Assembly: GCA_900696465.1 (NCBI GenBank)
Contig: CAADGE010000027.1
Location: 124,001 to 188,000 of the forward strand
Source: an uncultured Planctomycetota bacterium
GTDB taxonomy: Bacteria; Planctomycetota; Phycisphaerae; UBA1845; UTPLA1
Direction: 5' to 3'
DNA length: 64,000 bases
Numbering within the stretch: position 1 is the stretch's first letter; the number at the start of each line of letters is the position of its first letter. A program made the translations under genes and the position numbers. This document shows, one piece after another, positions 1 through 64,000 of the stretch. The notes beneath the pieces are model-generated. The model had not been told where the DNA came from and made no database searches. It saw only the letters and a program-made list of their open reading frames with translations.

Positions 1-624
1 GTCCTGCACTGCGTACTTGCAGTAGCAGAAGACAATCGCTCCGCAGAGGCCCGGCCAACGGCCGATCCCGATGATCCGCGCATATTTATAGAAGAAAAGA
101 CCGCCCAGCAGGTGCCGCAGCAGGAAATACGCCGTCATTCCCACCGGTGTCTTGAGGATGAGCACCGCGAGCAGCAGTGGCAGGACCATCAGTTCATGTT
201 TGATGACAAAGAAAAACGGCGTGCCGTTCTGAATCTTGTCGCACCAGTATGGTATCTCGCCGCGCTTCAGGCATTGCCGCACGTATTCCACCTGCGGCAC
301 GAACATATCGACCTGATCGGTGAGGACCGGATTGCTGCCCCCGGCGATCTCCGGCGGCCGATGATCCGCCCACGGCTTGTGAAAGAAGATCAGGTCGGAC
401 GGGGCGATCACTTCCGCGCGGAAGAACACGTCCGGGTAGGCCGCGACCGTCATGAGAACCAGCAGCAGCAGGACGAGAAGCGTGTCATGGCGACGGCACC
501 AGTCGCCGATGCGGGAGCGTGGCGCGACGGCGCGGTTCGACGCAGGAGATTCCTGTGCGGAACCTGCGATGGGTTCGTGCTGCGGCGAGGTGGATTCGCT
601 GGCTTCAGTCGGCAAAACGGTCAC
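1..624 (-). CDS. YfhO-like multi-pass membrane protein (C-terminus beyond window)
   Basis: A reading frame on the minus strand stays open from about 708 to the left edge, so the C-terminus is missing. I used GTG at 624; a TTG at 708 is an alternative. Residues about 50-65 form a hydrophobic helix (LLVLLLLVLM). It is followed by an extracytoplasmic-looking stretch with D-x2-F-F, NPVLTDQVDMFVPQ and 'QNGTPFFF', then a further hydrophobic helix and FLLRHLLGGLFFYKYAR. The pattern 'P.L.D.....P......G..P.W....G.P' is typical of bacterial YfhO-family and related lipid-linked sugar glycosyltransferase membrane proteins. By family knowledge it may act in envelope glycosylation; no catalytic residue can be confirmed from this part. 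It is transcribed divergently from the methyltransferase gene at 756. The family call is moderate. Confidence 0.6.
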   Translation of the reverse strand, partial: MTVLPTEASESTSPQHEPIAGSAQESPASNRAVAPRSRIGDWCRRHDTLLVLLLLVLMTVAAYPDVFFRAEVIAPSDLIFFHKPWADHRPPEIAGGSNPVLTDQVDMFVPQVEYVRQCLKRGEIPYWCDKIQNGTPFFFVIKHELMVLPLLLAVLILKTPVGMTAYFLLRHLLGGLFFYKYARIIGIGRWPGLCGAIVFCYCKYAVQD

Positions 625-755
625 GCACGCTGGTTGACGGATCGCCGCTCTCGGATGAGAATTCGTACCGGCAGCGACGCCGCGGGAACGACGACTCGAT
701 CGCGCCAAGCTAACGCGATCGCGCCTGAAGCGTCAAGCGAAGGCCGACCCGAACG

Positions 756-1319
756 ATGAACGATCCCCTCGGAAAATGGCTGGCCGACTGGCGCATCCGC
801 ACCGTGCTGCCACATGTGCGAGGCCGATTGCTCGATGTCGGCTGCGGCGCCAACCGCCTCGTGCGACAGTACGGCAACGGCGTCGGCGTCGATGTCTTCA
901 ACTGGGGTGACGTGGACGTGGTCGTCGATGACACCGCGAAGCTGCCTTTCGACGACGGCACCTTCGACAGCGCGACGATCATTGCGGCGCTGAATCACAT
1001 CCCCAACCGGCTCGACGTGCTCCGGGAGATCCGCCGCGTGTTGCGGCCCGGGGGCAGACTGATCCTGACGATGATTCCACCGCGCATCTCCACCGTCTGG
1101 CACGTACTGCGCCGCCCCTGGGACGACGACCAGAAGGAACGCGGGATGAAGGAAGGGGAAGTCTACGGCCTCTCGCGCCGCCAGGTGGAGGCCCTGCTGC
1201 GCGAGGCGGGTTTCGAGGTCCACCTGTCGCGCACGTTCATGCTCGGCATCAACCGGCTGACCGTGGCCACACTTCCGGCTGCATCGACCGCGCGGGCATC
1301 CGCCTCGGTGCCGGTGTAA
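756..1319 (+). CDS. Class I SAM-dependent methyltransferase (Methyltransf_11 type)
   Basis: 187 aa. The SAM-binding motif I is visible as LLDVGCGANRL (about residues 25-35). An acidic motif II region follows (GVDVFN), then a DDGTFDSATIIAALNHI segment (motif IV-like) and the post-motif LREIRRVLRPGGRLILTMIPP typical of UbiE/COQ5-like small methyltransferases. The substrate cannot be deduced. The C-terminus (EALLREAGFEVHLSRTFMLG) matches the usual final strand. It stands alone, divergent from the membrane protein on its left and convergent with the PEP-CTERM gene on its right (38-bp gap). The neighbouring YfhO-like protein makes a lipid or glycan substrate conceivable, but that is inference. Confidence 0.85.
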   Translation: MNDPLGKWLADWRIRTVLPHVRGRLLDVGCGANRLVRQYGNGVGVDVFNWGDVDVVVDDTAKLPFDDGTFDSATIIAALNHIPNRLDVLREIRRVLRPGGRLILTMIPPRISTVWHVLRRPWDDDQKERGMKEGEVYGLSRRQVEALLREAGFEVHLSRTFMLGINRLTVATLPAASTARASASVPV

Positions 1320-1356
1320 TCGCGCATTTCCTCCGAGCCAGAACGCGATGGTCGTC

Positions 1357-2592
1357 TCAGGCAGATCGCCGCGCGCCCCGCGGGCGGCGGCGCGTGACAC
1401 CGAACATCACCAGTCCCAGCAGGGCGGCCGTGCCCGGCTCCGGCGTGAAGGCGCAGCGCATGAAGCGCACATCGTTGAGCGTGATCTTGTCAGCCACGAG
1501 CTGCGTGCAGCCCTGGGCGTTGTTGATGTTGATCTCACCACCGCGATTGCCGACGGTCCAGAAGGCCACGCCATTGAGGACGGTATTGTTGAAGTTAAAG
1601 TGTTGGGCGTTGTCCTGCCGGTTCGAGAAGAACATCACGCTCGTCAGGCCGATGCCGCCGTTGCCGACCAGGATGTTTCCGTTGGAGATGAGCATCTTCG
1701 CGCTGTTGGGCACGCGAAAGATCGCCGCCGCATCGGCCGGGCCGTTGATCACCAGGTTCGAATTTTCCAGCAGAAAGTCATTGCCCCCGGTCAGGATGTC
1801 GATCACGTTGAGCCCCGGTGACAAGTTGATCGTGGTGTGCGTGCTGATCTTGCCGCCGCTGCCGGCCAGATTCAGCGTGCTCGTCGAGGCCAGCGTCGGA
1901 ATGGTCGCGCGAGCGTCCGCGATCTCCGCCAGCAGCGGCGCGAAGGAATGGTTCGGCGTGATGCCCGCCAGATTGGGCGAATCCATCCGTGTCGATTGCA
2001 CGGCGGAGCCGGGATTCACATCCAGCCCGAATCCGCTCGTGTTGTGGTTCACACCGGGGTTGGAAAATCCCGTCGGCGTGTACGTGTTCGGAAACATGTT
2101 GGGGTCGTTGAAGAAGCTGTTCTGCGTGCCGGCGTTGGAGCCGGGCAGCGAACCGGCCGTACGCACGCCGAGATCCGCATAGACGCCCACATCCTGAAGA
2201 TTGAAGACGCCGCCGGGATGGGTGATGGCCACGTTGCCGTCATAGCTCACGCCCGATGCCACCGGCTTGGCATGCAGCGGGATGTTCGGTACGTTTCCGC
2301 GCAGACTCGGGCCGCCCCCGCTGTTGAGGAAATTGCTCGGCGCGGGTGACGGCGCCTTGTTCGCGCCCAGCTCGAAGTTGTTCATGTTTACGGCCTGGCC
2401 GATTCCGGGCTGGCCGCCGGAGCTGTTGACCGGACCCATGCCGATCAGCAGATACTGCGAGTGCTCGCTCGTCGCAAAGGGGATCATTCCCGCGTTCACC
2501 TGCGCAGCCGCAGCGGTGAAGAGGCCGAGAACCAGGGCGAAGAGGGCGGTCTTTCGATAGCGATGGATCGAGCGTGAGGATGGCGTGTTCAT
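1357..2592 (-). CDS. PEP-CTERM secreted protein, choice-of-anchor A-like
   Basis: 411 aa from the ATG at 2592; another ATG nine bases upstream (2601) abuts the GAAAGGA ribosome-binding site and is less likely. The N-terminus is a signal peptide (RYRKTALFALVLGLFTAAAA, then QVNA). The tail has PEPGTAALLGLVMFGVTRRR, a classic PEP-CTERM exosortase sorting signal: PEP motif, hydrophobic helix, basic end. The body is rich in Asn, Gly and Ser, with segments such as INLSPGLNVIDI, NLVINGPADAAAIFRVP and SVMFFSNRQDN. These resemble the beta-helical 'choice-of-anchor A' proteins (opening SEHSQYLLIGMG). It is expected to be exported, cleaved and displayed at the surface or in exopolysaccharide. No exosortase gene lies in the window. 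The function is otherwise unknown. Confidence 0.85.
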   Translation of the reverse strand: MNTPSSRSIHRYRKTALFALVLGLFTAAAAQVNAGMIPFATSEHSQYLLIGMGPVNSSGGQPGIGQAVNMNNFELGANKAPSPAPSNFLNSGGGPSLRGNVPNIPLHAKPVASGVSYDGNVAITHPGGVFNLQDVGVYADLGVRTAGSLPGSNAGTQNSFFNDPNMFPNTYTPTGFSNPGVNHNTSGFGLDVNPGSAVQSTRMDSPNLAGITPNHSFAPLLAEIADARATIPTLASTSTLNLAGSGGKISTHTTINLSPGLNVIDILTGGNDFLLENSNLVINGPADAAAIFRVPNSAKMLISNGNILVGNGGIGLTSVMFFSNRQDNAQHFNFNNTVLNGVAFWTVGNRGGEININNAQGCTQLVADKITLNDVRFMRCAFTPEPGTAALLGLVMFGVTRRRPRGARRSA

Positions 2593-3115
2593 CGACGGCA
2601 TTTCCTTTCGTGTGTATGGGGATTCCGCGTCAACCGACGTACCGGTCGATCGAGGTAGCGAAGATAACCCGATGCAGGTTCAGTTACTCCGATTCCCCCG
2701 GCGGCGATAAGCGGCCCGATTTCCTGTTGTCGATAAGGTACTAAAAAACGCGGCCTCGAACAAGGGTACACACAATTATCGTCATGGCTGTTTCTCGTCA
2801 TGGGGATATCCATCGTTGGGTGACACTCGCTCTGGCACCGAAAAGACTTTCGATACAGAACTCTCATGCCGCCATTGTCAGGTTGTATGGCCTGTACCGG
2901 CGGTGCCGACGGTATCGATCAAGATTTTCTCAGAGCGTCTTGTCAAACGAATACGGACGGTGCTGATAATTCTTCCAAGCGCGCCGTTTGCCTCGACAGC
3001 ACTAGGATTCCATCCTGAAAAGTGGGGCACTCCAGATGCTTTCAATCGCACTCGGAGACGCGGCCGGCCGATGGATTTCTCATCGCAACGCCAGTCCGTA
3101 CGGGGGTATTCACGC
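2593..3115. other. Divergent intergenic region
   Basis: 523 bp between two divergently transcribed secreted-protein genes. It must hold both promoters, but I see no convincing -35/-10 pair, hairpin or conserved small ORF. Short open frames here lack ribosome-binding sites and coding-like composition. Confidence 0.5.
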
Positions 3116-6100
3116 ATGAGCCGCATCCAGTCGACCGCCATCACATTCCTCATCCTGTTACCGGTGTTGGGTTCCACTTCCCCTGCCGCCACGCCGCCGA
3201 CCGTGCTCGTCTTCTCGAAGTCCGGTACCGGTGCGCCGCGCTATGCGCTCTGGAACGGATCCGCCTGGAGCAGCCCAGCCGCTATGCCGACCGTTGGCGC
3301 CGAGGCCTACTGGGTGGTCACGCGCAACTGTCCTCTGCGCGACGAGACCGTCTGCATCACGCTGGACGCCAGCGAGAAGATCAAGGCAGCATTCTTTCGC
3401 GACGGTGCATGGACGAGCTTCACGCAGCTCGCACAGAACACCGGGCAGAAGGCCTACCGAGTTATCGACGCAGCTTACGAACAGAACTCCGGCAGATGCA
3501 TAGTCGTCTACTACGACGACCAGAATGCGAACATGGGATACCACCTCACTGACGGCGGCGTGCTCTCGGCAAAAACCGGCTTCAGTCGGCCGAGCAGCTC
3601 GAAGGTCAATTTCGTCTCCCTCGTCGCGCGGCCCGGGTCGAACGACGTCTTTCTTCTGGCAGCCGACGTGGGCAGTCGCCTCTCCGTAAATCACTGGAAT
3701 GGCGCCGCCTGGAGCGGATGGACCACCATCACCACGACCCTCAACAGCTACACCCTCGAATGCTTCGCACTTGCGTTCGAAGCCCAATCGACGAAAGCCC
3801 TGCTGGCGTACGCCCGGTCCGGTCAGGCGCAACCGCGCCACCGAGTCTGGAACGGCGCAAGCTGGTCTTCGGAGTCCAGCATGCCCAGCGTGGGCGCCGC
3901 TGCCCGTTTCATTCGACTTGCATCGGACCTGGAGACGAACCGGATCGTTTTCGGCTGTCTGGACAGCAGCAAGAATATCAGTGTCAACGTCTGGAACGGT
4001 GCCGCGTGGGCGAGCAACTTCACGGCCACCACCAGCGCGCCGGATGACGACATCCGAAACTTCGATGTCGCCTTCGAAGGTGGCGGAGGACGGCCCATCG
4101 TCGTCTACACCCGATCCGGCCAGTCGGCACTTCGTTATCGCACGTGGGATGGTGCCAGCTGGTCGTCCGAACAGACCGGCGCCAACATCGGCGACACTGC
4201 CAGAATCGTGCAACTCCGCACTGGGCTGCTCTCGGGCGAGGTCCATGGCGCCGCATCCGACACCAGCGATGATCTTTCGGTCTTTCGTTGGAACGGCGCC
4301 GCGATGTCCGCCGCCAGCCAGCTCGAAGGCAGTCTCGGCGGCGATCCCAAGGCCGAGCAGTTTATGATCGCGGCGCAACCTGCCGCCGCGCTGGTGCCCG
4401 CCGATGTTCCCTACACTCACGACTTCGAGTCTGCCATGGGGCCGGAATGGTCCCACGCCCAGCGCGAGAGTGCGCCGGCCCTGACAAACTTCGCCGGACG
4501 CCATCGCACCAGCAAGCTCAAGCTGGCGCTGAACACCACGCCGGGCGAGACCTACCGCCTGCGATTCGATTTCTACGCCATCGACTCCTGGGACGGCAGC
4601 GATGCCACGCTTGGGCCGGACTACTTCATCGTTCTGGCCAACGGCGATGAAGTCTTCCGCGAGACCTTCGCCCACGACGCAGGCAAGGATTTTTCCTACG
4701 TCTTTCCGCACAACGAGCGAGGGCACTACGGCTTTGCCGCCGGTGCGCAGGACGGCGTCTTTCGCGGCGTGCAGGTGTCCTTTGTCGCCACGCAGAGCAA
4801 CACCACGCTTGCATTCGCGGGCGAGTTCAACGGGACCAACACCGGCAACTTCGACGACGAATCCTGGGGCATCGACAACATCGCCGTCACCGTCGCCCGC
4901 TTCGCTGATGTGACCGCTTTGCGAAAGCTGTCCCACACAGCTGCGACGACCAACGAGTACCTGGCGGGTCTGCACTGGGCCGATCTCAACAATGACGGTG
5001 ATGTCGACGCGATCGTTACGGGCGGCCAGTCCCAGGCCGCGATCATCACTAACACCAACGCCGGCGTCGAATACACTTCCTCCAAGTTCAGCAGCGGTAA
5101 GCTCTACGGCCAGGGTGCCCTCGTGGACATGGACAACGACGGCGACATCGACTTCTGGACGGCCGCGCACAATGTCGCGTCTTTGGAGAAGGCCTTCCTC
5201 AACAACGGTGCAGGCGTCCTGACCGACGGCTCCTCGCTGGGTTTTACCGCGGCAACCGGAAATGAGTGCTCCGCCGCCGCCGATGTCAACGGCAACGGCT
5301 GGACGGATATCGTCATGTTCGCGCAGAACGGCAACTGGATCGGCCATCATGGCGGCGCTGGCTCACCGACCCTGACCGCGACCAAGCACACCTCCTACGG
5401 TATGAATGACTCCGGCGATGCTGGAAACGGTCTGACCTGCGCCAGCGGCGACGTGAACAACGACGGCTTTGTCGACTTCTTCTATCTCTATGACGGCGGC
5501 AAGCTCTTTCTCTCCAAAGGCAACGGCACTTATGCGAGGATCAACCACGGCATCAGCGTCGTCGTGAACGACGCCAACAACTGCGCCGCCGCGTGGGGAG
5601 ACTCCAACAACAACGGCTTGCTCGATCTATACTTCGCGCGCTACGAGCAGGGCGAGAGCGGCTCTCTCTGGCGAAACGCCGTCAACTGGCAGGCCGCCAG
5701 CCCGACCGGCGCATTTGAGAACATCACCGCCGCCGCGGGCATCGCCGATCGCGCCGGCCGTCGAAGCTGCGCCTGGGGCGACTACGACAACGACGGCCAT
5801 CTCGATCTCTTCGTCGCCACGCACACCAGCCGGACGATCCTCTATCGCAACAAGGGTGACGGCACCTTCGAGCCCGTCGATGAAGGCACCGGCATCACTG
5901 GCGACTGTCACGATGCCGTCTTCGTTGACGTCGACAACGACGGCGATCTGGACCTGGTCATCGCCCGCAGGGGGCAGCCGATGGTGCTGCTGGAAAATCG
6001 CACGAACAACTCAAACTACCTGAAGGTTCGCGTCCTCGGCGCAGGGGCCGGTAAGACCAACAAAGCCGCGATCGGCACGCGCGTGGAGTTGTGGAGCGCC

Positions 6101-6376
6101 GACGGCACGCAATTTCTCATGCGGCGTGACGTGGGAACAGCCCGCGGCGGCGGTGTCGAGCCGCTCTGGCTGCACTTTGGCGGCGTCAGCCCGCAGACGG
6201 CCTACGAGCTACGCGTGTATTTCCGCAGCGGCGTGCGGAAGGTGCCAGTCACCCCGGGACAGGTCGCAACCAACATCAACGGCCGCGTCATCCCGCAGAT
6301 GATCACCGTGGAAGAGCCCGTCGGCGTGAAGATCATTCAGTGGTCGGAGGTCCGCAACAGGCCCGCAGCACCGTGA
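3116..6376 (+). CDS. Secreted VCBS/FG-GAP repeat protein with ASPIC/UnbV-like C-terminal domain
   Basis: 1086 aa from ATG 3116; ATG 3071 in the same frame is an alternative. The signal peptide is SRIQSTAITFLILLPVLGS. Residues about 30-420 contain repeated units built around 'WNGAAWS' and 'R.W.GASWS', probably a beta-propeller-like array. A jelly-roll-like section follows (FDFYAIDSWDGSD ... DDESWGIDNIAV, about 430-600). Then come FG-GAP/VCBS-type calcium-binding repeats with D-x-N-x-D-G-D patterns (ADLNNDGDVDA, VDMDNDGDIDFW, GDVNNDGFVDFF, GDYDNDGHLDLF, VDVDNDGDLDLV). The end (AIGTRVELWSADGTQFLMRR ... FGGVSPQTAYELRVYF) matches the ASPIC/UnbV domain. No cell-surface anchor is visible. A carbohydrate- or protein-binding extracellular role is inferred. 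Confidence 0.85.
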   Translation: MSRIQSTAITFLILLPVLGSTSPAATPPTVLVFSKSGTGAPRYALWNGSAWSSPAAMPTVGAEAYWVVTRNCPLRDETVCITLDASEKIKAAFFRDGAWTSFTQLAQNTGQKAYRVIDAAYEQNSGRCIVVYYDDQNANMGYHLTDGGVLSAKTGFSRPSSSKVNFVSLVARPGSNDVFLLAADVGSRLSVNHWNGAAWSGWTTITTTLNSYTLECFALAFEAQSTKALLAYARSGQAQPRHRVWNGASWSSESSMPSVGAAARFIRLASDLETNRIVFGCLDSSKNISVNVWNGAAWASNFTATTSAPDDDIRNFDVAFEGGGGRPIVVYTRSGQSALRYRTWDGASWSSEQTGANIGDTARIVQLRTGLLSGEVHGAASDTSDDLSVFRWNGAAMSAASQLEGSLGGDPKAEQFMIAAQPAAALVPADVPYTHDFESAMGPEWSHAQRESAPALTNFAGRHRTSKLKLALNTTPGETYRLRFDFYAIDSWDGSDATLGPDYFIVLANGDEVFRETFAHDAGKDFSYVFPHNERGHYGFAAGAQDGVFRGVQVSFVATQSNTTLAFAGEFNGTNTGNFDDESWGIDNIAVTVARFADVTALRKLSHTAATTNEYLAGLHWADLNNDGDVDAIVTGGQSQAAIITNTNAGVEYTSSKFSSGKLYGQGALVDMDNDGDIDFWTAAHNVASLEKAFLNNGAGVLTDGSSLGFTAATGNECSAAADVNGNGWTDIVMFAQNGNWIGHHGGAGSPTLTATKHTSYGMNDSGDAGNGLTCASGDVNNDGFVDFFYLYDGGKLFLSKGNGTYARINHGISVVVNDANNCAAAWGDSNNNGLLDLYFARYEQGESGSLWRNAVNWQAASPTGAFENITAAAGIADRAGRRSCAWGDYDNDGHLDLFVATHTSRTILYRNKGDGTFEPVDEGTGITGDCHDAVFVDVDNDGDLDLVIARRGQPMVLLENRTNNSNYLKVRVLGAGAGKTNKAAIGTRVELWSADGTQFLMRRDVGTARGGGVEPLWLHFGGVSPQTAYELRVYFRSGVRKVPVTPGQVATNINGRVIPQMITVEEPVGVKIIQWSEVRNRPAAP

Positions 6377-6402
6377 CCTGATGAACTTGAGCCCCGGGCC
6401 CG

Positions 6403-6648
6403 CTACTCCCCCTTCTTGCGCGCCGCGAGGATCGCTTCGATCAGCTCTGCGGGCACTTCCTCCGGGATGCGGTCATCCCCCTCGCAGAGCGACTTCCTGC
6501 CAAGCAGGATCGTCTTCTCGTAGCCGTCCAGATAGCACACACACGACGGGCACTTGCCCAGGTGCAGATCGAACGCCTGCCGCTGCGCCTCGGGCAATTT
6601 CCCGCTGCGATAGTCCTCGATGAACTCGATAAACTCACGGCAGGTCAT
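6403..6648 (-). CDS. Zinc-finger (zf-HC2-type) anti-sigma factor
   Basis: 81 aa. It starts with MTCREFIEFIEDY and carries the H-x3-C-x2-C zinc-binding anti-sigma signature (LHLGKCPSC, about residues 29-36). This is the minimal ZAS domain that sequesters ECF sigma factors. Its ATG overlaps the stop codon of the upstream sigma factor gene (ATGA), so the two are translationally coupled, the usual sigma/anti-sigma arrangement. There is no transmembrane helix, so it should be a soluble, possibly redox- or metal-responsive anti-sigma. The start codon was chosen from the ATGA overlap; a longer frame upstream merely shadows the sigma gene. Confidence 0.85.
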   Translation of the reverse strand: MTCREFIEFIEDYRSGKLPEAQRQAFDLHLGKCPSCVCYLDGYEKTILLGRKSLCEGDDRIPEEVPAELIEAILAARKKGE

Positions 6649-7268
6649 GCCGACGTCTCCCGCATGTGTGGATCCAGCAGCGACCGCAGGGCCTGGCGGG
6701 CGCGGTGCAGCCGGGTCTTGACCGCGTTGGCGTTGATCTCCAGCAGTTCCGCCGTCTCCTCCGTGCTGTATTCTTCGATGTCCCGCAGCAGCAGGACGGT
6801 ACGATAAATCTCCGGCAATCGGTCGATCGACTGCCGCACGAGGTCGCGCACCTCCCGGCGCTGTGCCTCGGCCGCGGCATCGCGCCACCGGCTCGATGGT
6901 TGCGAAGCATGGCCGTCATCCCGGAAGGTCGGCAGCAGTTCCTCGATCGAAGTCTCCTGCGACCGCTTCCGCGAACGCAGCTTCATCAGCGCGGCGTTCA
7001 CCGCGATTCGATGCAGCCAGGTGGACAGCTTCGAGCCGCCTTCAAACCGTGCAATCGATTTGAATGCCGAGACAAAGGCCTCCTGTACGGCGTCGCGCGC
7101 GTCCTCCTCGCTCGACAGGATGCGCCGGGCGACGGTCAGCAGCGCCGGTGTGTGGGTCATGACAAGCGACCGGTAGGCCGCGTCATCACCGGCTCGCAGC
7201 GCGGCGAGCAGCTCGCCTTCGTCGTCGGGCGATGCCGCATTGTTCTCGATCGAAATGGCGTCTGCCAT
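6645..7268 (-). CDS. ECF-family RNA polymerase sigma factor
   Basis: 207 aa. Sigma region 2 is clear (AYRSLVMTHTPALLTVARRI ... DAVQEAFVSAFKSIARFEGG, with STWLHRIAVNAALMKLR). A linker follows, then region 4 with its helix-turn-helix (RLPEIYRTVLLLRDIEEYS, TEETAELLEINANAVKTRLH, RARQALRSLL). These are hallmarks of extracytoplasmic-function sigma-70 factors (RpoE/SigW-like). It is followed directly by a zinc anti-sigma gene with a 4-bp overlap. The regulon is unknown; ECF operons are often autoregulated, but I could not identify a matching promoter upstream. Confidence 0.92.
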   Translation of the reverse strand: MADAISIENNAASPDDEGELLAALRAGDDAAYRSLVMTHTPALLTVARRILSSEEDARDAVQEAFVSAFKSIARFEGGSKLSTWLHRIAVNAALMKLRSRKRSQETSIEELLPTFRDDGHASQPSSRWRDAAAEAQRREVRDLVRQSIDRLPEIYRTVLLLRDIEEYSTEETAELLEINANAVKTRLHRARQALRSLLDPHMRETSA

Positions 7269-7370
7269 GGCTGGTCACAATCCGACGTTCGCCGGACGGG
7301 CGATCGTCGCTCACTCCATCGCGCAGCGTACCGGCCCTGTCCCGCGACAGGCAAGGGACGCCCGATTCCG

Positions 7371-8129
7371 TCAGGAGCCGGTGAGGTCCATGACCTTAAT
7401 GTCTTTGGGGACCGTGAAGATAAAGCGGCGGGGGTCGATCTGCTCGTCGAATTTGATCTCGCTGAGCCCGGTCAGTTGAATCCGCCGACCAGAAGCGTCG
7501 TGGTCGGTGCTGCGAAGGCGAATGCCGCCTTCCTTGAGCAGGTAATGCACCGTCTTGGCCGGTCCGCCCGGTGCGGGCCGTCGCGGCCGGGCCTCGATCA
7601 CCCAGACTTCCTGACCGTCGATCTTCTCCTCCGGCAGCAGCCGAAGTTCATAATGCGTGCGGAGCGTCTTGAAGAAGTTTTCATCGGCCAGCATGGTCTG
7701 TGCGGGTTGCGAGAGAGTCTTGGTCGCGTTGATGACCTGCCCGCCCATCTCAGCCAGGTTGTAGGAGAACTGCCCGTCGCTGATGGTCACCACTGTCTGC
7801 TCGACCTTGGATTCTCGTCCGCCGGAGCGTGTCACGACGGTATTCTTGAGCTCAACTCGGAACATCAGCTTCTCGCCCTTGCGCTGATGCTGATATTCTC
7901 CGATCGCCTCGATCGTCACTTCGCCCTGCGGTGAGTTCATCTCCTTATGCAGACGCATGCGTGCGGTCAGGGTGTCATGTCCGCGGCATCGCTGGATGCA
8001 AAGGGCCTCGACGGTCTCGAGGGAGGCCGGCACGCTGGGCTGAAGAAGGTCTTCGCCGGAAGCGCCCGGCTCGACATGGCCGAAGAATACAAAGGCCGTC
8101 AAAACAACAAAGGCAAGTCGGGCATTCAC
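7371..8129 (-). CDS. Exported DUF1571/LolA-like protein
   Basis: 252 aa. The start is GTG at 8129, with GGAGA eight bases upstream. The signal peptide is NARLAFVVLTAFVFFGH. The mature part is beta-rich, with alternating strands (DTLTARMRLHKEM, GEVTIEAIGEYQHQRKGEKL, MFRVEL, VWVIEARPRR, HYLLKEGGIRLRSTDHDASG) typical of the LolA/LolB-like lipoprotein-sorting fold and of DUF1571, a family frequent in Planctomycetes. It presumably binds a lipid or lipoprotein in the periplasm; this is inference from fold resemblance. It lies 102 bp upstream of the ECF sigma gene on the same strand and may be a separate transcription unit. Confidence 0.7.
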   Translation of the reverse strand: MNARLAFVVLTAFVFFGHVEPGASGEDLLQPSVPASLETVEALCIQRCRGHDTLTARMRLHKEMNSPQGEVTIEAIGEYQHQRKGEKLMFRVELKNTVVTRSGGRESKVEQTVVTISDGQFSYNLAEMGGQVINATKTLSQPAQTMLADENFFKTLRTHYELRLLPEEKIDGQEVWVIEARPRRPAPGGPAKTVHYLLKEGGIRLRSTDHDASGRRIQLTGLSEIKFDEQIDPRRFIFTVPKDIKVMDLTGS

Positions 8130-8380
8130 GTCAGGGTCTCCACATCAAGTATATATACGCCAACGGCGAACAGGCCGTCCGCACCATCAATCCCGCTGGT
8201 GGCTGCTAAGTGTGCGTCTAAAGAACCCCTGTGGCGCCGCCGGTGATTTGGGGTTCCAAGCCGCACGCTGAGTATGATATCGGAAAACGGCCAGGAGCGA
8301 GAGCGAAGGATGCGACCGGATAGCGAGGGTCCATTTGCCCCGCTTGCGAGCGTATTAGACGCGCACTGCAAGGCAATTCC

Positions 8381-10414
8381 TCATTCCAGTAGCACGACGT
8401 GCAATCGGTCCGGGCGGATTGCCGAGCCGTCAATGGTGGCAAGGACGACCTCATCGCGATAATAGAGGCCGTGCATCCATGTGTCTGTGGGAAAGGCCCC
8501 CCTCGCGAAATAGAAGGGCCCCCAACGCAAATTCTCATGAACTAGGCCGAAGCGATAATCACGAGTGACCGTTTCCGAAATCGTCCAGACAAGCGTCACG
8601 AGGTAGTGACCCGGCTTGTCAGCCGGCCGTATCGCCATGGCGACGAGTTGAATACCTTCACCAAGGTCCAATGAAATGTTTGAAACGTCATCGGGAATAT
8701 CATGCGATACGATTTCTCTTGACAATGGCGACGTTTCATGTTGCCGCGCCAATACCACGAGATGATAGTCCGCGTGAATCGGTTGATACATGCCTGTATG
8801 AAGGGCGAGCTTGAGCACGGACCGTGGTTTGTGTTCGTCAATAATGTCTGCATCGTGAACGACGATAAAGTCTCCGAGTTGCTCGTTTGCAACGGTCCAA
8901 AGTCGATCGGCGTCGAGAAAATGAGCAGCAATTCGATAACTCGCAGTGACGCTGGCGCTGGTCGGAATGGACTCGCGAAGTCGCTGAAGGTCATGAAACG
9001 AGGCCGGTAGTGGTGGGTGCGCCGTGATCGGCAGCGGATTGTTCGAGAGTGGGCCGATACCGAGATAGATGTTACCGATCGCCGCGGCGACGAGCAGGCA
9101 CCAGCCGGGTCGAAGTGATATGGATAATGCATCTTGTGCGTGTCGAGACCCATTGCCGGGTTTTCCATGAAGCCGGTTGCAGCTTGGGTCGATCCAGCCA
9201 TCGAGCGCCGCATAATAAAATACTGCAATTGCGGGTACATAGTATTGAAAACCAATGTTGTGCAGCTCTAGGTTTGTGGTAAGCAGGGTCTCGGCAATAG
9301 CCGGTACGGCCACGAGTGAGAATCTCCAGTCGCGCAGCGGTAAGAATGCCATCGGAAGTAACAAAGTGACCAGAAATGACAAACTGATGGCCAACGAAGT
9401 AGAGCTGAACACAATGAGATCACTGAAATGAAAACCGATGTGCGGGTAGGGTGCCTGACGATAATGAGGAACAATCAGGTAGACCGCCGCGAGTAGGTAG
9501 CCCAGCGAAATGAAAAAGACGGCAAGCCCGAGTCTCTTCCTTCCTTTGACCAACGCGATATAGATAGCCCATGCTGCTACGGTGAGCGCAAGGTCCTCGC
9601 GGATCAGCAAGGTCGTCAGCAAGACGACGGAGGCCAGAACGTATCGCTTGAGGCCCCCGAGTGCAAATCCAAGAAAAAGCAACGGTACGGCGAGATAGGA
9701 TTCATGAAATCCGTATCCGTGCGCAACGATCAAACAACCCGTCATGGGAAGCAGGAGCCATGCGATGCCCGCGAGGATTGCTGCGGCATTTGATTTCGTT
9801 TTCTGATACATGTACCAGGCGCAGAGGATGGCCGTAAACCTGAGCGCAACAGTACTCAGTAGCATGATCAACAGGAAGGGCTTCATGCCAAGCTTGCACA
9901 GCGGAACGAAGACCCAAAGGGCCAGGAATGCGTGCTCACCCAGAATGGAGTGTCCGAGGGAATCTACATGGAGGCCCCTGCCTCGGGTCGCCGATTCCAG
10001 GGCTCGTGCAAAGAGGCCAATGTCGTGATATCCGAAGGACAATCGCTCCCACAACTCGAACTGAAGCATGAGGTCGAGGGCGGACAGTAACAGGGAGGCA
10101 AGGATGACGGGCCACTTCCAACCATATCGAAGTAGTGTCTGCGTGGCTGAATGTGTCTGTGCGTGTCGCGCTGCAATCCAGATGCAGAAGGTCATCCAGG
10201 CATACAGCCCCCATGGAGACTCCGTGCCAAGGTGTAGTTGAACGAGCAGGGCGAGAATCGCGATCAGGCCAATAACAGAGTCACCGACGCGAACTTGATT
10301 GAGCGTCGGCGAGTGGGTGCTCGCGCTCGAAGAAGCGTAGAAGCCGCGAGTTGCTACGAGAATCAAGCCAAGAGCGATCAGCCCTTGCCAGCCGGCTACA
10401 CTGCGTTGTGACAA
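8381..10414 (-). CDS. DUF2079-like multi-pass membrane protein
   Basis: 677 aa from the first usable start, TTG at 10414. About 10-12 hydrophobic helices fill residues 10-440. The segment FELWERLSFGYHDIGLFARA, followed by LGEHAFLALWVFVPLC, matches DUF2079 proteins, which resemble GT-C glycosyltransferases. A soluble C-terminal domain of about 200 aa follows (SIPTSASVTASYRIAAHFLD and onward), as in that family. The frame stays open 47 codons upstream, to a TGA at 10556-10558, and encodes another plausible helix (LCDAAILVLGILTF). The true start may therefore lie upstream at a rare codon, or an N-terminal frameshift may exist. The role in envelope glycan or lipid transfer is inferred. Confidence 0.75.
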   Translation of the reverse strand: MSQRSVAGWQGLIALGLILVATRGFYASSSASTHSPTLNQVRVGDSVIGLIAILALLVQLHLGTESPWGLYAWMTFCIWIAARHAQTHSATQTLLRYGWKWPVILASLLLSALDLMLQFELWERLSFGYHDIGLFARALESATRGRGLHVDSLGHSILGEHAFLALWVFVPLCKLGMKPFLLIMLLSTVALRFTAILCAWYMYQKTKSNAAAILAGIAWLLLPMTGCLIVAHGYGFHESYLAVPLLFLGFALGGLKRYVLASVVLLTTLLIREDLALTVAAWAIYIALVKGRKRLGLAVFFISLGYLLAAVYLIVPHYRQAPYPHIGFHFSDLIVFSSTSLAISLSFLVTLLLPMAFLPLRDWRFSLVAVPAIAETLLTTNLELHNIGFQYYVPAIAVFYYAALDGWIDPSCNRLHGKPGNGSRHAQDALSISLRPGWCLLVAAAIGNIYLGIGPLSNNPLPITAHPPLPASFHDLQRLRESIPTSASVTASYRIAAHFLDADRLWTVANEQLGDFIVVHDADIIDEHKPRSVLKLALHTGMYQPIHADYHLVVLARQHETSPLSREIVSHDIPDDVSNISLDLGEGIQLVAMAIRPADKPGHYLVTLVWTISETVTRDYRFGLVHENLRWGPFYFARGAFPTDTWMHGLYYRDEVVLATIDGSAIRPDRLHVVLLE

Positions 10415-10565
10415 AGTGTGCCGAATCCAGTCGTAGGAATTGGAAGAAAAAGTGAGGATTCCGAGGACGAGAATCGCTGCGTCGCAGAGTCGCCATAGGG
10501 GTGTTCGTCGGCTATGAATCGGATGGGTTATCGCTTGCAGGGTACACAGTCCTGTTCAAGTATTC

Positions 10566-11760
10566 TCATTCATTTAATAATGCACAATCGATAAATAACT
10601 GTATGTCGAGTGCATTTACACTCCCGTCAAGGTTAATGTCGGAGCGGTTCTTGAAACAGACGCTTGACTCAATCAGCAAGAGGGATTCTGCAAAAAGCGA
10701 GATGTCATTTACATCCACAATTGTATCGCCGTTTATGTCGCCACAGGCCTCTGTCTCATATCTTAGGTTATCAAAGCCATCGCTGCCCAGGTACGTGCAT
10801 GATCCAAGTCCAACTCCACCGAATTCCATTACAACGATTCGTTCGCAATCTGGGAGTTCCACGCCTTGAAAGTCTGGGCCTTGGCCGAAGTCACAGACTT
10901 CAACGCGGCCGGACTGTCCGCAGATCCGGATCTGTGGCTGTCGCTCACCCGAATATCCGTCACTGTCGATATTCGCTCCAGCTCTTATAACAGGGATGAG
11001 GAATTCAATTCAGATTGCGGGTATAGGCTGAGGAAGCAAAGGGTCTGAAATGATTCTGTTCGGTAAACTTACTGCCAATTCGCTTGCGTTAACTTTCGCG
11101 TTAGAAAAAAGGACGCCTGCAATTTCATCTGATAGAATCAGTCCATCAGGAAAATCGTCGAAATCGACAAGATTGGATGCGGAGCTAAACTCCTCTTCAT
11201 TCGTGCACGCGAATTGCGGGGGGGGTAGGGCATGCGAAGCCAAAGTTGAAACGCCATGAACTATCACAGACTTCGAGGAAACTGCACGGCGGGCTGTAGG
11301 GATAGGAGATTCCGCTCGTGGAATCCAGAAGGCATAGGCATATTCCGTACGGATAGAACACATTGACAAGTCCTTCGTCCGCAATAATAGCACTATAACC
11401 GTCGCACTCCATTTGGTTAATCGCATTTGCTACGGCACTCGTCATTGCCATGAGATCGTCCTGTTGACAACCAAATATCGCAACACATTGCGTTTCCGCA
11501 CATCCTCCTTCAACGGGCTGTAAGCAGGGCCCAAATGGGTCCGAGTCGCACGCGACAAACGCAATCGAGATCGTTTCGCTTGACATGGGCATAGCTGTAA
11601 TGGAAATGCTAATTTGCCTTCCTTGTTGAAACGTGTTTTCTGCGTGCGTCAAATCGCAGTCTAAGAGGATGCTAGCCGTCGTGAAAATTGAAATGATCAG
11701 AAGCATCGCTTGGAAAGTATCTTTGTGGTAGCAGTCTTGATTTTTTTCCAAATTGAACAA
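10566..11760 (-). pseudogene. Broken gene for a secreted protein with C-terminal dockerin-like repeats
   Basis: Three consecutive open segments look like pieces of one gene. Segment one (11760 to about 11218) starts with a signal-peptide-like stretch (AMLLIISIFTTASILL) and encodes a Cys-rich region. At an eight-base G tract (11218-11225) the frame ends four codons later. Dropping one base joins it to segment two (CTNEEEFSSASNLVDFDDFP ... LPQPIPAI), which stops at TGA 11010-11012. The same frame then continues without a break (IRAGANIDSDGYSGERQPQI, EFGGVGLGSC) into a dockerin-type tail with two EF-hand-like loops (CGDINGDTIVDVNDISLF and DINLDGSVNALDIQLF). One frameshift plus one nonsense codon would restore a protein of about 395 aa. 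A sequencing error in the homopolymer could explain the first lesion, but not the TGA. Its composition is more AT-rich than its neighbours. Confidence 0.65.
11218..11225. repeat. Homopolymer tract of eight G (C on the coding strand)
   Basis: This tract is the apparent frameshift site inside the broken dockerin-type gene. With seven instead of eight C on the coding strand, the signal-peptide segment would read straight into the downstream coding segment. It could be a slippage hotspot (phase-variable switch) or an assembly error. Confidence 0.6.
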
Positions 11761-12005
11761 GTGAAACCTCCTTTGCTAACAAATTGCCCAGCCCAGTGCG
11801 TTAAGTTACTTACGAGCAGCCTTCAGGTCAAGCAAATGGAGGCACGGCGCGAGCGCCGATCAAGTACAACAACATGGAGACCACCCAATGCGCGACCATC
11901 AGCCACCCGCAAGCCCAGTGCTACCTACCCGCCTTTCGACCCCTCGACCCTTTTTCAATTTTGATCAACCCCATCCAGCGTTTTCAGCGAATAAAACGGC
12001 CCTGT

Positions 12006-14072
12006 TCAAGTATTTTCAAGGGATTTTTTTTTCGACGAACGCTTCGCCGTCTCGTCTGACGGTGCGGATGTGACGGATGAATCACCTAATAGATTCGTGA
12101 ACACCGGCGATGCCTTCAATTCCCTGATCCGGTCCCGCAGCCGCGCCGCCTTTTCAAAATCCAGCGAATCCGCCGCCGCGAGCATCTCCTGCTCCAGCTC
12201 CGCGATCGTCTCGGCCACGTCGAACTCGTCCGCCCCGGCATGGATTGCCTCCCGGGCCGTCTTGCGGGCAAGAACCTGGTCCTCCAGACCGCGGCGGATC
12301 GCCTTCTGGATCGTCTCCGGCGTGATGCCGTGCTCTCGGTTGTACGCTTCCTGAATCGCCCGGCGACGGGCCGTCTCGTCGATCGTCTGCTGCATCGCCG
12401 GTGTGATCTTGTCGGCGTAGAAGAAGACCTCCGCGTCCACGTTTCGCGCGCAGCGACCGATGGTCTGGATCAGACTCGTCGCGCTGCGCAGGAAACCCTC
12501 CTTGTCGGCGTCGAGGATCGCCACGAGCGAAACTTCCGGAAGGTCCAGCCCCTCGCGCAGCAAGTTTACACCGACCAGCACGTCGTACTTCCCGTCGCGC
12601 AGCTCCCGAAGGATCTGCACGCGCTCCAGCGTGTCGATCTCGCTGTGCAGATACGCCCCCTTGATGCCCGCCTGCTGGATGTATTCCGACAGGTCCTCCG
12701 CCAGTCGCTTGGTCAGCGTCGTCACCAGCGAGCGCTGACCTGCTGCTGCCCGCGCCTGAATCTCGTGCAACAGGTCCGGCACCTGCCCGCGCGCCGGTTT
12801 GACGGTAATGACCGGGTCGAGCAGACCCGTCGGGCGGATGACCTGCTCCACGACCTCGCCGCCGCTGCGCGACAGCTCGAACGGTCCCGGCGTCGCCGAG
12901 ACAAAGAGCACCTGCCCCCACATCGCCTCGAACTCCTCAAACCGCATCGGCCGGTTGTCCAGCGCGCTGGGCAGACGAAAGCCATGTTCCACCAGCACTT
13001 CCTTCCGTGCCCGGTCGCCGTTGTACATCGCCCCGATCTGCGGGATCGTCGCATGCGACTCATCGACGATCAGGAGAAACTCGTCCGGGAAGTAGTCCAC
13101 GAGCGTGTACGGCTTGGCCCCTGGCGGCGCGCCGACGAGGTGCCGCGAGTAGTTCTCGATACCGGAGCAGTAGCCGACTTCGAGAATCATCTCCATGTCA
13201 TACTTGGTGCGGGCCGCGAGCCGCTGGGCCTCGAGCAGCTTGCCCTGACGACGGAAGTAATCGAGTCGCTGCTCCAGTTCTTCGCGAATGCTCTGGACGG
13301 CCGCCTCGATCCGCTCCTGCGGAAGCACGTAATGCACTGCGGGATAGACGTAGAGCTGCTCCTTCTGGGCGATCGTCGCACCGGTGAGTGGGTTAATCGT
13401 CGCCAGCTTGTCGATCTCGTCTCCGAACAGCTCGATCCGGTAGGCGAATTCCTCGTAGGCCGGGTGAAGCTCGATCACGTCGCCGCGGACGCGAAAGGTC
13501 GCCCGGTCCAGGGCCAGGTCGTTGCGGTCATATTGCAGACTGACGAACTTTTTAAGCAGTTCGTCACGGGGCATGGTCATTCCGATACGCAGGTCGATCA
13601 CGCTGGCCTTGTATTCGTCCGGCGAACCCAGGCCGAAGATGCAGGAGACACTGGCCACGACGATCACATCCCGCCGGCTGACGACGGCGCTGGTGGCGGA
13701 AAGCCGCAGCCGGTCAAGGTCGTCATTACGCGAGGAGTCCTTCTCGATATAGATATCCCGCGCCGGGATGTACGCCTCCGGTTGGTAATAGTCGTAATAA
13801 CTGACGAAGTACTCGACGGCGTTATGAGGAAACAGCTCGCGGAACTCCTCGTAAAGTTGAGCCGCCAACGTCTTGTTATGCGAAATAATCAGTGTCGGGC
13901 GATTGAGCCGCTCGATAACGTGGGCCATGGTGAACGTTTTGCCCGAGCCGGTCACGCCGAGCAGGGTCTGGAACTTGCGATCGTACTGGAGAAAGCCGGC
14001 GGAGAGCCGCTCGATTGCCGCCGGCTGATCACCGCCGGGCTTTAGATCCGTAACCAGCTTGAAGCGGTCCAT
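12006..14072 (-). CDS. uvrB: UvrABC excinuclease subunit B
   Basis: 688 aa, normal UvrB length. UvrB receives damaged DNA from UvrA and positions UvrC for incision in nucleotide excision repair. Walker A is GVTGSGKT (about residues 39-46). The damage-probing beta-hairpin region carries the conserved [15 protein letters not shown] followed by [15 protein letters not shown]. Helicase motifs include [28 protein letters not shown] and QTIGRCARN. The C-terminal UVR motif, which contacts UvrC, is present ([17 protein letters not shown]). The gene is monocistronic here. No LexA-type operator could be confirmed upstream. Confidence 0.97.
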
Positions 14073-14448
14073 GCATTCCGACCTCTGGCCTCGGCTTTGC
14101 GTAATGGCTGTCGCGCCACCCTGTTCATTATGCTGACCTGCGAAGTGTATGGCGAAATCGAGCTTATCGCCGGGGATTCGGCGGCGCTACGTACCTGACC
14201 AAATCGGAAGCATGTGAGTCGATTTCTGGTTTTGCTCACGCGACTCGGCAGGTTCGAGGTTGCGACCGTGGGCTTTCGGACGGAGAATGACGACAAAGCG
14301 GGTGACCTGACCGAAAATTTCTAGTGAAGACTCGGAAGAAGTACGCCCCAGGTAGCCGGATATATCGGTCCGTGGTGGTCCGGAAAGCAGGTCGTTCGTC
14401 CCGTCCGGCTCTGACAAATCAAGCAGGGGATGTTGGCGGACAATACCA

Positions 14449-14473
14449 TAAAACATTGTTATATAATGTTTTA
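14449..14473. repeat. Perfect 9-bp inverted repeat, operator-like
   Basis: TAAAACATT and AATGTTTTA flank the seven-base spacer GTTATAT. The AT-rich, symmetric sequence in a GC-rich genome is more like a dimeric regulator operator than a terminator, since no T-run follows. It lies between divergent uvrB and the PEP-CTERM gene and could serve either. Confidence 0.5.
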
Positions 14474-14590
14474 CGAGTAATACCGCGGCGCTGTCAGCAA
14501 GGCCGATACCGCGATGCACGACGGCTACGACCGAGCCATCCGTTCGTTCACGGAAGCTTAAAGATTTTTTTTCTCCACCCCACGCAACGC

Positions 14591-14620
14591 TTGACTCGGC
14601 ATGGCCATTTCTGGTACAAA
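14591..14620 (+). promoter_or_regulatory. Candidate sigma-70 promoter for the PEP-CTERM gene
   Basis: TTGACT (14591-14596) and TACAAA (14615-14620) are separated by 18 bp. Transcription would start near 14628, giving a leader of about 286 nt before the ATG at 14914. Confidence 0.4.
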
Positions 14621-14900
14621 TGGTGGGGTATGCAGGAGGGCATTTCCAGAGGTTCCTTGCGGAACCGGTGCCCGAAAGAAGGAATTGATTGCAGAGCGAG
14701 GGAATCGAGGGAGAAGTAGGCACTTGTATCCGGCTTGGTGCCAGGGCCTCACGCAACTCGATTAGCTCCGCATCAGACTTTGGAGTGGTTGAAGTAGTCT
14801 CTTAAGCAAATTCGTGGATCAGGCAGCCCGGTTGTCCCGTGAATGTCGCCGGATGGCTTCACAAGCGTCAGCAGGGCTCATCGAACTACGAGAAAGGAAC

Positions 14901-14906
14901 AGGAGG
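14901..14906 (+). promoter_or_regulatory. Strong ribosome-binding site AGGAGG
   Basis: A perfect AGGAGG lies seven bases before ATG 14914. This fixes the start there rather than at the in-frame ATG 14839, which would bury the signal peptide 25 residues inside. Confidence 0.85.
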
Positions 14907-14913
14907 ACGAAAA

Positions 14914-15726
14914 ATGAAGAAGTTGTTAGTCATTGCCGCTTTGGTCGGCTTGGTCGCCGCACCTGCTTTCGCGGGTCTGACGCCGGTCAACTTCCAGCCG
15001 CGAGTCATGTCAATGGACAACGTCGAGATCCAGGATGTGACGACTGGCGATGGTGGCACTCCGCGACCTGGCCCCCTGAGCTACAAGCCGGGCGGCCCGG
15101 ACATCATGTATGACAACATGTGGAACAACCCTGCTCTGAACGGCCCCGCTGTCTACGCTCCGGGCGCCTCGCCTTACCTCGGCGGCAGCACGTTCCTGAT
15201 CGACGACATCCATGTCCGCCCCGACAACAACAACCCTGCCAATACTTTCACACTCAACACGATGCAGTGGCTGTGGTACAACCCCGGTGCGGTCGGTCAG
15301 TGCGGCGGCCAGCGCTTCCCCGTCACCGTCCTCTTCTTTGAGGATGCGGGCGGCACGCTCGGCAGCTTCATCACCGGCGTCCAGTATCCCAGCGTCGGCT
15401 GCGGCTTCTTCATCGGTCGCTTCGGCATCACCGGTGGCGTCCAGCTCCCGAAGGACTTCTGGATCGCCATCCGCCACAACGTCCCCGGCGTCACGCAGCT
15501 GCTCGGCAGTGCTGGCTCCTTCTCGCATCTCGATCCTGGTGCGGGCATCTGGCCGCAGATCGGCACCGGCACCAACGCCATGCTGTTCTTCGACGGCACC
15601 AGCTTCTTCAGCAGCACCGCTGGATCGCTCATGATGACGATCTACGGCAACAAGATCCCCGAGCCGGCCACGATTGGCTTCCTGGCTCTCGGTGGTCTGC
15701 TCGCCCTTCGCCGACGCAAGGCCTAA
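14914..15726 (+). CDS. PEP-CTERM secreted protein
   Basis: 270 aa. The signal peptide is MKKLLVIAALVGLVAAPAFA with an AFA cleavage site. The mature protein has a jelly-roll-like composition (STFLIDDIHVRPDNNNP, FPVTVLFFEDAGGTLGSFI, VQLPKDFWIAIRHN). The C-terminus is the PEP-CTERM signal PEPATIGFLALGGLLALRRR. It is expected to be exported by Sec and processed by an exosortase/archaeosortase-type enzyme encoded elsewhere. The strong ribosome-binding site and the immediate strong terminator suggest a highly expressed single-gene transcript. No enzymatic motif is visible. Confidence 0.9.
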   Translation: MKKLLVIAALVGLVAAPAFAGLTPVNFQPRVMSMDNVEIQDVTTGDGGTPRPGPLSYKPGGPDIMYDNMWNNPALNGPAVYAPGASPYLGGSTFLIDDIHVRPDNNNPANTFTLNTMQWLWYNPGAVGQCGGQRFPVTVLFFEDAGGTLGSFITGVQYPSVGCGFFIGRFGITGGVQLPKDFWIAIRHNVPGVTQLLGSAGSFSHLDPGAGIWPQIGTGTNAMLFFDGTSFFSSTAGSLMMTIYGNKIPEPATIGFLALGGLLALRRRKA

Positions 15727-15769
15727 ATCTGGTCCCGTCTGCGATCTAGGTAAGTTCTGACTGATTCAA

Positions 15770-15812
15770 CCTGCCTTGCGGGTTCCTGATCCGCAAGGCA
15801 GGTTTCTTTTTT
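15770..15812 (+). terminator. Rho-independent terminator
   Basis: A perfect 12-bp stem (CCTGCCTTGCGG with CCGCAAGGCAGG, nine-base loop) is followed by TTTCTTTTTT. It lies 43 bp after the PEP-CTERM stop codon. It is one of the strongest terminators in the window. Confidence 0.95.
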
Positions 15813-16168
15813 ACCGCACGTCTCCGGCACCATTCTGGACCGGTAACCTGAGTGACTTTAGAATGCCTGTGATTTGAGTGAACCTGCGTCCTCCTTATGC
15901 GTCGTCCCAATTGATGTTCGTGTGGGTCTGGCTGGCAGAATTGGCAAGCCCCCATGGGCGCTTGACCCCACCGCAGATATTCGTTATCGAACGTACCGAG
16001 CTGCACGTTCCGACCACGTTCGCACGCTTAGATGCCGATGATGTTGAAGGGGGAGCACGGCACGACCGTCATCGGTCGGGCACGCCGCGACTTTCCCACC
16101 GGATGTGGGGTTTCCTGTGATGTCATGCCGCTGACGGCTTTAACGTCACACAATCCAAGAGGTACGCA
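15813..16168. other. Intergenic region with small hairpins
   Basis: 356 bp without a supportable gene. Two small hairpins are visible near its right end: CGACCG-TCAT-CGGTCG (16063-16078) and CCCAC-CGGAT-GTGGG just downstream. They would lie in the leader of the following gene. No clear promoter was identified. Confidence 0.4.
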
Positions 16169-18619
16169 ATGTCGGAAGGAACGAATTCAACCGCTGGCAG
16201 CGCCCCGGCGCGACGCCCGCGGGCATGGTGGCAATGGCTGATCGGAATCGGGCTTCTGGGAGTGGCTGCTTTCTCTCTGAGCGTCCGAGCGCTCTTCCAC
16301 TTCCGTCCGGAGCTTCAGTACCTCAACCAGGTCGCCCCGCCCATCCCGATCAAGCTGCCCGACGGCATGAAGGAAGTGCCCGCCGTGCCGGCTGATCCGG
16401 GGCAGTACGCCGGCTACAACGTTCTCGTAGTCACGCTCGACACCACCCGTGCGGATCGACTCGGCTGCTACGGCAACAAGAAGATCAAAACGCCCGTTCT
16501 CGACGGCCTGGCTCGAAAGGGCGTGCTGTTTTCCAAGGCCATTGCACCGGGACCGACCACGCTGCCGTCGCACGCTTCCATCTTCACGGGGCTGCATCCG
16601 TTCCACCACGGGGCCCGGGCGAACGGCGTGTTCCGTTTGAAAGAGGACAAGCGAACCCTCGCCGAGGTCTTCTCGGAGCGGGGTTACGCAACGGGTGCGG
16701 CGATCTCCGCATTTGTACTTGATTCGCGTTACGGCCTTGCACAGGGGTTTGATGCTTACGAGGACGCCATTCAGTTGACCTCGGATTCCTTCGGCCACTC
16801 CGATCCGGAGCGCCCCGGCGACCAGACGACCGACGTGGCGATTTCCTGGCTGCAACAGCACCGAGACAAGCCGTTCTTCTACTGGATTCACTACTTCGAT
16901 CCGCACCAGCCCTATGAGCCGCCGGAACCCTTCGCAAGTGAGTATTCCCATTTTCCATACGACGGCGAGATCGCCTTTGTTGACACGCAGATGGCCCGGC
17001 TGCTCGATGCGCTCCGGGAGATCGGTGCCGATGAGAAGACACTGATCGTCGTCATCGGCGACCACGGTCAGGGGCTCGGCCAGCACGTCGAACTGACGCA
17101 CGGCTTCCTGCTCTACGACTCGACGCTTCACATTCCGTTCATCATGGCGTGCGGTTCCAAACTGGGCGGAGGCGTGAACGTCGCCAAATGGGTCAGCGCC
17201 GTCGACGTCTATCCGACGCTGCTCTCCATGGTCGGCTTCCCGAGTCAGGAGGGCCTCGACGGCATCGACCTGACGAAGGCCATACCGGATGACCGCGTGA
17301 TCTACATGGAGACGCTCGAAGGGCTCAATCAGATGGGGGCCTCGCCACTGCTGGGTGTCCGTCGGGGAAATCTCAAATACATTCACGGGCCGATCCCCGA
17401 GTTCTTCGATCTCTCGAACGATCCCTACGAAGAAAACAATCTGCTGACGAAGGACAAGCGGGCAGCCGACGAGCTGCTGGCAAAGCTCGAAGCACACTAC
17501 GGAAGCGACCTGATCGCCGCGGCCTACGCACAGCCCTCCGAGCAATTAAGCGATGACGATCTGCAGATGCTCCGTGCCCTTGGCTATGTGAACCTCGGTG
17601 TGACCGCTCCGGCGGCCGGCGGCTCGCTGCCTGATCCGAAGGAACTCATGCCGTTGCTCTACAAGGCCGAGGCGGCGCTCAATCGCATGCCCGGTGAGAC
17701 GGTGCATCATTCCATCAAGCGGCTCAAGCCGGTGGTGGAGGAACACCCTGATTACTACCTCGCTCTTCGCTACCTGGCCTTCTGCTACATGGAGGCAGGC
17801 GATCTCGACAACGCGATGGTGTATTTCAATCGCTGTATTGAGATCCACCCGGACGTGCCGTACATCCTGATCAGCGTAGCGCGGATCGCGGGCCGCAAGG
17901 GCGACATCGAGGGGGCGATCGCCCAATACGAAAACACGATTCAGAAATGCCCAGACTACTTCCCGGCGCTGTACGAGCTGGGCAAGCTGTACCTGACACA
18001 TAATCAGCCGACCAAGGCCTCGCACCTGCTGATGAAGGCCTGCACGGTTCGTCCGACCGACGAAGATGTCGTCGAGAATCTGGCAGAGGCGATGAAGCGT
18101 TCCGAGCGGATCGACGAGGCCATCGAGTTTTTCTCAGAGAAACTGGAGAAGGATCGCACGCTTCTGCGCGTCCGCAATGCCCTGGCCGGGTTGAAGATCG
18201 GCAAGGGCGAGTGCGATGAAGGGCTTCAGTTGATGCGCGAAGGCGTCGAGATGTATCCGGACAACCCCGATCTGCTGACGAATCTGGCCTTCGCCCTGAC
18301 GTGGTGCAGTCGTGGTTCGGCGGCCGCCGTGAAGGAAGCGGTGGCCATCATGGAGAAGCTCTGTGAGAAGACCGCCTATCAGGATCCGCATTACATTCAC
18401 ACCCTGACGCTGGCCTATGCCGAGCTGTTCCGGCTGGATGAGGCCATCGCCCTGGCGCAGCGCGGCCGCGCCGTCGCCCGTGAGAAGGATTACGTCAATC
18501 TGGTCAATATCTTCGATGCGATGTTGGTCGAGCTTGAAGAGGCCCGGCGACAGGGCATGACGCCGATGTCGATCCGCGGATCGATGCCCACGACGCAGCC
18601 CGTTCGACCGATGGATTAA
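16169..18619 (+). CDS. Membrane-anchored sulfatase/alkaline-phosphatase-fold protein fused to TPR repeats
   Basis: 816 aa; AGAGG lies six bases before the ATG. One transmembrane helix occupies about residues 20-42. The metallo-enzyme domain (about 84-450) has the sulfatase-superfamily opening NVLVVTLDTTRADRLGCYG, and metal ligands in VIGDHGQGLGQH. The nucleophile loop reads T131-L-P-S-H, not the C/S-x-P-x-R of formylglycine sulfatases. A Thr nucleophile, as in phosphoglycerol- or phosphoethanolamine-transferase-like members, is more likely. The C-terminal half (about 520-800) contains tandem TPR helices (YLALRYLAFCYMEAGDLDNA, YFPALYELGKLYLTHNQPTK). It precedes a paralogous gene on the same strand, 71 bp away. 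It probably acts outside the inner membrane on a phospho- or sulfo-ester. Confidence 0.85.
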   Translation: MSEGTNSTAGSAPARRPRAWWQWLIGIGLLGVAAFSLSVRALFHFRPELQYLNQVAPPIPIKLPDGMKEVPAVPADPGQYAGYNVLVVTLDTTRADRLGCYGNKKIKTPVLDGLARKGVLFSKAIAPGPTTLPSHASIFTGLHPFHHGARANGVFRLKEDKRTLAEVFSERGYATGAAISAFVLDSRYGLAQGFDAYEDAIQLTSDSFGHSDPERPGDQTTDVAISWLQQHRDKPFFYWIHYFDPHQPYEPPEPFASEYSHFPYDGEIAFVDTQMARLLDALREIGADEKTLIVVIGDHGQGLGQHVELTHGFLLYDSTLHIPFIMACGSKLGGGVNVAKWVSAVDVYPTLLSMVGFPSQEGLDGIDLTKAIPDDRVIYMETLEGLNQMGASPLLGVRRGNLKYIHGPIPEFFDLSNDPYEENNLLTKDKRAADELLAKLEAHYGSDLIAAAYAQPSEQLSDDDLQMLRALGYVNLGVTAPAAGGSLPDPKELMPLLYKAEAALNRMPGETVHHSIKRLKPVVEEHPDYYLALRYLAFCYMEAGDLDNAMVYFNRCIEIHPDVPYILISVARIAGRKGDIEGAIAQYENTIQKCPDYFPALYELGKLYLTHNQPTKASHLLMKACTVRPTDEDVVENLAEAMKRSERIDEAIEFFSEKLEKDRTLLRVRNALAGLKIGKGECDEGLQLMREGVEMYPDNPDLLTNLAFALTWCSRGSAAAVKEAVAIMEKLCEKTAYQDPHYIHTLTLAYAELFRLDEAIALAQRGRAVAREKDYVNLVNIFDAMLVELEEARRQGMTPMSIRGSMPTTQPVRPMD

Positions 18620-18690
18620 ACTGCGATGACCACCGACGGATTACGTTCGGCGATTGAGAAATGAGAATCGAGCCGCTGGAAGGTAGGAAC

Positions 18691-21585
18691 ATGAGATTGC
18701 GTGAAGGATTCGACAATCGCCGCCGCGCCGCCTATCGAGCCGCGCAGCGTTCGCCACGCCGTGCGGTCGTGGTGCTCGCGATGCTGCTGGGTATCTCGTT
18801 GATCGGGGCCTGCAAGCGTCAACCAGAGCCGCCGACCGCACAGAAGCCCTCGCCTGCGCCGGCTCGACCGAAGGTCGATACGACCGGGCTCGATCGCATC
18901 ACCGGCAAGAAGGGGATGAACGTCCTGTTTGTCTCAGTCGATACGACGCGTGCTGATCACATGTCGTGCTACGGGCACCCGATTCTCAAGACGCCGAACG
19001 TGGATCGACTCGCCGCCGAGGGTGTTCGCTTCGCGTGGTGCATTTCTTCTGCACCGCTGACGCTGGTGTCGCATTCGACGATGATGACCGGCTCATATCA
19101 GTATGTGCACGGTGCGCGGGACAACGGCATGTTCTCGCTGTCTGATGACAACGTCACCCTGGCGGAGATTCTTCTTGACGAGGGCTACACAACGGCCGCG
19201 GAAGTCGCCGCCGTCGTGCTCGATGCGAAGTACGGCCTGAATCAGGGTTTCGAATGGTACGGCGAGGTCAAGTCATCGGGTCCCGAAGGCGTTGCCGTGG
19301 TGGCCCTGCCGAAACTCGGTCAGGAGGAATCGGCGCCGGCGATGGAGGTGCCTCAGGCGGAGCTGGAACGCAAGGCGACCGAAATCACCGACCGCGGAAT
19401 TGACTTGATGCGAGAGCGAGCGGCCGGCGATAAGCCCTTCTTCATCTTTCTTCACTACTACGATCCGCACTGGCCGCATGAGGCGCCGGAAGAATATCGT
19501 CGAATGTATGACGATCCGTACTATGCGGAGATCGCCTACTGGGATCATGAGTTCGGCCGGCTCCTCGATGAAGTCGATCGCCTGGAACTGGCGGAGAACA
19601 CGCTCGTCGTGCTGGTTTCCGATCATGGCGAAGGACGCGGACAGCATGGCGAGTATTCCCATTCCTGCTTCCTGTACGACACCACGCTGCATGTGCCGTG
19701 CATCCTGCGCTGCAAGGGTACGATCCCGCCGGGGCTGGTCGTCGAGTCGCAGGTGCGGCTTGTGGACATGGCTCCCACGGTGCTGGAGTTCGTCGGGCTG
19801 GCCTCGCGAGTCACCGAGCAGATGCAGGGCACGAGTCTCTTGCCGCTGCTGGCCAATCCGGAGCTGGACCTGGCCCTGGAGTGCTACTCCGACACGCTCA
19901 CGCCGCTCCTGATGTACCACTATGCGCCGCTGCGGTCACTTCGCGCGGAGGGTTGGAAATACATCCTCGCGCCGAGTCCGGAACTCTACCACGTCGCGGA
20001 AGACGAGTTCGAAGTCTTCAATCGCAGTGCGATCGACACGGAGCGCTCCTTCCAGATGCGGCAGCAGTTGTGGGACCTGATTGAGAACTCTCCGCCGCCG
20101 CCCGGCGGTCAGCGCGGTGGCGTGATCGAGACCGACCTGGATACCGTCACCCAGCTGCGGGCGCTGGGCTACGTCAGCTCGGTCGAGGAGATGCAGGCCT
20201 TCACCTCCGGCCGTGAACTGGACTACTTCGACCCGGTGGGGGAGAACCCGCGCGATCATACCGAAGAGATGGAGATGTTCGCCTCGGCGCTGGGTGCGCT
20301 TCGCATGGGCGCTTTCGAAAATGCAGAGACGCACTTTGTGCGATTCCTGGAGCGCAATCCCAAGCACGCCATTGCACAGTCCTCCTTGGTGATGTGCTAC
20401 ATCGGTCAGGAACGCTGGGAAGAGGCGGTCACGGCATGTCGCCGGAGCATCGAACTCCAGCCGGATTCACACGAAGAGTATCGGAAGCTCGGCCTGTTGC
20501 TCGGTCGGCTGCGCCGGCTGGATGAGGCCGAGAAGGCCTTTCGTGATGGCATGGCCATCGAAGGTCACGACTTTAAATTGTACATGCACCTGGCCGGTCT
20601 CTACGCGCACCTTCGCCGACATGATGAAGCTCTGGATATTCTCCTCAAGGGGACGCAGGTGTTTCCGAAGGAAACGATGCTCTACTACGCCCTGGGCTCG
20701 GCGTATGCCCGGAATCGTGAGATGGCTAAGGCCATTGAATCCTTCGAGCGGGTGCTGCAACTCGATCCGGAAAACGTACACGCACACGGGGCGATTATCA
20801 TGTCGATGCGCACCGACGGCCGACTGGATGACGCGATCGCCTATGCCGATCGGGCCATCGAGAAGCATCCAACGGCAACCGGTCTGCTCTACGAAAAAGC
20901 CATGTGCCTTGCTGAGCGCGGGGAGACACAGGCCGTCGGCCAACTGTTTGCTCGCATCGTGGAGCTGGAGCCGAAGAACATCGACGGTCGCGTGTGGCTG
21001 GCGACGAACCTGACGAACCAGAACAAGCTGGATGAGGCAATCGCTCAGTATCGCGCCATTCTGGAACTGGACCCGGATCACGTGCTGGCGAAGATGCGCC
21101 TGTCCGCCGCGTTGAACGAGACCGGTCACCTGGATGAAGCGCTCGATCTTCTCATTCAGGTTACCGAGAAGTCGCCCGAAAACTGCGAGGCCCACCGCGT
21201 GGCGGCACACCTCTGCGATCAGAAGCGCGATTCAGCCCGGGCGATCGGGCTGCTCGACAAAGCCCTTCAGCGCTGTGATGGCGACCCGCGGATACTCAAC
21301 GACCTCGCATGGCGGCTGGCCACCACGGCGGACACAAAGCTGCGCGATGGTGCGAGAGCTGTCGAACTGGCCCGCAAGGCCAGCGCCCTGGCATCGGACG
21401 ACAATCCGTACTACCTCGACACGCTCGCCGCGGCCTATGCGGAAGTCGGCGACTTCGAGAAGGCGGTGGCCATCGCCGATCGCGCCGTGAACGTGGCTCA
21501 GGAGACCGGCGACGGTCACGTCGGCGCGGAAATCTCCGCGCGACGTGCGATCTATCAGGCCGGCAAGCCCTATCGCGAGCAATGA
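18691..21585 (+). CDS. Lipoprotein-like sulfatase-fold/TPR fusion protein (paralogue)
   Basis: 964 aa from ATG 18691, which has GGAAGG seven bases upstream; ATG 18661 in frame lacks a ribosome-binding site. The N-terminus is basic, then hydrophobic, ending in LIGAC (Cys41), a plausible lipobox. The sulfatase-superfamily domain begins NVLFVSVDTTRADHMSCYG and includes LVSDHGEGRGQHGEYSH. The nucleophile loop is T124-L-V-S-H: the usual Cys, Pro and Arg of sulfatases are all absent. From about residue 535 there are at least nine TPR-like repeats (HAIAQSSLVMCYIGQERWEE and onward). Together with the upstream gene this looks like a tandem duplication followed by divergence. The TPR arm may recruit partner proteins. 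The substrate is unknown. Confidence 0.85.
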   Translation: MRLREGFDNRRRAAYRAAQRSPRRAVVVLAMLLGISLIGACKRQPEPPTAQKPSPAPARPKVDTTGLDRITGKKGMNVLFVSVDTTRADHMSCYGHPILKTPNVDRLAAEGVRFAWCISSAPLTLVSHSTMMTGSYQYVHGARDNGMFSLSDDNVTLAEILLDEGYTTAAEVAAVVLDAKYGLNQGFEWYGEVKSSGPEGVAVVALPKLGQEESAPAMEVPQAELERKATEITDRGIDLMRERAAGDKPFFIFLHYYDPHWPHEAPEEYRRMYDDPYYAEIAYWDHEFGRLLDEVDRLELAENTLVVLVSDHGEGRGQHGEYSHSCFLYDTTLHVPCILRCKGTIPPGLVVESQVRLVDMAPTVLEFVGLASRVTEQMQGTSLLPLLANPELDLALECYSDTLTPLLMYHYAPLRSLRAEGWKYILAPSPELYHVAEDEFEVFNRSAIDTERSFQMRQQLWDLIENSPPPPGGQRGGVIETDLDTVTQLRALGYVSSVEEMQAFTSGRELDYFDPVGENPRDHTEEMEMFASALGALRMGAFENAETHFVRFLERNPKHAIAQSSLVMCYIGQERWEEAVTACRRSIELQPDSHEEYRKLGLLLGRLRRLDEAEKAFRDGMAIEGHDFKLYMHLAGLYAHLRRHDEALDILLKGTQVFPKETMLYYALGSAYARNREMAKAIESFERVLQLDPENVHAHGAIIMSMRTDGRLDDAIAYADRAIEKHPTATGLLYEKAMCLAERGETQAVGQLFARIVELEPKNIDGRVWLATNLTNQNKLDEAIAQYRAILELDPDHVLAKMRLSAALNETGHLDEALDLLIQVTEKSPENCEAHRVAAHLCDQKRDSARAIGLLDKALQRCDGDPRILNDLAWRLATTADTKLRDGARAVELARKASALASDDNPYYLDTLAAAYAEVGDFEKAVAIADRAVNVAQETGDGHVGAEISARRAIYQAGKPYREQ

Positions 21586-21662
21586 GCATCGGGCAACGAT
21601 GCATCTGTCTCACGCGGAGTCGCCGATCGCTTCGCGGCTCGCTCTGGCATAACCAATTATAA

Positions 21663-21675
21663 ATAAACGGTTTAT
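21663..21675. promoter_or_regulatory. Short AT-rich palindrome upstream of purM
   Basis: ATAAAC-G-GTTTAT is a perfect inverted repeat in the only AT-rich patch of the 217-bp gap before purM. It could be an operator or part of a promoter. Weak evidence because of its small size. Confidence 0.3.
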
Positions 21676-21802
21676 GTGCGCTCCGAGAACGCACTGGTAT
21701 CGACAGATCCGCGGGCTCCCGGTATGGTGGCCGGCTCGCGGCGCAGGCGAATCGCACGAGCGATGATCGTGAAAGCAGTGCCGCGCCTGAGACACCGCGC
21801 GC

Positions 21803-22882
21803 ATGGCAAAACGAGCAACCCCGTCACGATCGCGCCTCACCTACAAGCAGGCCGGCGTCGACATCACCGCGAACGATCGTATGGTCGAGCAGATTCGCCG
21901 GAGTCTGCGGCGCACCTACGATCCGCGCGTCCTCTCGCGGCACAACGCCTTCGCCGGACTGATGCGGTTGGACTTCACCGAGCCGCTCCTGCGACGCAAT
22001 TACCGCGAGCCGGTCCTCGTGGCCGGCGCCGACGGCGTGGGCTCAAAGCTCCTGCTCGGCATCGAGTACGGGCGAATCCGCGGGCTGGGCATCGACCTGG
22101 TCGCCATGAATGTCAACGACGTACTGACGCTCGGAGCGGAGCCGCTCTTCTTCTTGGATTACGTGGCCTGCCACAAGCTGATTCCAGAACAGGTCGCCGA
22201 GATCGTCGCCGGCGTGTCCGATGGCTGTGTCGAGGCGGGCTGTGCCCTGCTTGGCGGCGAAACAGCCGAACTGCCCGACCTTTACAGCCCCGGCCATTTC
22301 GATCTTGCGGGTTTCTGCGTCGGAGCACTCGATCGTCGGCGAATCATCGACGGACCGAAGATGGCGGAACCCGGCGACGTGGTGCTGGGGCTCTCGTCCA
22401 GCGGCCTGCATTCAAACGGCTACGCCCTGGCCCGAAAGGCCATCGAATCGTTTCGCAGGCGCGGCAAGTTGCCTGTTGATCTGGGCGAGCCGCTTGCGGA
22501 TGCGGTCCTTCGGCCGACGCGTATCTACGTAAAGCCGGTGCTGGAGGTGCTGCGGTCCTATCGGCGAAAGCGGGTCGTTCGTGCGATGGCGCATATCACC
22601 GGCGGCGGCATGGAGGGCAATCTGCCGCGTGTCCTTCCGAGTAACTGTGACGTGCAGATCGAGCATGGAAGCTGGCCGATCCCGCCGATCTATCAGTTAA
22701 TCCGCAGGGCCGGCGTCGCTGAGCGGGAGATGTACCGCGTGTTCAACATGGGGATCGGTTTCGTCATGGTGGTGCGCCCGGCGTTTGTCGGCGGCGTGAC
22801 GACCATTCTGGAAAAGTGCGGTGAAAAAGTTCATCGCATCGGCGTAATCCGTCGCGGCAGCGGGCAGCTCGTCTGGCGTTGA
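21803..22882 (+). CDS. purM: Phosphoribosylformylglycinamidine cyclo-ligase (AIR synthetase)
   Basis: 359 aa. PurM uses ATP to cyclise formylglycinamidine ribonucleotide to aminoimidazole ribonucleotide in purine synthesis. The family signatures are present: TYKQAGVDITANDRMVEQI at the N-terminus, LVAGADGVGSKLLLG, GIDLVAMNVNDVLTLGAEPL, LLGGETAELPDLY, LGLSSSGLHSNGYALAR and HITGGGMEGNLPRVLP. The C-terminal VFNMGIGFVMVV is also typical. Length is normal. No other pur gene is adjacent. Its stop lies 33 bp before the lysC start, so co-transcription is likely. Confidence 0.97.
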   Translation: MAKRATPSRSRLTYKQAGVDITANDRMVEQIRRSLRRTYDPRVLSRHNAFAGLMRLDFTEPLLRRNYREPVLVAGADGVGSKLLLGIEYGRIRGLGIDLVAMNVNDVLTLGAEPLFFLDYVACHKLIPEQVAEIVAGVSDGCVEAGCALLGGETAELPDLYSPGHFDLAGFCVGALDRRRIIDGPKMAEPGDVVLGLSSSGLHSNGYALARKAIESFRRRGKLPVDLGEPLADAVLRPTRIYVKPVLEVLRSYRRKRVVRAMAHITGGGMEGNLPRVLPSNCDVQIEHGSWPIPPIYQLIRRAGVAEREMYRVFNMGIGFVMVVRPAFVGGVTTILEKCGEKVHRIGVIRRGSGQLVWR

Positions 22883-22914
22883 CGACGCGCGAAAAGGGGG
22901 ATGATAATCCGCTC

Positions 22915-24159
22915 ATGGGTCTGATCGTTCAGAAGTTCGGTGGTACCAGTCTTGCGGATGCCGAGAAGTTTCACCGTGCCGCGCGTCGTGCCATCCGCGC
23001 CAAGCTCGACGGCAGCCAGGTGATTGTGGTCGTCTCGGCGATGGATCAGTCCACCGATGAACTCGTCGATCTGGCCTATCAGATCACTGATCGACCCAGT
23101 CGCCGCGAGATGGATCAGCTCCTGGCCACCGGCGAACAGGTCTCCATCGCGCTGATGGCCATGGCGATCCACCATGCCGGGCACGATGCCATCAGTTTCA
23201 CCGGTGGGCAGATTGGCCTGCGGACCGATCGAACTTTCGGCCGGGCGCGCATCCGCGACATCACCGAGCGCAACCGGATCGTCTCCCTTCTCAAGCAGGG
23301 CAGCATCATCATCGTCGCCGGTTTTCAGGGTGTCGATGAGGCGTCGAACATCACCACGCTGGGCCGCGGCGGTTCGGATACCACGGCGGTGGCCCTCGCT
23401 GCGGCCTTTGGCGCGGAGGTCTGCGAGATTTACACCGACGTCGACGGCATCTATTCGGCCGACCCGCGCATCGTGCCGGAGGCCCGCAAGCTGGACTACG
23501 TGTTTTATGACGAGATGCTCGAACTGGCCTCGCTGGGGGCGCAGGTGATGCATTCACGGAGCATCGAACTGGGGAAGAATTACAATGTGCGTATTCACGT
23601 CCGCAGCAGCTACACGGACGCCAAGGGGACCGACATCGTGAACGTCTCATCCGATCTTGAACAGGTCATCGTACGGGGCGCCGCCCTCAAGAAGAACCTG
23701 GCTCGCGTCGAACTGGGCCGCGTGCCGAACCGGCCGGGCATCGCCGGTGAGATCTTCCGCCGCGTTGCCGAGCGGGAGGTGATCGTCGACGACATCATCC
23801 AGGTGATTCACGAAGGGGGAACCACGGCGGACATCAGCTTCACGATCGAGGCCAATGACATCGAGGCGGCACGCGCGATTGCTGCGGAACTGGCCGGCGA
23901 ATTCGCCGAGATGAAGATGCAGGTGCGCGACCGGATGGCGAAGGTCTCCGTGGTCGGCGTGGGCATGCGTACGCACACCGGCGTGGCCAGCCGGATGTTC
24001 GAGGCCCTGCACCAGGCCAACGTCAACATCGAGAACATCAGCACCAGCGAGATTGTCATCAGTTGCGTCATCAATCAGGACGACGGAGAAAAGGCCCTCC
24101 GCGCCGTGCATGCCGCCTTCGACCTGGGTCAGCCGCCATTGCAGGATTCCGCGGCATGA
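22915..24159 (+). CDS. lysC: Aspartate kinase
   Basis: 414 aa from ATG 22915 (an AAGGGGG lies 13 bases upstream). An in-frame TTG at 22879 overlaps the purM stop and would add 12 unconserved residues. It phosphorylates aspartate in the first step of Lys/Thr/Met synthesis. The catalytic domain opens [14 protein letters not shown] and contains [46 protein letters not shown] and [20 protein letters not shown]. Two ACT domains follow (about residues 265-330 and 340-405), so allosteric feedback by lysine and/or threonine is expected from family knowledge. The stop codon overlaps the next start (ATGA). Confidence 0.97.
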
Positions 24160-24683
24160 ATCGCCGCCGGCTGCTGCTGGGGGCCGGCCTGGCCGCTCTC
24201 GCAACCGCCAGCGTGCTGGATCATGCCGGCCTCTTCGGATATCGCCCGGGCGAGCGAGCGCAATACGAAAGCGCTGAAGCGCCGGTCTGCGATATAGTCT
24301 CCGTGAACATACTGGAACTCGAGCTGCCGGATGGCGATCGGCCGACGACACGCGTCCGGCTTCGTGGCGTTGCCCCGCCGGATGACGACGAACCGGCAAT
24401 GAGCTACTTGCGAGAGAAAGTGCTGGAACGACGCGTGCGACTGCATTTCGATCCGAACCGTGCCATGCGCGACGCTGACGGGAATCTCTCTGCATACGTT
24501 TATTTGCTCGACGGCGTCGACGATACGCTCAATCCGCCGATGCTCAACGATCTGCTCATCTTCGAGGGCCTGGTCCGCGCGGATCACGCAAGCCCGCACA
24601 TCTTCTCACACACCTTCGACCAGCGCGAGAAGCTCGCCCGGAGAGCAAAACGCGGCATCTGGACGAATGCCGCCGCGAAGTGA
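24156..24683 (+). CDS. Exported staphylococcal-nuclease-fold protein, probably catalytically impaired
   Basis: 175 aa. The start is fixed by the ATGA overlap with lysC. The N-terminus has a twin-arginine-like [18 protein letters not shown]. The body follows the SNase/thermonuclease fold: TRVRLRGVAPPDDDEPAMSY, LERRVRLHFDPNRAMRDADG, AYVYLLDG, NDLLIFEGLVRAD and LARRAKRGIW. The first catalytic Arg region (RLRG) is present. However, the 'D.yGR.LAYV' loop reads DADGNLSAYV, so the second catalytic Arg is replaced by Asn. Nuclease activity is therefore doubtful and a nucleic-acid-binding or structural role is possible. Why it is coupled to aspartate kinase is unclear. Confidence 0.75.
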   Translation: MNRRRLLLGAGLAALATASVLDHAGLFGYRPGERAQYESAEAPVCDIVSVNILELELPDGDRPTTRVRLRGVAPPDDDEPAMSYLREKVLERRVRLHFDPNRAMRDADGNLSAYVYLLDGVDDTLNPPMLNDLLIFEGLVRADHASPHIFSHTFDQREKLARRAKRGIWTNAAAK

Positions 24684-24781
24684 TCATCGCCGATTGCAAG
24701 CCGCCACGATGACGAACTCCTCGAACGCGCGCTGTCTCGTAACTGCTTGATGGATCAACGCTGCGCCTCGATAATGCGGCA

Positions 24782-27700
24782 ATGGCCAAAGGCGAATCGA
24801 AATCGTATACCCCCGCCGAACACGAGCGGCGGATTTTCAAGCAGTGGGAAGACGGCGGCTACTTCCATCCCATGCCCGACGACCGCCCGCCCGAGAAGCG
24901 CTTCAGCATGGTCATCCCGCCGCCGAACGTCACCGGCGCGCTGCATCTGGGCCACGCCCTGAACAACACCCTGCAGGACATCCTCATCCGTCGCAAGCGA
25001 ATGGAAGGCCGCAACACTTTCTGGCTCGTCGGCACCGACCACGCCGGCATCGCCACGCAGGCGACCGTCGAAAAACACATCAAGAAGACCGAACATAAAA
25101 GCCGCCACGATCTTGGCGACACGCCCGAAGCCGCCCGTGAGGAGATGGTCCGCCGCATCTGGGCGTGGAAGGAGCAGTACGGCGGCCGCATCGTCGAGCA
25201 GCTTAAACTCATGGGCTGCTCCTGTGACTACCAGCGAGAGCGATTCACCCTCGACGAGGGCTGCGCGAAGGCCGTTCGCGAGACGTTCTTCAAGATGTTT
25301 CGCGATGGACTCATCTACCGCGGCAAGCGCCTGGTCAACTGGGACACGCAGCTCCAGACCGCCGTGGCCGACGACGAGGTCTACCACGAACAGGTCAAGG
25401 GACATTTCTATCATTTCAAGTACCCGGTGATCGATCCGCAGCCAGGCGAGCCGACGCACGTTCACATCGCCACCACGCGGCCGGAGACACTGCTGGGCGA
25501 TACGGCGGTGGCGATTCACCCGGAGCCCGACGCGGCGCTGGAAGTGGCCGAGACACAGTTGCAGGTCAAGCTCCGCGAGGCGACGGAGAAAGAGCGCCCG
25601 GCGATCCAGGCCCAGCTCGAAGACATCGCCGAGCGCAAGAACTCGCTCCTTCCGACGCTCCTGAAACTCCGCGATCTGGCCAGGGCGGGACGCAAGGTGA
25701 TGCTGCCGCTCGTGAACCGCAAGATTCCCCTGATCCTCGACGAATGGGCCGACCCGTCGCTGGGCACCGGCTGCGTGAAGATCACCCCTGCGCACGACTT
25801 CAACGACTACGAAGTCGGGCATCGGCACGAGCTGCCGATGGTGAACATGCTCACGCCCGACGGCCGCGTGAACGAAAACGGCGGACCATACAAGGGAATG
25901 AAACTCGCAGACGCGAGAAAGAAGGTCGTCGAGGATTTGGAGCAGCTCGGCCTGGTCGAAAAGATCGAGGACCGCCTGATCGACCTGGCCCACTCCGACC
26001 GCAGCAACACGCCGATCGAGCCGTATCTTTCCGATCAATGGTTCGTAAAAATGGGCGACCTGACGGAAGAGGAAGCCGCGCGCGTCCAGACGCCGTATCT
26101 CAAAGAATCCATCGCCCGCGCACGCGCTGCGTCGCAGCGCTCAGACGAGCCAGGGCCTTCAGGCCGTGCGGTTCCTGACTCACCAGCGACGCTCGAATCC
26201 AAGCAAAAGCTTCCCGGCCTGGCGCAGATCGCCATCGACGCAGTGAAGCGCGGCGACTTCCGCTTCCATCCCGCACGCTATGAAAAAACTTATCTCGACT
26301 GGCTCGGCGAAAAACGCGACTGGTGCATCAGCCGTCAGCTCTGGTGGGGACATCGAATTCCGGTGTGGAAGGCGACGTTTCGTAACATAGGCGGATCTGA
26401 ATTGCCTTCCGAGCAGCGAAAGCAGTTGCGCGGCTTGGTCGCGGAACTCGAAAACTCATTACAAGAACTAGGGCAGATTGCAGGGTGCCAAGGTGAGTTT
26501 TTCGCTTGGATAGATGAGGAAGCTTCACCAAGCTTCTGTTATGTGTGCTGTAAATCCGAGCATGCAAGTAATCAATTAGAAGCAATCGCATCCGGAATGA
26601 ATCGGGCTCGAATGGTTGCGCCTAACCAAGCCGATAGAGTCGTCGTCGATGCAATTGCCTTCGATGATCCTCGCACTAACGTCACGCGTAGGATACGAGA
26701 ACATGCTCGCGAGTTCGAGCAGGACCCCGACGTGCTCGACACGTGGTTTTCCTCCGCCCTGTGGCCGCATTCGACGCTGGGATGGCCGGGGGAGATGAGC
26801 AGCGTGTACAACCAAGCAGACGCCGATGATGGTAGAGGAGCCGCACGGCCTGAAGGCCGTGGCTTCTCAAGCAGGCGCCCCTCTGATGAGCCACGGCCTT
26901 CAGGACGTGCGGCTCCGACGAAACCAGCGGCGCCCCTCCTCGACTACTACTACCCCACAAACGTGCTTTCGACGGCCCGCGAGATCATCACGCTCTGGGT
27001 CGCCCGCATGGTCATCACCGGTCTCTACAACGTCGGCGAAGTTCCTTTCCGCGACGTGGTCATCCACCCGGTCATTCAGGACGGCCAGGGCCGCAAGATG
27101 AGCAAGACGCTGGGCAACGGCGTCGATCCCGTGGACATCATCGAGGAGTACGGCGCCGACGCCCTGCGCTACACGCTCGCCGAACTGGCCACCGAGACGC
27201 AGGACATCCGCCTGCCGGTCAAGCCAAAGAAACTTCCCGACGGCCGCACGATCAACGTCAGCGAAAAGTTTGAGAAGGGCCGCAACTTCTGCAACAAGCT
27301 CTGGCAGGCGTCAACGGGCTTTGTCATCCCGAACCTCGACGGCTACGCGCCGAAGCCGCTCGATCCCGCGACGCTCGGCCTGGTCGATCGCTGGATCCTC
27401 TCGCGGCTGACGGCCTGTATTGCACAGGTGAATGACGCGCTGGATCGCTACCGCTTCAGTGAGGCCGCCGGCGCGCTCTACCGCTTCATGTGGGATGAGT
27501 ATTGCAGCTGGTACATCGAGATGACCAAGCCACGCCTGACCGGCTCCGAACGCGCCGCCGCGCAACAGGTCCTCGTCCACGTCCTCGACCAATTGCTCCG
27601 ACTTCTGCACCCGGTCATCCCGTTTGTCACCGAGGCCGTCTGGGCGGAGCTGGCCCGAATCGCGCCGTCGCGCGGGCTGCGCGAATTAAAACCGGCCGAG

Positions 27701-28252
27701 CCGCTGCTCGTGGCCGCCGCGTGGCCGACTGCGGAATCCGCCCTGCGTGATGAGGCCGTCGAACGACAGATGGAAGAGCTGCAGGATGTCATCCGCAGCA
27801 GCCGCGACATTCGCACTGTGGTCAATGAACATCGCGGCCGCGCCAAGGCGGCGTCGCTGCGCATGCTGCCCCGCGTGGTCATTCGCGCCGACGGCGAAGC
27901 CCGTCGCCTGATCGACGGGTACAAGGATTTCATTCGCCCGCTCGCAGGTTGTGAGTTGCTCGAGGTCGGTCCCGATCTGGCGAAGCCGCCCGGAGCGATG
28001 AGCCGCGTCTGCGGGACGATGCAGATCTTTGCCCCCGTGGGCGACCTGGTCGATCTCGCCGAGATGCGGCGCAGCGATCAGGCCCGGCTCGACGATTTGC
28101 GTCAGGTGCTGGCCCGGGAGCAGGCCCGGCTTTCCAATGACGATTTCGTGCGACGGGCCGATCCCGGCATCGTGGAGCAGGCCAAAACGCGCGCCGCCGA
28201 GTTGTCAAGTCAGATTCAGATGCTCGAGTCCTCTCTGGCTGACCTCGCATGA
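24782..28252 (+). CDS. valS: Valyl-tRNA synthetase with repeat-derived insertions
   Basis: 1156 aa, longer than usual bacterial ValS (about 880-950). Class I signatures are intact: HLGH at residues 55-58 and KMSKTLGNG from residue 772. The editing domain contains TTRPETLLGDTAVAIHP and ITPAHDFNDYEVGHRHELPM. CISRQLWWGHRIPVW, DVLDTWFSSALWPHSTLGWP and the anticodon-binding domain are present, as is a C-terminal coiled-coil arm (from about 1080). Extra length comes partly from two palindromic repeat insertions (about residues 454-470 and 686-712), rich in Arg, Pro, Ser and Gly. A further contribution is a segment at about 535-640 with lower GC and odd codon use, containing CYVCC. The inserts keep the frame and fall between conserved blocks, so the enzyme is probably functional. 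Confidence 0.95.
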   Translation: MAKGESKSYTPAEHERRIFKQWEDGGYFHPMPDDRPPEKRFSMVIPPPNVTGALHLGHALNNTLQDILIRRKRMEGRNTFWLVGTDHAGIATQATVEKHIKKTEHKSRHDLGDTPEAAREEMVRRIWAWKEQYGGRIVEQLKLMGCSCDYQRERFTLDEGCAKAVRETFFKMFRDGLIYRGKRLVNWDTQLQTAVADDEVYHEQVKGHFYHFKYPVIDPQPGEPTHVHIATTRPETLLGDTAVAIHPEPDAALEVAETQLQVKLREATEKERPAIQAQLEDIAERKNSLLPTLLKLRDLARAGRKVMLPLVNRKIPLILDEWADPSLGTGCVKITPAHDFNDYEVGHRHELPMVNMLTPDGRVNENGGPYKGMKLADARKKVVEDLEQLGLVEKIEDRLIDLAHSDRSNTPIEPYLSDQWFVKMGDLTEEEAARVQTPYLKESIARARAASQRSDEPGPSGRAVPDSPATLESKQKLPGLAQIAIDAVKRGDFRFHPARYEKTYLDWLGEKRDWCISRQLWWGHRIPVWKATFRNIGGSELPSEQRKQLRGLVAELENSLQELGQIAGCQGEFFAWIDEEASPSFCYVCCKSEHASNQLEAIASGMNRARMVAPNQADRVVVDAIAFDDPRTNVTRRIREHAREFEQDPDVLDTWFSSALWPHSTLGWPGEMSSVYNQADADDGRGAARPEGRGFSSRRPSDEPRPSGRAAPTKPAAPLLDYYYPTNVLSTAREIITLWVARMVITGLYNVGEVPFRDVVIHPVIQDGQGRKMSKTLGNGVDPVDIIEEYGADALRYTLAELATETQDIRLPVKPKKLPDGRTINVSEKFEKGRNFCNKLWQASTGFVIPNLDGYAPKPLDPATLGLVDRWILSRLTACIAQVNDALDRYRFSEAAGALYRFMWDEYCSWYIEMTKPRLTGSERAAAQQVLVHVLDQLLRLLHPVIPFVTEAVWAELARIAPSRGLRELKPAEPLLVAAAWPTAESALRDEAVERQMEELQDVIRSSRDIRTVVNEHRGRAKAASLRMLPRVVIRADGEARRLIDGYKDFIRPLAGCELLEVGPDLAKPPGAMSRVCGTMQIFAPVGDLVDLAEMRRSDQARLDDLRQVLAREQARLSNDDFVRRADPGIVEQAKTRAAELSSQIQMLESSLADLA
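26141..26190 (+). repeat. Palindromic repeat element inserted in frame in valS (copy A)
   Basis: Contains GAGCCAGGGCCTTCAGGCCG and a following CACCAGCGACGC, matching the right half of copy B (26884 onward, including ACCAGCGGCGCC). It is translated as SDEPGPSGRAVPDSPA inside valS, between the editing and catalytic blocks. One mismatch breaks the core palindrome (CAGGGCCT instead of CACGGCCT). Confidence 0.75.
26837..26916 (+). repeat. Paired inverted copies of the palindromic repeat inside valS (copy B)
   Basis: Two 33-bp arms (26837-26869 and 26884-26916) are inverted relative to each other with 30 of 33 positions matching, around a 14-bp loop. Each arm carries the core CACGGCCTGAAGGCCGTG or its complement (one mismatch in the right arm). 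The pair could fold into a large mRNA hairpin, yet it is translated in frame (ARPEGRGF and SDEPRPSGRAAP). Confidence 0.85.
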
Positions 28253-28330
28253 CAGGCCCCCGGGGCGCCGGGTTGCGGATCGGCGAGTCTGTGATTAGTC
28301 TCATGCACGTCGATCGGAGGAGTAGCCGCG

Positions 28331-28732
28331 ATGGAAGTGCGGATGGACCTGTCCCGGATCGTGATCCAGGACACCAGCGACCAGCAGATCATTTTTCTGC
28401 GTGAGCGCGGCGGCACGCGGGAATTCCCCATCGTGATCGGCGATTCCGAGGCCTGCGCCATTGATCGCCGGCTCAAGGGTTACAAGCGCGCCCGGCCCAT
28501 GACGCATGATCTCATGGCCGACCTGATCGAGGCCCTCCACGGCGAACTGGAAAAAATCGTCATCAACGACTTGAAGAATCATACGTTCTTCGCCAAACTT
28601 GTCCTTCGTTCCCGAGGCGAGATCATCGAAGTAGATTCTCGCCCGTCCGATGCCATCGCCCTGGGCGTGGCAAGCGATACACCGGTTTTTGTCAGTGAAC
28701 ACGTTCTGCGGGAAGTTTGCCGCTCCCAGTGA
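28331..28732 (+). CDS. Bifunctional nuclease (BFN/DUF151) domain protein
   Basis: 133 aa. GGAGGAG lies eight bases before the ATG. The sequence spans a single BFN domain: DTSDQQIIFLRERGG, FPIVIGDSEACAIDRRLKG, ARPMTHDLMADLIEALHGEL, TFFAKLVLRSRGEIIEVDSR, PSDAIALGVASDTPVFVSE. In other bacteria this family is annotated as bifunctional DNase/RNase; its physiological role is poorly defined. It is a stand-alone domain without the UVR motif found in some homologues. It lies 78 bp after valS and 53 bp before the GHMP kinase gene, on the same strand. Confidence 0.92.
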   Translation: MEVRMDLSRIVIQDTSDQQIIFLRERGGTREFPIVIGDSEACAIDRRLKGYKRARPMTHDLMADLIEALHGELEKIVINDLKNHTFFAKLVLRSRGEIIEVDSRPSDAIALGVASDTPVFVSEHVLREVCRSQ

Positions 28733-28785
28733 GTGACGTTCCTTCTCGCGGGCCTTGTCATTCAGATAACTGCACAAGAGAACCC

Positions 28786-30225
28786 ATGAGCCAATCCTCC
28801 GATTGTTGCGCGTCGTTCTCGCTGTTTCGATCTCATCTGCAAAGCGCCTTCACGGCGCATCCGCGTTTGTCCGACCGCGCGGAGATGAGTCAGGCCCCCG
28901 CCGTCGTCGACGTGATGGGCGGCATCTGCGAGGAAGGCGGCTCCCTGGTCCTCACTGCCACGCTCGGCATCTCCGTCAAAGTCTGCGCCTGGCAGACAGC
29001 CGACCGCGATCTGAAAATCCGCCGCTTCGAGACGACCGGCAAAGGCGACCCACACGATTTCACCTTGCCCATGGATCGCATCGGCAAGGATGACCCCTCC
29101 GGAGAGCAGTTGCTGGCTGCCTGCCTTCGCGCCGACTGTGAATGGGCAGCGCCGGTCTGCCTCGCCGCGCACCGCGCCCTTCTCGACGGATTGTTCCCGC
29201 GTCCGCAGGCCGGGCTGATGCTCCTGGTGCAGTCGGATTTCCCCTCGGATGCCGATCTTGGCCTTCCCTGTGCCACGGCCGCGGCGGTGATCGACGCCCT
29301 GGCCCGCCTCTTCGGTACGACCATCGAGCCATTGCGAAAGGCCATCACAGCCGCGCATTGTGTCTCGCCGCTGACCGTCGTGCCGCGCCTGCGAATGGCC
29401 ATGACGGCCCTGCGCGGCGCCGCAGACGGCTCGCTTCTCCAGTTGCGCTTTGTGCCGCAGTTCTCCTGCGAGCCGCTCTCCCTGCCCGCGGGAGTCACTC
29501 TCACGGCAGCCCGCACCCGGCTGCAGCGGCCGACCCGGTCGCACCGACTCCGCGAGACGCAGCTCTGCGCCGAGATGTGCAACCGCATGATCCTCGATCT
29601 TCGCCAGAAGGACGGGCAGCCGATCGACGCCCGCGGCGCGCACCTCGCGGCGATCACGCCGACGGAATACGTGGACCGCTACCGCGACCGTCTTCCGTCG
29701 AAGATCACCGGCAAGGCCTTCGTGGAGCGATTCGGTACGCTCCGCGGCCTGGATGAACTCTCCCGGGAAAAGGAGATTTTCAAGATCCGCTCGCGCGCCG
29801 AGCATCACATCTACGAGAATCGCCGCGTGCATGACTTCGTCACGAACATCGTCCGTGCCGGTCGCATGGCCGCGCCGGATGCCCTGATCGCCGCCGGCGA
29901 TCTGATGTACGCCTCGCATTGGAGCTACAGCCAGCGCTGCGGCATCGGCGGTGTCGAAACCGATCGTCTCGTCAGCGCGATCCGGCGTCGCGGTGCGGCC
30001 GCCGGCCTTTTCGGCGCGAAGATCACCGGCAACGGCAACGGCGGCGAAGTCGTGGTGCTGATGCGCGACGACGAAACGGCCCATGCTGCGCTGCAAAGCG
30101 CCGTCGACGAAGCGCAGGCCGCTTCGAAGCAGCCCATCGAGGTCTTCAGCGGCTCCCTCGCCGGTGTCGAGCACTTCCAGCCGACCCAGGTGGCCGACCT
30201 GCTCGGTGCCCCGGCGGCAGTGTAG
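28786..30225 (+). CDS. GHMP-family sugar kinase, galactokinase-like
   Basis: 479 aa from ATG 28786; the open frame extends further upstream without a likely start. The N-terminal strand APAVVDVMGGICEEGGSLVL corresponds to the galactokinase APGRVNLIGEH motif but lacks the canonical GEH.DY. The ATP-binding block is weakly recognisable (SDFPSDADLGLPCATAAAVI, compare P.G.GLSSSAA). The C-terminal GHMP motif is AKITGNGNGGEVVVLM. HWSYSQRCGIGGVETDRLV matches the galactokinase-type 'S....GVS.PE.D.L' block. It most resembles arabinokinase/galactokinase-like proteins. The sugar is unknown. The divergent motif I suggests an altered substrate. Confidence 0.75.
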   Translation: MSQSSDCCASFSLFRSHLQSAFTAHPRLSDRAEMSQAPAVVDVMGGICEEGGSLVLTATLGISVKVCAWQTADRDLKIRRFETTGKGDPHDFTLPMDRIGKDDPSGEQLLAACLRADCEWAAPVCLAAHRALLDGLFPRPQAGLMLLVQSDFPSDADLGLPCATAAAVIDALARLFGTTIEPLRKAITAAHCVSPLTVVPRLRMAMTALRGAADGSLLQLRFVPQFSCEPLSLPAGVTLTAARTRLQRPTRSHRLRETQLCAEMCNRMILDLRQKDGQPIDARGAHLAAITPTEYVDRYRDRLPSKITGKAFVERFGTLRGLDELSREKEIFKIRSRAEHHIYENRRVHDFVTNIVRAGRMAAPDALIAAGDLMYASHWSYSQRCGIGGVETDRLVSAIRRRGAAAGLFGAKITGNGNGGEVVVLMRDDETAHAALQSAVDEAQAASKQPIEVFSGSLAGVEHFQPTQVADLLGAPAAV

Positions 30226-30259
30226 TTACTTCTTTCAAACAGTCTTCCTGCTCTTGATG

Positions 30260-30826
30260 TCAACGCTTGAAGTGCGTTCGTAAAAGATTCCCCAGCGCTG
30301 CTTCCAGCTCTCCCGCCGTGCGGCAGTCCACGATCCGGTCCTCGCGCCGGAGATCCACCTTATCGCCCGCCAGACGCTTGGCCCAGCCGCCGCTTTCGGA
30401 CAGCGCGATGATCGGCCGGTCATACATCCACGCGTAAGCGATCTCGCTGAGCGTGCCTGCCGCGCCGCCGATGACGATGATCACGTCGCCGGCGATCGCC
30501 GTGATGACGTTTCGCGCCCAGCCCAGCCCCGTGGGGATGACGTAGTGACTGTGGCTGTTGGCTTCGTCCATACCGGTGCCGGGAATGACTGCGATGACCG
30601 TGCCGCCGGCATCGGCCGCGGCCCGCGAGGCGGCGGCCATGATCCCATCACGCCCGCCGGTGACCAGCGCCGCACCCAGCTTGGCCACGACCGCCCCGGC
30701 CTGCTCAGCCAGCTTGAGCATCGCCGCGTCGGCCTCGCTCGAGCCGATGATGGATACTTGCGGCCGCCGTATCGACGGGCCGGTCTTCGTCGCGGGAAAC
30801 TTCATGTCGGATGGACGGTCGGTCAT
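30260..30826 (-). CDS. LOG-like/TIGR00725 Rossmann-fold protein
   Basis: 188 aa. The start at 30826 is preceded by GGAGAGG about seven bases upstream; the open frame extends to 30964 without support. The fold is shown by VSIIGSSEAD, GAALVTGGRDGIMAAASRAA, TVIAVIPGT and DVIIVIGGAAGTLSEIAYAW. That last segment corresponds to the PGGxGTxxE phosphate-binding loop of LOG/lysine-decarboxylase-like proteins, with the first Pro missing. The family binds nucleotides or nucleotide-like ligands, and some members are phosphoribohydrolases. The gene converges on the GHMP kinase gene (34-bp gap). Confidence 0.85.
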   Translation of the reverse strand: MTDRPSDMKFPATKTGPSIRRPQVSIIGSSEADAAMLKLAEQAGAVVAKLGAALVTGGRDGIMAAASRAAADAGGTVIAVIPGTGMDEANSHSHYVIPTGLGWARNVITAIAGDVIIVIGGAAGTLSEIAYAWMYDRPIIALSESGGWAKRLAGDKVDLRREDRIVDCRTAGELEAALGNLLRTHFKR

Positions 30827-31134
30827 GGGCAAACCTCTCCGGTTGTAGGACGAGTAGCAGGTCGGCATTCTTGCGCCGGAGGAAGGATGATACCGCGCCG
30901 GCGCGAACAGGGAGCAAGAAGTAGAAGATTGTCGCGTGAACTGCCGGTGCCCGCGAGGTGGCAAGATTTGCGCGCTCGCTCGCCGTAAATTCAGAAGTTT
31001 CAGGCGTTTTCAAGTACTTTTTTCTGCGATGGGTGAATCTCCCCGCCTCCCGCCGCACACTTTCGGGGTGCCGAAGCGCGTGCCGCTGCTGGTTCTGCTT
31101 GGCACAAGCGTAGTAAGGACAGAGGCCCGGACCT

Positions 31135-31163
31135 TTGACTTTTCGTCAGGATTATGCTAATCT
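31135..31163 (+). promoter_or_regulatory. Consensus-like sigma-70 promoter
   Basis: TTGACT (31135-31140) and TAATCT (31158-31163) with an ideal 17-bp spacer. No plus-strand gene begins downstream; the next feature is a hairpin terminator about 65 bp later. Confidence 0.55.
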
Positions 31164-31169
31164 TGCAAC

Positions 31170-31273
31170 CAGCGGAGGAAGGATGGGTCCGCCCGATCAA
31201 CAGGGTGGAGTGGGCCCATTCAGGAAAGACGGGAACCTGCGAGCGCGAGTATCGCAGGTTCCCGTTTGTTTTT
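31170..31273 (+). ncRNA. Candidate small RNA of about 105 nt
   Basis: This stretch is bounded by a consensus-like promoter on the left and a Rho-independent terminator on the right, both on the plus strand, with no credible ORF between. It can fold as ATGGGTCC paired with GGGCCCAT (with one G-U pair), followed by the terminator hairpin. It does not match SRP RNA, 6S RNA, tmRNA or RNase P as far as I can tell. Both flanking protein genes are on the opposite strand, so the terminator is not needed by them. Confidence 0.4.
31230..31273 (+). terminator. Rho-independent terminator of the candidate small RNA
   Basis: A perfect 12-bp stem (CGGGAACCTGCG with CGCAGGTTCCCG, 11-base loop) followed by TTTGTTTTT. 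The T-run exists only on the plus strand. Confidence 0.85.
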
Positions 31274-31306
31274 GGACGATCCCCCGTCGAATCACATCCG
31301 TCTGAA

Positions 31307-31744
31307 TCACTCACCGTCCGTCAGCAGCAACTCCACGAAGACCGGCACGTCCGACAGGTCCAGCCCGGCGTGCGCATCGAGCTGGGCGCATTCGCAGGCC
31401 CCGCCGGCGCCGGTCATACACTCGACAAAGCGCTGGATGTCGAGGGCGTCGACGATTCCGTCGCCGTTCAGGTCGGCAGGCAGCTGACAGACTTGTGGTA
31501 CCACCGCCCAGAACCCGCCGACCATCTCCCAGCCGCCGCCGCTCAGGACGCCGGCATCCGGCTGCCCTGCGGTGGCATCGAGCGTGAAGCCGCCGCCGGC
31601 CATCGATGTGATTCCTCCGCCGTCCACCGTGTGCCAGGAGAGATCAAAACCGCCCGCCAGGGCCGCCGTTGCGGCCAGACCGAGAAGGAAGACGGCCGCG
31701 ATGGAGACAAGATGGAGCGAAGTTGTGTGCATTCGATTAATCAT
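31307..31744 (-). CDS. Small secreted protein with dockerin-type EF-hand tail
   Basis: 145 aa. The signal peptide is SLHLVSIAAVFLLGLAATAALA. The middle has the pattern FDLSWHTVDGGG ... FTLDATAGQPDAG ... WEMVGGFW, a short module seen in planctomycete secreted proteins. The tail has a dockerin-type loop LNGDGIVDALDIQRFVECM and a second half LDAHAGLDLSDVPVFVELLL. Such tails bind calcium and are thought to mediate extracellular assembly. It lies 45 bp downstream of the tail-fibre-like gene on the same strand, so the two are probably co-transcribed. Confidence 0.8.
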   Translation of the reverse strand: MINRMHTTSLHLVSIAAVFLLGLAATAALAGGFDLSWHTVDGGGITSMAGGGFTLDATAGQPDAGVLSGGGWEMVGGFWAVVPQVCQLPADLNGDGIVDALDIQRFVECMTGAGGACECAQLDAHAGLDLSDVPVFVELLLTDGE

Positions 31745-31789
31745 GCTTGCACCATTGAGCGTTCGGACGTCGGTGACATCCTCACGAAA

Positions 31790-34700
31790 TCAGGCATCCA
31801 CCACCGTGACGGTCACACGGCCGACCTCGATGTCGTGTGCCGAGCCCGTACCGCCGATCGACAATTCGAGCTGAAGATACAGCGGCCCGTCGATGGCCAC
31901 GGACATCGGCAGGACGACCTCGTAACAGTTCCACGCGATCGACTTGCGATCGACGTCGTTATCGAGCAGGTTGACGAACGTGCCGTTGTCCTGCGTCGTG
32001 CGGGCCCGGGTGTTGTTGATGAAGCTCAGCGACGAGGTCACGCGGTAACAGACGCGCACGCGGACCAGTTCCTGCGGCGTGCCGAGAATCGACGACGCCA
32101 CGTGCACGGGGATGAGCACGTTCTGCGTACCGGTCTGATTCGGCCGCACGCGCATCGTCCCGTTTGGCGTCGGGATCATGGTCAGTGCCGTGCTGCTGGC
32201 CACGGCGGTCAGCGGGCTGACGTCGATCGGCTTCTCGCCGTTGACCTTGTAGCAGTCGGCCTTGACGCAGCCGTCCACGTGCAGCGCCTCCTCCGGCGGC
32301 ATCGGAGGATTGGGACCGACGCCGACGTAGCCGGTGGTTTCTTCAATATGAATGTGCGGGGCGTCGCCGGTCTTAAGTTGCAGTGACAGACCCGCATTCG
32401 AGGAAACCATCTCGGTGTACACCGTGCCGTCCACCCGGGCGTTGTTGACGACGTGCAACTGCTGCTCGGGCATCGTCGTGCCGATGCCGACGTTGCCCAT
32501 CGAGTCGAACCGGACGCGCTCGATACCATTGACGCGGAAAGTCATGTCATTCGTGCCGAGGTAGCCGATCTGCCCGCGGAATTCGTTCAGGTTGGTGTTG
32601 AAATTGATCGCCCCGACGTAGTCAGGGTTGGTCGTGTCGTTCCGCAATTCGAGTACCGAACCGTTCGTATGGCTGGAGGTGATCAACCGGGTCACGGCCT
32701 GTGTGTCCACGACGTCGATGCTCCAGACAGGAACGATCGGGCCGATGCCGAGGTTGCCGCTGGAGATTGCGCCGATGCGGACGTTGCCGCCTTCACGGTT
32801 GATCGCCAGATCGGCGGCGACACCGTTGGACCTGGCCTGGATTTCGTTGTCATCCAATGCGAGATTCAGGGCGTTCGAGGCGCCGAGTTGCAGAAAGCCG
32901 CCGCTGACCGCGTTCACATCGGTGCCGCCGATTACGTGGAGCCGAACGTCCGGCGAAGCGGTGCCGATGCCGACGTGATTCGTGGCGGAATTGAGCGCCA
33001 TCGTCGCGGCGGTGATCAGATTGGCTGCCGGGCCGTTGCCGATGATGAGATTGCCGGGGCCGCCGCCGTTGTTCGTGCCGGTCGAGATCAACTGCCAGAA
33101 GCTGCCGCCCGCGCTCTGATTTCCAAGGACATGCCAGGTGCCGAATACGGAGTCACTGTCGACGCGCGAAGCGACGAACTGGTTGGTGACCAGATGCAGC
33201 GGCGCTTCCGGCAGGAACGTTCCGATGCCGACGTCGCCGTTGCCGGCCGGGTTGAGCAGCACATCGCCGCCCATCGTGGAGCCGTGCAGTTCAAGCGTCT
33301 CGTCGATGTTGATGCCGCCGTTCAGGATCTGGCCGCCGGCGCGACCGGGCAGATGGGCATACTGCGGATGGTCGTCGTCGAGCAGTCCCATGAGCGAGCC
33401 GTGGTCGTTCGTGGCCGCACTGGTCTGGAGCGTGCCGTCGGGGAACATGATGCCATCCACGCCCGGTGTGCCGCGCACTTCCAGCGCTGCCTGCGGCGGC
33501 GTAATCGGATTGGCAAAGGGGAAGTTGATGCCGACAAAACCCTCCGGCTCGATGATAAAGGGGACTGCATCGAGCAGACCCTGCCGGAAGAGATACATCG
33601 AGCCCGGCGGCATCGCGCCCGAGAAGGCGCCGACCGAACCCGATACGGCATACTCCCAGGTAGCGTTGGAAGAGGCACTGCGGAACTCGACGATGGCCGA
33701 GTCGGTGTTGGTTCCGGTGAACCGCGTGACGAAGAAGCTGCTGTCGACGACCTGAAGCTTGCGGAACGGCGCGTTTGTACCGATACCGACGCGTATGGCA
33801 TCCAGCGACAGCGTGTTGTCCGCGTTCAGAATGATCCGGGCATCGAAGTTATTCGCCGGGTTGCGCGTAAAGTCGATGTACGGCGTGCCGAGGTTGCGAA
33901 CGAGTTCGATGTGGGCCTGCGAAGCGACATCCAGCCCCATGTGCACGCCATCGCTGAGGTTGGCGGTCATGCCGCCGGTACCGGCGACGTGCAGTGGGTT
34001 CTCCGGAAGCTCATTGCCCAGGCCGATGCCTACGAATCCGCCGAACGGCGTGATGTGCACGTCGGCCATCGACTGCCGGTTGATGAACAGGCCTTCCGGG
34101 ACGCCAGCCAGATTGCTCACCGTCAAAAGGTCGGCCTGCAGCGTGCTGACCATGCCGGTTCGATCGGTGAAGTCGATACCCGCGAACCCGATCGCATTGG
34201 TTCCATCGGGGTTGGTTTCGAGGGTGATGATGGGGTCTTCAAGATCATCTGCAAGGTGAAGCAGTGATTGGGGATCACGCTGCGGATTGGTGTGCCCGAT
34301 GGCCATGAAGCCGGATACGTCGTCGATGAAGAGCCGCGAGACGCCTGCGGGGGCCTCTGCGACGAACGGGCTGTTGCTGGCAAAGGCGCTGGCACGAACG
34401 CTGCCGTCGCATCTGACATCGCCGACGATATGCAGCGGAAACTGCGGATTGCTCGTGCCGATACCGACGAAGGTATTGAGCGGATCGACGTAGAGGGTCG
34501 AGCCGTTGTCGTTCCAGTACGCATCACCGCCGCGCGGGCCGTCGCCGACCTGGCCGGGAGCGGCGGCGGTAGTCTGCGTGGTGCCGTCGGCAAAAATGAT
34601 GCCGCCCTGGTGGAGACGCAGCCAGCCGTCCAGCTCCAGCTTGTGGGTCGGATCGTTTACGCCGATGCCCACGTTGCCCTGAACGAACAGACCGCCGGGT

Positions 34701-35200
34701 CCGTCGAGTGCCAGCGGGCCAGCATTTGTCTGGATGCTTCGTCCCTCGCCCGGTCCGCCCTTGTTGTAGGCCTCGTCCAGACTCGTCGGATCGCCGCCGG
34801 TCTTGGCGTGGAGGGCGTAGGGCGTCGGGGTCAGGCATTGGCGCGGCGAGAGCACGGTATAGACCCCGGCGTCGGCACTGCGGCGCACAGAGACTTCCAG
34901 CCAGCGAGGTCCGCCGTCAAACGCGCCATCGCCGAAGTCGAGCATCGTGGTGAACACACCTTTTTCGACCTGCATCGCAACCGGCGCGGCGAAGCTGCCG
35001 ATCTGGGCGATCACGTTTCCGCCCGTCGGGGCGTCGTAGAGTGTGAAGATCGCGTCGCACGGTTCATCGAGCCCCACGCCGTCGAGTTTCAACTGCCCCT
35101 GGTAGGTGATCGTCGTGGGTGATGGCCCCTCGGCTCGAAGCGGTGAAGGTGAAGCGAGCAGGATACCGGTCGCGGTAAACAGACAAACGATGCGAAACAT
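31790..35200 (-). CDS. Giant secreted tail-fibre-like protein with VGIGT repeats
   Basis: 1136 aa; AGGAGAG lies six bases before the ATG. The signal peptide is MFRIVCLFTATGILLASPSP. The N-terminal domain (about 25-140) has the TITYQGQLKLDGVGLDEP and FTLYDAPTGGNVI pattern common in bacterial surface fibre proteins. At least eight copies of 'VGIGTxxPxxxLHVxG' follow (for example VGIGTSNPQFPLHIVG, VGIGTASPDVRLHVIGG, VGIGTTMPEQQLHVVN), the repeat seen in phage-tail-fibre-like and S-layer-like proteins. The C-terminal 150 residues form a beta-sandwich-like domain (VRVRVCYRVTSSLSF, YLQLELSIGG). No peptidase_S74 chaperone motif or anchor is visible. It probably trimerises outside the cell as an adhesin or surface fibre. 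Confidence 0.85.
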   Translation of the reverse strand: MFRIVCLFTATGILLASPSPLRAEGPSPTTITYQGQLKLDGVGLDEPCDAIFTLYDAPTGGNVIAQIGSFAAPVAMQVEKGVFTTMLDFGDGAFDGGPRWLEVSVRRSADAGVYTVLSPRQCLTPTPYALHAKTGGDPTSLDEAYNKGGPGEGRSIQTNAGPLALDGPGGLFVQGNVGIGVNDPTHKLELDGWLRLHQGGIIFADGTTQTTAAAPGQVGDGPRGGDAYWNDNGSTLYVDPLNTFVGIGTSNPQFPLHIVGDVRCDGSVRASAFASNSPFVAEAPAGVSRLFIDDVSGFMAIGHTNPQRDPQSLLHLADDLEDPIITLETNPDGTNAIGFAGIDFTDRTGMVSTLQADLLTVSNLAGVPEGLFINRQSMADVHITPFGGFVGIGLGNELPENPLHVAGTGGMTANLSDGVHMGLDVASQAHIELVRNLGTPYIDFTRNPANNFDARIILNADNTLSLDAIRVGIGTNAPFRKLQVVDSSFFVTRFTGTNTDSAIVEFRSASSNATWEYAVSGSVGAFSGAMPPGSMYLFRQGLLDAVPFIIEPEGFVGINFPFANPITPPQAALEVRGTPGVDGIMFPDGTLQTSAATNDHGSLMGLLDDDHPQYAHLPGRAGGQILNGGINIDETLELHGSTMGGDVLLNPAGNGDVGIGTFLPEAPLHLVTNQFVASRVDSDSVFGTWHVLGNQSAGGSFWQLISTGTNNGGGPGNLIIGNGPAANLITAATMALNSATNHVGIGTASPDVRLHVIGGTDVNAVSGGFLQLGASNALNLALDDNEIQARSNGVAADLAINREGGNVRIGAISSGNLGIGPIVPVWSIDVVDTQAVTRLITSSHTNGSVLELRNDTTNPDYVGAINFNTNLNEFRGQIGYLGTNDMTFRVNGIERVRFDSMGNVGIGTTMPEQQLHVVNNARVDGTVYTEMVSSNAGLSLQLKTGDAPHIHIEETTGYVGVGPNPPMPPEEALHVDGCVKADCYKVNGEKPIDVSPLTAVASSTALTMIPTPNGTMRVRPNQTGTQNVLIPVHVASSILGTPQELVRVRVCYRVTSSLSFINNTRARTTQDNGTFVNLLDNDVDRKSIAWNCYEVVLPMSVAIDGPLYLQLELSIGGTGSAHDIEVGRVTVTVVDA

Positions 35201-35639
35201 GGCTTCTCTCCTGACAGCCGGCGTTGCCGCCGGTAATAGCTCAGACCCGCGGGTCGCGGCCGTGCGAACCCGATGCAGGCGCGACGCGGCTATGGCCGCC
35301 TTGCGCCGTCAAACCAATCAACTTGTTTTCGGAATGTGTATCAGGAGTTGAAGCCCGTTACTGCGCGCTGCCAGAAGCGACCCATGCGAGGAGCGCTCGC
35401 GCGATGCACCGGGTACAAGGCCGCCTGAGTCCCATCCCGCAAGAGATGCTCGGCCCCGGCCGGAACGTAACCGGTCGATTCCACCTCGACGCTCGTTGCC
35501 CGCGAGCGTCGACGGAGCGTTGCATCCCTTCATGCCCTGCCGCGTTCTTGCGCGGCCACCAAATCGTTACGACGAGGCGATCGGATCGGCGCGGTCCTGG
35601 TCGTCGAACAACCGCGGCACCACCGCCTGCCCCGATGGT
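35201..35639. other. Intergenic region with a perfect hairpin
   Basis: 439 bp between two minus-strand genes, without a supportable ORF. A 10-bp perfect inverted repeat lies at 35486-35512; it has no T-run on either side, so it is a weak terminator or a regulatory site. No promoter was recognised for the fibre gene. Confidence 0.4.
35486..35512. repeat. Perfect 10-bp inverted repeat
   Basis: TCGACGCTCG and CGAGCGTCGA are separated by TTGCCCG. The hairpin lies downstream of the lipoprotein gene and upstream of the fibre gene. It could weaken read-through between the two. Confidence 0.5.
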
Positions 35640-36698
35640 TTATACGCGGCTCATGGTTACGGCGACGCGCGCGAAGCTGTTGCTCAACGCCGTCAGCGTG
35701 CCCTGCAGCGTGCCGTCCGCCAGTTCCTGCACGTCGAAAGTGAACTCGACCTCGGTGGACTGTCCCAGGACGGTGGCCAGAACCGACCAGACGACCCGGT
35801 TGCCGGAGACGTCGCGTACGCGAGATTCCATCAGTTGAAATTCCTGCTGGCTCGATTCGTCGACCAGCCGGGAAATCTTTCCGCGAGAGATGGTCACCAG
35901 CATGTTGCTGCTGGCGTTGGTCGCTTTCCATGTGCCGTCGAAGCGGAGCACGAGGGCGTTCTCGAGCACCGTTGTCACCGTGAAGATGGTTACCAGCGGG
36001 CCAATGATGCCCGCAAGCGGCGCCCAGATGATCGCTACGACCGCCAGGATGAAGCCGACGCTGTCGATGACATCGCGGCTTCCCGGCTTGAAGCCGAAAT
36101 CCGGACCGGTACCGGTTCCTCCGCCTGATCCGCCACTGGTGCCGCCGGGGGTGCCGATGGCGGTGGAGCTGGAGTTGGCGCCCTGCTGTTCGATGCGCGT
36201 GGCGACCTCGAGCAGGTCGCGATTGGCGGCCGCGTATGGATTGTCGAAGTTGAGCCGGGCGGAGTCGGTCGGAACGAGCGAGTCGAGCGGCCGCGACCAT
36301 GCCTGACCGTCCGAACTGGTGATCGTCGCGACGCGGCGCTGATTGTCAAACTGAATCGTCGCCGACTTGGCGCCGACCTTGAAGGAGAACTGGGTGATCG
36401 TGAACTGCTCGTCGTGGAAGCCATACTGACCGGAGACCTGCCGCTGCGTGTCCGGATAGACGAGCCGGAATGACTGAGACTGCGGGAAGATCTCCATCAT
36501 CACGGCACCCTGAAACGCCGTTCCCTTCAGTGCTTCCGTCAATGGGTGCGATTCGTTCAGTGGGATCTGATACGCGCCGGCGGTCGTCGGCAGGAGGCCG
36601 CCTTGCCCGCAGCCGGGCAGCGTGTGCATGCTGATCATCAGGAGGATGCAGAGGACCGCCTGAATACGATGAGCGCAGTTGTGTCGTGACCCAAACAT
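35640..36698 (-). CDS. Lipoprotein with a hydrophobic mid-helix, function unknown
   Basis: 352 aa. The start at 36698 is decided by GGAGGT six bases upstream; the frame is open further upstream but lacks support. The signal peptide AVLCILLMISMHTLPGC ends in a lipobox (LPGC). After about residue 160 there is a Gly/Ser/Thr linker (GGTSGGSGGGTGTG). A strongly hydrophobic stretch follows (VGFILAVVAIIWAPLAGIIG, then PLVTIFTVTTV). The last 120 residues are beta-rich (VVWSVLATVLGQSTEVEFTF and FARVAVTMSRV). I do not recognise a family. A protein with both an acyl anchor and an internal hydrophobic segment would be unusual. Confidence 0.7.
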   Translation of the reverse strand: MFGSRHNCAHRIQAVLCILLMISMHTLPGCGQGGLLPTTAGAYQIPLNESHPLTEALKGTAFQGAVMMEIFPQSQSFRLVYPDTQRQVSGQYGFHDEQFTITQFSFKVGAKSATIQFDNQRRVATITSSDGQAWSRPLDSLVPTDSARLNFDNPYAAANRDLLEVATRIEQQGANSSSTAIGTPGGTSGGSGGGTGTGPDFGFKPGSRDVIDSVGFILAVVAIIWAPLAGIIGPLVTIFTVTTVLENALVLRFDGTWKATNASSNMLVTISRGKISRLVDESSQQEFQLMESRVRDVSGNRVVWSVLATVLGQSTEVEFTFDVQELADGTLQGTLTALSNSFARVAVTMSRV

Positions 36699-37624
36699 CT
36701 TTCTACCTCCGATCGCGCAGGGCGCGTCTCGTGATGCGTTCTCCCCGCTGGAATGGAAAGGTGCGATAGAAATGAACCGCCCCCATCCCTCCGTCTCCAG
36801 CGAGAGAGGAGTTATCGTACCTTCTACTACATCAGAACGGCCCTCGAAAGTCAATCGTTTCAGGACCCTATCGCCCGATCATTTGCCCGAATCGTCGCGC
36901 AGCTCGGGCTGTCGCGCGGCCCGTGGCGATGCAGCGGCACCAATTTCTGCTGCCTGCTCGATCCATTGATCACATGTGCCCGCCGTTTTGGATGCACATT
37001 TCGTTAGCTCTGTCGGTTATCCGCGTCTTGTGTCCGTAGTGCATGGCATGCTGATTATCGGATGCAACGGAAAAATGGCCGGGGCGATCCGGATTCGTCG
37101 AGTCCTGAGCAGTCGCGCGTCACAGGCAGACCCGTCGGGACAGCGCCGCGAGTGTTGTCGGTTCAATAAAATGGTGTCTGGATCGCTGGTTTCCGCGCAC
37201 GCCGTTTATTAGAATGGGTTCTGGGACGAAACGGTCCGACGCGACGATTCGCGTCCGACGTGGTTCTCGGTCGCACCGTGTCCACGGTACATCCGCAAGA
37301 CCATGTCGCGTCAGGGGAAAACAGCGACAGCCGCTCGAAGCCGGCGATTTTGCACTTTGCACGTCGAAGCTTCGCCGCTTCACGGGCCAGACTGGGAGGG
37401 AACGACATCCGCGTCGTCACCACGAGCCATTCCGGAAAATTCGGCGATCGCTGTGCGAGGATTCTGCCCGACGCGATCCTGATTCATGCGCTTTCTGGTG
37501 CGGGTACCTGTTCTTGCACTGCGATGCGATGCAGAGATGAATATCTGATTCAACGAGCGCGACGTCGAGGCCTTCGGATCAACGCGCCACCAGGACATAC
37601 ACTGCAATTGAAGGGGACAACGAT
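36699..37624. other. Long intergenic region, no supportable gene
   Basis: 926 bp between a minus-strand lipoprotein gene and the plus-strand Ig-repeat gene. Short open frames at 37214-37540 and 37260-37649 overlap each other in different frames and have neither a ribosome-binding site nor any recognisable domain. The second also runs into the start of the real gene. I see no strong hairpin or promoter pair. Confidence 0.45.
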
Positions 37625-40600
37625 ATGCTTAATCAATCAACAATTCTGACGGTCACACGAACGCCGCGGATTGCTCGGCGACAAGTCACAATTCGCCATG
37701 CTGCGATCTTTCTGATGGTGGCTGCGGCTTGTACCGGTCTCTGCGCGACGATGGCGAACGCCGGCGCGGTGAGCGTGACCGGCACGATGGAGGTCCGCTC
37801 CAACAGCGCCATCGACGGCGTGTTCAGCCCGACGACGCTCAACCCGGTCATCACGGAAACCGTCGGCGCGGGCGAGTGGCCGAGCAATTCGGAGATTCAC
37901 ATCGTCGCACCCGCGGGGTTCGTCTTCAACACGACGCTCCCGGTGACCGGCGAGGTGATCGTCGGCGATATCGATATCGGCGGCGGCGCCGGCATGCCCT
38001 TCGATGTGACGCCGGGTGCAACGTCGATCGTCTTCACGGTGAACAACGCCAGCACGGTCGCTTCGTCCATCCGCTTTCTGAACATTCAGCTTCGGGCGAC
38101 GAGTTGCGCGGCCGCCGTGCTGGGCAACGCCGCCGACATCCTGGTCAGTATTCTGAATCCGGTCGGCGCTCCGGCCAACGCGGTGCTGGTCGACGTCAGC
38201 GTGGGGAACAGCTCGGCGGACCTCGATCATTTCACCCTGACGGCTGATCCGCTGACCCAGCTCCCGGGCAGCAACATCCTCTTTACGCTCACGGCGCGCG
38301 ACACCTGCGCGAATCCGATCGCGTTTTTCCGCGCACAGGATTTCAACGCCGCGCACGCCCTTCCGCTCAACACACCGATCGACCTGCTCGCGGCGGGAGG
38401 TGCGGCCACACGAACCTTCAGCAACGGCTCCATCGCCGTAACTGCCGGCGGTGCGAACATGGCGACGATCGACGCCGCCGTGATGTTTGACGCCAATGGT
38501 CAGGGTACGTTCAACGCGACCAGCCCGACCGGCGAAGATCCGCCGATCAACATGGGTGCGACGCTCGCTGTCGCCTCGGGCAGCGTGAATGTTCGCTGGA
38601 TCAACGCATCCTGCGCGCTGGCACCGGTCGATGCGCTCCGCTCGCTCGGTGCGCTGCATGCCGTCATCGTCACGGTCACGCAGAACGCCGGCACTCCGCT
38701 GGCGGGCGTGGATGTCACCTTCAACATATCCGCCGGACCGAACGCCGGCACCATGGGCCTGGCGACGACGAACGGCGCCGGACAGGCCGCCTTCTTCTAC
38801 AACGGTGTCGGCGGACCCGGCGTGGACACGATCGACGCCAGCGGCGCGGTCGGCGCCGTTACGTTCATGTGCACAACGACCGCTGAATGGGTTGATCCAA
38901 GCTGCGTGATCACGCCGATGGCCGCCAGTCTGGTCGGCGGCATGCAGACGGTCAGCGTGGATGTTGATCGACGACCCGGCGTGGACGCGCCGAACGGCAC
39001 GACCGTCAACTTCGAGATCATCGCCGGACCGAATGCGGGCACCGTCGGCAACAGCGTCACCGCGGCCGGCACCGCGACGTTCATGTACATGAGCAACGGT
39101 CAACCCGGTGTGGACACGATCCGGGTCAGCGGCAACATCGCCGGCGCCGTGTTTGAATGCATCGCCACGAAGGAATGGATCGACCCGGTCTGTGCGCTCG
39201 ATCCGGCGACGGACGTCAACCAGGTGAACACGGCACACACCGTGACGATCACGCTGCTTCGACGTCCCGGCGTGCCTGCGGCGGGCAACAACGTGACCTT
39301 CGATGTCACGGCCGGACCGAACGCCGCCGCCGTCGCCCCGCAGGTGCTCGTGACCAATGCCCTCGGGCAGGTGGACTTCACCTACATGGGCGGTGCGACG
39401 CCGGGCGTGGACACGATCACCGCAGACGGCACCGTGGACGGCGTGCCCTTCATGTGCACGGCCTCGAAGGAGTTCATCAACTCGGGATGTATGCTTCAGC
39501 CGCTGGCGGATACCAATAACACCGGCACGATTCACACGGTCACGGCGACCGTTTTGCGGAACAATCCACCGAACACGCCGGCCGTGAACGTTGTCGTCAA
39601 CTTCACCGTCGCCGGCGTGAACAATGTCGCCGGCGCGGTGCTGACCGATGTCAACGGCGTCGCGGTCTTCAGCTATCAGGACACCGGCGGGCCGGGCGTC
39701 GACACCATCACGGCCAATGCGACCGTGGACGGCGTCAACACGACCTGCATGGCTACCAAGACCTGGATCAACGCACAGTGCAGTCTTACGCCGCCGAACG
39801 ATACCAACCCGGTCGGTTCGATGCACATGGTCACGGTCCACGTGACGCAGAACGGCGCGAATGCCGCGGGCGTGGTCGTGAACTTTGACGTGACCGCCGG
39901 ACCGAATGCCGGCGTGGTCATTCCCGCAGCCATCACCAATGGCGGCGGCCTGGCCTTCGCCAGCTACACGAGCAACGGCGTGGTCGGAACGGACACGATC
40001 ACCGCATCAGGGAATATCAGCGGCGCGCAGTTTACCTGTACGGCCACCAAGAGCTGGATCGTTGTGCCGACTTGCAACATCGCAGCGATGGCGCCCAGCG
40101 CGGTCGGCGGCATGCAGACCGTCAGCGCGACGGTGGAGCGCGCTCCCGGCGTGCCCGCGATCGACGGCACCGTGGTGAACTTTGCGGTCATCGCCGGACC
40201 GAACGCAGGAACGGGCGGCAATGCAATGACCACGGGCGGCGTGGCCAATTTCATGTACACCAGCAACGGTCTGCCCGGCGTGGATACCATCAACGCCAGT
40301 GCGACCATCGACGGCATCAACACCAGTTGCTTCGGCATCAAGGAATGGATCAACCCGGTCTGCTCGCTGGATCCGATCATGGATGTCAATCGCGTGAATA
40401 CGGCGCACACCGTCACGCTCACGCTCTATCGCCGTCCGGGCGTGCCGGCTGTCGGTGCCAACGTCACGGTGGATGTCACAGCAGGGCCGAACGCGGCCGC
40501 GGTCGCTCCGCAGCTATTGGTGACCAACGCGCTGGGCCAGGCGGACTTCACCTACCTCGGCGGTGCGACGCCTGGCGTGGATACGATCACCGCATCCGGC

Positions 40601-42142
40601 AATGTTGATGGTGTCGCGTTCCTCTGCACGGCGACGAAGGAGTTCATCAACTCGGGCTGCATGATCCAGCCGATGATGGATACCAATCAGGTCGGCGGAC
40701 AGCACAGCGTCACGGTGACCGTGCTGCGGTCCACGCCGCCAGACCAGCCCGCGCAAAACGTCATCGTCAACTTCGCGGTGGCCGGCGTGAACAACGTCGT
40801 CGGCGCGGTTGTGACGGACATCAACGGACAGGCGACTTTCCAGTACACCAGCAACGGTACGCCGGGCACCGACACAATCACCGCCAGTTCGACGGTGGAC
40901 GGCGTGCTCATCACCTGCAACGCCACGAAGGACTGGATCAACGCGGCATGTACGCTTGATCCGCCGGCCGATAGCAACCTGACCGGCACGAATCACACCG
41001 CTACCGTCACGGTGACTCGAAACGGCGTTCCGCAATCCGGTGTGACGGTATCCTTCCTCGTGACTGCCGGTCCGAACGTCGGCGCAGTTGATTTTGCCGT
41101 GACCAACGGCGCGGGGCAGGCGACGTTTACTTACATGAGCAATGGTACGCCGGGCACCGACACGATCACCGCGTCGGGCAATATCTCGGGTGTGCCATTC
41201 GAGTGCACGGCGACCAAGACCTGGCTGAATCCGCAATGTTCGCTCGCGCCGCCGACCGAGGACAACATTGTCGGCACGCAGCATACGGTGACCGTCACCG
41301 TGACGCGCGACGGGGCGGCGGCGGCCGGAGTTGCCGTGGTCTTCAACATCACCGCCGGGCCGAACACCGGGTTGCTCTTTAACGCGGTGACCAACGGTGC
41401 CGGGCAGGCGGCCTTCACCTACACGGGGGCGGCCGGTGCGGGCACGGATACGATCCAGGCATCCGGCGTGATCGACGGCATTCCCTTCAACTGCACGGCC
41501 ACCAAGACCTGGCAGGCCTCCGACGGCAGCGGCGTCGATCCTGACGTGCAGGACGGCGCGCCGAACAACGGCGACGGCAACAACGACGGCATTCCGGACA
41601 AGCTCCAGCCGAACGTTGTTTCGCTGCCCGATATCTTCGGGAATTACGTCACGATCGTTTCGCCGGCGGGAACGATGCTCAAGAACGTCATGGCGCTTAA
41701 TACGCCCAACGGCGGCATTCCTCCGCCGGATGTCGTGTTCCCCATCGGCTGGTTGAAGTTTGAAGTTCACGGCGTCGCGCCGGGTGCGTCGATCGTCGTC
41801 GACATTATCATGCACTCGAACCCGACCGTGAACACCTATTACAAGTTCGGTCCAACGCCGATCATCCCGGTTGATCTCTTCTACCGGTTCCTCTTTGACG
41901 GCACGACCGGCTCCGAGGTGCTGGGCAACGTCATGCGGCTGACCCTTGTGGACGGAATGCGCGGCGACAGCGACATCACGGCCAACGGGATCATCGTCGA
42001 ACCGGGTGCTCCGGCTCTCGAAGCTGAGAATCCGGCGCCGGTGGCAAACCCGAGCTGCGGCCTGTGCGCCCCGGGCGCGGCGGCGATGATGCCCATGATG
42101 ATGCTCGGCTGGTATGCCCTGCGTCGCACGCGCCGAAGATAA
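37625..42142 (+). CDS. Secreted ten-repeat Ig-like (Big-1/invasin-like) protein with Cys-containing C-terminal sorting tail
   Basis: 1505 aa; AAGGGG lies nine bases before the ATG. The signal region is RHAAIFLMVAAACTGLCA. An N-terminal domain of about 300 aa precedes ten tandem units of about 97 aa. Each opens W[IVL]N..C.L.P..D and contains HTVTVTV, NFDVTAGPNAG, NGAGQA.FTY, PGTDTI.ASGN and ends F.CTATK.W. The two Cys per unit probably form a disulfide. Units 2-5 are near-copies of units 6-9, so a 1.17-kb block was duplicated. A calcium-type spacer (NNGDGNNDGIPDKLQP) and a beta domain follow. The tail CGLCAPGAAAMMPMMMLG, then WYALRRTRRR, has the helix-plus-basic layout of PEP-CTERM signals but with a CGxC motif instead. 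It is probably a large adhesin or stalk-like surface protein. Confidence 0.88.
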   Translation: MLNQSTILTVTRTPRIARRQVTIRHAAIFLMVAAACTGLCATMANAGAVSVTGTMEVRSNSAIDGVFSPTTLNPVITETVGAGEWPSNSEIHIVAPAGFVFNTTLPVTGEVIVGDIDIGGGAGMPFDVTPGATSIVFTVNNASTVASSIRFLNIQLRATSCAAAVLGNAADILVSILNPVGAPANAVLVDVSVGNSSADLDHFTLTADPLTQLPGSNILFTLTARDTCANPIAFFRAQDFNAAHALPLNTPIDLLAAGGAATRTFSNGSIAVTAGGANMATIDAAVMFDANGQGTFNATSPTGEDPPINMGATLAVASGSVNVRWINASCALAPVDALRSLGALHAVIVTVTQNAGTPLAGVDVTFNISAGPNAGTMGLATTNGAGQAAFFYNGVGGPGVDTIDASGAVGAVTFMCTTTAEWVDPSCVITPMAASLVGGMQTVSVDVDRRPGVDAPNGTTVNFEIIAGPNAGTVGNSVTAAGTATFMYMSNGQPGVDTIRVSGNIAGAVFECIATKEWIDPVCALDPATDVNQVNTAHTVTITLLRRPGVPAAGNNVTFDVTAGPNAAAVAPQVLVTNALGQVDFTYMGGATPGVDTITADGTVDGVPFMCTASKEFINSGCMLQPLADTNNTGTIHTVTATVLRNNPPNTPAVNVVVNFTVAGVNNVAGAVLTDVNGVAVFSYQDTGGPGVDTITANATVDGVNTTCMATKTWINAQCSLTPPNDTNPVGSMHMVTVHVTQNGANAAGVVVNFDVTAGPNAGVVIPAAITNGGGLAFASYTSNGVVGTDTITASGNISGAQFTCTATKSWIVVPTCNIAAMAPSAVGGMQTVSATVERAPGVPAIDGTVVNFAVIAGPNAGTGGNAMTTGGVANFMYTSNGLPGVDTINASATIDGINTSCFGIKEWINPVCSLDPIMDVNRVNTAHTVTLTLYRRPGVPAVGANVTVDVTAGPNAAAVAPQLLVTNALGQADFTYLGGATPGVDTITASGNVDGVAFLCTATKEFINSGCMIQPMMDTNQVGGQHSVTVTVLRSTPPDQPAQNVIVNFAVAGVNNVVGAVVTDINGQATFQYTSNGTPGTDTITASSTVDGVLITCNATKDWINAACTLDPPADSNLTGTNHTATVTVTRNGVPQSGVTVSFLVTAGPNVGAVDFAVTNGAGQATFTYMSNGTPGTDTITASGNISGVPFECTATKTWLNPQCSLAPPTEDNIVGTQHTVTVTVTRDGAAAAGVAVVFNITAGPNTGLLFNAVTNGAGQAAFTYTGAAGAGTDTIQASGVIDGIPFNCTATKTWQASDGSGVDPDVQDGAPNNGDGNNDGIPDKLQPNVVSLPDIFGNYVTIVSPAGTMLKNVMALNTPNGGIPPPDVVFPIGWLKFEVHGVAPGASIVVDIIMHSNPTVNTYYKFGPTPIIPVDLFYRFLFDGTTGSEVLGNVMRLTLVDGMRGDSDITANGIIVEPGAPALEAENPAPVANPSCGLCAPGAAAMMPMMMLGWYALRRTRRR
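38607..41519 (+). repeat. Ten tandem ~290-bp coding repeats with a four-unit block duplication
   Basis: The unit boundaries are marked by TGG-ATC-like codons before each first Cys. The Trp codon of unit 3 is at 39176 and that of unit 7 at 40346, an offset of 1170 bp. Units 4 and 8 share the variant opening EFINSGCM. Units 3 and 7 share PNAAAVAPQ. High DNA identity implies a recent duplication or gene conversion. Confidence 0.85.
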
Positions 42143-42191
42143 CGCCAGTGCCGGTGATCCTGCGCCGGCGCTGCGCTGAACCTGCACAAAA

Positions 42192-42225
42192 GAGCCCGGG
42201 GCTTTCGGGTCCCGGGCTCCTTTTC
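42192..42225 (+). terminator. Rho-independent terminator of the Ig-repeat gene
   Basis: GAGCCCGGG pairs with CCCGGGCTC around a ten-base loop, followed by CTTTTCT. It lies 50 bp after the stop codon. Confidence 0.85.
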
Positions 42226-42478
42226 TACTGTGCGAGCCGCTGAGCTTCGACCAGATCGATCGTCGGACCCGCTAATATCCGCACGCCTGCTACGAGACGC
42301 TTGAGCTTCGTCCGAATACCCGCAATTTTGTGCCGGGTGGTTTGAATCGAGCGGCGCATAAAACATAGAATGGCCATCACGGGGCCGTCGCAATGCGGCG
42401 TCCTGCGTGGGGGGATCGTGCGGCGGGTCGGCAATCATGTCAGCCGGACCGACCATGCACGAAGACGGGGGTATTCAC

Positions 42479-43288
42479 ATGATTCGTCGAGCAGGTGGTT
42501 CGTTCGTTTTGCTGGCGGTGTCCGCCGTGTGGGCCGTCGGTTGTCACACACCGGAGAACTGGTCGTGGACCGGTCCGCGGGTTTACCTCATCGCCGGCGA
42601 CGGTGATGAGGATTCGGAAGGTCTCTATCTCATCCGCGATGAGCTGCGCAAGTGCGAGATCAACGCCGAGGTGTACCGGCCGGACAACTGGCTCAAGATC
42701 GTCGTGGACATCGACCACAAGCCGGATGAGGAAGTCATCCTGGTCGGCCACGGCCACGGCGCCTTTCTGGCGACGCAGGTCGTTCGGCACTATGCCCAGG
42801 AGCACAAGATGAAGCACATCGAGGCGGTCTTCGCGCTCGATGCCTTCAACAAGGACTGGCCGCACAACGCCCAGGAAAACGGAGACGAGGATCCGCACGT
42901 GCCGCCGATGAACACGCCGGTCGGGCACAACGCTCTCAAGGTGCGAAACTACGTCCAGCGGAACGACGACAGTCGCCGCTGGGGCAGTGAGATGGCCAGC
43001 ACGCGGGCCTCCAACATCGCCGAAGAGCATCCTTACTACTGGTACGACGATTACTGGGACCGCCGTCCGGTGACGGGACAGACGCTGGCGGTGGACATCA
43101 CTCGGAGCGGTGTCCGCCACGAGACGATTGACAATCACGAGAAACTGGTGCAGCGTATCATCCGGCTCTGCAGAAAGGCGGCGCTGTCGCCTTATCACTA
43201 CACGCCGCCCGAGCACCACGTGGATGTCCCGCAAAAGCCCTCCAGCAGCCCGTCCCGCTTCCCGAAAATGGAAAAACGAATCGGTTGA
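42479..43288 (+). CDS. Lipoprotein with alpha/beta-hydrolase-like GHGHG motif
   Basis: 269 aa from ATG 42479; earlier in-frame ATGs would bury the signal peptide. The signal is GGSFVLLAVSAVWAVGC, ending in a lipobox Cys. Residues following resemble an alpha/beta-hydrolase core: RVYLIAGDGDEDSEGLYLI, then EVILVGHGHGAFLATQVVRH, where the nucleophile-elbow GxSxG would be GHGHG with His in place of Ser. Later HPYYWYDDYWDRRPVTGQ and RHETIDNHEKLVQRI may provide acid and His residues. Without Ser it may be inactive or use another chemistry. The next gene overlaps its 3' end, so the two are probably co-expressed. Confidence 0.75.
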   Translation: MIRRAGGSFVLLAVSAVWAVGCHTPENWSWTGPRVYLIAGDGDEDSEGLYLIRDELRKCEINAEVYRPDNWLKIVVDIDHKPDEEVILVGHGHGAFLATQVVRHYAQEHKMKHIEAVFALDAFNKDWPHNAQENGDEDPHVPPMNTPVGHNALKVRNYVQRNDDSRRWGSEMASTRASNIAEEHPYYWYDDYWDRRPVTGQTLAVDITRSGVRHETIDNHEKLVQRIIRLCRKAALSPYHYTPPEHHVDVPQKPSSSPSRFPKMEKRIG

Positions 43289-45008
43289 GTCGCGCGCGGC
43301 GGCGAACGGACCGAACCTAGTCTGGTGCGTATTCGGCACGACGCTGGCGATCCTTGTCAGCGTCGTGTTTTTTGCGCAGTTCCTGAGTCCGTCGGGAATG
43401 CCGGCGGCGATGATGGGCCTCGAACTGGCCGCTTTGCATGCCAATACCGCGCGAGCCGCGACCGATTCGCGCGGCACGAACTGGACAACGCTCTATACTC
43501 AGCTCCGTGATGAGTTGGCCCGTCAGCCGGTGACGCGCCAGCGTGTGGCGCTCGGCCAGCTCTTCGAGCTGGTCTCTGCAGTCGATCGAGGACGGTTGCA
43601 GGCCGGTGACATTGCCGTGAACGCTTCGCGTCTCGTCGAGCAGGTTCATCCGGCGAACCTGGCCGCGCGGCTGGCTCATGCGGTGGTGCTGCCGGCCGGT
43701 GAGCATCTCGATGAGGATACGGAGCCGATCGCGAAGTTCGAGATGTTTCGCGGCATGCTCATCGAGCCGCCGACGGAATGGAAGCCCTCGCTGCACAATC
43801 GGGAGGCACTCGCCGCATGGTACGAGATTCTCGCGAGCCGGCTGAAGCGCAAAGATGTGGCCGTGGCTGCGGCGATCTTCTACGAACACTCCGAGATTCG
43901 ATCGCATTACGATGCGCTGCCCATCATCCAGAGAGAACTGTCGCGGTTGGCGGCTGCGCTCGACGCCCGCGGCAGGGCCGAGGATGCCGACTTGTGTCGT
44001 CGCTGGTTTGTGCAGCTTGCGATCGGGCTGATGCGCACGGAGCCGGAAGCGGGAACGCGGCTCATGTGTGCCGACCTCATCGCACGACTACCGGGCGTGG
44101 AGCCGGACGCGGCGAAGGCGATGGTGCGACTGCGGAACGACTTTCACGTTGCGGCGGCGGCCGCGCCGCTCGATCAGAGCGACCCGATGCGCTCGCCGTC
44201 CGTCGTACCTCATCGTTACCGCGCGGTGGTGCGATCGATGTTCGCCACCGCCTCGCTGGCGCTGGCGTGTGTCGGCGGCTCCCTCTTGCTTGGACTGGTA
44301 ATGGTCGTCAGTGCGTTTCGTGCTGTGATTGGCCAACTCAGTTCGGCCGATACGAGCAAGCGAACGACTGCTTTGCACACGGGCGCGACAGGAATATGGC
44401 CGAGATTGCTGATTCTGGCCTTCGTATGCGCAGGTATCCCCGGCGTGCTGTTTGGCTTCCATTCCATCACGTATGGCATTTTTTCCGAGAGTTGGCTTTA
44501 CGTCGCCGCGATGGCAACGGCCGCTGCGGTAGCGCATCTGGTATTGATTGTTGATCAACGAGTGACCGGGCCGGCGTCCGGCGATGTCGCCGCGGTGAAG
44601 ACCTTGCGGCTACGAGTGCGACTCGCAGTGATCGCGTTGTCGGCGCTGGTCCCGATCTCGCTGCTGGTGCTGCCGCCGGACCGAGTTGCATGGCTCATCC
44701 GCGGATTGAGCGGATCTGTTTCTGGCATCGTCCTGCTCGTTTTGGTGATGCTGATGGTGCTAACCTTGGCAGTCGCTGTCAGCCGTGTGCCGCTTCGGAG
44801 AATCGCCACGAGTGCTATCCTGCTCTGGTGCATCAGTGCGGTCATTGGACTGGCCGGATTGCAATATCATCGATCAACCAGTGGCGAGGTCTATCAGCAG
44901 GCCGTCGTGGCGGGGCGAATGGATGAAGTGGCCACGCGGCTGGGCGAAGACTGGCAGCATCGCTATCTGAAGCCCGTGTCCAGCGCTTATGATATGGACA
45001 CGCCATGA
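43224..45008 (+). CDS. Multi-pass membrane protein of unknown function
   Basis: 594 aa if it starts at ATG 43224, which overlaps the preceding lipoprotein gene by 65 bp. The next in-frame ATG (43399) would delete the first membrane helix (VWCVFGTTLAILVSVVFFAQ), so I prefer the longer form. A helical extracytoplasmic domain of about 300 aa follows. Then come five or six transmembrane helices (MFATASLALACVGGSLLLGL, LLILAFVCAGIPGVLFGF, LYVAAMATAAAVAHLVLI, AVIALSALVPISLLVLP, GIVLLVLVMLMVLTLAV, ILLWCISAVIGLAGL). No family was recognised. Its stop codon overlaps the cinA start (ATGA), giving a lipoprotein - membrane protein - cinA operon. Confidence 0.7.
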   Translation: MSRKSPPAARPASRKWKNESVESRAAANGPNLVWCVFGTTLAILVSVVFFAQFLSPSGMPAAMMGLELAALHANTARAATDSRGTNWTTLYTQLRDELARQPVTRQRVALGQLFELVSAVDRGRLQAGDIAVNASRLVEQVHPANLAARLAHAVVLPAGEHLDEDTEPIAKFEMFRGMLIEPPTEWKPSLHNREALAAWYEILASRLKRKDVAVAAAIFYEHSEIRSHYDALPIIQRELSRLAAALDARGRAEDADLCRRWFVQLAIGLMRTEPEAGTRLMCADLIARLPGVEPDAAKAMVRLRNDFHVAAAAAPLDQSDPMRSPSVVPHRYRAVVRSMFATASLALACVGGSLLLGLVMVVSAFRAVIGQLSSADTSKRTTALHTGATGIWPRLLILAFVCAGIPGVLFGFHSITYGIFSESWLYVAAMATAAAVAHLVLIVDQRVTGPASGDVAAVKTLRLRVRLAVIALSALVPISLLVLPPDRVAWLIRGLSGSVSGIVLLVLVMLMVLTLAVAVSRVPLRRIATSAILLWCISAVIGLAGLQYHRSTSGEVYQQAVVAGRMDEVATRLGEDWQHRYLKPVSSAYDMDTP

Positions 45009-46270
45009 ACGCGCAGATTCTCTCCATCGGCACGGAACTCGTCCTCGGGCAATCGCTCGATACGAACTCGCCGTGGCTCTCGCAGCAGCTTGCCGCCATC
45101 GGCATCGACTGCACGCGGCATGTCACGGTCGGCGACGAACTCGATGACATCATCGCGGCAATTCGACTGGCGTGCGATGAATCCGATCTCGTACTCATTA
45201 CCGGCGGGCTGGGGCCGACGGCGGACGATCTGACACGCGAGGCGCTGGCCGCGGCGATGGGCGTCGAGCTGGTCTTTCGCCCGGAGTGTCTCGAACAGAT
45301 CGCCGCGTTTTTCCGCGAGCGTAAGCGCGAGATGCACGAGCGCAATCGCGTGCAGGCGATGATCCCCGACGGAGCGACGCCGATTGAGAACACGCGCGGT
45401 ACCGCGCCGGGCATGCGGGCGAAGATCGGGCGGGCGGAGGTCTTCGTCATGCCGGGAGTACCGGCTGAGATGAAGGTCATGTTTGAGGGTGATGTGTTAC
45501 CCGCGCTCCGCAGCATCGTTGATGCGCGAGGCGGCGCGGGCGGTGTCATCGTGCAGCGGACGCTGCGCACGCTGGGTATGCCGGAGTCGGAGCTGGGCGA
45601 GAAGATCGTCGACCTGATGGCCCGGGGACGAAATCCGACAGTCGGCACGGCGGCGGTCGATCTTGTCATCAGCATACGCATCAACGCCCGAGCAAGTACT
45701 CCTGAGGAAGCCGCGGCGATCGCGGAGCGCGACGCGACGGAGATTCGCAAGCGGCTCGGCGCTTATGTTTTTGGTGAGGATAACGACCAGGTCGAGACGG
45801 CGGTCGCGCGGCTGTTGATCGAGAAGAAGAAGACGGTTGCCACGGCCGAGTCCTGCACGGGCGGCCTGGTGGCCAAGCGGCTGACGGACATCTCCGGTAG
45901 CAGCGCGTACTTTCTCAGGGGCTATGTAACCTATTCCAATGAGGCAAAAAGCGAACTGCTTGGTGTGCCGATGGCGATGATCGATTCGCACGGTGCGGTC
46001 AGCGAGCCGGTCGCCCGGGCGATGGCGGAGGGTTGCCGCCGCGCGAGCGGAACGGATTACGCGCTTGCGGTGACCGGTGTCGCGGGCCCGACGGGGGGCA
46101 CAGCGCAGAAGCCCGTCGGGATGGTCTTCGTGGCCCTCGCCGCAGCGGATCGCACGATCGTAAAGGAACTGCGCCTCGGCGAATCGCTATTGCGCGGGGA
46201 GATCCGCGACCGTTCGGCCAAGGCGGTGATCAATCTGCTGCGGCTGGAATTGTTGAAACAAAATCTTTAA
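45005..46270 (+). CDS. cinA: CinA-family protein (nicotinamide mononucleotide deamidase)
   Basis: 421 aa, typical two-domain CinA. The N-terminal MoCF/COG1058 domain shows ILSIGTELVLGQSLDTNSPW, LITGGLGPTADDLTREALAA and VFVMPGVPAEMKVMFEGDVL. The C-terminal PncC domain (about 255-415) shows TVATAESCTGGLVAKRLTDI, YFLRGYVTYSNEAKSELLGV and ALAVTGVAGPTGGTAQKPVG. The conserved Ser and Thr of AESCTGG support NMN deamidase activity in pyridine-nucleotide salvage. The start is set by the ATGA overlap with the membrane protein gene. Confidence 0.95.
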   Translation: MNAQILSIGTELVLGQSLDTNSPWLSQQLAAIGIDCTRHVTVGDELDDIIAAIRLACDESDLVLITGGLGPTADDLTREALAAAMGVELVFRPECLEQIAAFFRERKREMHERNRVQAMIPDGATPIENTRGTAPGMRAKIGRAEVFVMPGVPAEMKVMFEGDVLPALRSIVDARGGAGGVIVQRTLRTLGMPESELGEKIVDLMARGRNPTVGTAAVDLVISIRINARASTPEEAAAIAERDATEIRKRLGAYVFGEDNDQVETAVARLLIEKKKTVATAESCTGGLVAKRLTDISGSSAYFLRGYVTYSNEAKSELLGVPMAMIDSHGAVSEPVARAMAEGCRRASGTDYALAVTGVAGPTGGTAQKPVGMVFVALAAADRTIVKELRLGESLLRGEIRDRSAKAVINLLRLELLKQNL

Positions 46271-46365
46271 ATTAACAGCCCACGGATTGCAATCCATGGA
46301 CTTCAATTCGCGTTTCTGAATGAATTCATGTGTACATCGAACACTGAATCAGCGAGTATCGCGTC

Positions 46366-47862
46366 GTGACGATTCGCCCGATCATCGGACTTGAGATTCA
46401 CGTGCAACTTGCCACGCGGAGCAAGCTGTTCTGCTCGTGCGCCGTTGAGTTCGCGGCGGAGCCGAACAGCCGGGTGTGCCCGGTGTGTCTGGGCATGCCG
46501 GGAACGCTGCCGGTTATGAATCGCGCGGCGTATGAGCTGGCCGTGCGGGCGGCGCTGGCGTTGAATTGCAGGATCGCCCGGTTCACGAAGTGGGATCGCA
46601 AGAGCTATTACTACCCGGACATGCCGAAGAATTATCAGATCAGCCAGTATGATCTGCCGCTTTCGTCGGAAGGGTATTTCGAGGTGCCTGCGGCGGACGG
46701 CTCGCTGAAGCGCATCGGCATCATCCGTGCGCATCTGGAAGAAGACGCCGGCAAGAATCTGCACGAGGGACTGGCGTACACGCGCGTCGATCTGAACCGC
46801 GCGGGCACGCCGCTGCTGGAGATCGTGACGAAGCCGGACTTGAGCGATGCCGATGAGGCGTATGCGTTCTGCGTCGAGTTGCAGCGGCTGGTGCAATACC
46901 TCGGCATCAGCGAGGCGAACATGCAGCAGGGGCAGATGCGCTTCGAGCCGAATGTGAACGTGGCGATCACCGACGGCGGTGTTGAGTACCGCACGCCGAT
47001 CAGCGAGGTGAAGAATCTCAACAGCTTTCGCTCCGTCCGCGCGGCCATCGCCTATGAGATCGATCGACAGGTGAAGGCCTGGCAGGCCGATCACAACTAC
47101 ACGCTGGACAAGGTGGGCAAGCTGAACTTCGGCTGGGACGACGCACGCGAAGTGACGGAGTTTCAGCGCGGCAAGGAAGAGTCGCACGACTATCGCTATT
47201 TCCCCGATCCCGATCTCGTGCCGGTGACGGTGGAGGATGCATGGATCGAGCAGGTGCAGCGCGAGATCGGCGAACTGCCGCTGACGAGGCAGGCACGGTT
47301 CATGCGCGATTTCGGCATGACGGCCAAGGATTGCGAAGTGATCCTCGCCGACCGGGCAACGGCCGATCTGTACGACGGGGCCATCGCGGCCGGTGCAGAT
47401 GCGAAGGTGCTCACGAAACAGATGGTCGGCGTGTGGAACCATCTGGCCAGCGCGCGAGGCGTGTCGATCGGGGCGCTGGGCATCGCACCTGTCACGGTTG
47501 CCGATCTGGCAAAGGCCGTGCAGGATGGGTCGATCAGTGCCACGGCAGCGGCACAGGTTGCCGAGGAGATTTTAAATCGCGGCCCGGTCGCCGGCGAAGG
47601 GGTTCAGGCGATTGCCGCCCGGCTCGGCGTTGTGCAGGAGCGTGACGAAGGTGCCACGCAGAAATGGGTGGAGGACGCCTTTGCCGCGAACCCGCAGGCC
47701 GTGGCCGATGCACTGGGGACCAACGAGCGCAAGGCAAAGGCCGCGCCGGGCTTCCTGCGCGGCCAGGTGATGAAGATCTCACAGGGCAAGGCCGACCCGA
47801 AGCTTGTCGGCGAGTTGATCGAGCGGAAGCTGGACGAACTGCGCCGCCCGAAGAGTCCGTGA
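46366..47862 (+). CDS. gatB: Asp-tRNA(Asn)/Glu-tRNA(Gln) amidotransferase subunit B
   Basis: 498 aa, starting with GTG at 46366 (TIRPIIGLEIHVQLATRSKL). GatB phosphorylates the mischarged aminoacyl-tRNA and, with GatA and GatC, amidates it. The signatures are CPVCLGMPGTLPVMN, KSYYYPDMPKNYQISQYDLP and EEDAGKNLHEG. DLNRAGTPLLEIVTKPDLSD, RFEPNVNVAI and RYFPDPDLVP also match. The C-terminal YqeY-like tail binds tRNA. GatA and GatC are not adjacent, which is usual where the operon is split. Length is normal. Confidence 0.97.
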   Translation: MTIRPIIGLEIHVQLATRSKLFCSCAVEFAAEPNSRVCPVCLGMPGTLPVMNRAAYELAVRAALALNCRIARFTKWDRKSYYYPDMPKNYQISQYDLPLSSEGYFEVPAADGSLKRIGIIRAHLEEDAGKNLHEGLAYTRVDLNRAGTPLLEIVTKPDLSDADEAYAFCVELQRLVQYLGISEANMQQGQMRFEPNVNVAITDGGVEYRTPISEVKNLNSFRSVRAAIAYEIDRQVKAWQADHNYTLDKVGKLNFGWDDAREVTEFQRGKEESHDYRYFPDPDLVPVTVEDAWIEQVQREIGELPLTRQARFMRDFGMTAKDCEVILADRATADLYDGAIAAGADAKVLTKQMVGVWNHLASARGVSIGALGIAPVTVADLAKAVQDGSISATAAAQVAEEILNRGPVAGEGVQAIAARLGVVQERDEGATQKWVEDAFAANPQAVADALGTNERKAKAAPGFLRGQVMKISQGKADPKLVGELIERKLDELRRPKSP

Positions 47863-47918
47863 GCAATTGCGGGCCACCGTGTGTCGTGTGACCGCACTGC
47901 GCAATCTCGTGCCTCCTG

Positions 47919-49427
47919 TTACGGGAAGATGCCGCGGTCCTTGTAGACCTTTTCGAGTCGGCTGAGGGCCACGATGTAGGCGGCGGTCCGCCAGTCGGTG
48001 CGGTGTTCCCGGGCGGCGGCTTTAACGCGCTCATAGGCGCTGAACATCTTCTTGCGAAGCTTGGTGTCCACCTCTTCGAGTTCCCACGATTCGCTTCGCT
48101 TGTTCTGAAGCCACTCGAAGTAGCTCACGATCACGCCGCCGGCGTTGCAGAGTACGTCGGGGATCACGTCGATGCCACGGGCGCGGAGGACTTCGTCGCC
48201 GGCCGGTTCGGTCGGGCCGTTTGCCCCTTCCGCGACCAGCCGCACTGCGAGCCACGGCGCCGTCTCGCCGGTGATCTGCCGCTCCATCGCCGCGGGGATG
48301 AAGATATCCGCAGGCGTGCGCAGGAAATCGATATGGTCGATCCACTGGCCACCCGAATATTTTCGTACGCCACCGTGCGAGCGCACATGTTCCAGCAAAA
48401 CTTCGGGATCAAGCCCATCGAGGTTGCGCACCGCACCGGTCACATCTTCTACGGCGACGAGCTTCGCTCCCAATTTGCCGAGCAATCGCGCGGCCCATGA
48501 GCCGACGTTGCCGTAACCCTGCACGGTGAACGTGAGGTCGGAAAGCTTGAGCTTGTGGTCGTCGGCCCATTGCTGGATGCAGTAGACGACGCCCTGGCCC
48601 GTGGCCTTGTCGCGGCCCTGGCTTCCGCCCGACTCGATCGGCTTACCGGTGACGACGTGCACGTTCTTGTGTCGTTCGTGCGTCGGAACGGTCGCAAGGT
48701 AGGTGTCCATGATCCAGGCCATGATCTGGGCATTGGTGTTCACATCCGGCGCGGGGATGTCGTACTCCGGACCGATGTTGTCACCGAGGGCAAAGGCAAA
48801 GCGACGGGTGATGCGCTCGAGTTCCGCAGGCGAGTACCGGGCCGGGTCGACCTGGATGCCGCCCTTGGCGCCGCCGAAGGGGATGCCGGCAATCGCGCAC
48901 TTCCAGGTCATCCATGCCGCCAGGGCGCGGACTTCGTCGATGTCCACATTCGGGTGATAACGCAGACCGCCTTTGAAGGGGCCGAGGGCGTCGTTGTGCT
49001 GCACACGGTAGCCGGTGAAGACCTCGACCTGTCCGTTGTCGCGCCGGACGGGGAAGTTCACGACGATTTCGTTTTCGGGTTTGGCGAGAATCCGTCGCAC
49101 GCTGGGATCAAGGCCCATCAGGTCCGCGGCCTTATCGAACTGCAAGACGACATCCTGATAGAGACTGCGGCGCGGTGCGGTTTGTTCAACGGCCGGTGCC
49201 GGAATCGCTGGTACGGATGGCAAGTCCGTCCTGTGGCGCGCTGTCGTGTCACCGGTTGTGTCCGACTCGGTACGCGCCCGCGCGATCGGCTCTTTAGCAT
49301 CTTCGGAGACGGGCGGCCGTGTCGACTTCGTACGGTGGTTCGGCATGGTGCTCTCCCCTTCGAGTTCGGCAGTCTGCTCCTGTTTACCCATTCCCATGGA
49401 GGTCTTCATCGGTGTTTCCCATGCCAT
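47919..49427 (-). CDS. gdhA: Glu/Leu/Phe/Val dehydrogenase, glutamate dehydrogenase
   Basis: 502 aa from ATG 49427 (GGGAG eight bases upstream). ATG 49346 also has a good site (GGGGAG, six bases) and would remove 27 residues; either way there is an unusual polar N-terminal extension of 60-90 residues before YQDVVLQFDKAADLMGLDP. The enzyme core has the substrate Lys region GPFKGGLRYHP, MTWKCAIAGIPFGGAKGGI with the catalytic Lys, PAPDVNTNAQIMAWIMDTY, the Rossmann FTVQGYGNVGS and NAGGVIVSYFEWLQN. It interconverts glutamate and 2-oxoglutarate plus ammonia. It lies 100 bp downstream of the four-Cys gene and the sigma-54 system, which suggests a nitrogen link. Confidence 0.95.
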   Translation of the reverse strand: MAWETPMKTSMGMGKQEQTAELEGESTMPNHRTKSTRPPVSEDAKEPIARARTESDTTGDTTARHRTDLPSVPAIPAPAVEQTAPRRSLYQDVVLQFDKAADLMGLDPSVRRILAKPENEIVVNFPVRRDNGQVEVFTGYRVQHNDALGPFKGGLRYHPNVDIDEVRALAAWMTWKCAIAGIPFGGAKGGIQVDPARYSPAELERITRRFAFALGDNIGPEYDIPAPDVNTNAQIMAWIMDTYLATVPTHERHKNVHVVTGKPIESGGSQGRDKATGQGVVYCIQQWADDHKLKLSDLTFTVQGYGNVGSWAARLLGKLGAKLVAVEDVTGAVRNLDGLDPEVLLEHVRSHGGVRKYSGGQWIDHIDFLRTPADIFIPAAMERQITGETAPWLAVRLVAEGANGPTEPAGDEVLRARGIDVIPDVLCNAGGVIVSYFEWLQNKRSESWELEEVDTKLRKKMFSAYERVKAAAREHRTDWRTAAYIVALSRLEKVYKDRGIFP

Positions 49428-49527
49428 GGCAGATGCTCCCTTCTTGCCTGGCCGGCCGATTCCCCCGCACAGCATCGGCAGTTACATAGTTTAGCACCCG
49501 GAGCGATAGAGATCGCAGCGGTCTTGA

Positions 49528-49941
49528 TTACTCAAACTCCTCACACTGCCAGACGCCGCCGTCTGGTCTGGCGAAGGTGCACTCGTTGCGCTTCGTGCAG
49601 GTCTTGCAGAGCCCCCATGCCGCGGTATTGGCGACCGTTTCGCTGAAGGCGGCTCGCATCGTCGGAACCGGGCGCACCGGCGTTCGAACGACATGCAGCC
49701 GCACATTGGAACTGCTGCCGTCGAACTCCTCGCAGGAGAGCACCGGCCGATCCTTGCTCCGTGCGAAGGTGCAGGACGGACTCAGGTTGCAAAGGGCACA
49801 GAGGCCGGCGAATTCGCCTTGCGGGGCCTGTGCCTGGATGATCCGCAGATGTCCGCCGACCACGCGATTAACGTCTTCATACTCGAGTCGGACGCGATCG
49901 GTCTCCGGGATTCGTTCAGCATTTGTCTTGAGGCCGGTCAT
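49528..49941 (-). CDS. Small protein with duplicated four-Cys modules
   Basis: 137 aa. The start is decided by GGAGGTG just upstream of ATG 49941; the frame is open to 50058 without support. The C-terminal 90 residues contain two similar modules, GLCALCNLSPSC + TFARSKDRPVLSCEEF and GLCKTCTKRNEC + TFARPDGGVWQCEEF. Each has the pattern C-x2-C-x5-C-x11/12-C. This would suit a zinc or iron-sulfur site. The N-terminal 45 residues (RVRLEYEDVNRVVGGHLRII) show no family. A sigma-54-type promoter and an activator-site-like palindrome lie directly upstream, next to a sigma-54 response regulator gene. A redox- or metal-linked role is inferred; no enzyme motif is visible. Confidence 0.75.
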   Translation of the reverse strand: MTGLKTNAERIPETDRVRLEYEDVNRVVGGHLRIIQAQAPQGEFAGLCALCNLSPSCTFARSKDRPVLSCEEFDGSSSNVRLHVVRTPVRPVPTMRAAFSETVANTAAWGLCKTCTKRNECTFARPDGGVWQCEEFE

Positions 49942-50010
49942 GACACACCTCCATGAACACCAGGGTTTCGACTTATTGCCGCGAAGGGCGGCCGATCCAG
50001 AGATGATTAA

Positions 50011-50026
50011 TGCAAAGGGTGTTCCG
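50011..50026 (-). promoter_or_regulatory. Sigma-54-type (-24/-12) promoter of the four-Cys gene
   Basis: Read on the minus strand, CGGAACA-CCCT-TTGCA matches TGGCACG-N4-TTGCA with the invariant GG and GC ten bases apart. Transcription would start near 49999, about 58 bases before the ATG at 49941. The adjacent sigma-54 activator gene strengthens the call. Confidence 0.65.
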
Positions 50027-50066
50027 CGCGTGCCGACTGATGCCTTAACGTAATACACTGAAGAAA

Positions 50067-50100
50067 TGTAATGTAAACTATTTATTTACAGAACATTACA
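50067..50100. promoter_or_regulatory. Nested palindrome, candidate upstream activator site
   Basis: TGTAATGT (50067-50074) and ACATTACA (50093-50100) are perfect inverted arms. Inside them GTAAA and TTTAC form a second inverted pair. The 34-bp site is centred about 84 bp upstream of the predicted sigma-54 start, the usual place for a dimeric NtrC-type activator. It is strikingly AT-rich for this genome. Confidence 0.65.
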
Positions 50101-50193
50101 GATGTAGATGGAAAGTTGCCTGTCGCGTCTGACAGCGTATCGCATGGGTCAATTTTGGGTCAAATGTACCCGCCGGGGCGTTTCTACCCGATT

Positions 50194-51561
50194 CTAGCAG
50201 CTTCCAGAGACGGCATGCTCGTCGGCGTTCAGGCGGAGTTTCTGGCGGAGGGTCTTGCGGTCGATTCCAAGGATCTTGGCAGCGTGGGTCTTGTTGCCGC
50301 GTACGCTGGCCAGCACGTTGCGGATGTACTCGGCCTCGACCTCCGCGAGCGTGCGATCCACGCCGGCGCTCGGTCCGACGGTGTAGCGCATCGAGGGCGG
50401 CAGGTCCGCGACGTCGATGACGCTACCCTCTCCCATGACGATCAGCCGCTGAACGATGTTTTCCAACTCGCGCACGTTTCCCGGCCACGGATATGCCCGG
50501 AGGGCGTTGAGGGCACGGTCGGTGAAGCTCGGCGTCGGCCGATCGGCCTCGCGCGCGAACTTTCGGGCGAAATGGCTGACAAGCAGGAGCACGTCATCCC
50601 CGCGATCGCGGAGCGGGGGTACGAAGATGGTGATCACGTTAAGGCGGAAGTACAGGTCTTCGCGGAAGGTGCCCTTGGCAACCATGGCGTGCAGGTCTTT
50701 GTTAGTCGCTGCGATGATGCGGGCGTCAATACGGCGGGGCTTGTCGGCGCCGACCATCTGCACCTCACCGGATTGGAGCACCCGGAGCAGCTTGGTCTGC
50801 ATCGGTGGTGTCAACTCGCTGATTTCATCGAGGAAGATCGTGCCGCCGTCGGCGGTGATGAAGAAGCCGGCGCGTGTCGTGACGGCTCCGGTGAATGCGC
50901 CTTTGACGTGACCGAAGAGTTCACTCTCGACCAGCCCCTCAGGAATTCCGCCGCAATTGACCGGCACGAACGGGGCGGCACCACGATCGCTCGAGTAATG
51001 GATTGCGCGGGCGATCAGCTCCTTGCCGGTACCGCTTTCGCCGGTGATCAGCACGGTAGCCGCGGAAGAGGCGGCCTTCGGGACGAGGGCCAGTGCCTTC
51101 TGGAAGGCATCGGACTGTCCGATCAGACCGCTGACGGAGACGGCCGGCGCTGGCGCATCACTCTGTACGGTGCGGCGGCGCCTGACTTTCTCCAGTGCGG
51201 CGCGCACGGCACCTTGCAGCTCTTCGTCGGTGAAGGGTTTGGGCAGGTAATTGTCGGCACCTTCCTGTACGGCGGAGACGGCGGTTTCGATGCTGGCGAA
51301 CCCAGTGATCATGATGACGCCGACGTCGCGGTAATTCTGCCGGACATGGCGGACCAGATCGAGTCCGCTGACCTGCGGCATTTTCAGATCGGTGATGACC
51401 AGGTCGATGGGGGTGGATTCGAGAATGCGAAGGCCTTCGGCCACGCCGGGGGCCGTGAGCGTGACGTAGCCCTGGGCGAGGAGATTTCGCTGGATGACTT
51501 CGAGCGTTGCAGCGGAGTCATCAACGACCAGAATGCGCTCGGCTTGCGGGTTGGGGTTCAT
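50194..51561 (-). CDS. NtrC-family sigma-54-dependent response regulator
   Basis: 455 aa from ATG 51561, which overlaps the kinase stop codon (ATGA). The receiver domain (about 9-120) has the phosphoacceptor Asp58 (LVITDLKMP) and the conserved Lys (LPKPF). The AAA+ domain (about 140-380) has Walker A GESGTGKE, the sigma-54-contacting GAFTGA loop (HVKGAFTGAVTTRAG), Walker B GGTIFLDEI and ATNKDLHAMV. The Fis-type helix-turn-helix is at the end (THAAKILGIDRKTLRQKLR). All motifs are intact, so it should activate sigma-54 promoters after phosphorylation. Likely targets are the two sigma-54-like promoters at 50011 and 53372. Confidence 0.96.
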   Translation of the reverse strand: MNPNPQAERILVVDDSAATLEVIQRNLLAQGYVTLTAPGVAEGLRILESTPIDLVITDLKMPQVSGLDLVRHVRQNYRDVGVIMITGFASIETAVSAVQEGADNYLPKPFTDEELQGAVRAALEKVRRRRTVQSDAPAPAVSVSGLIGQSDAFQKALALVPKAASSAATVLITGESGTGKELIARAIHYSSDRGAAPFVPVNCGGIPEGLVESELFGHVKGAFTGAVTTRAGFFITADGGTIFLDEISELTPPMQTKLLRVLQSGEVQMVGADKPRRIDARIIAATNKDLHAMVAKGTFREDLYFRLNVITIFVPPLRDRGDDVLLLVSHFARKFAREADRPTPSFTDRALNALRAYPWPGNVRELENIVQRLIVMGEGSVIDVADLPPSMRYTVGPSAGVDRTLAEVEAEYIRNVLASVRGNKTHAAKILGIDRKTLRQKLRLNADEHAVSGSC

Positions 51562-53309
51562 GATGCGGACTCCTGACGAGGATCGGGACCGTCGAGCGGC
51601 AGAGTGACATCGAATCGCGCGCCGTGGCCGGGCTGGCTGAAGACATCGATGCATCCGCCGTGGGACGAGACAATTCCATGGACGACGGAGAGGCCCAGTC
51701 CGGTGCCGATGCCGACGTCCTTCGTGGTGAAGAAGGGGTTGAAAATCTTCGGAAGCAGATCGGGGTGGATGCCAACACCGGTGTCTTCGACGATGAGCTT
51801 GACCGCCGAACCATCGGCGCGGGTGCGCACGGTGATGCGTCCCGTGTCCGGGATTGCCTGAATGGCATTGACGAGCAGATTGACGGCCACCTGATGAATC
51901 TGCACGGGATCTGCAAGCAGCTCCGGCAGGTCGGGGTCCAGGTCGCGGACGAGTTCGAGCTTCCGCTCGGTCCATCGGGCACGCAGGAACGCGACGGCTT
52001 CCTCTACAACCTGGTTCAACTGGATCATCGACTTGGCCGGGGGCGTCTGCCGGGAGAAGAGCATGAGCTTTCGGACGATCTCGCGTGCCCGGAGCGCGGC
52101 GGCGACGATCTGGTCGAGGTCGGCCACGGTTTGTTGGGGGACACCGGCATTCTTTCGGGCGAGCTGAGCGAAGCCGAGGATGCCTCCCAGGGGCTCGTTG
52201 ATTTCGTGTGCGATTCCCGCGGCGAATTGACCGATCGTCGCCAGCCGGTCGGCGTGCAGCAACTGGGTTTCAAGCCGGACGCGTTGCTCGCCGGCCTCGT
52301 GTCGTTCGACGAAGTGGGAGATTTCGCGGGCGATGACTTCGAGCAGACTCTGTTCTTCGTGGAGAAAGGCGCCCTCGGCGAAATCCTCCCGATCGCAGTT
52401 GTAGCCGACCTCAACGCGGCCGCGGCGCTTTCCATCGACGAGGATGTCCGCGCATTGCCGGTGAATCAGCTTGTCGGTGGCACCGGCCTCGTAAACCTTG
52501 CCGTCAAGTTCGATGCGGGCCGCGGCCATCTCCGGGAACTGCCATGCGGGCGGTAACAGTTGAACGATCTGGCGGAAGGAATCAGCCAGCGACAGATCGC
52601 GATGTTCGAGGATGTGTGCGATGCCGTAGAGGCAGGTGAACTCTTTGACGCGTTCCTTGAGCGCGGCCTGGGCTCGCCTACCCGCGATGGCCATTCCAAG
52701 TGTCTGTGCGATGGCTTCGTAGTTCTCGATGGTCTGCGGCGTGAAGAAGTTCGCTGTATTGGCTGACAGGATGAGCACGCCGTGCGTGTGATCGTCGACG
52801 TTGATGCGAATCAGGGCCAGCGAACCATATCCGGGCAGCGATGACTTCATTCCGCTGCGACGCTTTTCATTGTTTGAAATCGCAGACGTTTTCGGCGTCC
52901 ACCAAGTGCCGTCGTAGGTCATCTCCGAGGGGATGTTGGCCGTCCGTTCGGGATCCTGCTCATGGATACGGCCATCAAGTACGGCTTCGAGAATGTCGCG
53001 AATCGGTTCGTCGAGCGTATCCAGGAAGGGACGAAATCGTTCGAGCTCGCCGGAGACTTGGAACGTGCTCGAATCATCTGAAGCGCACGTCCACCGATAA
53101 TGAAGTGGACCGTCGCTGAGCCAGACCTCCAGATCGTCGCAGCGCGTAAAGGTCAGCAGCAGCCGGGAAGCAGCGCGGAGAAACTCGAGGCGCGTGGCAC
53201 CCTGGTTGGCCAGTTGCAGGAGCTGGCGGGAAAGGACAATAAAGTCCTTTGGCACCCTGCCGGGGGGCGAATTTTTCACCAATGGTCTATCCATCGCGAT
53301 CGCGGACAT
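51558..53309 (-). CDS. Soluble GAF-domain sensor histidine kinase
   Basis: 583 aa from ATG 53309; TTG 53327 and ATG 53294 are alternatives. There is no signal peptide or transmembrane helix, so sensing is cytoplasmic. Two GAF-like domains are likely (about residues 35-220, and 235-355 beginning FTCLYGIAHILEHRDLSLAD). The kinase core has the H-box ADRLATIGQFAAGIAHEINE with the phosphorylated His, the N-box VNLLVNAIQAI, G1 EDTGVGI, FNPFFTTK and G2 GTGLGLSVVHGIV. The gene is coupled to the sigma-54 response regulator by an ATGA overlap. A sigma-54-type promoter lies about 63 bases upstream of the ATG, which implies positive autoregulation. The input ligand is unknown. Confidence 0.94.
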   Translation of the reverse strand: MSAIAMDRPLVKNSPPGRVPKDFIVLSRQLLQLANQGATRLEFLRAASRLLLTFTRCDDLEVWLSDGPLHYRWTCASDDSSTFQVSGELERFRPFLDTLDEPIRDILEAVLDGRIHEQDPERTANIPSEMTYDGTWWTPKTSAISNNEKRRSGMKSSLPGYGSLALIRINVDDHTHGVLILSANTANFFTPQTIENYEAIAQTLGMAIAGRRAQAALKERVKEFTCLYGIAHILEHRDLSLADSFRQIVQLLPPAWQFPEMAAARIELDGKVYEAGATDKLIHRQCADILVDGKRRGRVEVGYNCDREDFAEGAFLHEEQSLLEVIAREISHFVERHEAGEQRVRLETQLLHADRLATIGQFAAGIAHEINEPLGGILGFAQLARKNAGVPQQTVADLDQIVAAALRAREIVRKLMLFSRQTPPAKSMIQLNQVVEEAVAFLRARWTERKLELVRDLDPDLPELLADPVQIHQVAVNLLVNAIQAIPDTGRITVRTRADGSAVKLIVEDTGVGIHPDLLPKIFNPFFTTKDVGIGTGLGLSVVHGIVSSHGGCIDVFSQPGHGARFDVTLPLDGPDPRQESAS

Positions 53310-53371
53310 TGCTCTCTGACACAGCAAAAAGCAAAGCGGGCAAATCTTGGTCAGCTACGACCTAACAATAT

Positions 53372-53387
53372 GGCAATTTGCGTACCA
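53372..53387 (-). promoter_or_regulatory. Sigma-54-type promoter of the kinase-regulator operon
   Basis: On the minus strand TGGTACG-CAAA-TTGCC matches the consensus TGGCACG-N4-TTGCA at 10 of 12 positions, with the invariant GG and GC ten bases apart. The start would be near 53360, shortly before the kinase gene. Confidence 0.65.
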
Positions 53388-53444
53388 CTTGGGGAGAAAT
53401 GGACCACCCGAGCATGGGCTGTTGGCAATGCCGCCAAGTGGGGT

Positions 53445-54230
53445 TCAGCGGACAACCACAATGGTGCCGGGGGAGGCCCGGAGCTGGGATGCGGCATTTC
53501 CCTGATTGATCGCGACTTCGAGCATTCCGGTGGAGCCGATGAGGGAGACGATCTCGCCCGGGCTGACATCGCCGTAGGTGGTCCGGAGCGGCCCGACCCG
53601 GAGCGGCCCGACGTAAACGTTCAGATCGACCTTCGATCCGACGGCCCCGGCCAGCTCGGTTTCGCTGATGTTGGTGATGAGGTTTCCGAAGTGGTCGACG
53701 TAGAGCACCTGGCCTTCGATGCCGCCATTGGGCAACGGAACGGGTGGGTCGAGATTAAGGATTTCGAGTTGTTCGATGAGCGGACCGACGTTGACGAGAC
53801 TCATCCCGCGGGCGAGGTGGCCGGCGACCGGTGCGAGGACATCGCGACCGTGAAAGGTGGAGCTGATTTCCTGCCGGAAGATTCGCGTGTTGGCGATGGC
53901 CCGTAGTTCATCCAGTGCGAAGTCGCGGTGGATGAGACTGACGAGTCCGTTATCCGGAGCGAGGATGATCTGCCCGTCGTAGGAAGCGGCGATGAGGCGG
54001 CGTGTCGTTCCGACGCCGGGGTCCACGACGACCACGTGAATCGTGCCTTCGGTGTAGTAATCGAAAATCTGCCGGAGGACGAAGGCGCCGCGGACAACAT
54101 CGTGCGGGGGGATCGTATGCGTCACATCGACGAGCTGCGCCGTCGGGCAGAGCTGGAGCATGACGCCCTTCATGCACGCAACGTAGTGATCAGCTTCGCC
54201 GAAATCGGTTGTCAGGGTGATGATGGGCAT
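53445..54230 (-). CDS. SAM hydroxide adenosyltransferase (DUF62 family)
   Basis: 261 aa from ATG 54230, where similarity to the family begins (MPIITLTTDFGEADHYV); the upstream open frame is unsupported. The signatures are GVMLQLCPTAQLVDVTHTIP, AFVLRQIFDYYTEGTIHVVV, VDPGVGTTRR, LAPDNGLVSLI, TFHGRDVLAPVAGHLARG and YVDHFGNLITNI. Members hydrolyse S-adenosylmethionine to adenosine and methionine; the fluorinase and chlorinase are specialised relatives. The Asp-His pair of the hydroxide enzymes is consistent with TTDFGEADH and FHGRD. It is divergent from pgpH across a 549-bp gap. Confidence 0.92.
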   Translation of the reverse strand: MPIITLTTDFGEADHYVACMKGVMLQLCPTAQLVDVTHTIPPHDVVRGAFVLRQIFDYYTEGTIHVVVVDPGVGTTRRLIAASYDGQIILAPDNGLVSLIHRDFALDELRAIANTRIFRQEISSTFHGRDVLAPVAGHLARGMSLVNVGPLIEQLEILNLDPPVPLPNGGIEGQVLYVDHFGNLITNISETELAGAVGSKVDLNVYVGPLRVGPLRTTYGDVSPGEIVSLIGSTGMLEVAINQGNAASQLRASPGTIVVVR

Positions 54231-54779
54231 GCTGTGCTGTTGCTTATCTCGTCGCTGCTCGGGTCCGGTTCGAGTTCCCTCCCAAGAAATCGGACCACCC
54301 TTACTGCTGTAAGATACCTCGGGTGTTCGGTAATTCTCCGTGTGTCCCGCATGGCTGCGATGCATGCCCGAGCGAAGCGGTTCAGGAGTCCTCACGGTGA
54401 GCGTAGGGTGGTGGTGTCTGAGCGTCAAAACAGCAATCAGCGACAGGGTCCGGTATTGTGAAATGGAAGTCTGGTGCGTGGAATCACGACTTCCGGCAGG
54501 TAACCGTTACAAGACATTGAATGGAAAGAAGTTATAGGTATATCGTACCGACAATCGACGATTCGCGGCTTATAATGATGATGTTCAGCGTTATTTCCTG
54601 CGGTCCAGTTAGATGTTACGCAGTTGACGCGGTCGGGCGATACCATTGGCAAAGGGCAAGGTTCGTTATAATCCTCCCGACCATCCTGATTTCCTGTCAT
54701 CTGGCCGCGAATCCGGGGTGTTCCTGCTAGCGAGCAGGATCGAGGCCTGTGCCGGGTACTACGAGGGACCGCAAACGAA
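54231..54779. other. Divergent intergenic region with plus-strand promoters
   Basis: 549 bp between the SAM hydroxide adenosyltransferase gene and pgpH. It contains a good sigma-70 promoter at 54548-54576 and a second TATAAT at 54667-54672 with a poorer -35 (TTGGCA, 15-bp spacer). No supportable ORF is present. Confidence 0.55.
54548..54576 (+). promoter_or_regulatory. Sigma-70 promoter of the pgpH-recO operon
   Basis: CCGACA (54548-54553) and a perfect TATAAT (54571-54576) with a 17-bp spacer. The predicted leader before pgpH is about 197 nt. Confidence 0.6.
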
Positions 54780-57071
54780 GTGGGTCTATTCAAGTTCTAC
54801 AAGCCATCGGACGCCCGACGCGGGGCGCTGGGTGAGGTCGGGTCATGGCGTCTGCGCATCGACCGGCGCTTCGGCCTGCCGATCTGCATCGCGGTGGGTT
54901 TCTGTGCATGCGCATTTCTGATCGTCTTCTCCGGCCAGGAGCGGTTGCCGTATTTCATCGGGCAGAATCTTGCACAGCCGGTACAGTCTCGTGTTCGTTT
55001 TGAGCGGGTAAATCAATCCCGCACGGCTGATGCGCGCAAACAGGCGCAGCAGGAAGTTCCCAACTACTATCGCCAGAACACGGCGCTGCTGGAGACGATC
55101 GAGTCTGAGCTGCGTGACCTGCTCGCGGCGGTAAACGCGGCCGAGACGTATGAACAGTACACCGCGGCGCAGCATCGCTGGGTGCTCGATGCCGCGGCCT
55201 TCGACGCGGTCAATCGGCTGACTGACGAGGCCGGCAGTGCGAAATACAATGAGCTTATCGAGAAGATCGTTGATCGTCTCGGCGGGCAGGACATGGTGGA
55301 TCAGCTCGAGGTGGAGCGCGAGGTGCGCAGCACCGCGGGCTTCGTGGAATTGGATCGCGGCCAAGGTACGTTTGAGCGCGTGCCCAAGGAGCGGCTGCTC
55401 TATGCCGTGAATTCAGAGCATGTCGATCGAGTAGCCAGCCGCGTGGTCGGCCGCGATGTCGGGCCGGAGCTGCGCCCCATCTTCATCGAGATCATCAAGA
55501 AGGCCATTGCGCCGACACCAGTGACGCTTCAGCCGATCTACGTCTTCGATCAGGACTACACCCGGCGACAGATCGACGAGGCCGGGCAACTCGAACCGGT
55601 CCGGGACGTTTACCAGCCGGGAGACCGGCTCGTCAGTGCGGGTGAGCTGACCGGTGAGGGGCTTGCGCTCTTGATGGCGGAGAATGACGCCTTTCTCTTG
55701 CAGCGGCGTCAGGACCCGCAGCTTCGCGCGGAGTGGATCAAGGAGACGACCGGGCTGTTCGGGCTGATTGTGCTGATCAGCGGCGGTCTGGCAGTATTTA
55801 CTTATTTCAGCCAGCGGCGTGTAGCGGAGAATTCCGCGCGGGCACTGGGGCTGGCTTTGCTGCTTCTGCTGATGTTGCTGGCGGACCGGCTCGTTCTGGT
55901 CGGCATGGGCAGTTCGCCGATCTGGAGCGTGACGACGATCGTGATGACGGCGGCGATCCTGACGATCGCCTATTCACAGTCGTTCGCCATCGGGGCGACG
56001 GCGGTGCTCTCGTTGCTGACGATTCTGACGCTCGAAGCTCGATTCGGGGTGTTCATCATACATCTGACGGTTGCCGCGGTCACGTCGCTGCTGCTGCACG
56101 ACATCCGCACGCGCCTGAAGATGGTCGAGGTAGGCGGAATCACGGCTCTGGTGGCCGCGCTAAGCACCTGCTTCGTAGGGCTGATGCAGAAGCAGACACT
56201 GGGCACGGTGGCGACGTTGTCGGCATTCGCGGCCCTGGCGGCGCTCGCGGGTATCAGCATGGTGCTGGTGCTGCTGCCGCTGATCGAGCGGGCCTTCAAG
56301 ATCACGACGAGTCTGACGCTGCTGGAATGGGCGGATACGAGCAATCCGCTGCTGCGGCATCTGATCGAAAAAGCGCCCGGTACGTGGCAGCACAGTCACC
56401 TCCTGGGCAGCATGGCCGAGGCGGCGGCGGAGGAGATCGGCGCGAACGGCCTCCTGGTACGCGTCGGCGCGTATTACCACGACATCGGCAAGACCTGCAA
56501 GCCGCAGTACTTCGTGGAGAACCAGTCCGGCAAGCTCAGCGCCCATCAGCGACTTGCCCCGACGATGAGTCTGCTGGTGATTCTCGCGCATGTGAAGGAC
56601 GGGCTGGCCATGGCCCGTGAGCAGCGGCTGCCGCGCGTGCTTCACGCATTCATCGCCGAACATCACGGAACGACGATCGTGCGCTACTTCCATGCGATGG
56701 CCGAGCGCGAAGCCCGGGCGGCAGGTCGTAGCGAGCGGGAGGTGAGCGAGACGGAGTTTCGCTATCCGGGTCCCAAGCCGCGCAGCCGCGAATCGGCGAT
56801 TCTGATGCTCTGCGACGGCGTGGAAGGAGCGGTGCGGGTGCTTCAGGAACCGACGCCCAGCCGAATCGAGGCGGTCGTGCATGAGATCGTCATGGCCCGG
56901 CTGATGGACGGGCAGTTCGACGATTGCGACATCACGTTGCAGGAACTCTTCAAAGTGGAGCAAAGTCTGGTGAAGAGTCTCTGCGCGTTTCACCACGGCC
57001 GGATCGCGTATCCGAAGGCCGGCGACAAATCCACCGAGGCGGCACCCGGGCCGCGCGTTCGAACCGCATGA
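54780..57071 (+). CDS. pgpH: 7TM-HD cyclic-di-AMP phosphodiesterase-type protein, PgpH-like
   Basis: 763 aa, starting with GTG 54780. One N-terminal helix (FGLPICIAVGFCACAFLIVF) precedes an extracellular helical domain of about 270 aa (7TMR-HDED). Six to seven transmembrane helices then span about 325-515. The cytoplasmic HD domain has HSHLLGSMAEAAAEEI and VRVGAYYHDIGKTCKPQYFV with the metal-binding His-Asp, then FIAEHHGTTIVRYF and ESAILMLCDGVEGAVR. In Firmicutes PgpH hydrolyses cyclic-di-AMP. The gene order pgpH - ybeY - corC - recO is conserved across bacteria and supports the call. Its stop overlaps the ybeY start. Confidence 0.92.
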   Translation: MGLFKFYKPSDARRGALGEVGSWRLRIDRRFGLPICIAVGFCACAFLIVFSGQERLPYFIGQNLAQPVQSRVRFERVNQSRTADARKQAQQEVPNYYRQNTALLETIESELRDLLAAVNAAETYEQYTAAQHRWVLDAAAFDAVNRLTDEAGSAKYNELIEKIVDRLGGQDMVDQLEVEREVRSTAGFVELDRGQGTFERVPKERLLYAVNSEHVDRVASRVVGRDVGPELRPIFIEIIKKAIAPTPVTLQPIYVFDQDYTRRQIDEAGQLEPVRDVYQPGDRLVSAGELTGEGLALLMAENDAFLLQRRQDPQLRAEWIKETTGLFGLIVLISGGLAVFTYFSQRRVAENSARALGLALLLLLMLLADRLVLVGMGSSPIWSVTTIVMTAAILTIAYSQSFAIGATAVLSLLTILTLEARFGVFIIHLTVAAVTSLLLHDIRTRLKMVEVGGITALVAALSTCFVGLMQKQTLGTVATLSAFAALAALAGISMVLVLLPLIERAFKITTSLTLLEWADTSNPLLRHLIEKAPGTWQHSHLLGSMAEAAAEEIGANGLLVRVGAYYHDIGKTCKPQYFVENQSGKLSAHQRLAPTMSLLVILAHVKDGLAMAREQRLPRVLHAFIAEHHGTTIVRYFHAMAEREARAAGRSEREVSETEFRYPGPKPRSRESAILMLCDGVEGAVRVLQEPTPSRIEAVVHEIVMARLMDGQFDDCDITLQELFKVEQSLVKSLCAFHHGRIAYPKAGDKSTEAAPGPRVRTA

Positions 57072-57649
57072 GAACGAGAAAAGGCCAAGGGGTCGATGGG
57101 TCGAAGGCCCGCACGGCAGCACCACGTCTCACGATCACGATCAGCGGAGCGCGACCGCCGGTGGCGTCGGAGCTTCGGCGCGTCTGTCGCGAGACGCTGC
57201 AGCGGGAAGGAATCCTGCGCGGTCGTCTGGATGTCGCGGTGGTCAATGCCGCGGTGATGCGAACGCTGCACCGACGCTGGATGGCGGACGACACGCCCAC
57301 GGACGTTCTCACGTTCGATCTGCGGGATGACCCTCAAAAAAAATACGTGGAGGCGCAACTGGTGGTCTGCGAATCGGTGGCGCGCGTGGCGGCGCGTCGC
57401 AATCGCGGTGACTGGCGACGCGAGCTTGCGCTCTACGCAGTTCATGGCTGCCTGCATCTGTGCGGGTATGATGACCGGCGGGCGACGGACGCGGCGCGCA
57501 TGCACCGGCGGGAAGATGAGATTCTTACGGCACTGGGGTGCGGGGCCGTCTACCATTCGCCGGACTCGGCGGGCGTCCGGCGCCCGGCAGCCGAGAAGAA
57601 TCGCCGGACGGTGCAAGCAAGTCGTCGGAAGCTCAGGAAGCATCGCTGA
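57068..57649 (+). CDS. ybeY: Endoribonuclease YbeY, with an altered metal ligand
   Basis: 193 aa; the start is fixed by the ATGA overlap with pgpH. YbeY matures rRNA and is a single-strand-specific metallo-endoribonuclease. The conserved TPTDVLTFDL is present. The zinc motif, usually HGxLHLxGYDH, reads HGCLHLCGYDD: the third His ligand is Asp. Asp can bind zinc, so activity may persist, but this departs from the norm. A basic C-terminal tail (KNRRTVQASRRKLRKHR) extends beyond typical length and may bind RNA. The stop overlaps the next start by one base (TGATG). Confidence 0.92.
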   Translation: MRTRKGQGVDGSKARTAAPRLTITISGARPPVASELRRVCRETLQREGILRGRLDVAVVNAAVMRTLHRRWMADDTPTDVLTFDLRDDPQKKYVEAQLVVCESVARVAARRNRGDWRRELALYAVHGCLHLCGYDDRRATDAARMHRREDEILTALGCGAVYHSPDSAGVRRPAAEKNRRTVQASRRKLRKHR

Positions 57650-58404
57650 TGAAGATCGCGGTTGTTCAAGTGCAAGTCAGACCCGGGCATCGTTCCAGCA
57701 CGCTGCAGGCGGTCTTGGCGGCCATCGATCTTGCCGCAGAGGCGGAACCGGCGCCGGAACTGATCGTGCTGCCGGCCTTCGGAGATGTGCCGCATCTGCT
57801 CGGGGGCAGCTCGCTACCGGGCGAGCGGATCGAAGGGCCGACGGTGGCGGCGTGTTCGTTTCATGCGCGGGCGTGGGGCGTCTGGCTGGCCTTCGGTTTC
57901 GCAGAGCGCGGTACGGAGAAGCCCTGGAGCACGAGTGTTCTGTTGGATGTGGACGGCGACGTGCGTGGCACGAGTCGTCAGGTGAAGTTCGGTGCTGCCG
58001 GCCGCGCGCGTTTTGCCGCAGGCGAGGCGTACGCAACTTTCGCAACACCATTGGGCCGCATCGCTTTGCTGCCGGGGGAAGATGTATTTGATGAATCTGC
58101 GTGGAAGGCCGTTTCGGAGGAGGGCGCCGCGTTGATCGTATCGACGTGCTGTCTTCCGCGCGAGGCGCGGTCACCGATTGCGGATCCGGAGGCGGCACGA
58201 CGGCGACTTTGCGGGCTTGCCGCGGAGTCGAAGATTGCATGCGCGACAGCGGATGTCGCCACGGCGGAAGGTACGCGGCCTGATTGCGCCGGCTTCACGA
58301 CGATCATCGACGCGGCCGGCAAGGTGGTCGCATCGGTTCACGGGCGGCAGACCGAGCTGCTTTCGGCGAGGATTGCGATCGCGACACCGACAGGAGCCGG
58401 GTAA
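57649..58404 (+). CDS. Nitrilase-fold protein lacking catalytic Glu and Cys
   Basis: 251 aa; ATG 57649 overlaps the ybeY stop. The carbon-nitrogen hydrolase fold is recognisable: MKIAVVQVQVRPGHRSSTLQ, ELIVLPAFGDVPHLLG, FHARAWGVWLAFGFAERGTE, TSVLLDVDGDVRGTSRQVKF. In nitrilases the triad is Glu-Lys-Cys. Here the Glu position is Ala43 (LPAF instead of LPE) and the Cys position falls at about Pro142 (IALLPGEDVFDE). Lys113 remains. The fold is therefore probably catalytically dead and may bind a metabolite or partner. It is embedded in the pgpH-ybeY-corC-recO operon, where such a gene is unexpected. Confidence 0.8.
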   Translation: MKIAVVQVQVRPGHRSSTLQAVLAAIDLAAEAEPAPELIVLPAFGDVPHLLGGSSLPGERIEGPTVAACSFHARAWGVWLAFGFAERGTEKPWSTSVLLDVDGDVRGTSRQVKFGAAGRARFAAGEAYATFATPLGRIALLPGEDVFDESAWKAVSEEGAALIVSTCCLPREARSPIADPEAARRRLCGLAAESKIACATADVATAEGTRPDCAGFTTIIDAAGKVVASVHGRQTELLSARIAIATPTGAG

Positions 58405-58407
58405 GCG

Positions 58408-59661
58408 ATGCTTGTCTTTCTTCTGTTTCTCTGGTCGATGCAGACGTTGCTGGCAGGAACAGCGGTGATCGCCGTTCGGACGGCGTCTCGAAGCCGGCTG
58501 GCCGATTCGCTCAAGCGGATCGGGCGAATAAGGCGGCTGGAATGGTACGACGCACACGATCGGGCCTACGCGGCCGCCGCGTTGATGTATCGCCAACTGG
58601 GTATCGTGCTGTTTGTCGTCACGACGAGCACGCTTCTGCCGGAAACGGATCCGTGGTATCGCCAGCCGATCGAGCTGCTGATCCTTTCGACGGCGTGGAT
58701 CGTCTTTTTTGGCGTGACGATTCCCAATGCGTGGGCGAAGTACGCCGGCGAGTCGTTTCTGGCGCGGGCCCTGCCGGTGATGGAGGGGCTGCGGTGGATT
58801 TCATGGCCGATCCTCGCGGCGCTGCACGTGGTCGACGAGATCGTCCGCCGACTGGCGGGCGTGCCCAAAGAGCAGCCCGACGATCCAGACGATGTGGAGC
58901 GTGAGATTCTCGACGCATTGAGCCACGGTGAATTCAGCGGCGACGTGAGCCCTGCCGAGAAGGAAATCATCCGATCGGCGATGACGCTCGATGAGACGTT
59001 TGCCGGGGAAATCATGACGCCGCGCACGGATGTCTTCGCGGTGGAGGCGAGCACCGGTTATGAGGAAGTTCGCCGGCAGGTGATTGCCGCGGGTCATTCG
59101 CGCATCCCGGTTTATGACGGCGATATCGACCATGTGGTGGGGATACTCTACGCAAAGGATCTGCTGGCGGTGGATGGCCCCGAGAATTTCTGCGTGCGGA
59201 AGCTCATGCGGCCGGTGACGTTCGTGCCAGAGACCAAGGACGTAGCAAGCTGTCTGCGGGAGTTTCAGGCGGAGCGCGTTCACATTGCCATCGTGCTCGA
59301 TGAATACGGCGGCACGGCCGGACTGATTACCATCGAAGATATCCTCGAAGAGCTGGTTGGCGAGATCGCCGACGAGCACGACGAACCCGCGCCGCAGCCG
59401 ATTCACATCGTCGACGACTCGACGGCGGACATTGATGCCCGCGTACGCGTGGAGGAAGTGAACGAGGCGCTGGACATTCACCTGCCCGAGGATGACGCGT
59501 ACGACACGGTGGCGGGTTTTGTGCTGGCGCGGCTGGGTCGCATACCGCGTCCGGGCGAGAGTTTTCAGGAGGAGAATGTGCGCATCGAGATTCTCGATGC
59601 GCGCGATCGAGCCATCAGCCGATTGCGAATTCGCGTGATCCCTCCGGCGCAGGAGGCCTAG
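58408..59661 (+). CDS. CorC/HlyC-family CNNM-CBS membrane protein
   Basis: 417 aa. The N-terminal DUF21/CNNM domain (about 1-160) has three or four hydrophobic helices ([56 protein letters not shown]). After an acidic linker ([20 protein letters not shown]) come two CBS domains (about 195-320: [55 protein letters not shown]). The CorC_HlyC transporter-associated domain (about 335-415: [15 protein letters not shown]) follows. The family is linked to magnesium or cobalt efflux. It lies 3 bp after the nitrilase-like gene and 4 bp before recO. Confidence 0.92.
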
Positions 59662-59665
59662 CCCG

Positions 59666-60541
59666 GTGGCGCTGCTCAAGGACATTGCCGTGGTCCTGCG
59701 CCGGCTCGATTACAGCGAGACCTCGCAGGTGCTGGTGATGTTCACCCGGGAACACGGGCAGCAACGGGTGATCGCCAAGGGAGTGAAGCGATCGACAAAG
59801 AAGAAGGCCTCCACGGGGATTGATCTGCTGGAGCTGGGAAACATCGTCTTTTCGCAGCGCGCCGGTAAGGAGGGGGTGCTCGCGACGCTGACCGAGTGGC
59901 GACAGGTGGAGACTTTCAGCCACCTGTGGCAGGGGTCGACCACCGGCGAGTCGGGGCGCGAGGGGGCTGCCGGCGATTCACGATCGGCGCTGGCACGGCT
60001 TTATTCAGCGCAATATGCCGCGGAAGTGACGGCGCAGCTCACGGAGGTCGGCGATCCGCACCCGGCGTTGTTTGACGCGCTGACAGCACTGCTTCGCGAT
60101 CTGGCCATTGGCGAGCCGGGGATCGAGCTGGTGCGATTCTTGTGGACCATGCTGCGGGAGATCGGGCTGGTGCCGGAGCTGACCACGTGCATGCGTTGTG
60201 GTAGCAGTGTAGCGGGCGATCGCGTGCTTTACTTTTCTTCCCGTGCGGGCGGGGCGATTTGCCGTGACTGCGAACCACAGATGGTGGAGAAACACCGCAT
60301 CGATCCGGCGGTGGCGAAATGGTTGTCGTCCGCATTGCATGGGCATGTGGTGGACGATGCTCACCCTGCACAAGAAGACCGCGACGAGCGGCATGGGCAA
60401 TCAAAAGGTGCCCGTGTCGGCGCAGATGCACGACTGGTCCGTCAGGCGTTCGATCTTCTTGACTATCACCTAACCGAAACGATGGGAAAGCCAGCACGGT
60501 TGAAGTCGATGCTGATCGATGTCTTGCGCAGCAGCCCGTAG
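59666..60541 (+). CDS. recO: DNA repair protein RecO
   Basis: 291 aa, starting with GTG at 59666 (ALLKDIAVVLRRLDYSETSQ). RecO acts with RecR to load RecA onto SSB-coated DNA. The N-terminal OB fold includes VLVMFTREHGQQRVIAKGVK. The helical domain has LYSAQYAAEVTAQLTEVGDP and FDALTALLRDLA. The zinc ribbon CMRCGSSVAGDRVLYFS and CRDCEPQ is intact. It closes the pgpH operon. A palindromic repeat lies 48 bp downstream. Confidence 0.95.
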   Translation: MALLKDIAVVLRRLDYSETSQVLVMFTREHGQQRVIAKGVKRSTKKKASTGIDLLELGNIVFSQRAGKEGVLATLTEWRQVETFSHLWQGSTTGESGREGAAGDSRSALARLYSAQYAAEVTAQLTEVGDPHPALFDALTALLRDLAIGEPGIELVRFLWTMLREIGLVPELTTCMRCGSSVAGDRVLYFSSRAGGAICRDCEPQMVEKHRIDPAVAKWLSSALHGHVVDDAHPAQEDRDERHGQSKGARVGADARLVRQAFDLLDYHLTETMGKPARLKSMLIDVLRSSP

Positions 60542-60588
60542 GGCTGAGGATGTGATAGTGCGGTGACCCGATCGGGGATTCGCAGCAG

Positions 60589-60621
60589 CACGGCCTGAAG
60601 GCCGTGGCGCTTCGCGCGAAG
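60589..60621. repeat. Palindromic repeat element (copy C) between convergent recO and prkA
   Basis: CACGGCCT-GA-AGGCCGTG (60589-60606) is a perfect 8-bp stem with a two-base loop, the same core as in valS. It is followed by the perfect 12-bp palindrome CTTCGCGCGAAG (60610-60621). Placement between convergent genes suits a bidirectional transcript end. Confidence 0.8.
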
Positions 60622-60637
60622 TCAACTCATCTGCCGA

Positions 60638-62698
60638 TTAATCCTCGCTCTTGGCATCGCCGCGTGCGAAGATGCTGGCGACGTAGTTGAGGACGTCGGT
60701 GGCGGATTGCTCGTTGTACCCGAAGTACTTGATCAGCCGCTGCTTGACCACGTCGATCTTGGCCTGCGTCTCGTCGTCGATCACGCCGCTGACCACGTTC
60801 TTCAATTTGATCGTGTCGCGCTGGTCCTCGAAGAGCTTGAGCTCCAGGGCCTTATGCAGCCGGGCGTTGGTGTGATACTCGAACTTCTTGCCGTCGAGCG
60901 ACAACGCTCCGATGTAGTTCATGATCTCCTGGCGGAAATCGTCCTTGCGGCTGTCGGGGATGTCGATCTTTTCCTCGATGGAGCGCATCAGCCGCTCATC
61001 GGGTTCCTCGTCCTTGCCGGTGTATTTGTTGCGAACCTTCTCCCGCTGCGTGTAGGCCCGGACGTTTTCGATGTAGTTGGCGGCGAGTCGCTTGATGGCG
61101 TCTTCGTCGGCGGAGATGGCCCGCTGGACCTCGGCCTTGAGAATGTCCTCGTACTCCTCGCGCACGACGGAGAGAAGCTCCTTGTACTGCTTCTTCAACT
61201 CCTCGTCGGAGATGAGTGAATGATGCGAGAGACCGCTCTCCAGCTCGTTCATGACCATGAAGGGGTTGATGCCCTTTTCCTGCATGGCCTGATCGCTGAC
61301 GAGGGCGTTTGAAATCTTGTCCTGGATGTAGCGCGGGCTGATGCCCTGCATGCCTTCGCGGCGTGCTTCCTCGATGAGTTCCTTGACGCTGTCCTCGGTG
61401 TAGCCGGGGATGCTCTTGCCGGTGTAGAGCTTGAGCTTTTGCAGGCGGGTGAGGCCGGCCTTCTTGGGCTCTTCGAGACGGGTCAGGACGGCCCACATCG
61501 CGGCGGTTTCGATGGTGTGCGGGGCGATGTGCATGCCGCGGATTTTTTCCTTGTTGAAGTCCTTCTCGTAGATCCTGATTTCCTGATCGAGCACCACGTT
61601 GTAGGGGATGTCGATCTTGATCGTGCGGTCGCGGAAGGCCTCCATCAGTTCGTTGTTCTGGAGCTTCTTGTACTCGGGCTCGTTCGTATGGCCGACGATG
61701 ACCTCGTCGATGTCGGTCTGTGCGAACTTCTTGGGCTTGATGGTGTGTTCCTGAGAAGCGCCGAGCAGGTCATAGAGGAAGGCGACGTCGAGCTTGAGGA
61801 CTTCGATGAACTCGATGATGCCGCGGTTGGCGATGTTCAGCTCGCCGTCGAAGTTGAAGGCACGCGGGTCAGAGTCGGAGCCGTATTCGGCGATCTTGCG
61901 GTAATTGATATCGCCGGTCAGCTCGGTGGAGTCCTGATTCTTCTCGTCCTTCGGCTGGAAGGTGCCGATGCCGCGGCGATCCTTTTCGCTGATGATCAGC
62001 CGGCGCACGATGACGTGGTCCATGACCCGCTTCCAGTCGCCATCGTACTGCTTGAGCAGGTCGGCGTAGGTCCGGCGGCAGAAGGGATCAAGATCGCCAT
62101 CGACGCTGATGCGCTGCTCGGGCGGCAGCGCTTCGTTGATCATGGCCAGCACTTCGCGGCGCGTTTCCCGCGGGATGAGCTTGAGCGGCTCCTCGTGCAT
62201 GGGGCAGTCGATGATTTCGAATTCGCCGTTGTTGCGCGGGATGCGCCAGGAGAACGTGTACAGCGCGCCATCATCGATTCGCGAGTAGTACTCCATCCCC
62301 TTCTTGAGCAGGCGGCAGATGGTGGACTTGGCCGAGCCGACGGGGCCGTGGAGCAGGAGGATTCGCCTTTCGGTGCCGTAGCCCTGCGCAGCGGATTTGA
62401 AAAAGTCCACCAGTTGCATGAGGGACTTCTCCAATCCGAAGATGGCGTCTTCACCGTTGCCGATGGGGTCGGAGAAGAACTTGTAGCGGACGCAGTCCTG
62501 GCGGAACTTGGTGAATCGCTCCGTGCCGAAGTGAAGGATCATGTCGTAGACACGTTGGAATGCGTTGCGTGCAACTTTGGGGTTGCGGGTGACGATATCG
62601 AGGTAATCGTCGAAGCTTCCCTCCCAGTTGGCGTCGCGGAAGCCCTGCGGATCCTGCCGCTTGGTGATGAGTTCGACGATGGAGTTCTTGCTGATCAT
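60638..62698 (-). CDS. prkA: PrkA family serine protein kinase
   Basis: 686 aa. The start at 62698 is decided by AGGAG six bases upstream of [19 protein letters not shown]. The N-terminal AAA domain has Walker [21 protein letters not shown] and [20 protein letters not shown]. Conserved blocks include [40 protein letters not shown] and [20 protein letters not shown]. The C-terminal PrkA/kinase-like domain follows ([35 protein letters not shown]). It is often co-transcribed with yeaH and spoVR; neither is present here. It is implicated in stationary-phase and nitrogen-starvation responses in other bacteria. A perfect-spacing sigma-70 promoter lies about 120 bp upstream. Confidence 0.96.
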
Positions 62699-63087
62699 CG
62701 ATGGCTCCTGGGTGCCTGCGGCACGAATACTCAGATTCTGGCCCTCTGGGGACACCCCTTGATCGGCGCGGCTATGGCCGCGCGTTCAGATAACAAAGTC
62801 TGCAATACTTACCTGAATAATATCGGACTGCCGGTGTACTGTCAACCGCAATTCGTGCGTAACTTGTTTTCGCGCAAGTAGATAATGCTGCCACAATCGA
62901 CCTTTCGCGTCTTCTGCATCCTGGCTGAGTCAACGCGAGGTGGGCAGTTCTCTACGCCCATCAGCAGCATGCGAGTCCATCGCAACTCTGACGACTCAAC
63001 GGCACCACCGGTTCGAGCGGATAACACGATTACGAGCAGGAACGAGCGCGCGTGCTGCGGGTCAGAAATCTCGTGGAAAGCGACGCC
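62699..63087. other. prkA leader and upstream region
   Basis: 389 bp with no supportable gene. It contains the prkA promoter (62817-62845) and, within the leader, a CGCGGC-TATG-GCCGCG hairpin (about 62767-62782). The rest, up to the LON-domain gene stop, shows nothing recognisable. Confidence 0.5.
62817..62845 (-). promoter_or_regulatory. Near-consensus sigma-70 promoter of prkA
   Basis: On the minus strand TTGACA and TATTAT are separated by exactly 17 bp. The start would be near 62810, giving a leader of about 110 nt before the ATG at 62698. It is the best sigma-70 match in the window. Confidence 0.8.
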
Positions 63088-63801
63088 TCAGTTCTCGCAA
63101 TTGATGGGGGGCCAGGATCGTGCGCGAGTCGACTTGTCGCACAAGAGGTGGGCCTGTTCGCGGTACATCTCCAGCATCGCACACAGGCATTGCGCACGCT
63201 TGGCGACGCGGGGTTCTTCGAGGAACGTCTGTTTTTCTTCGCTGCACGGGAATACGGCGGCGGCAAGGACATCGAGCAAGTCGGAGAAACTCAGGTCGGG
63301 ACAATCAAAGAGTCCCAGCCAGTTGGCCTGGACTGCCAGTTCACGCAGGGGTGGCGAACTCAGGAGCCGCTTGAGATTCATGCGATAATTAAGCTCCACC
63401 TCACACGGCGCGGGCTGCGGGGCGATGGGTTCAAGTCGGGCCCGTCGATACTGGAGCTTATGGTTTTCATCGAGGATTCGTGCCCGGGTAAGACCCTGGA
63501 GAAGGAAGTTGTACCGGCCGTCGGGCAGGCGCTCTTCCCGTCGGATGCGTCCTACGCCGACGACGGAATGTATCTCCGCTTCGAGAGTGTGATACTTGGT
63601 TTCGTAACCGGGTTTGAGCAGGGCGATCCCGATAAGCCGACCGGATGTGAGGGCATCCTGGGTCATGACTCGGTAGCGGGGTTCGAAGACGTGGAGGGGG
63701 AGGATATGGCGCGGCATCAGTACCGCGTTGGGCAACGGGAAGATCGGTACCCACTGCGTCCAGTCAATCGAACCGTTCTGGCTCCCACCCTGCTGACTCA
63801 T
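63088..63801 (-). CDS. LON substrate-binding domain protein
   Basis: 237 aa from ATG 63801; a TTG at 63840 is possible. The LON-N domain is recognisable at the start (VPIFPLPNAVLMPRHILPLH, VFEPRYRVMTQDAL, RLIGIALL) and continues with VGVGRIRREERLPDGRYNFL, LQGLTRARIL. There is no ATPase or protease domain, so it is the short stand-alone form (COG2802-like). The C-terminal half is helical (ELAVQANWLGLFDCPDLSFS, DLLDVLAAAV, LEEPRVAKRAQCLCAMLEMY). Its function is not established; it may bind substrate proteins. No neighbours hint at a role. Confidence 0.88.
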   Translation of the reverse strand: MSQQGGSQNGSIDWTQWVPIFPLPNAVLMPRHILPLHVFEPRYRVMTQDALTSGRLIGIALLKPGYETKYHTLEAEIHSVVGVGRIRREERLPDGRYNFLLQGLTRARILDENHKLQYRRARLEPIAPQPAPCEVELNYRMNLKRLLSSPPLRELAVQANWLGLFDCPDLSFSDLLDVLAAAVFPCSEEKQTFLEEPRVAKRAQCLCAMLEMYREQAHLLCDKSTRARSWPPINCEN

Positions 63802-64000
63802 GCGGAGGGATTGTAGCCGGCTTGAAACCCATCGCCACAAACAGGCCGGACGGGGCGGGGCGACTTGGGCCGCAGGATCGGGGGCGGTATGGCAGCCCGG
63901 TGTCGCCAGGATCCGAATAGAGAGGCACTCATTTCGGATGCGAGGGCTCGCAGATTTTCGGGGAGAGTTGGGACCCTAGGCCGTGTGACCATGCCCGGTC

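Follow-up and report, generated by a model that had tools for sequence, protein, structure and literature searches.

In-frame REP-like palindromes in a planctomycete valS gene and their likely relation to Y1 transposases nested in purH and other essential genes

The valS gene of the window (the whole stretch of 64,000 nucleotides that was analysed, from an uncultured Planctomycetota bacterium, apparently of the Phycisphaerae) carries three copies of a palindromic repeat in its reading frame. These repeats are probably REP-type palindromes of a Y1/HUH (RAYT-like) transposase family, and the units in valS would be insertions of this kind or their remnants. They would be small non-autonomous mobile units. 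This reading is based on dispersed copies, copies that flank a transposase, open host frames, empty sites in relatives, conserved catalytic residues and, in the two most closely related genomes, a nested transposase under purifying selection. The features of the window are as follows.

24782..28252, + strand: valS, valine--tRNA ligase, 1156 aa (ORF list, Pfam, NCBIfam), host of three in-frame palindromes
26057..26215, + strand: ValS site 1 segment, 53 aa, from the loop comparison with relatives; missing from 1GAX
26141..26178, - strand: single REP-like unit, core 26151-26168 with 1 mismatch, translated DEPGPSGRA
26786..26947, + strand: ValS site 2 segment, 54 aa, from the loop comparison, carrying the inverted pair; missing from 1GAX
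26834..26871, + strand: REP-like unit, left half of the inverted pair, core 26844-26861 exact, translated GAARPEGRG
26837..26916, + strand: hairpin of the inverted pair, 33-nt arms, in the coding strand
26882..26919, - strand: REP-like unit, right half of the inverted pair, core 26892-26909 with 1 mismatch, translated DEPRPSGRAA
60579..60616, + strand: fourth copy, core 60589-60606 exact (C27:184589), apparently intergenic

The palindrome core is CACGGCCTGAAGGCCGTG, which occurs exactly in the left half of the pair and in the fourth copy, the latter being an addition to the first-pass annotation. With up to 3 mismatches allowed, 8 matches were found on the two strands of the window, compared with 0.16 expected. 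None of 100 shuffles reached 8, so chance is excluded for the window repeats. No frame of at least 100 aa extends well beyond both sides of the fourth copy. The valS product is a complete valine--tRNA ligase by NCBIfam match, and all three valS copies lie in its frame, the inverted pair being read GAARPEGRG..DEPRPSGRAA. The core search and the ORF frames thus confirmed the first-pass annotation, which had described one single and one inverted-pair copy in frame in valS. Its claim that the insert peptides lie between conserved enzyme blocks was borne out by alignment with T. thermophilus ValRS (1GAX), in which the blocks stop and restart around both inserts and query residues 431-479 and 674-720 remain unaligned. 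The 33-bp mRNA hairpin that it proposed for the pair agrees with the prediction: the 33-nt arms are 91% complementary, and the predicted RNA fold of -67.8 kcal/mol (z -9.3) was equalled by none of 200 shuffles. At site 1, only the latter part of the segment is repeat. The first ~25 of its 53 residues (DLTEEEAARVQTPYLK...) are common to G002, G003, G005 and G015, and the palindrome comes only after them, so part of the site 1 insert is not repeat-derived. Between the two inserts, window 26350-26799 has 50-54% GC compared with 60-67% elsewhere in valS, and G017 has a stretch of similar length and different sequence at this place. Window 38700-41500 contains tandem protein-like repeats of ~290 bp each.

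The genome of the window is a 4.14-Mb draft assembly, and copies were sought in it with a covariance model of the 38-nt unit, an imperfect palindrome with an 11 bp stem as modelled. Twelve copies scored 50-60 bits, followed by four weak matches at or below 32.5 bits (150 of 6612 first-look candidates were scored). Eight of the twelve lie in frame inside genes, namely valS (3), ileS (2), purH (2) and preA (1), as named by NCBIfam. All eight are in one codon phase and translated RPSGR or RPEGR (one GPSGR); this agreement is given without a p-value because paired copies are not independent. The core itself is stop-free in five of six phases. The earlier idea of a repeat family was upheld by the genome-wide count. 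A pair of copies on C46 lies upstream of a dxr match, and those at C27:184589 and C33:99989 are not clearly within any gene. Inverted pairs of the unit are seen in valS, on the two sides of the purH transposase and ahead of dxr.

The purH copies connect the palindrome with a transposase. PF01797 has three matches in the genome, and one of them, C29:66468-66686, lies between two inverted repeat copies. Here a single open frame of 855 aa encodes the PurH N-part, a palindrome, the transposase, a palindrome and the PurH C-part. Pfam found the MGS and AICARFT parts with Y1_Tnp between them, and NCBIfam identified the nested protein as PurH, in separate stretches. The remaining two matches of the PurH query in the genome cover the transposase part only. 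The right-hand palindrome (L006 1507-1684) shows an in-frame tandem expansion of 9.9 copies of an 18-nt unit. The linker at this insertion point is 11 aa long in G007, G020, G002 and G010, and 231-309 aa in ten nested genes (31 loci were parsed, and seven without a purH frame were dropped). The transposase has the HUH motif as DHVH and a catalytic Tyr, and scores above the PF01797 cut-off. A model of the transposase domain of L151, a related nested purH, reached pLDDT 91.4 with 35 alignment rows and matches ISDra2 and IS608 (IS200/IS605) and the RAYT 4ER8. An AlphaFold model of the whole nested PurH of L151 (4-row alignment, mean pLDDT 35.6) was discarded. The cognate transposase of the genome's palindromes is likely the one nested in purH. 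Another Y1 transposase, at L016 1170-1945 (G000:C36), is flanked on each side by a palindrome of its own, GCGAAGAGGCAAGCG, which also occurs once within the gene; no copy of this palindrome within 2 mismatches was found in the window.

An alignment of ValS covered 20 relatives, and the lengths of the two loops were taken from 26. Site 1 is 15-18 aa long in 14 relatives, 42-302 aa in 8 and 0 in one (G019), compared with 53 aa in the window; it was unparsed in G031, G023 and G093, the last of which was read separately. Site 2 is 9-16 aa long in 15 relatives and 25-359 aa in 10, compared with 54 aa in the window, and was unparsed in one of the 26 (G003). G001, of the same genus, has a bare site 1. 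The notion that the valS segments are insertions thus stood up to alignment, as 14 relatives are without the site 1 insert and 15 without the site 2 insert. The longer loops hold other inserts, often other palindromes. The palindrome CGCGGGC(TGAA or TTCA)GCCCGCG is present in G003, G012, G014, G017, G027 and G058, and the exact 18-nt core was not found in 60 relatives. The stems of the window's palindrome and of that in G003 and G014 differ, and the loop and flanks are alike. G003 has 51 exact copies of its sister palindrome. The 30 examined include the purH pair, one copy in a molybdopterin-domain match, one between PurL domains and one pair after a truncated PLP-enzyme match. Beyond these, many are placed at the ends of genes or away from any recognised domain, which indicates that the sister palindromes are by no means all intragenic. 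In G003 itself, a single-contig genome, ValS matches fall in two frames of 1248 and 605 aa (L050), which may reflect a frameshift, a sequencing error or a genuine split. In G006 (L056), site 1 holds a low-complexity insert of 176 aa in which SAASGSP recurs, together with AT-richer imperfect palindromes.

Whole transposases also occupy such loops. A transposase in ileS of G004 sits at the loop that matches the second ileS palindrome of the window's genome, and ValS of some relatives carries whole transposases at one or the other of the two sites. In total, 33 transposases were found nested in frame in purH, alaS, valS, ileS, leuS, gcvP and two methylase-like genes.

purH, type A: the window's own genome, G003, G014, G030, L151, L152, L153
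purH, type B: G009, G019, G029
valS: G017, G058, G093 (site 1, type A), G019 (site 2, type C), G298 (near site 1)
leuS: G017
ileS: G004, G012, G016
gcvP: G004
alaS: G001, G008, G009, G024, G027, G029 (two), G090, G073, G100, G049
methylase-like gene, unnamed by NCBIfam: G055
BREX-2 pglX, a phage-defence methylase: G391 (L287)

L154 is G030 and L155/L156 are G017, both genomes belonging to the Phycisphaerae; L151-L153 are probably G062, G088 and G086, having equal frame lengths. NCBIfam was run on six nested hosts and named ileS, gcvP, alaS, valS and leuS. The alaS contig of G024 stops just past the transposase, with one host side unseen. The alaS of G029 (L107) holds two different transposases in one frame of 1686 aa. 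All 33 retain the catalytic Tyr, and 32 retain the two HUH histidines (27 of the 33 were compared in program output and six by eye). In L152 one of these histidines is replaced by Arg, which suggests that activity is not kept everywhere. Three candidates were set apart: G011:C45 has a frame long enough (881 aa) to suggest nesting, yet this frame is GC-rich and spurious, G010:C5 is a stand-alone transposase, and G049:C75 (616 aa), with only 47 residues ahead of the transposase, was left uncounted.

Searches with profiles showed how far nesting extends. At 1e-15, the type-A profile gave 70 matches, spread over 44 of the order's 101 genomes, and 24 of these matches are nested. Its 12 best matches are all nested, six being the profile's own rows, and the same is true of the 12 best of the type-C profile, six being seed rows. 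At 1e-20, 23 of 51 matches were nested in the order, compared with 2 of 38 in 293 genomes from the rest of the phylum, where scoring was limited to 12 candidates in each. A Fisher test of 24/70 against 2/38 was set aside because it mixed two E-value limits. A GTDB scan gave 155 stretches that encode relatives. Eighty were kept, and the six with the highest scores are nested. Among the remaining 74, of which only 60 have 360 bases of DNA on both sides, none has 120 open residues to either side of the transposase at once. Of the 107 PF01797 matches in family f1, 12 are in frames longer than 500 aa, one of the 12 being spurious.

A 34-row tree, built when nine of the 12 nested type-A rows had been identified, placed all nine in one supported clade apart from free relatives. 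The seven purH transposases as one clade were not rejected (p-AU 0.29), and the type-A purH hosts as a clade were rejected (p-AU 5.4e-5). The purH hosts need at least 8 state changes, a count that does not distinguish gains from losses. Between G003 and G014, the closest pair, dN/dS is 0.143 for the transposase (dS 0.67), 0.111 for the PurH C-part (dS 0.65) and 0.30 for the N-part (dS 0.95); it is 1.63 for linker 2 (44 codons) and 0.31 for linker 1 (32 codons). Other pairs are near saturation. The values of the transposase are near those of the PurH C-part, which indicates that it has been carried since about the split of the two genomes, under selection. Of the 17 genomes of family f1, 5 have matches to the palindrome model, including all 4 with a type-A transposase of at least 140 bits. 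This co-occurrence (4/5 compared with 0/12, Fisher p 0.0021) is small and post hoc, with the bit limit set after the scores were seen. G002 has 14 palindrome-model matches and no strong type-A transposase.

Single-strand HUH chemistry is established for REPs and RAYTs elsewhere, and transposases are normally kept out of essential genes. By analogy, we believe that REPs, and sometimes whole REP-RAYT-REP units, would insert by this chemistry, and that an insertion into an indispensable enzyme would survive only where it keeps the frame and falls in a surface loop. The stop-free ends, giving a peptide rich in Arg, Pro, Ser, Gly and Glu, would act as linkers, with the enzyme and the transposase domain folding side by side. 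A fixed element would be expressed together with the host gene, and would be hard to lose because only exact in-frame deletions would be tolerated. The single and paired units of the window valS may be such insertions, or leftovers of a lost larger unit. Since no intein domain and no known intron RNA were found in the nested cases searched, the insert apparently stays in the protein, and the enzyme appears to be made with the nested palindromes and transposases included. A further step, for which we see the balance as even, is that these are 'non-splicing inteins': REP-RAYT-REP units adapted to in-frame life at recurrent surface loops of indispensable enzymes (PurH, the Ala-, Val-, Ile- and Leu-tRNA synthetases and GcvP), with some RAYT lineages that are habitually intragenic. 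The palindromic ends would double as linkers, and a catalytically intact transposase would be a domain of the host enzyme. Those lineages would seed solo REPs from there into the same loops in other genes and genomes.

Other explanations were weighed against the REP-type reading. The inserts might be native linkers, proper to the enzymes of this lineage, in which the palindromes arise from selection on peptide or mRNA structure. The ~25 site 1 residues beside the palindrome, common to five genomes, would fit this, as would the very stable predicted hairpin of the pair and the similar peptide EPRPSGSG at site 1 of G005 and G015, which comes from different DNA with the same GAGCC...TCAGG skeleton. 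However, the same DNA occurs in unrelated genes and between genes, 14 relatives do without the site 1 insert and 15 without the site 2 insert, and linker 2 of purH is unconstrained, so we consider native linkers improbable. Removal of the insert from RNA or protein, intein-like or IStron-like, would mean that the host enzyme never carries it, and inteins and introns do indeed bring a DNA enzyme into essential genes at sites that recur. Yet no Hint or other splicing domain was found in eight nested proteins (Pfam, E up to 0.01), no catalytic intron RNA (IStron, group I/II) matched Rfam at gathering score in six nested loci or the window, and the frame is open throughout, which would be needless if the RNA were spliced; we regard this as very improbable. 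Least probable of all is an assembly artefact or a set of pseudogenes. Most genomes are draft, repeats are prone to misassembly, and the G011 frame was one spurious nested-looking case, but nested purH occurs in G003 and G014, each one contig of ~4 Mb, nested pglX lies in a 7.7-Mb contig, and many separate assemblies show frames that stay open across the two junctions, at loops that recur.

Exaptation is unlikely too, though it carries more weight than these. Nested transposases would then be kept since the fused domain helps the enzyme or the cell, for example by nucleic-acid binding. Three things point this way: in the closest pair, the transposase is under purifying selection like that on the host; the catalytic residues are intact in all but one of the 33; and some lineages look habitually intragenic. 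Against it, the distribution is patchy and the type-A purH genes are not a clade, three transposase types are spread across several host genes, and sister species are without them. Selection for harmless folding or for transposition would look similar.

The first-pass annotation had likened the repeats to Rickettsia palindromic elements (RPEs), and this comparison holds in part. RPEs are described as units of ~150 bp with a conserved peptide ORF (PMC10969869), inserted in frame in indispensable genes and translated as peptide inserts (PMC10969869, PMC3733652). Here, too, dispersed palindromes lie in frame in essential and unrelated genes (8/12 copies in valS, ileS, purH and preA) and their DNA is absent at those sites in the relatives compared. 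The likeness fails in size and company: the unit is 30-40 nt (~38 nt as modelled), flanks and co-occurs with a RAYT-like Y1 transposase as REPs do, and no transposase is named for RPEs in the available passages of PMC10969869 and PMC3733652. A 2013 survey counted RPE-4 and RPE-6 of R. conorii among REPs (PMC3733652), so the two kinds may be distantly comparable.

The closer match is with REPs, BIMEs and REPINs and their RAYT (TnpA_REP) transposases, in which palindromes are likewise single or inverted-paired, dispersed, and flank a Y1/HUH transposase (PMC3733652, PMC6006769, PMC8049555). REP elements are 20-40 nt long, multi-copy and often in inverted pairs; the 38-nt unit fits, though 12 copies are few for a REP family. 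They flank a RAYT gene, whose product recognises and cuts them as single strands; the copies at C29:66193 and 66826 likewise flank Y1_Tnp. REPs have a conserved tag, GTAG or CGTC, at one end. Here GTAG is absent; CnTC is present at one end, as CGTC in 5 of 12 copies, and may correspond to that tag. REPs inside ORFs, including those of tRNA synthetases, and REPtrons composed of REPs and a RAYT have been described (PMC3733652), in-frame REPs are known within RAYT genes (PMC6006769), and RAYT inheritance has been treated (PMC8049555). What differs here is that most clear copies (8/12) are intragenic and that a whole transposase is nested in purH and in essential genes of relatives. Class 3 TnpA_Y1, described with a Y----Q motif, W[TA] and a 5' foot CnGA, is similar in its planctomycete and acidobacterial distribution, NHVH-type HUH, W[TA] and flanking secondary structures, and in the Tyr followed by Gln of nested types A and C (PMC6006769). 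The transposase of the window's genome has W-W-T and YVCAQ, with Gln at Tyr+4 rather than at +5 as in the pattern, and the CnGA foot precedes only 3 of 12 copies. The available part of that description makes no mention of nesting, and unexpectedly long proteins were thrown out in this survey of the Y1 transposase family (PMC6006769).

In the open-access literature (titles and abstract openings of the papers listed), no report of whole RAYTs nested in essential genes was found. REPs in ORFs are already published, and the whole units that the sequences suggest in essential genes appear to be without found precedent. For annotation, this is a warning that nested cases resemble fusions or annotation errors. 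If true, such persistence in essential genes without splicing would explain the repetitive Arg/Pro/Gly linkers in planctomycete housekeeping proteins, and the low-copy persistence of RAYTs would become testable. Inteins with homing endonucleases also place a DNA enzyme in frame at recurrent sites of essential proteins, with a patchy distribution. They differ in having a splicing domain, which was not found in the eight nested proteins searched, and here the insert apparently stays in the protein. A lineage that persists in essential genes without splicing would, if true, be a second route, beside inteins, to selfish DNA that is hard to remove.
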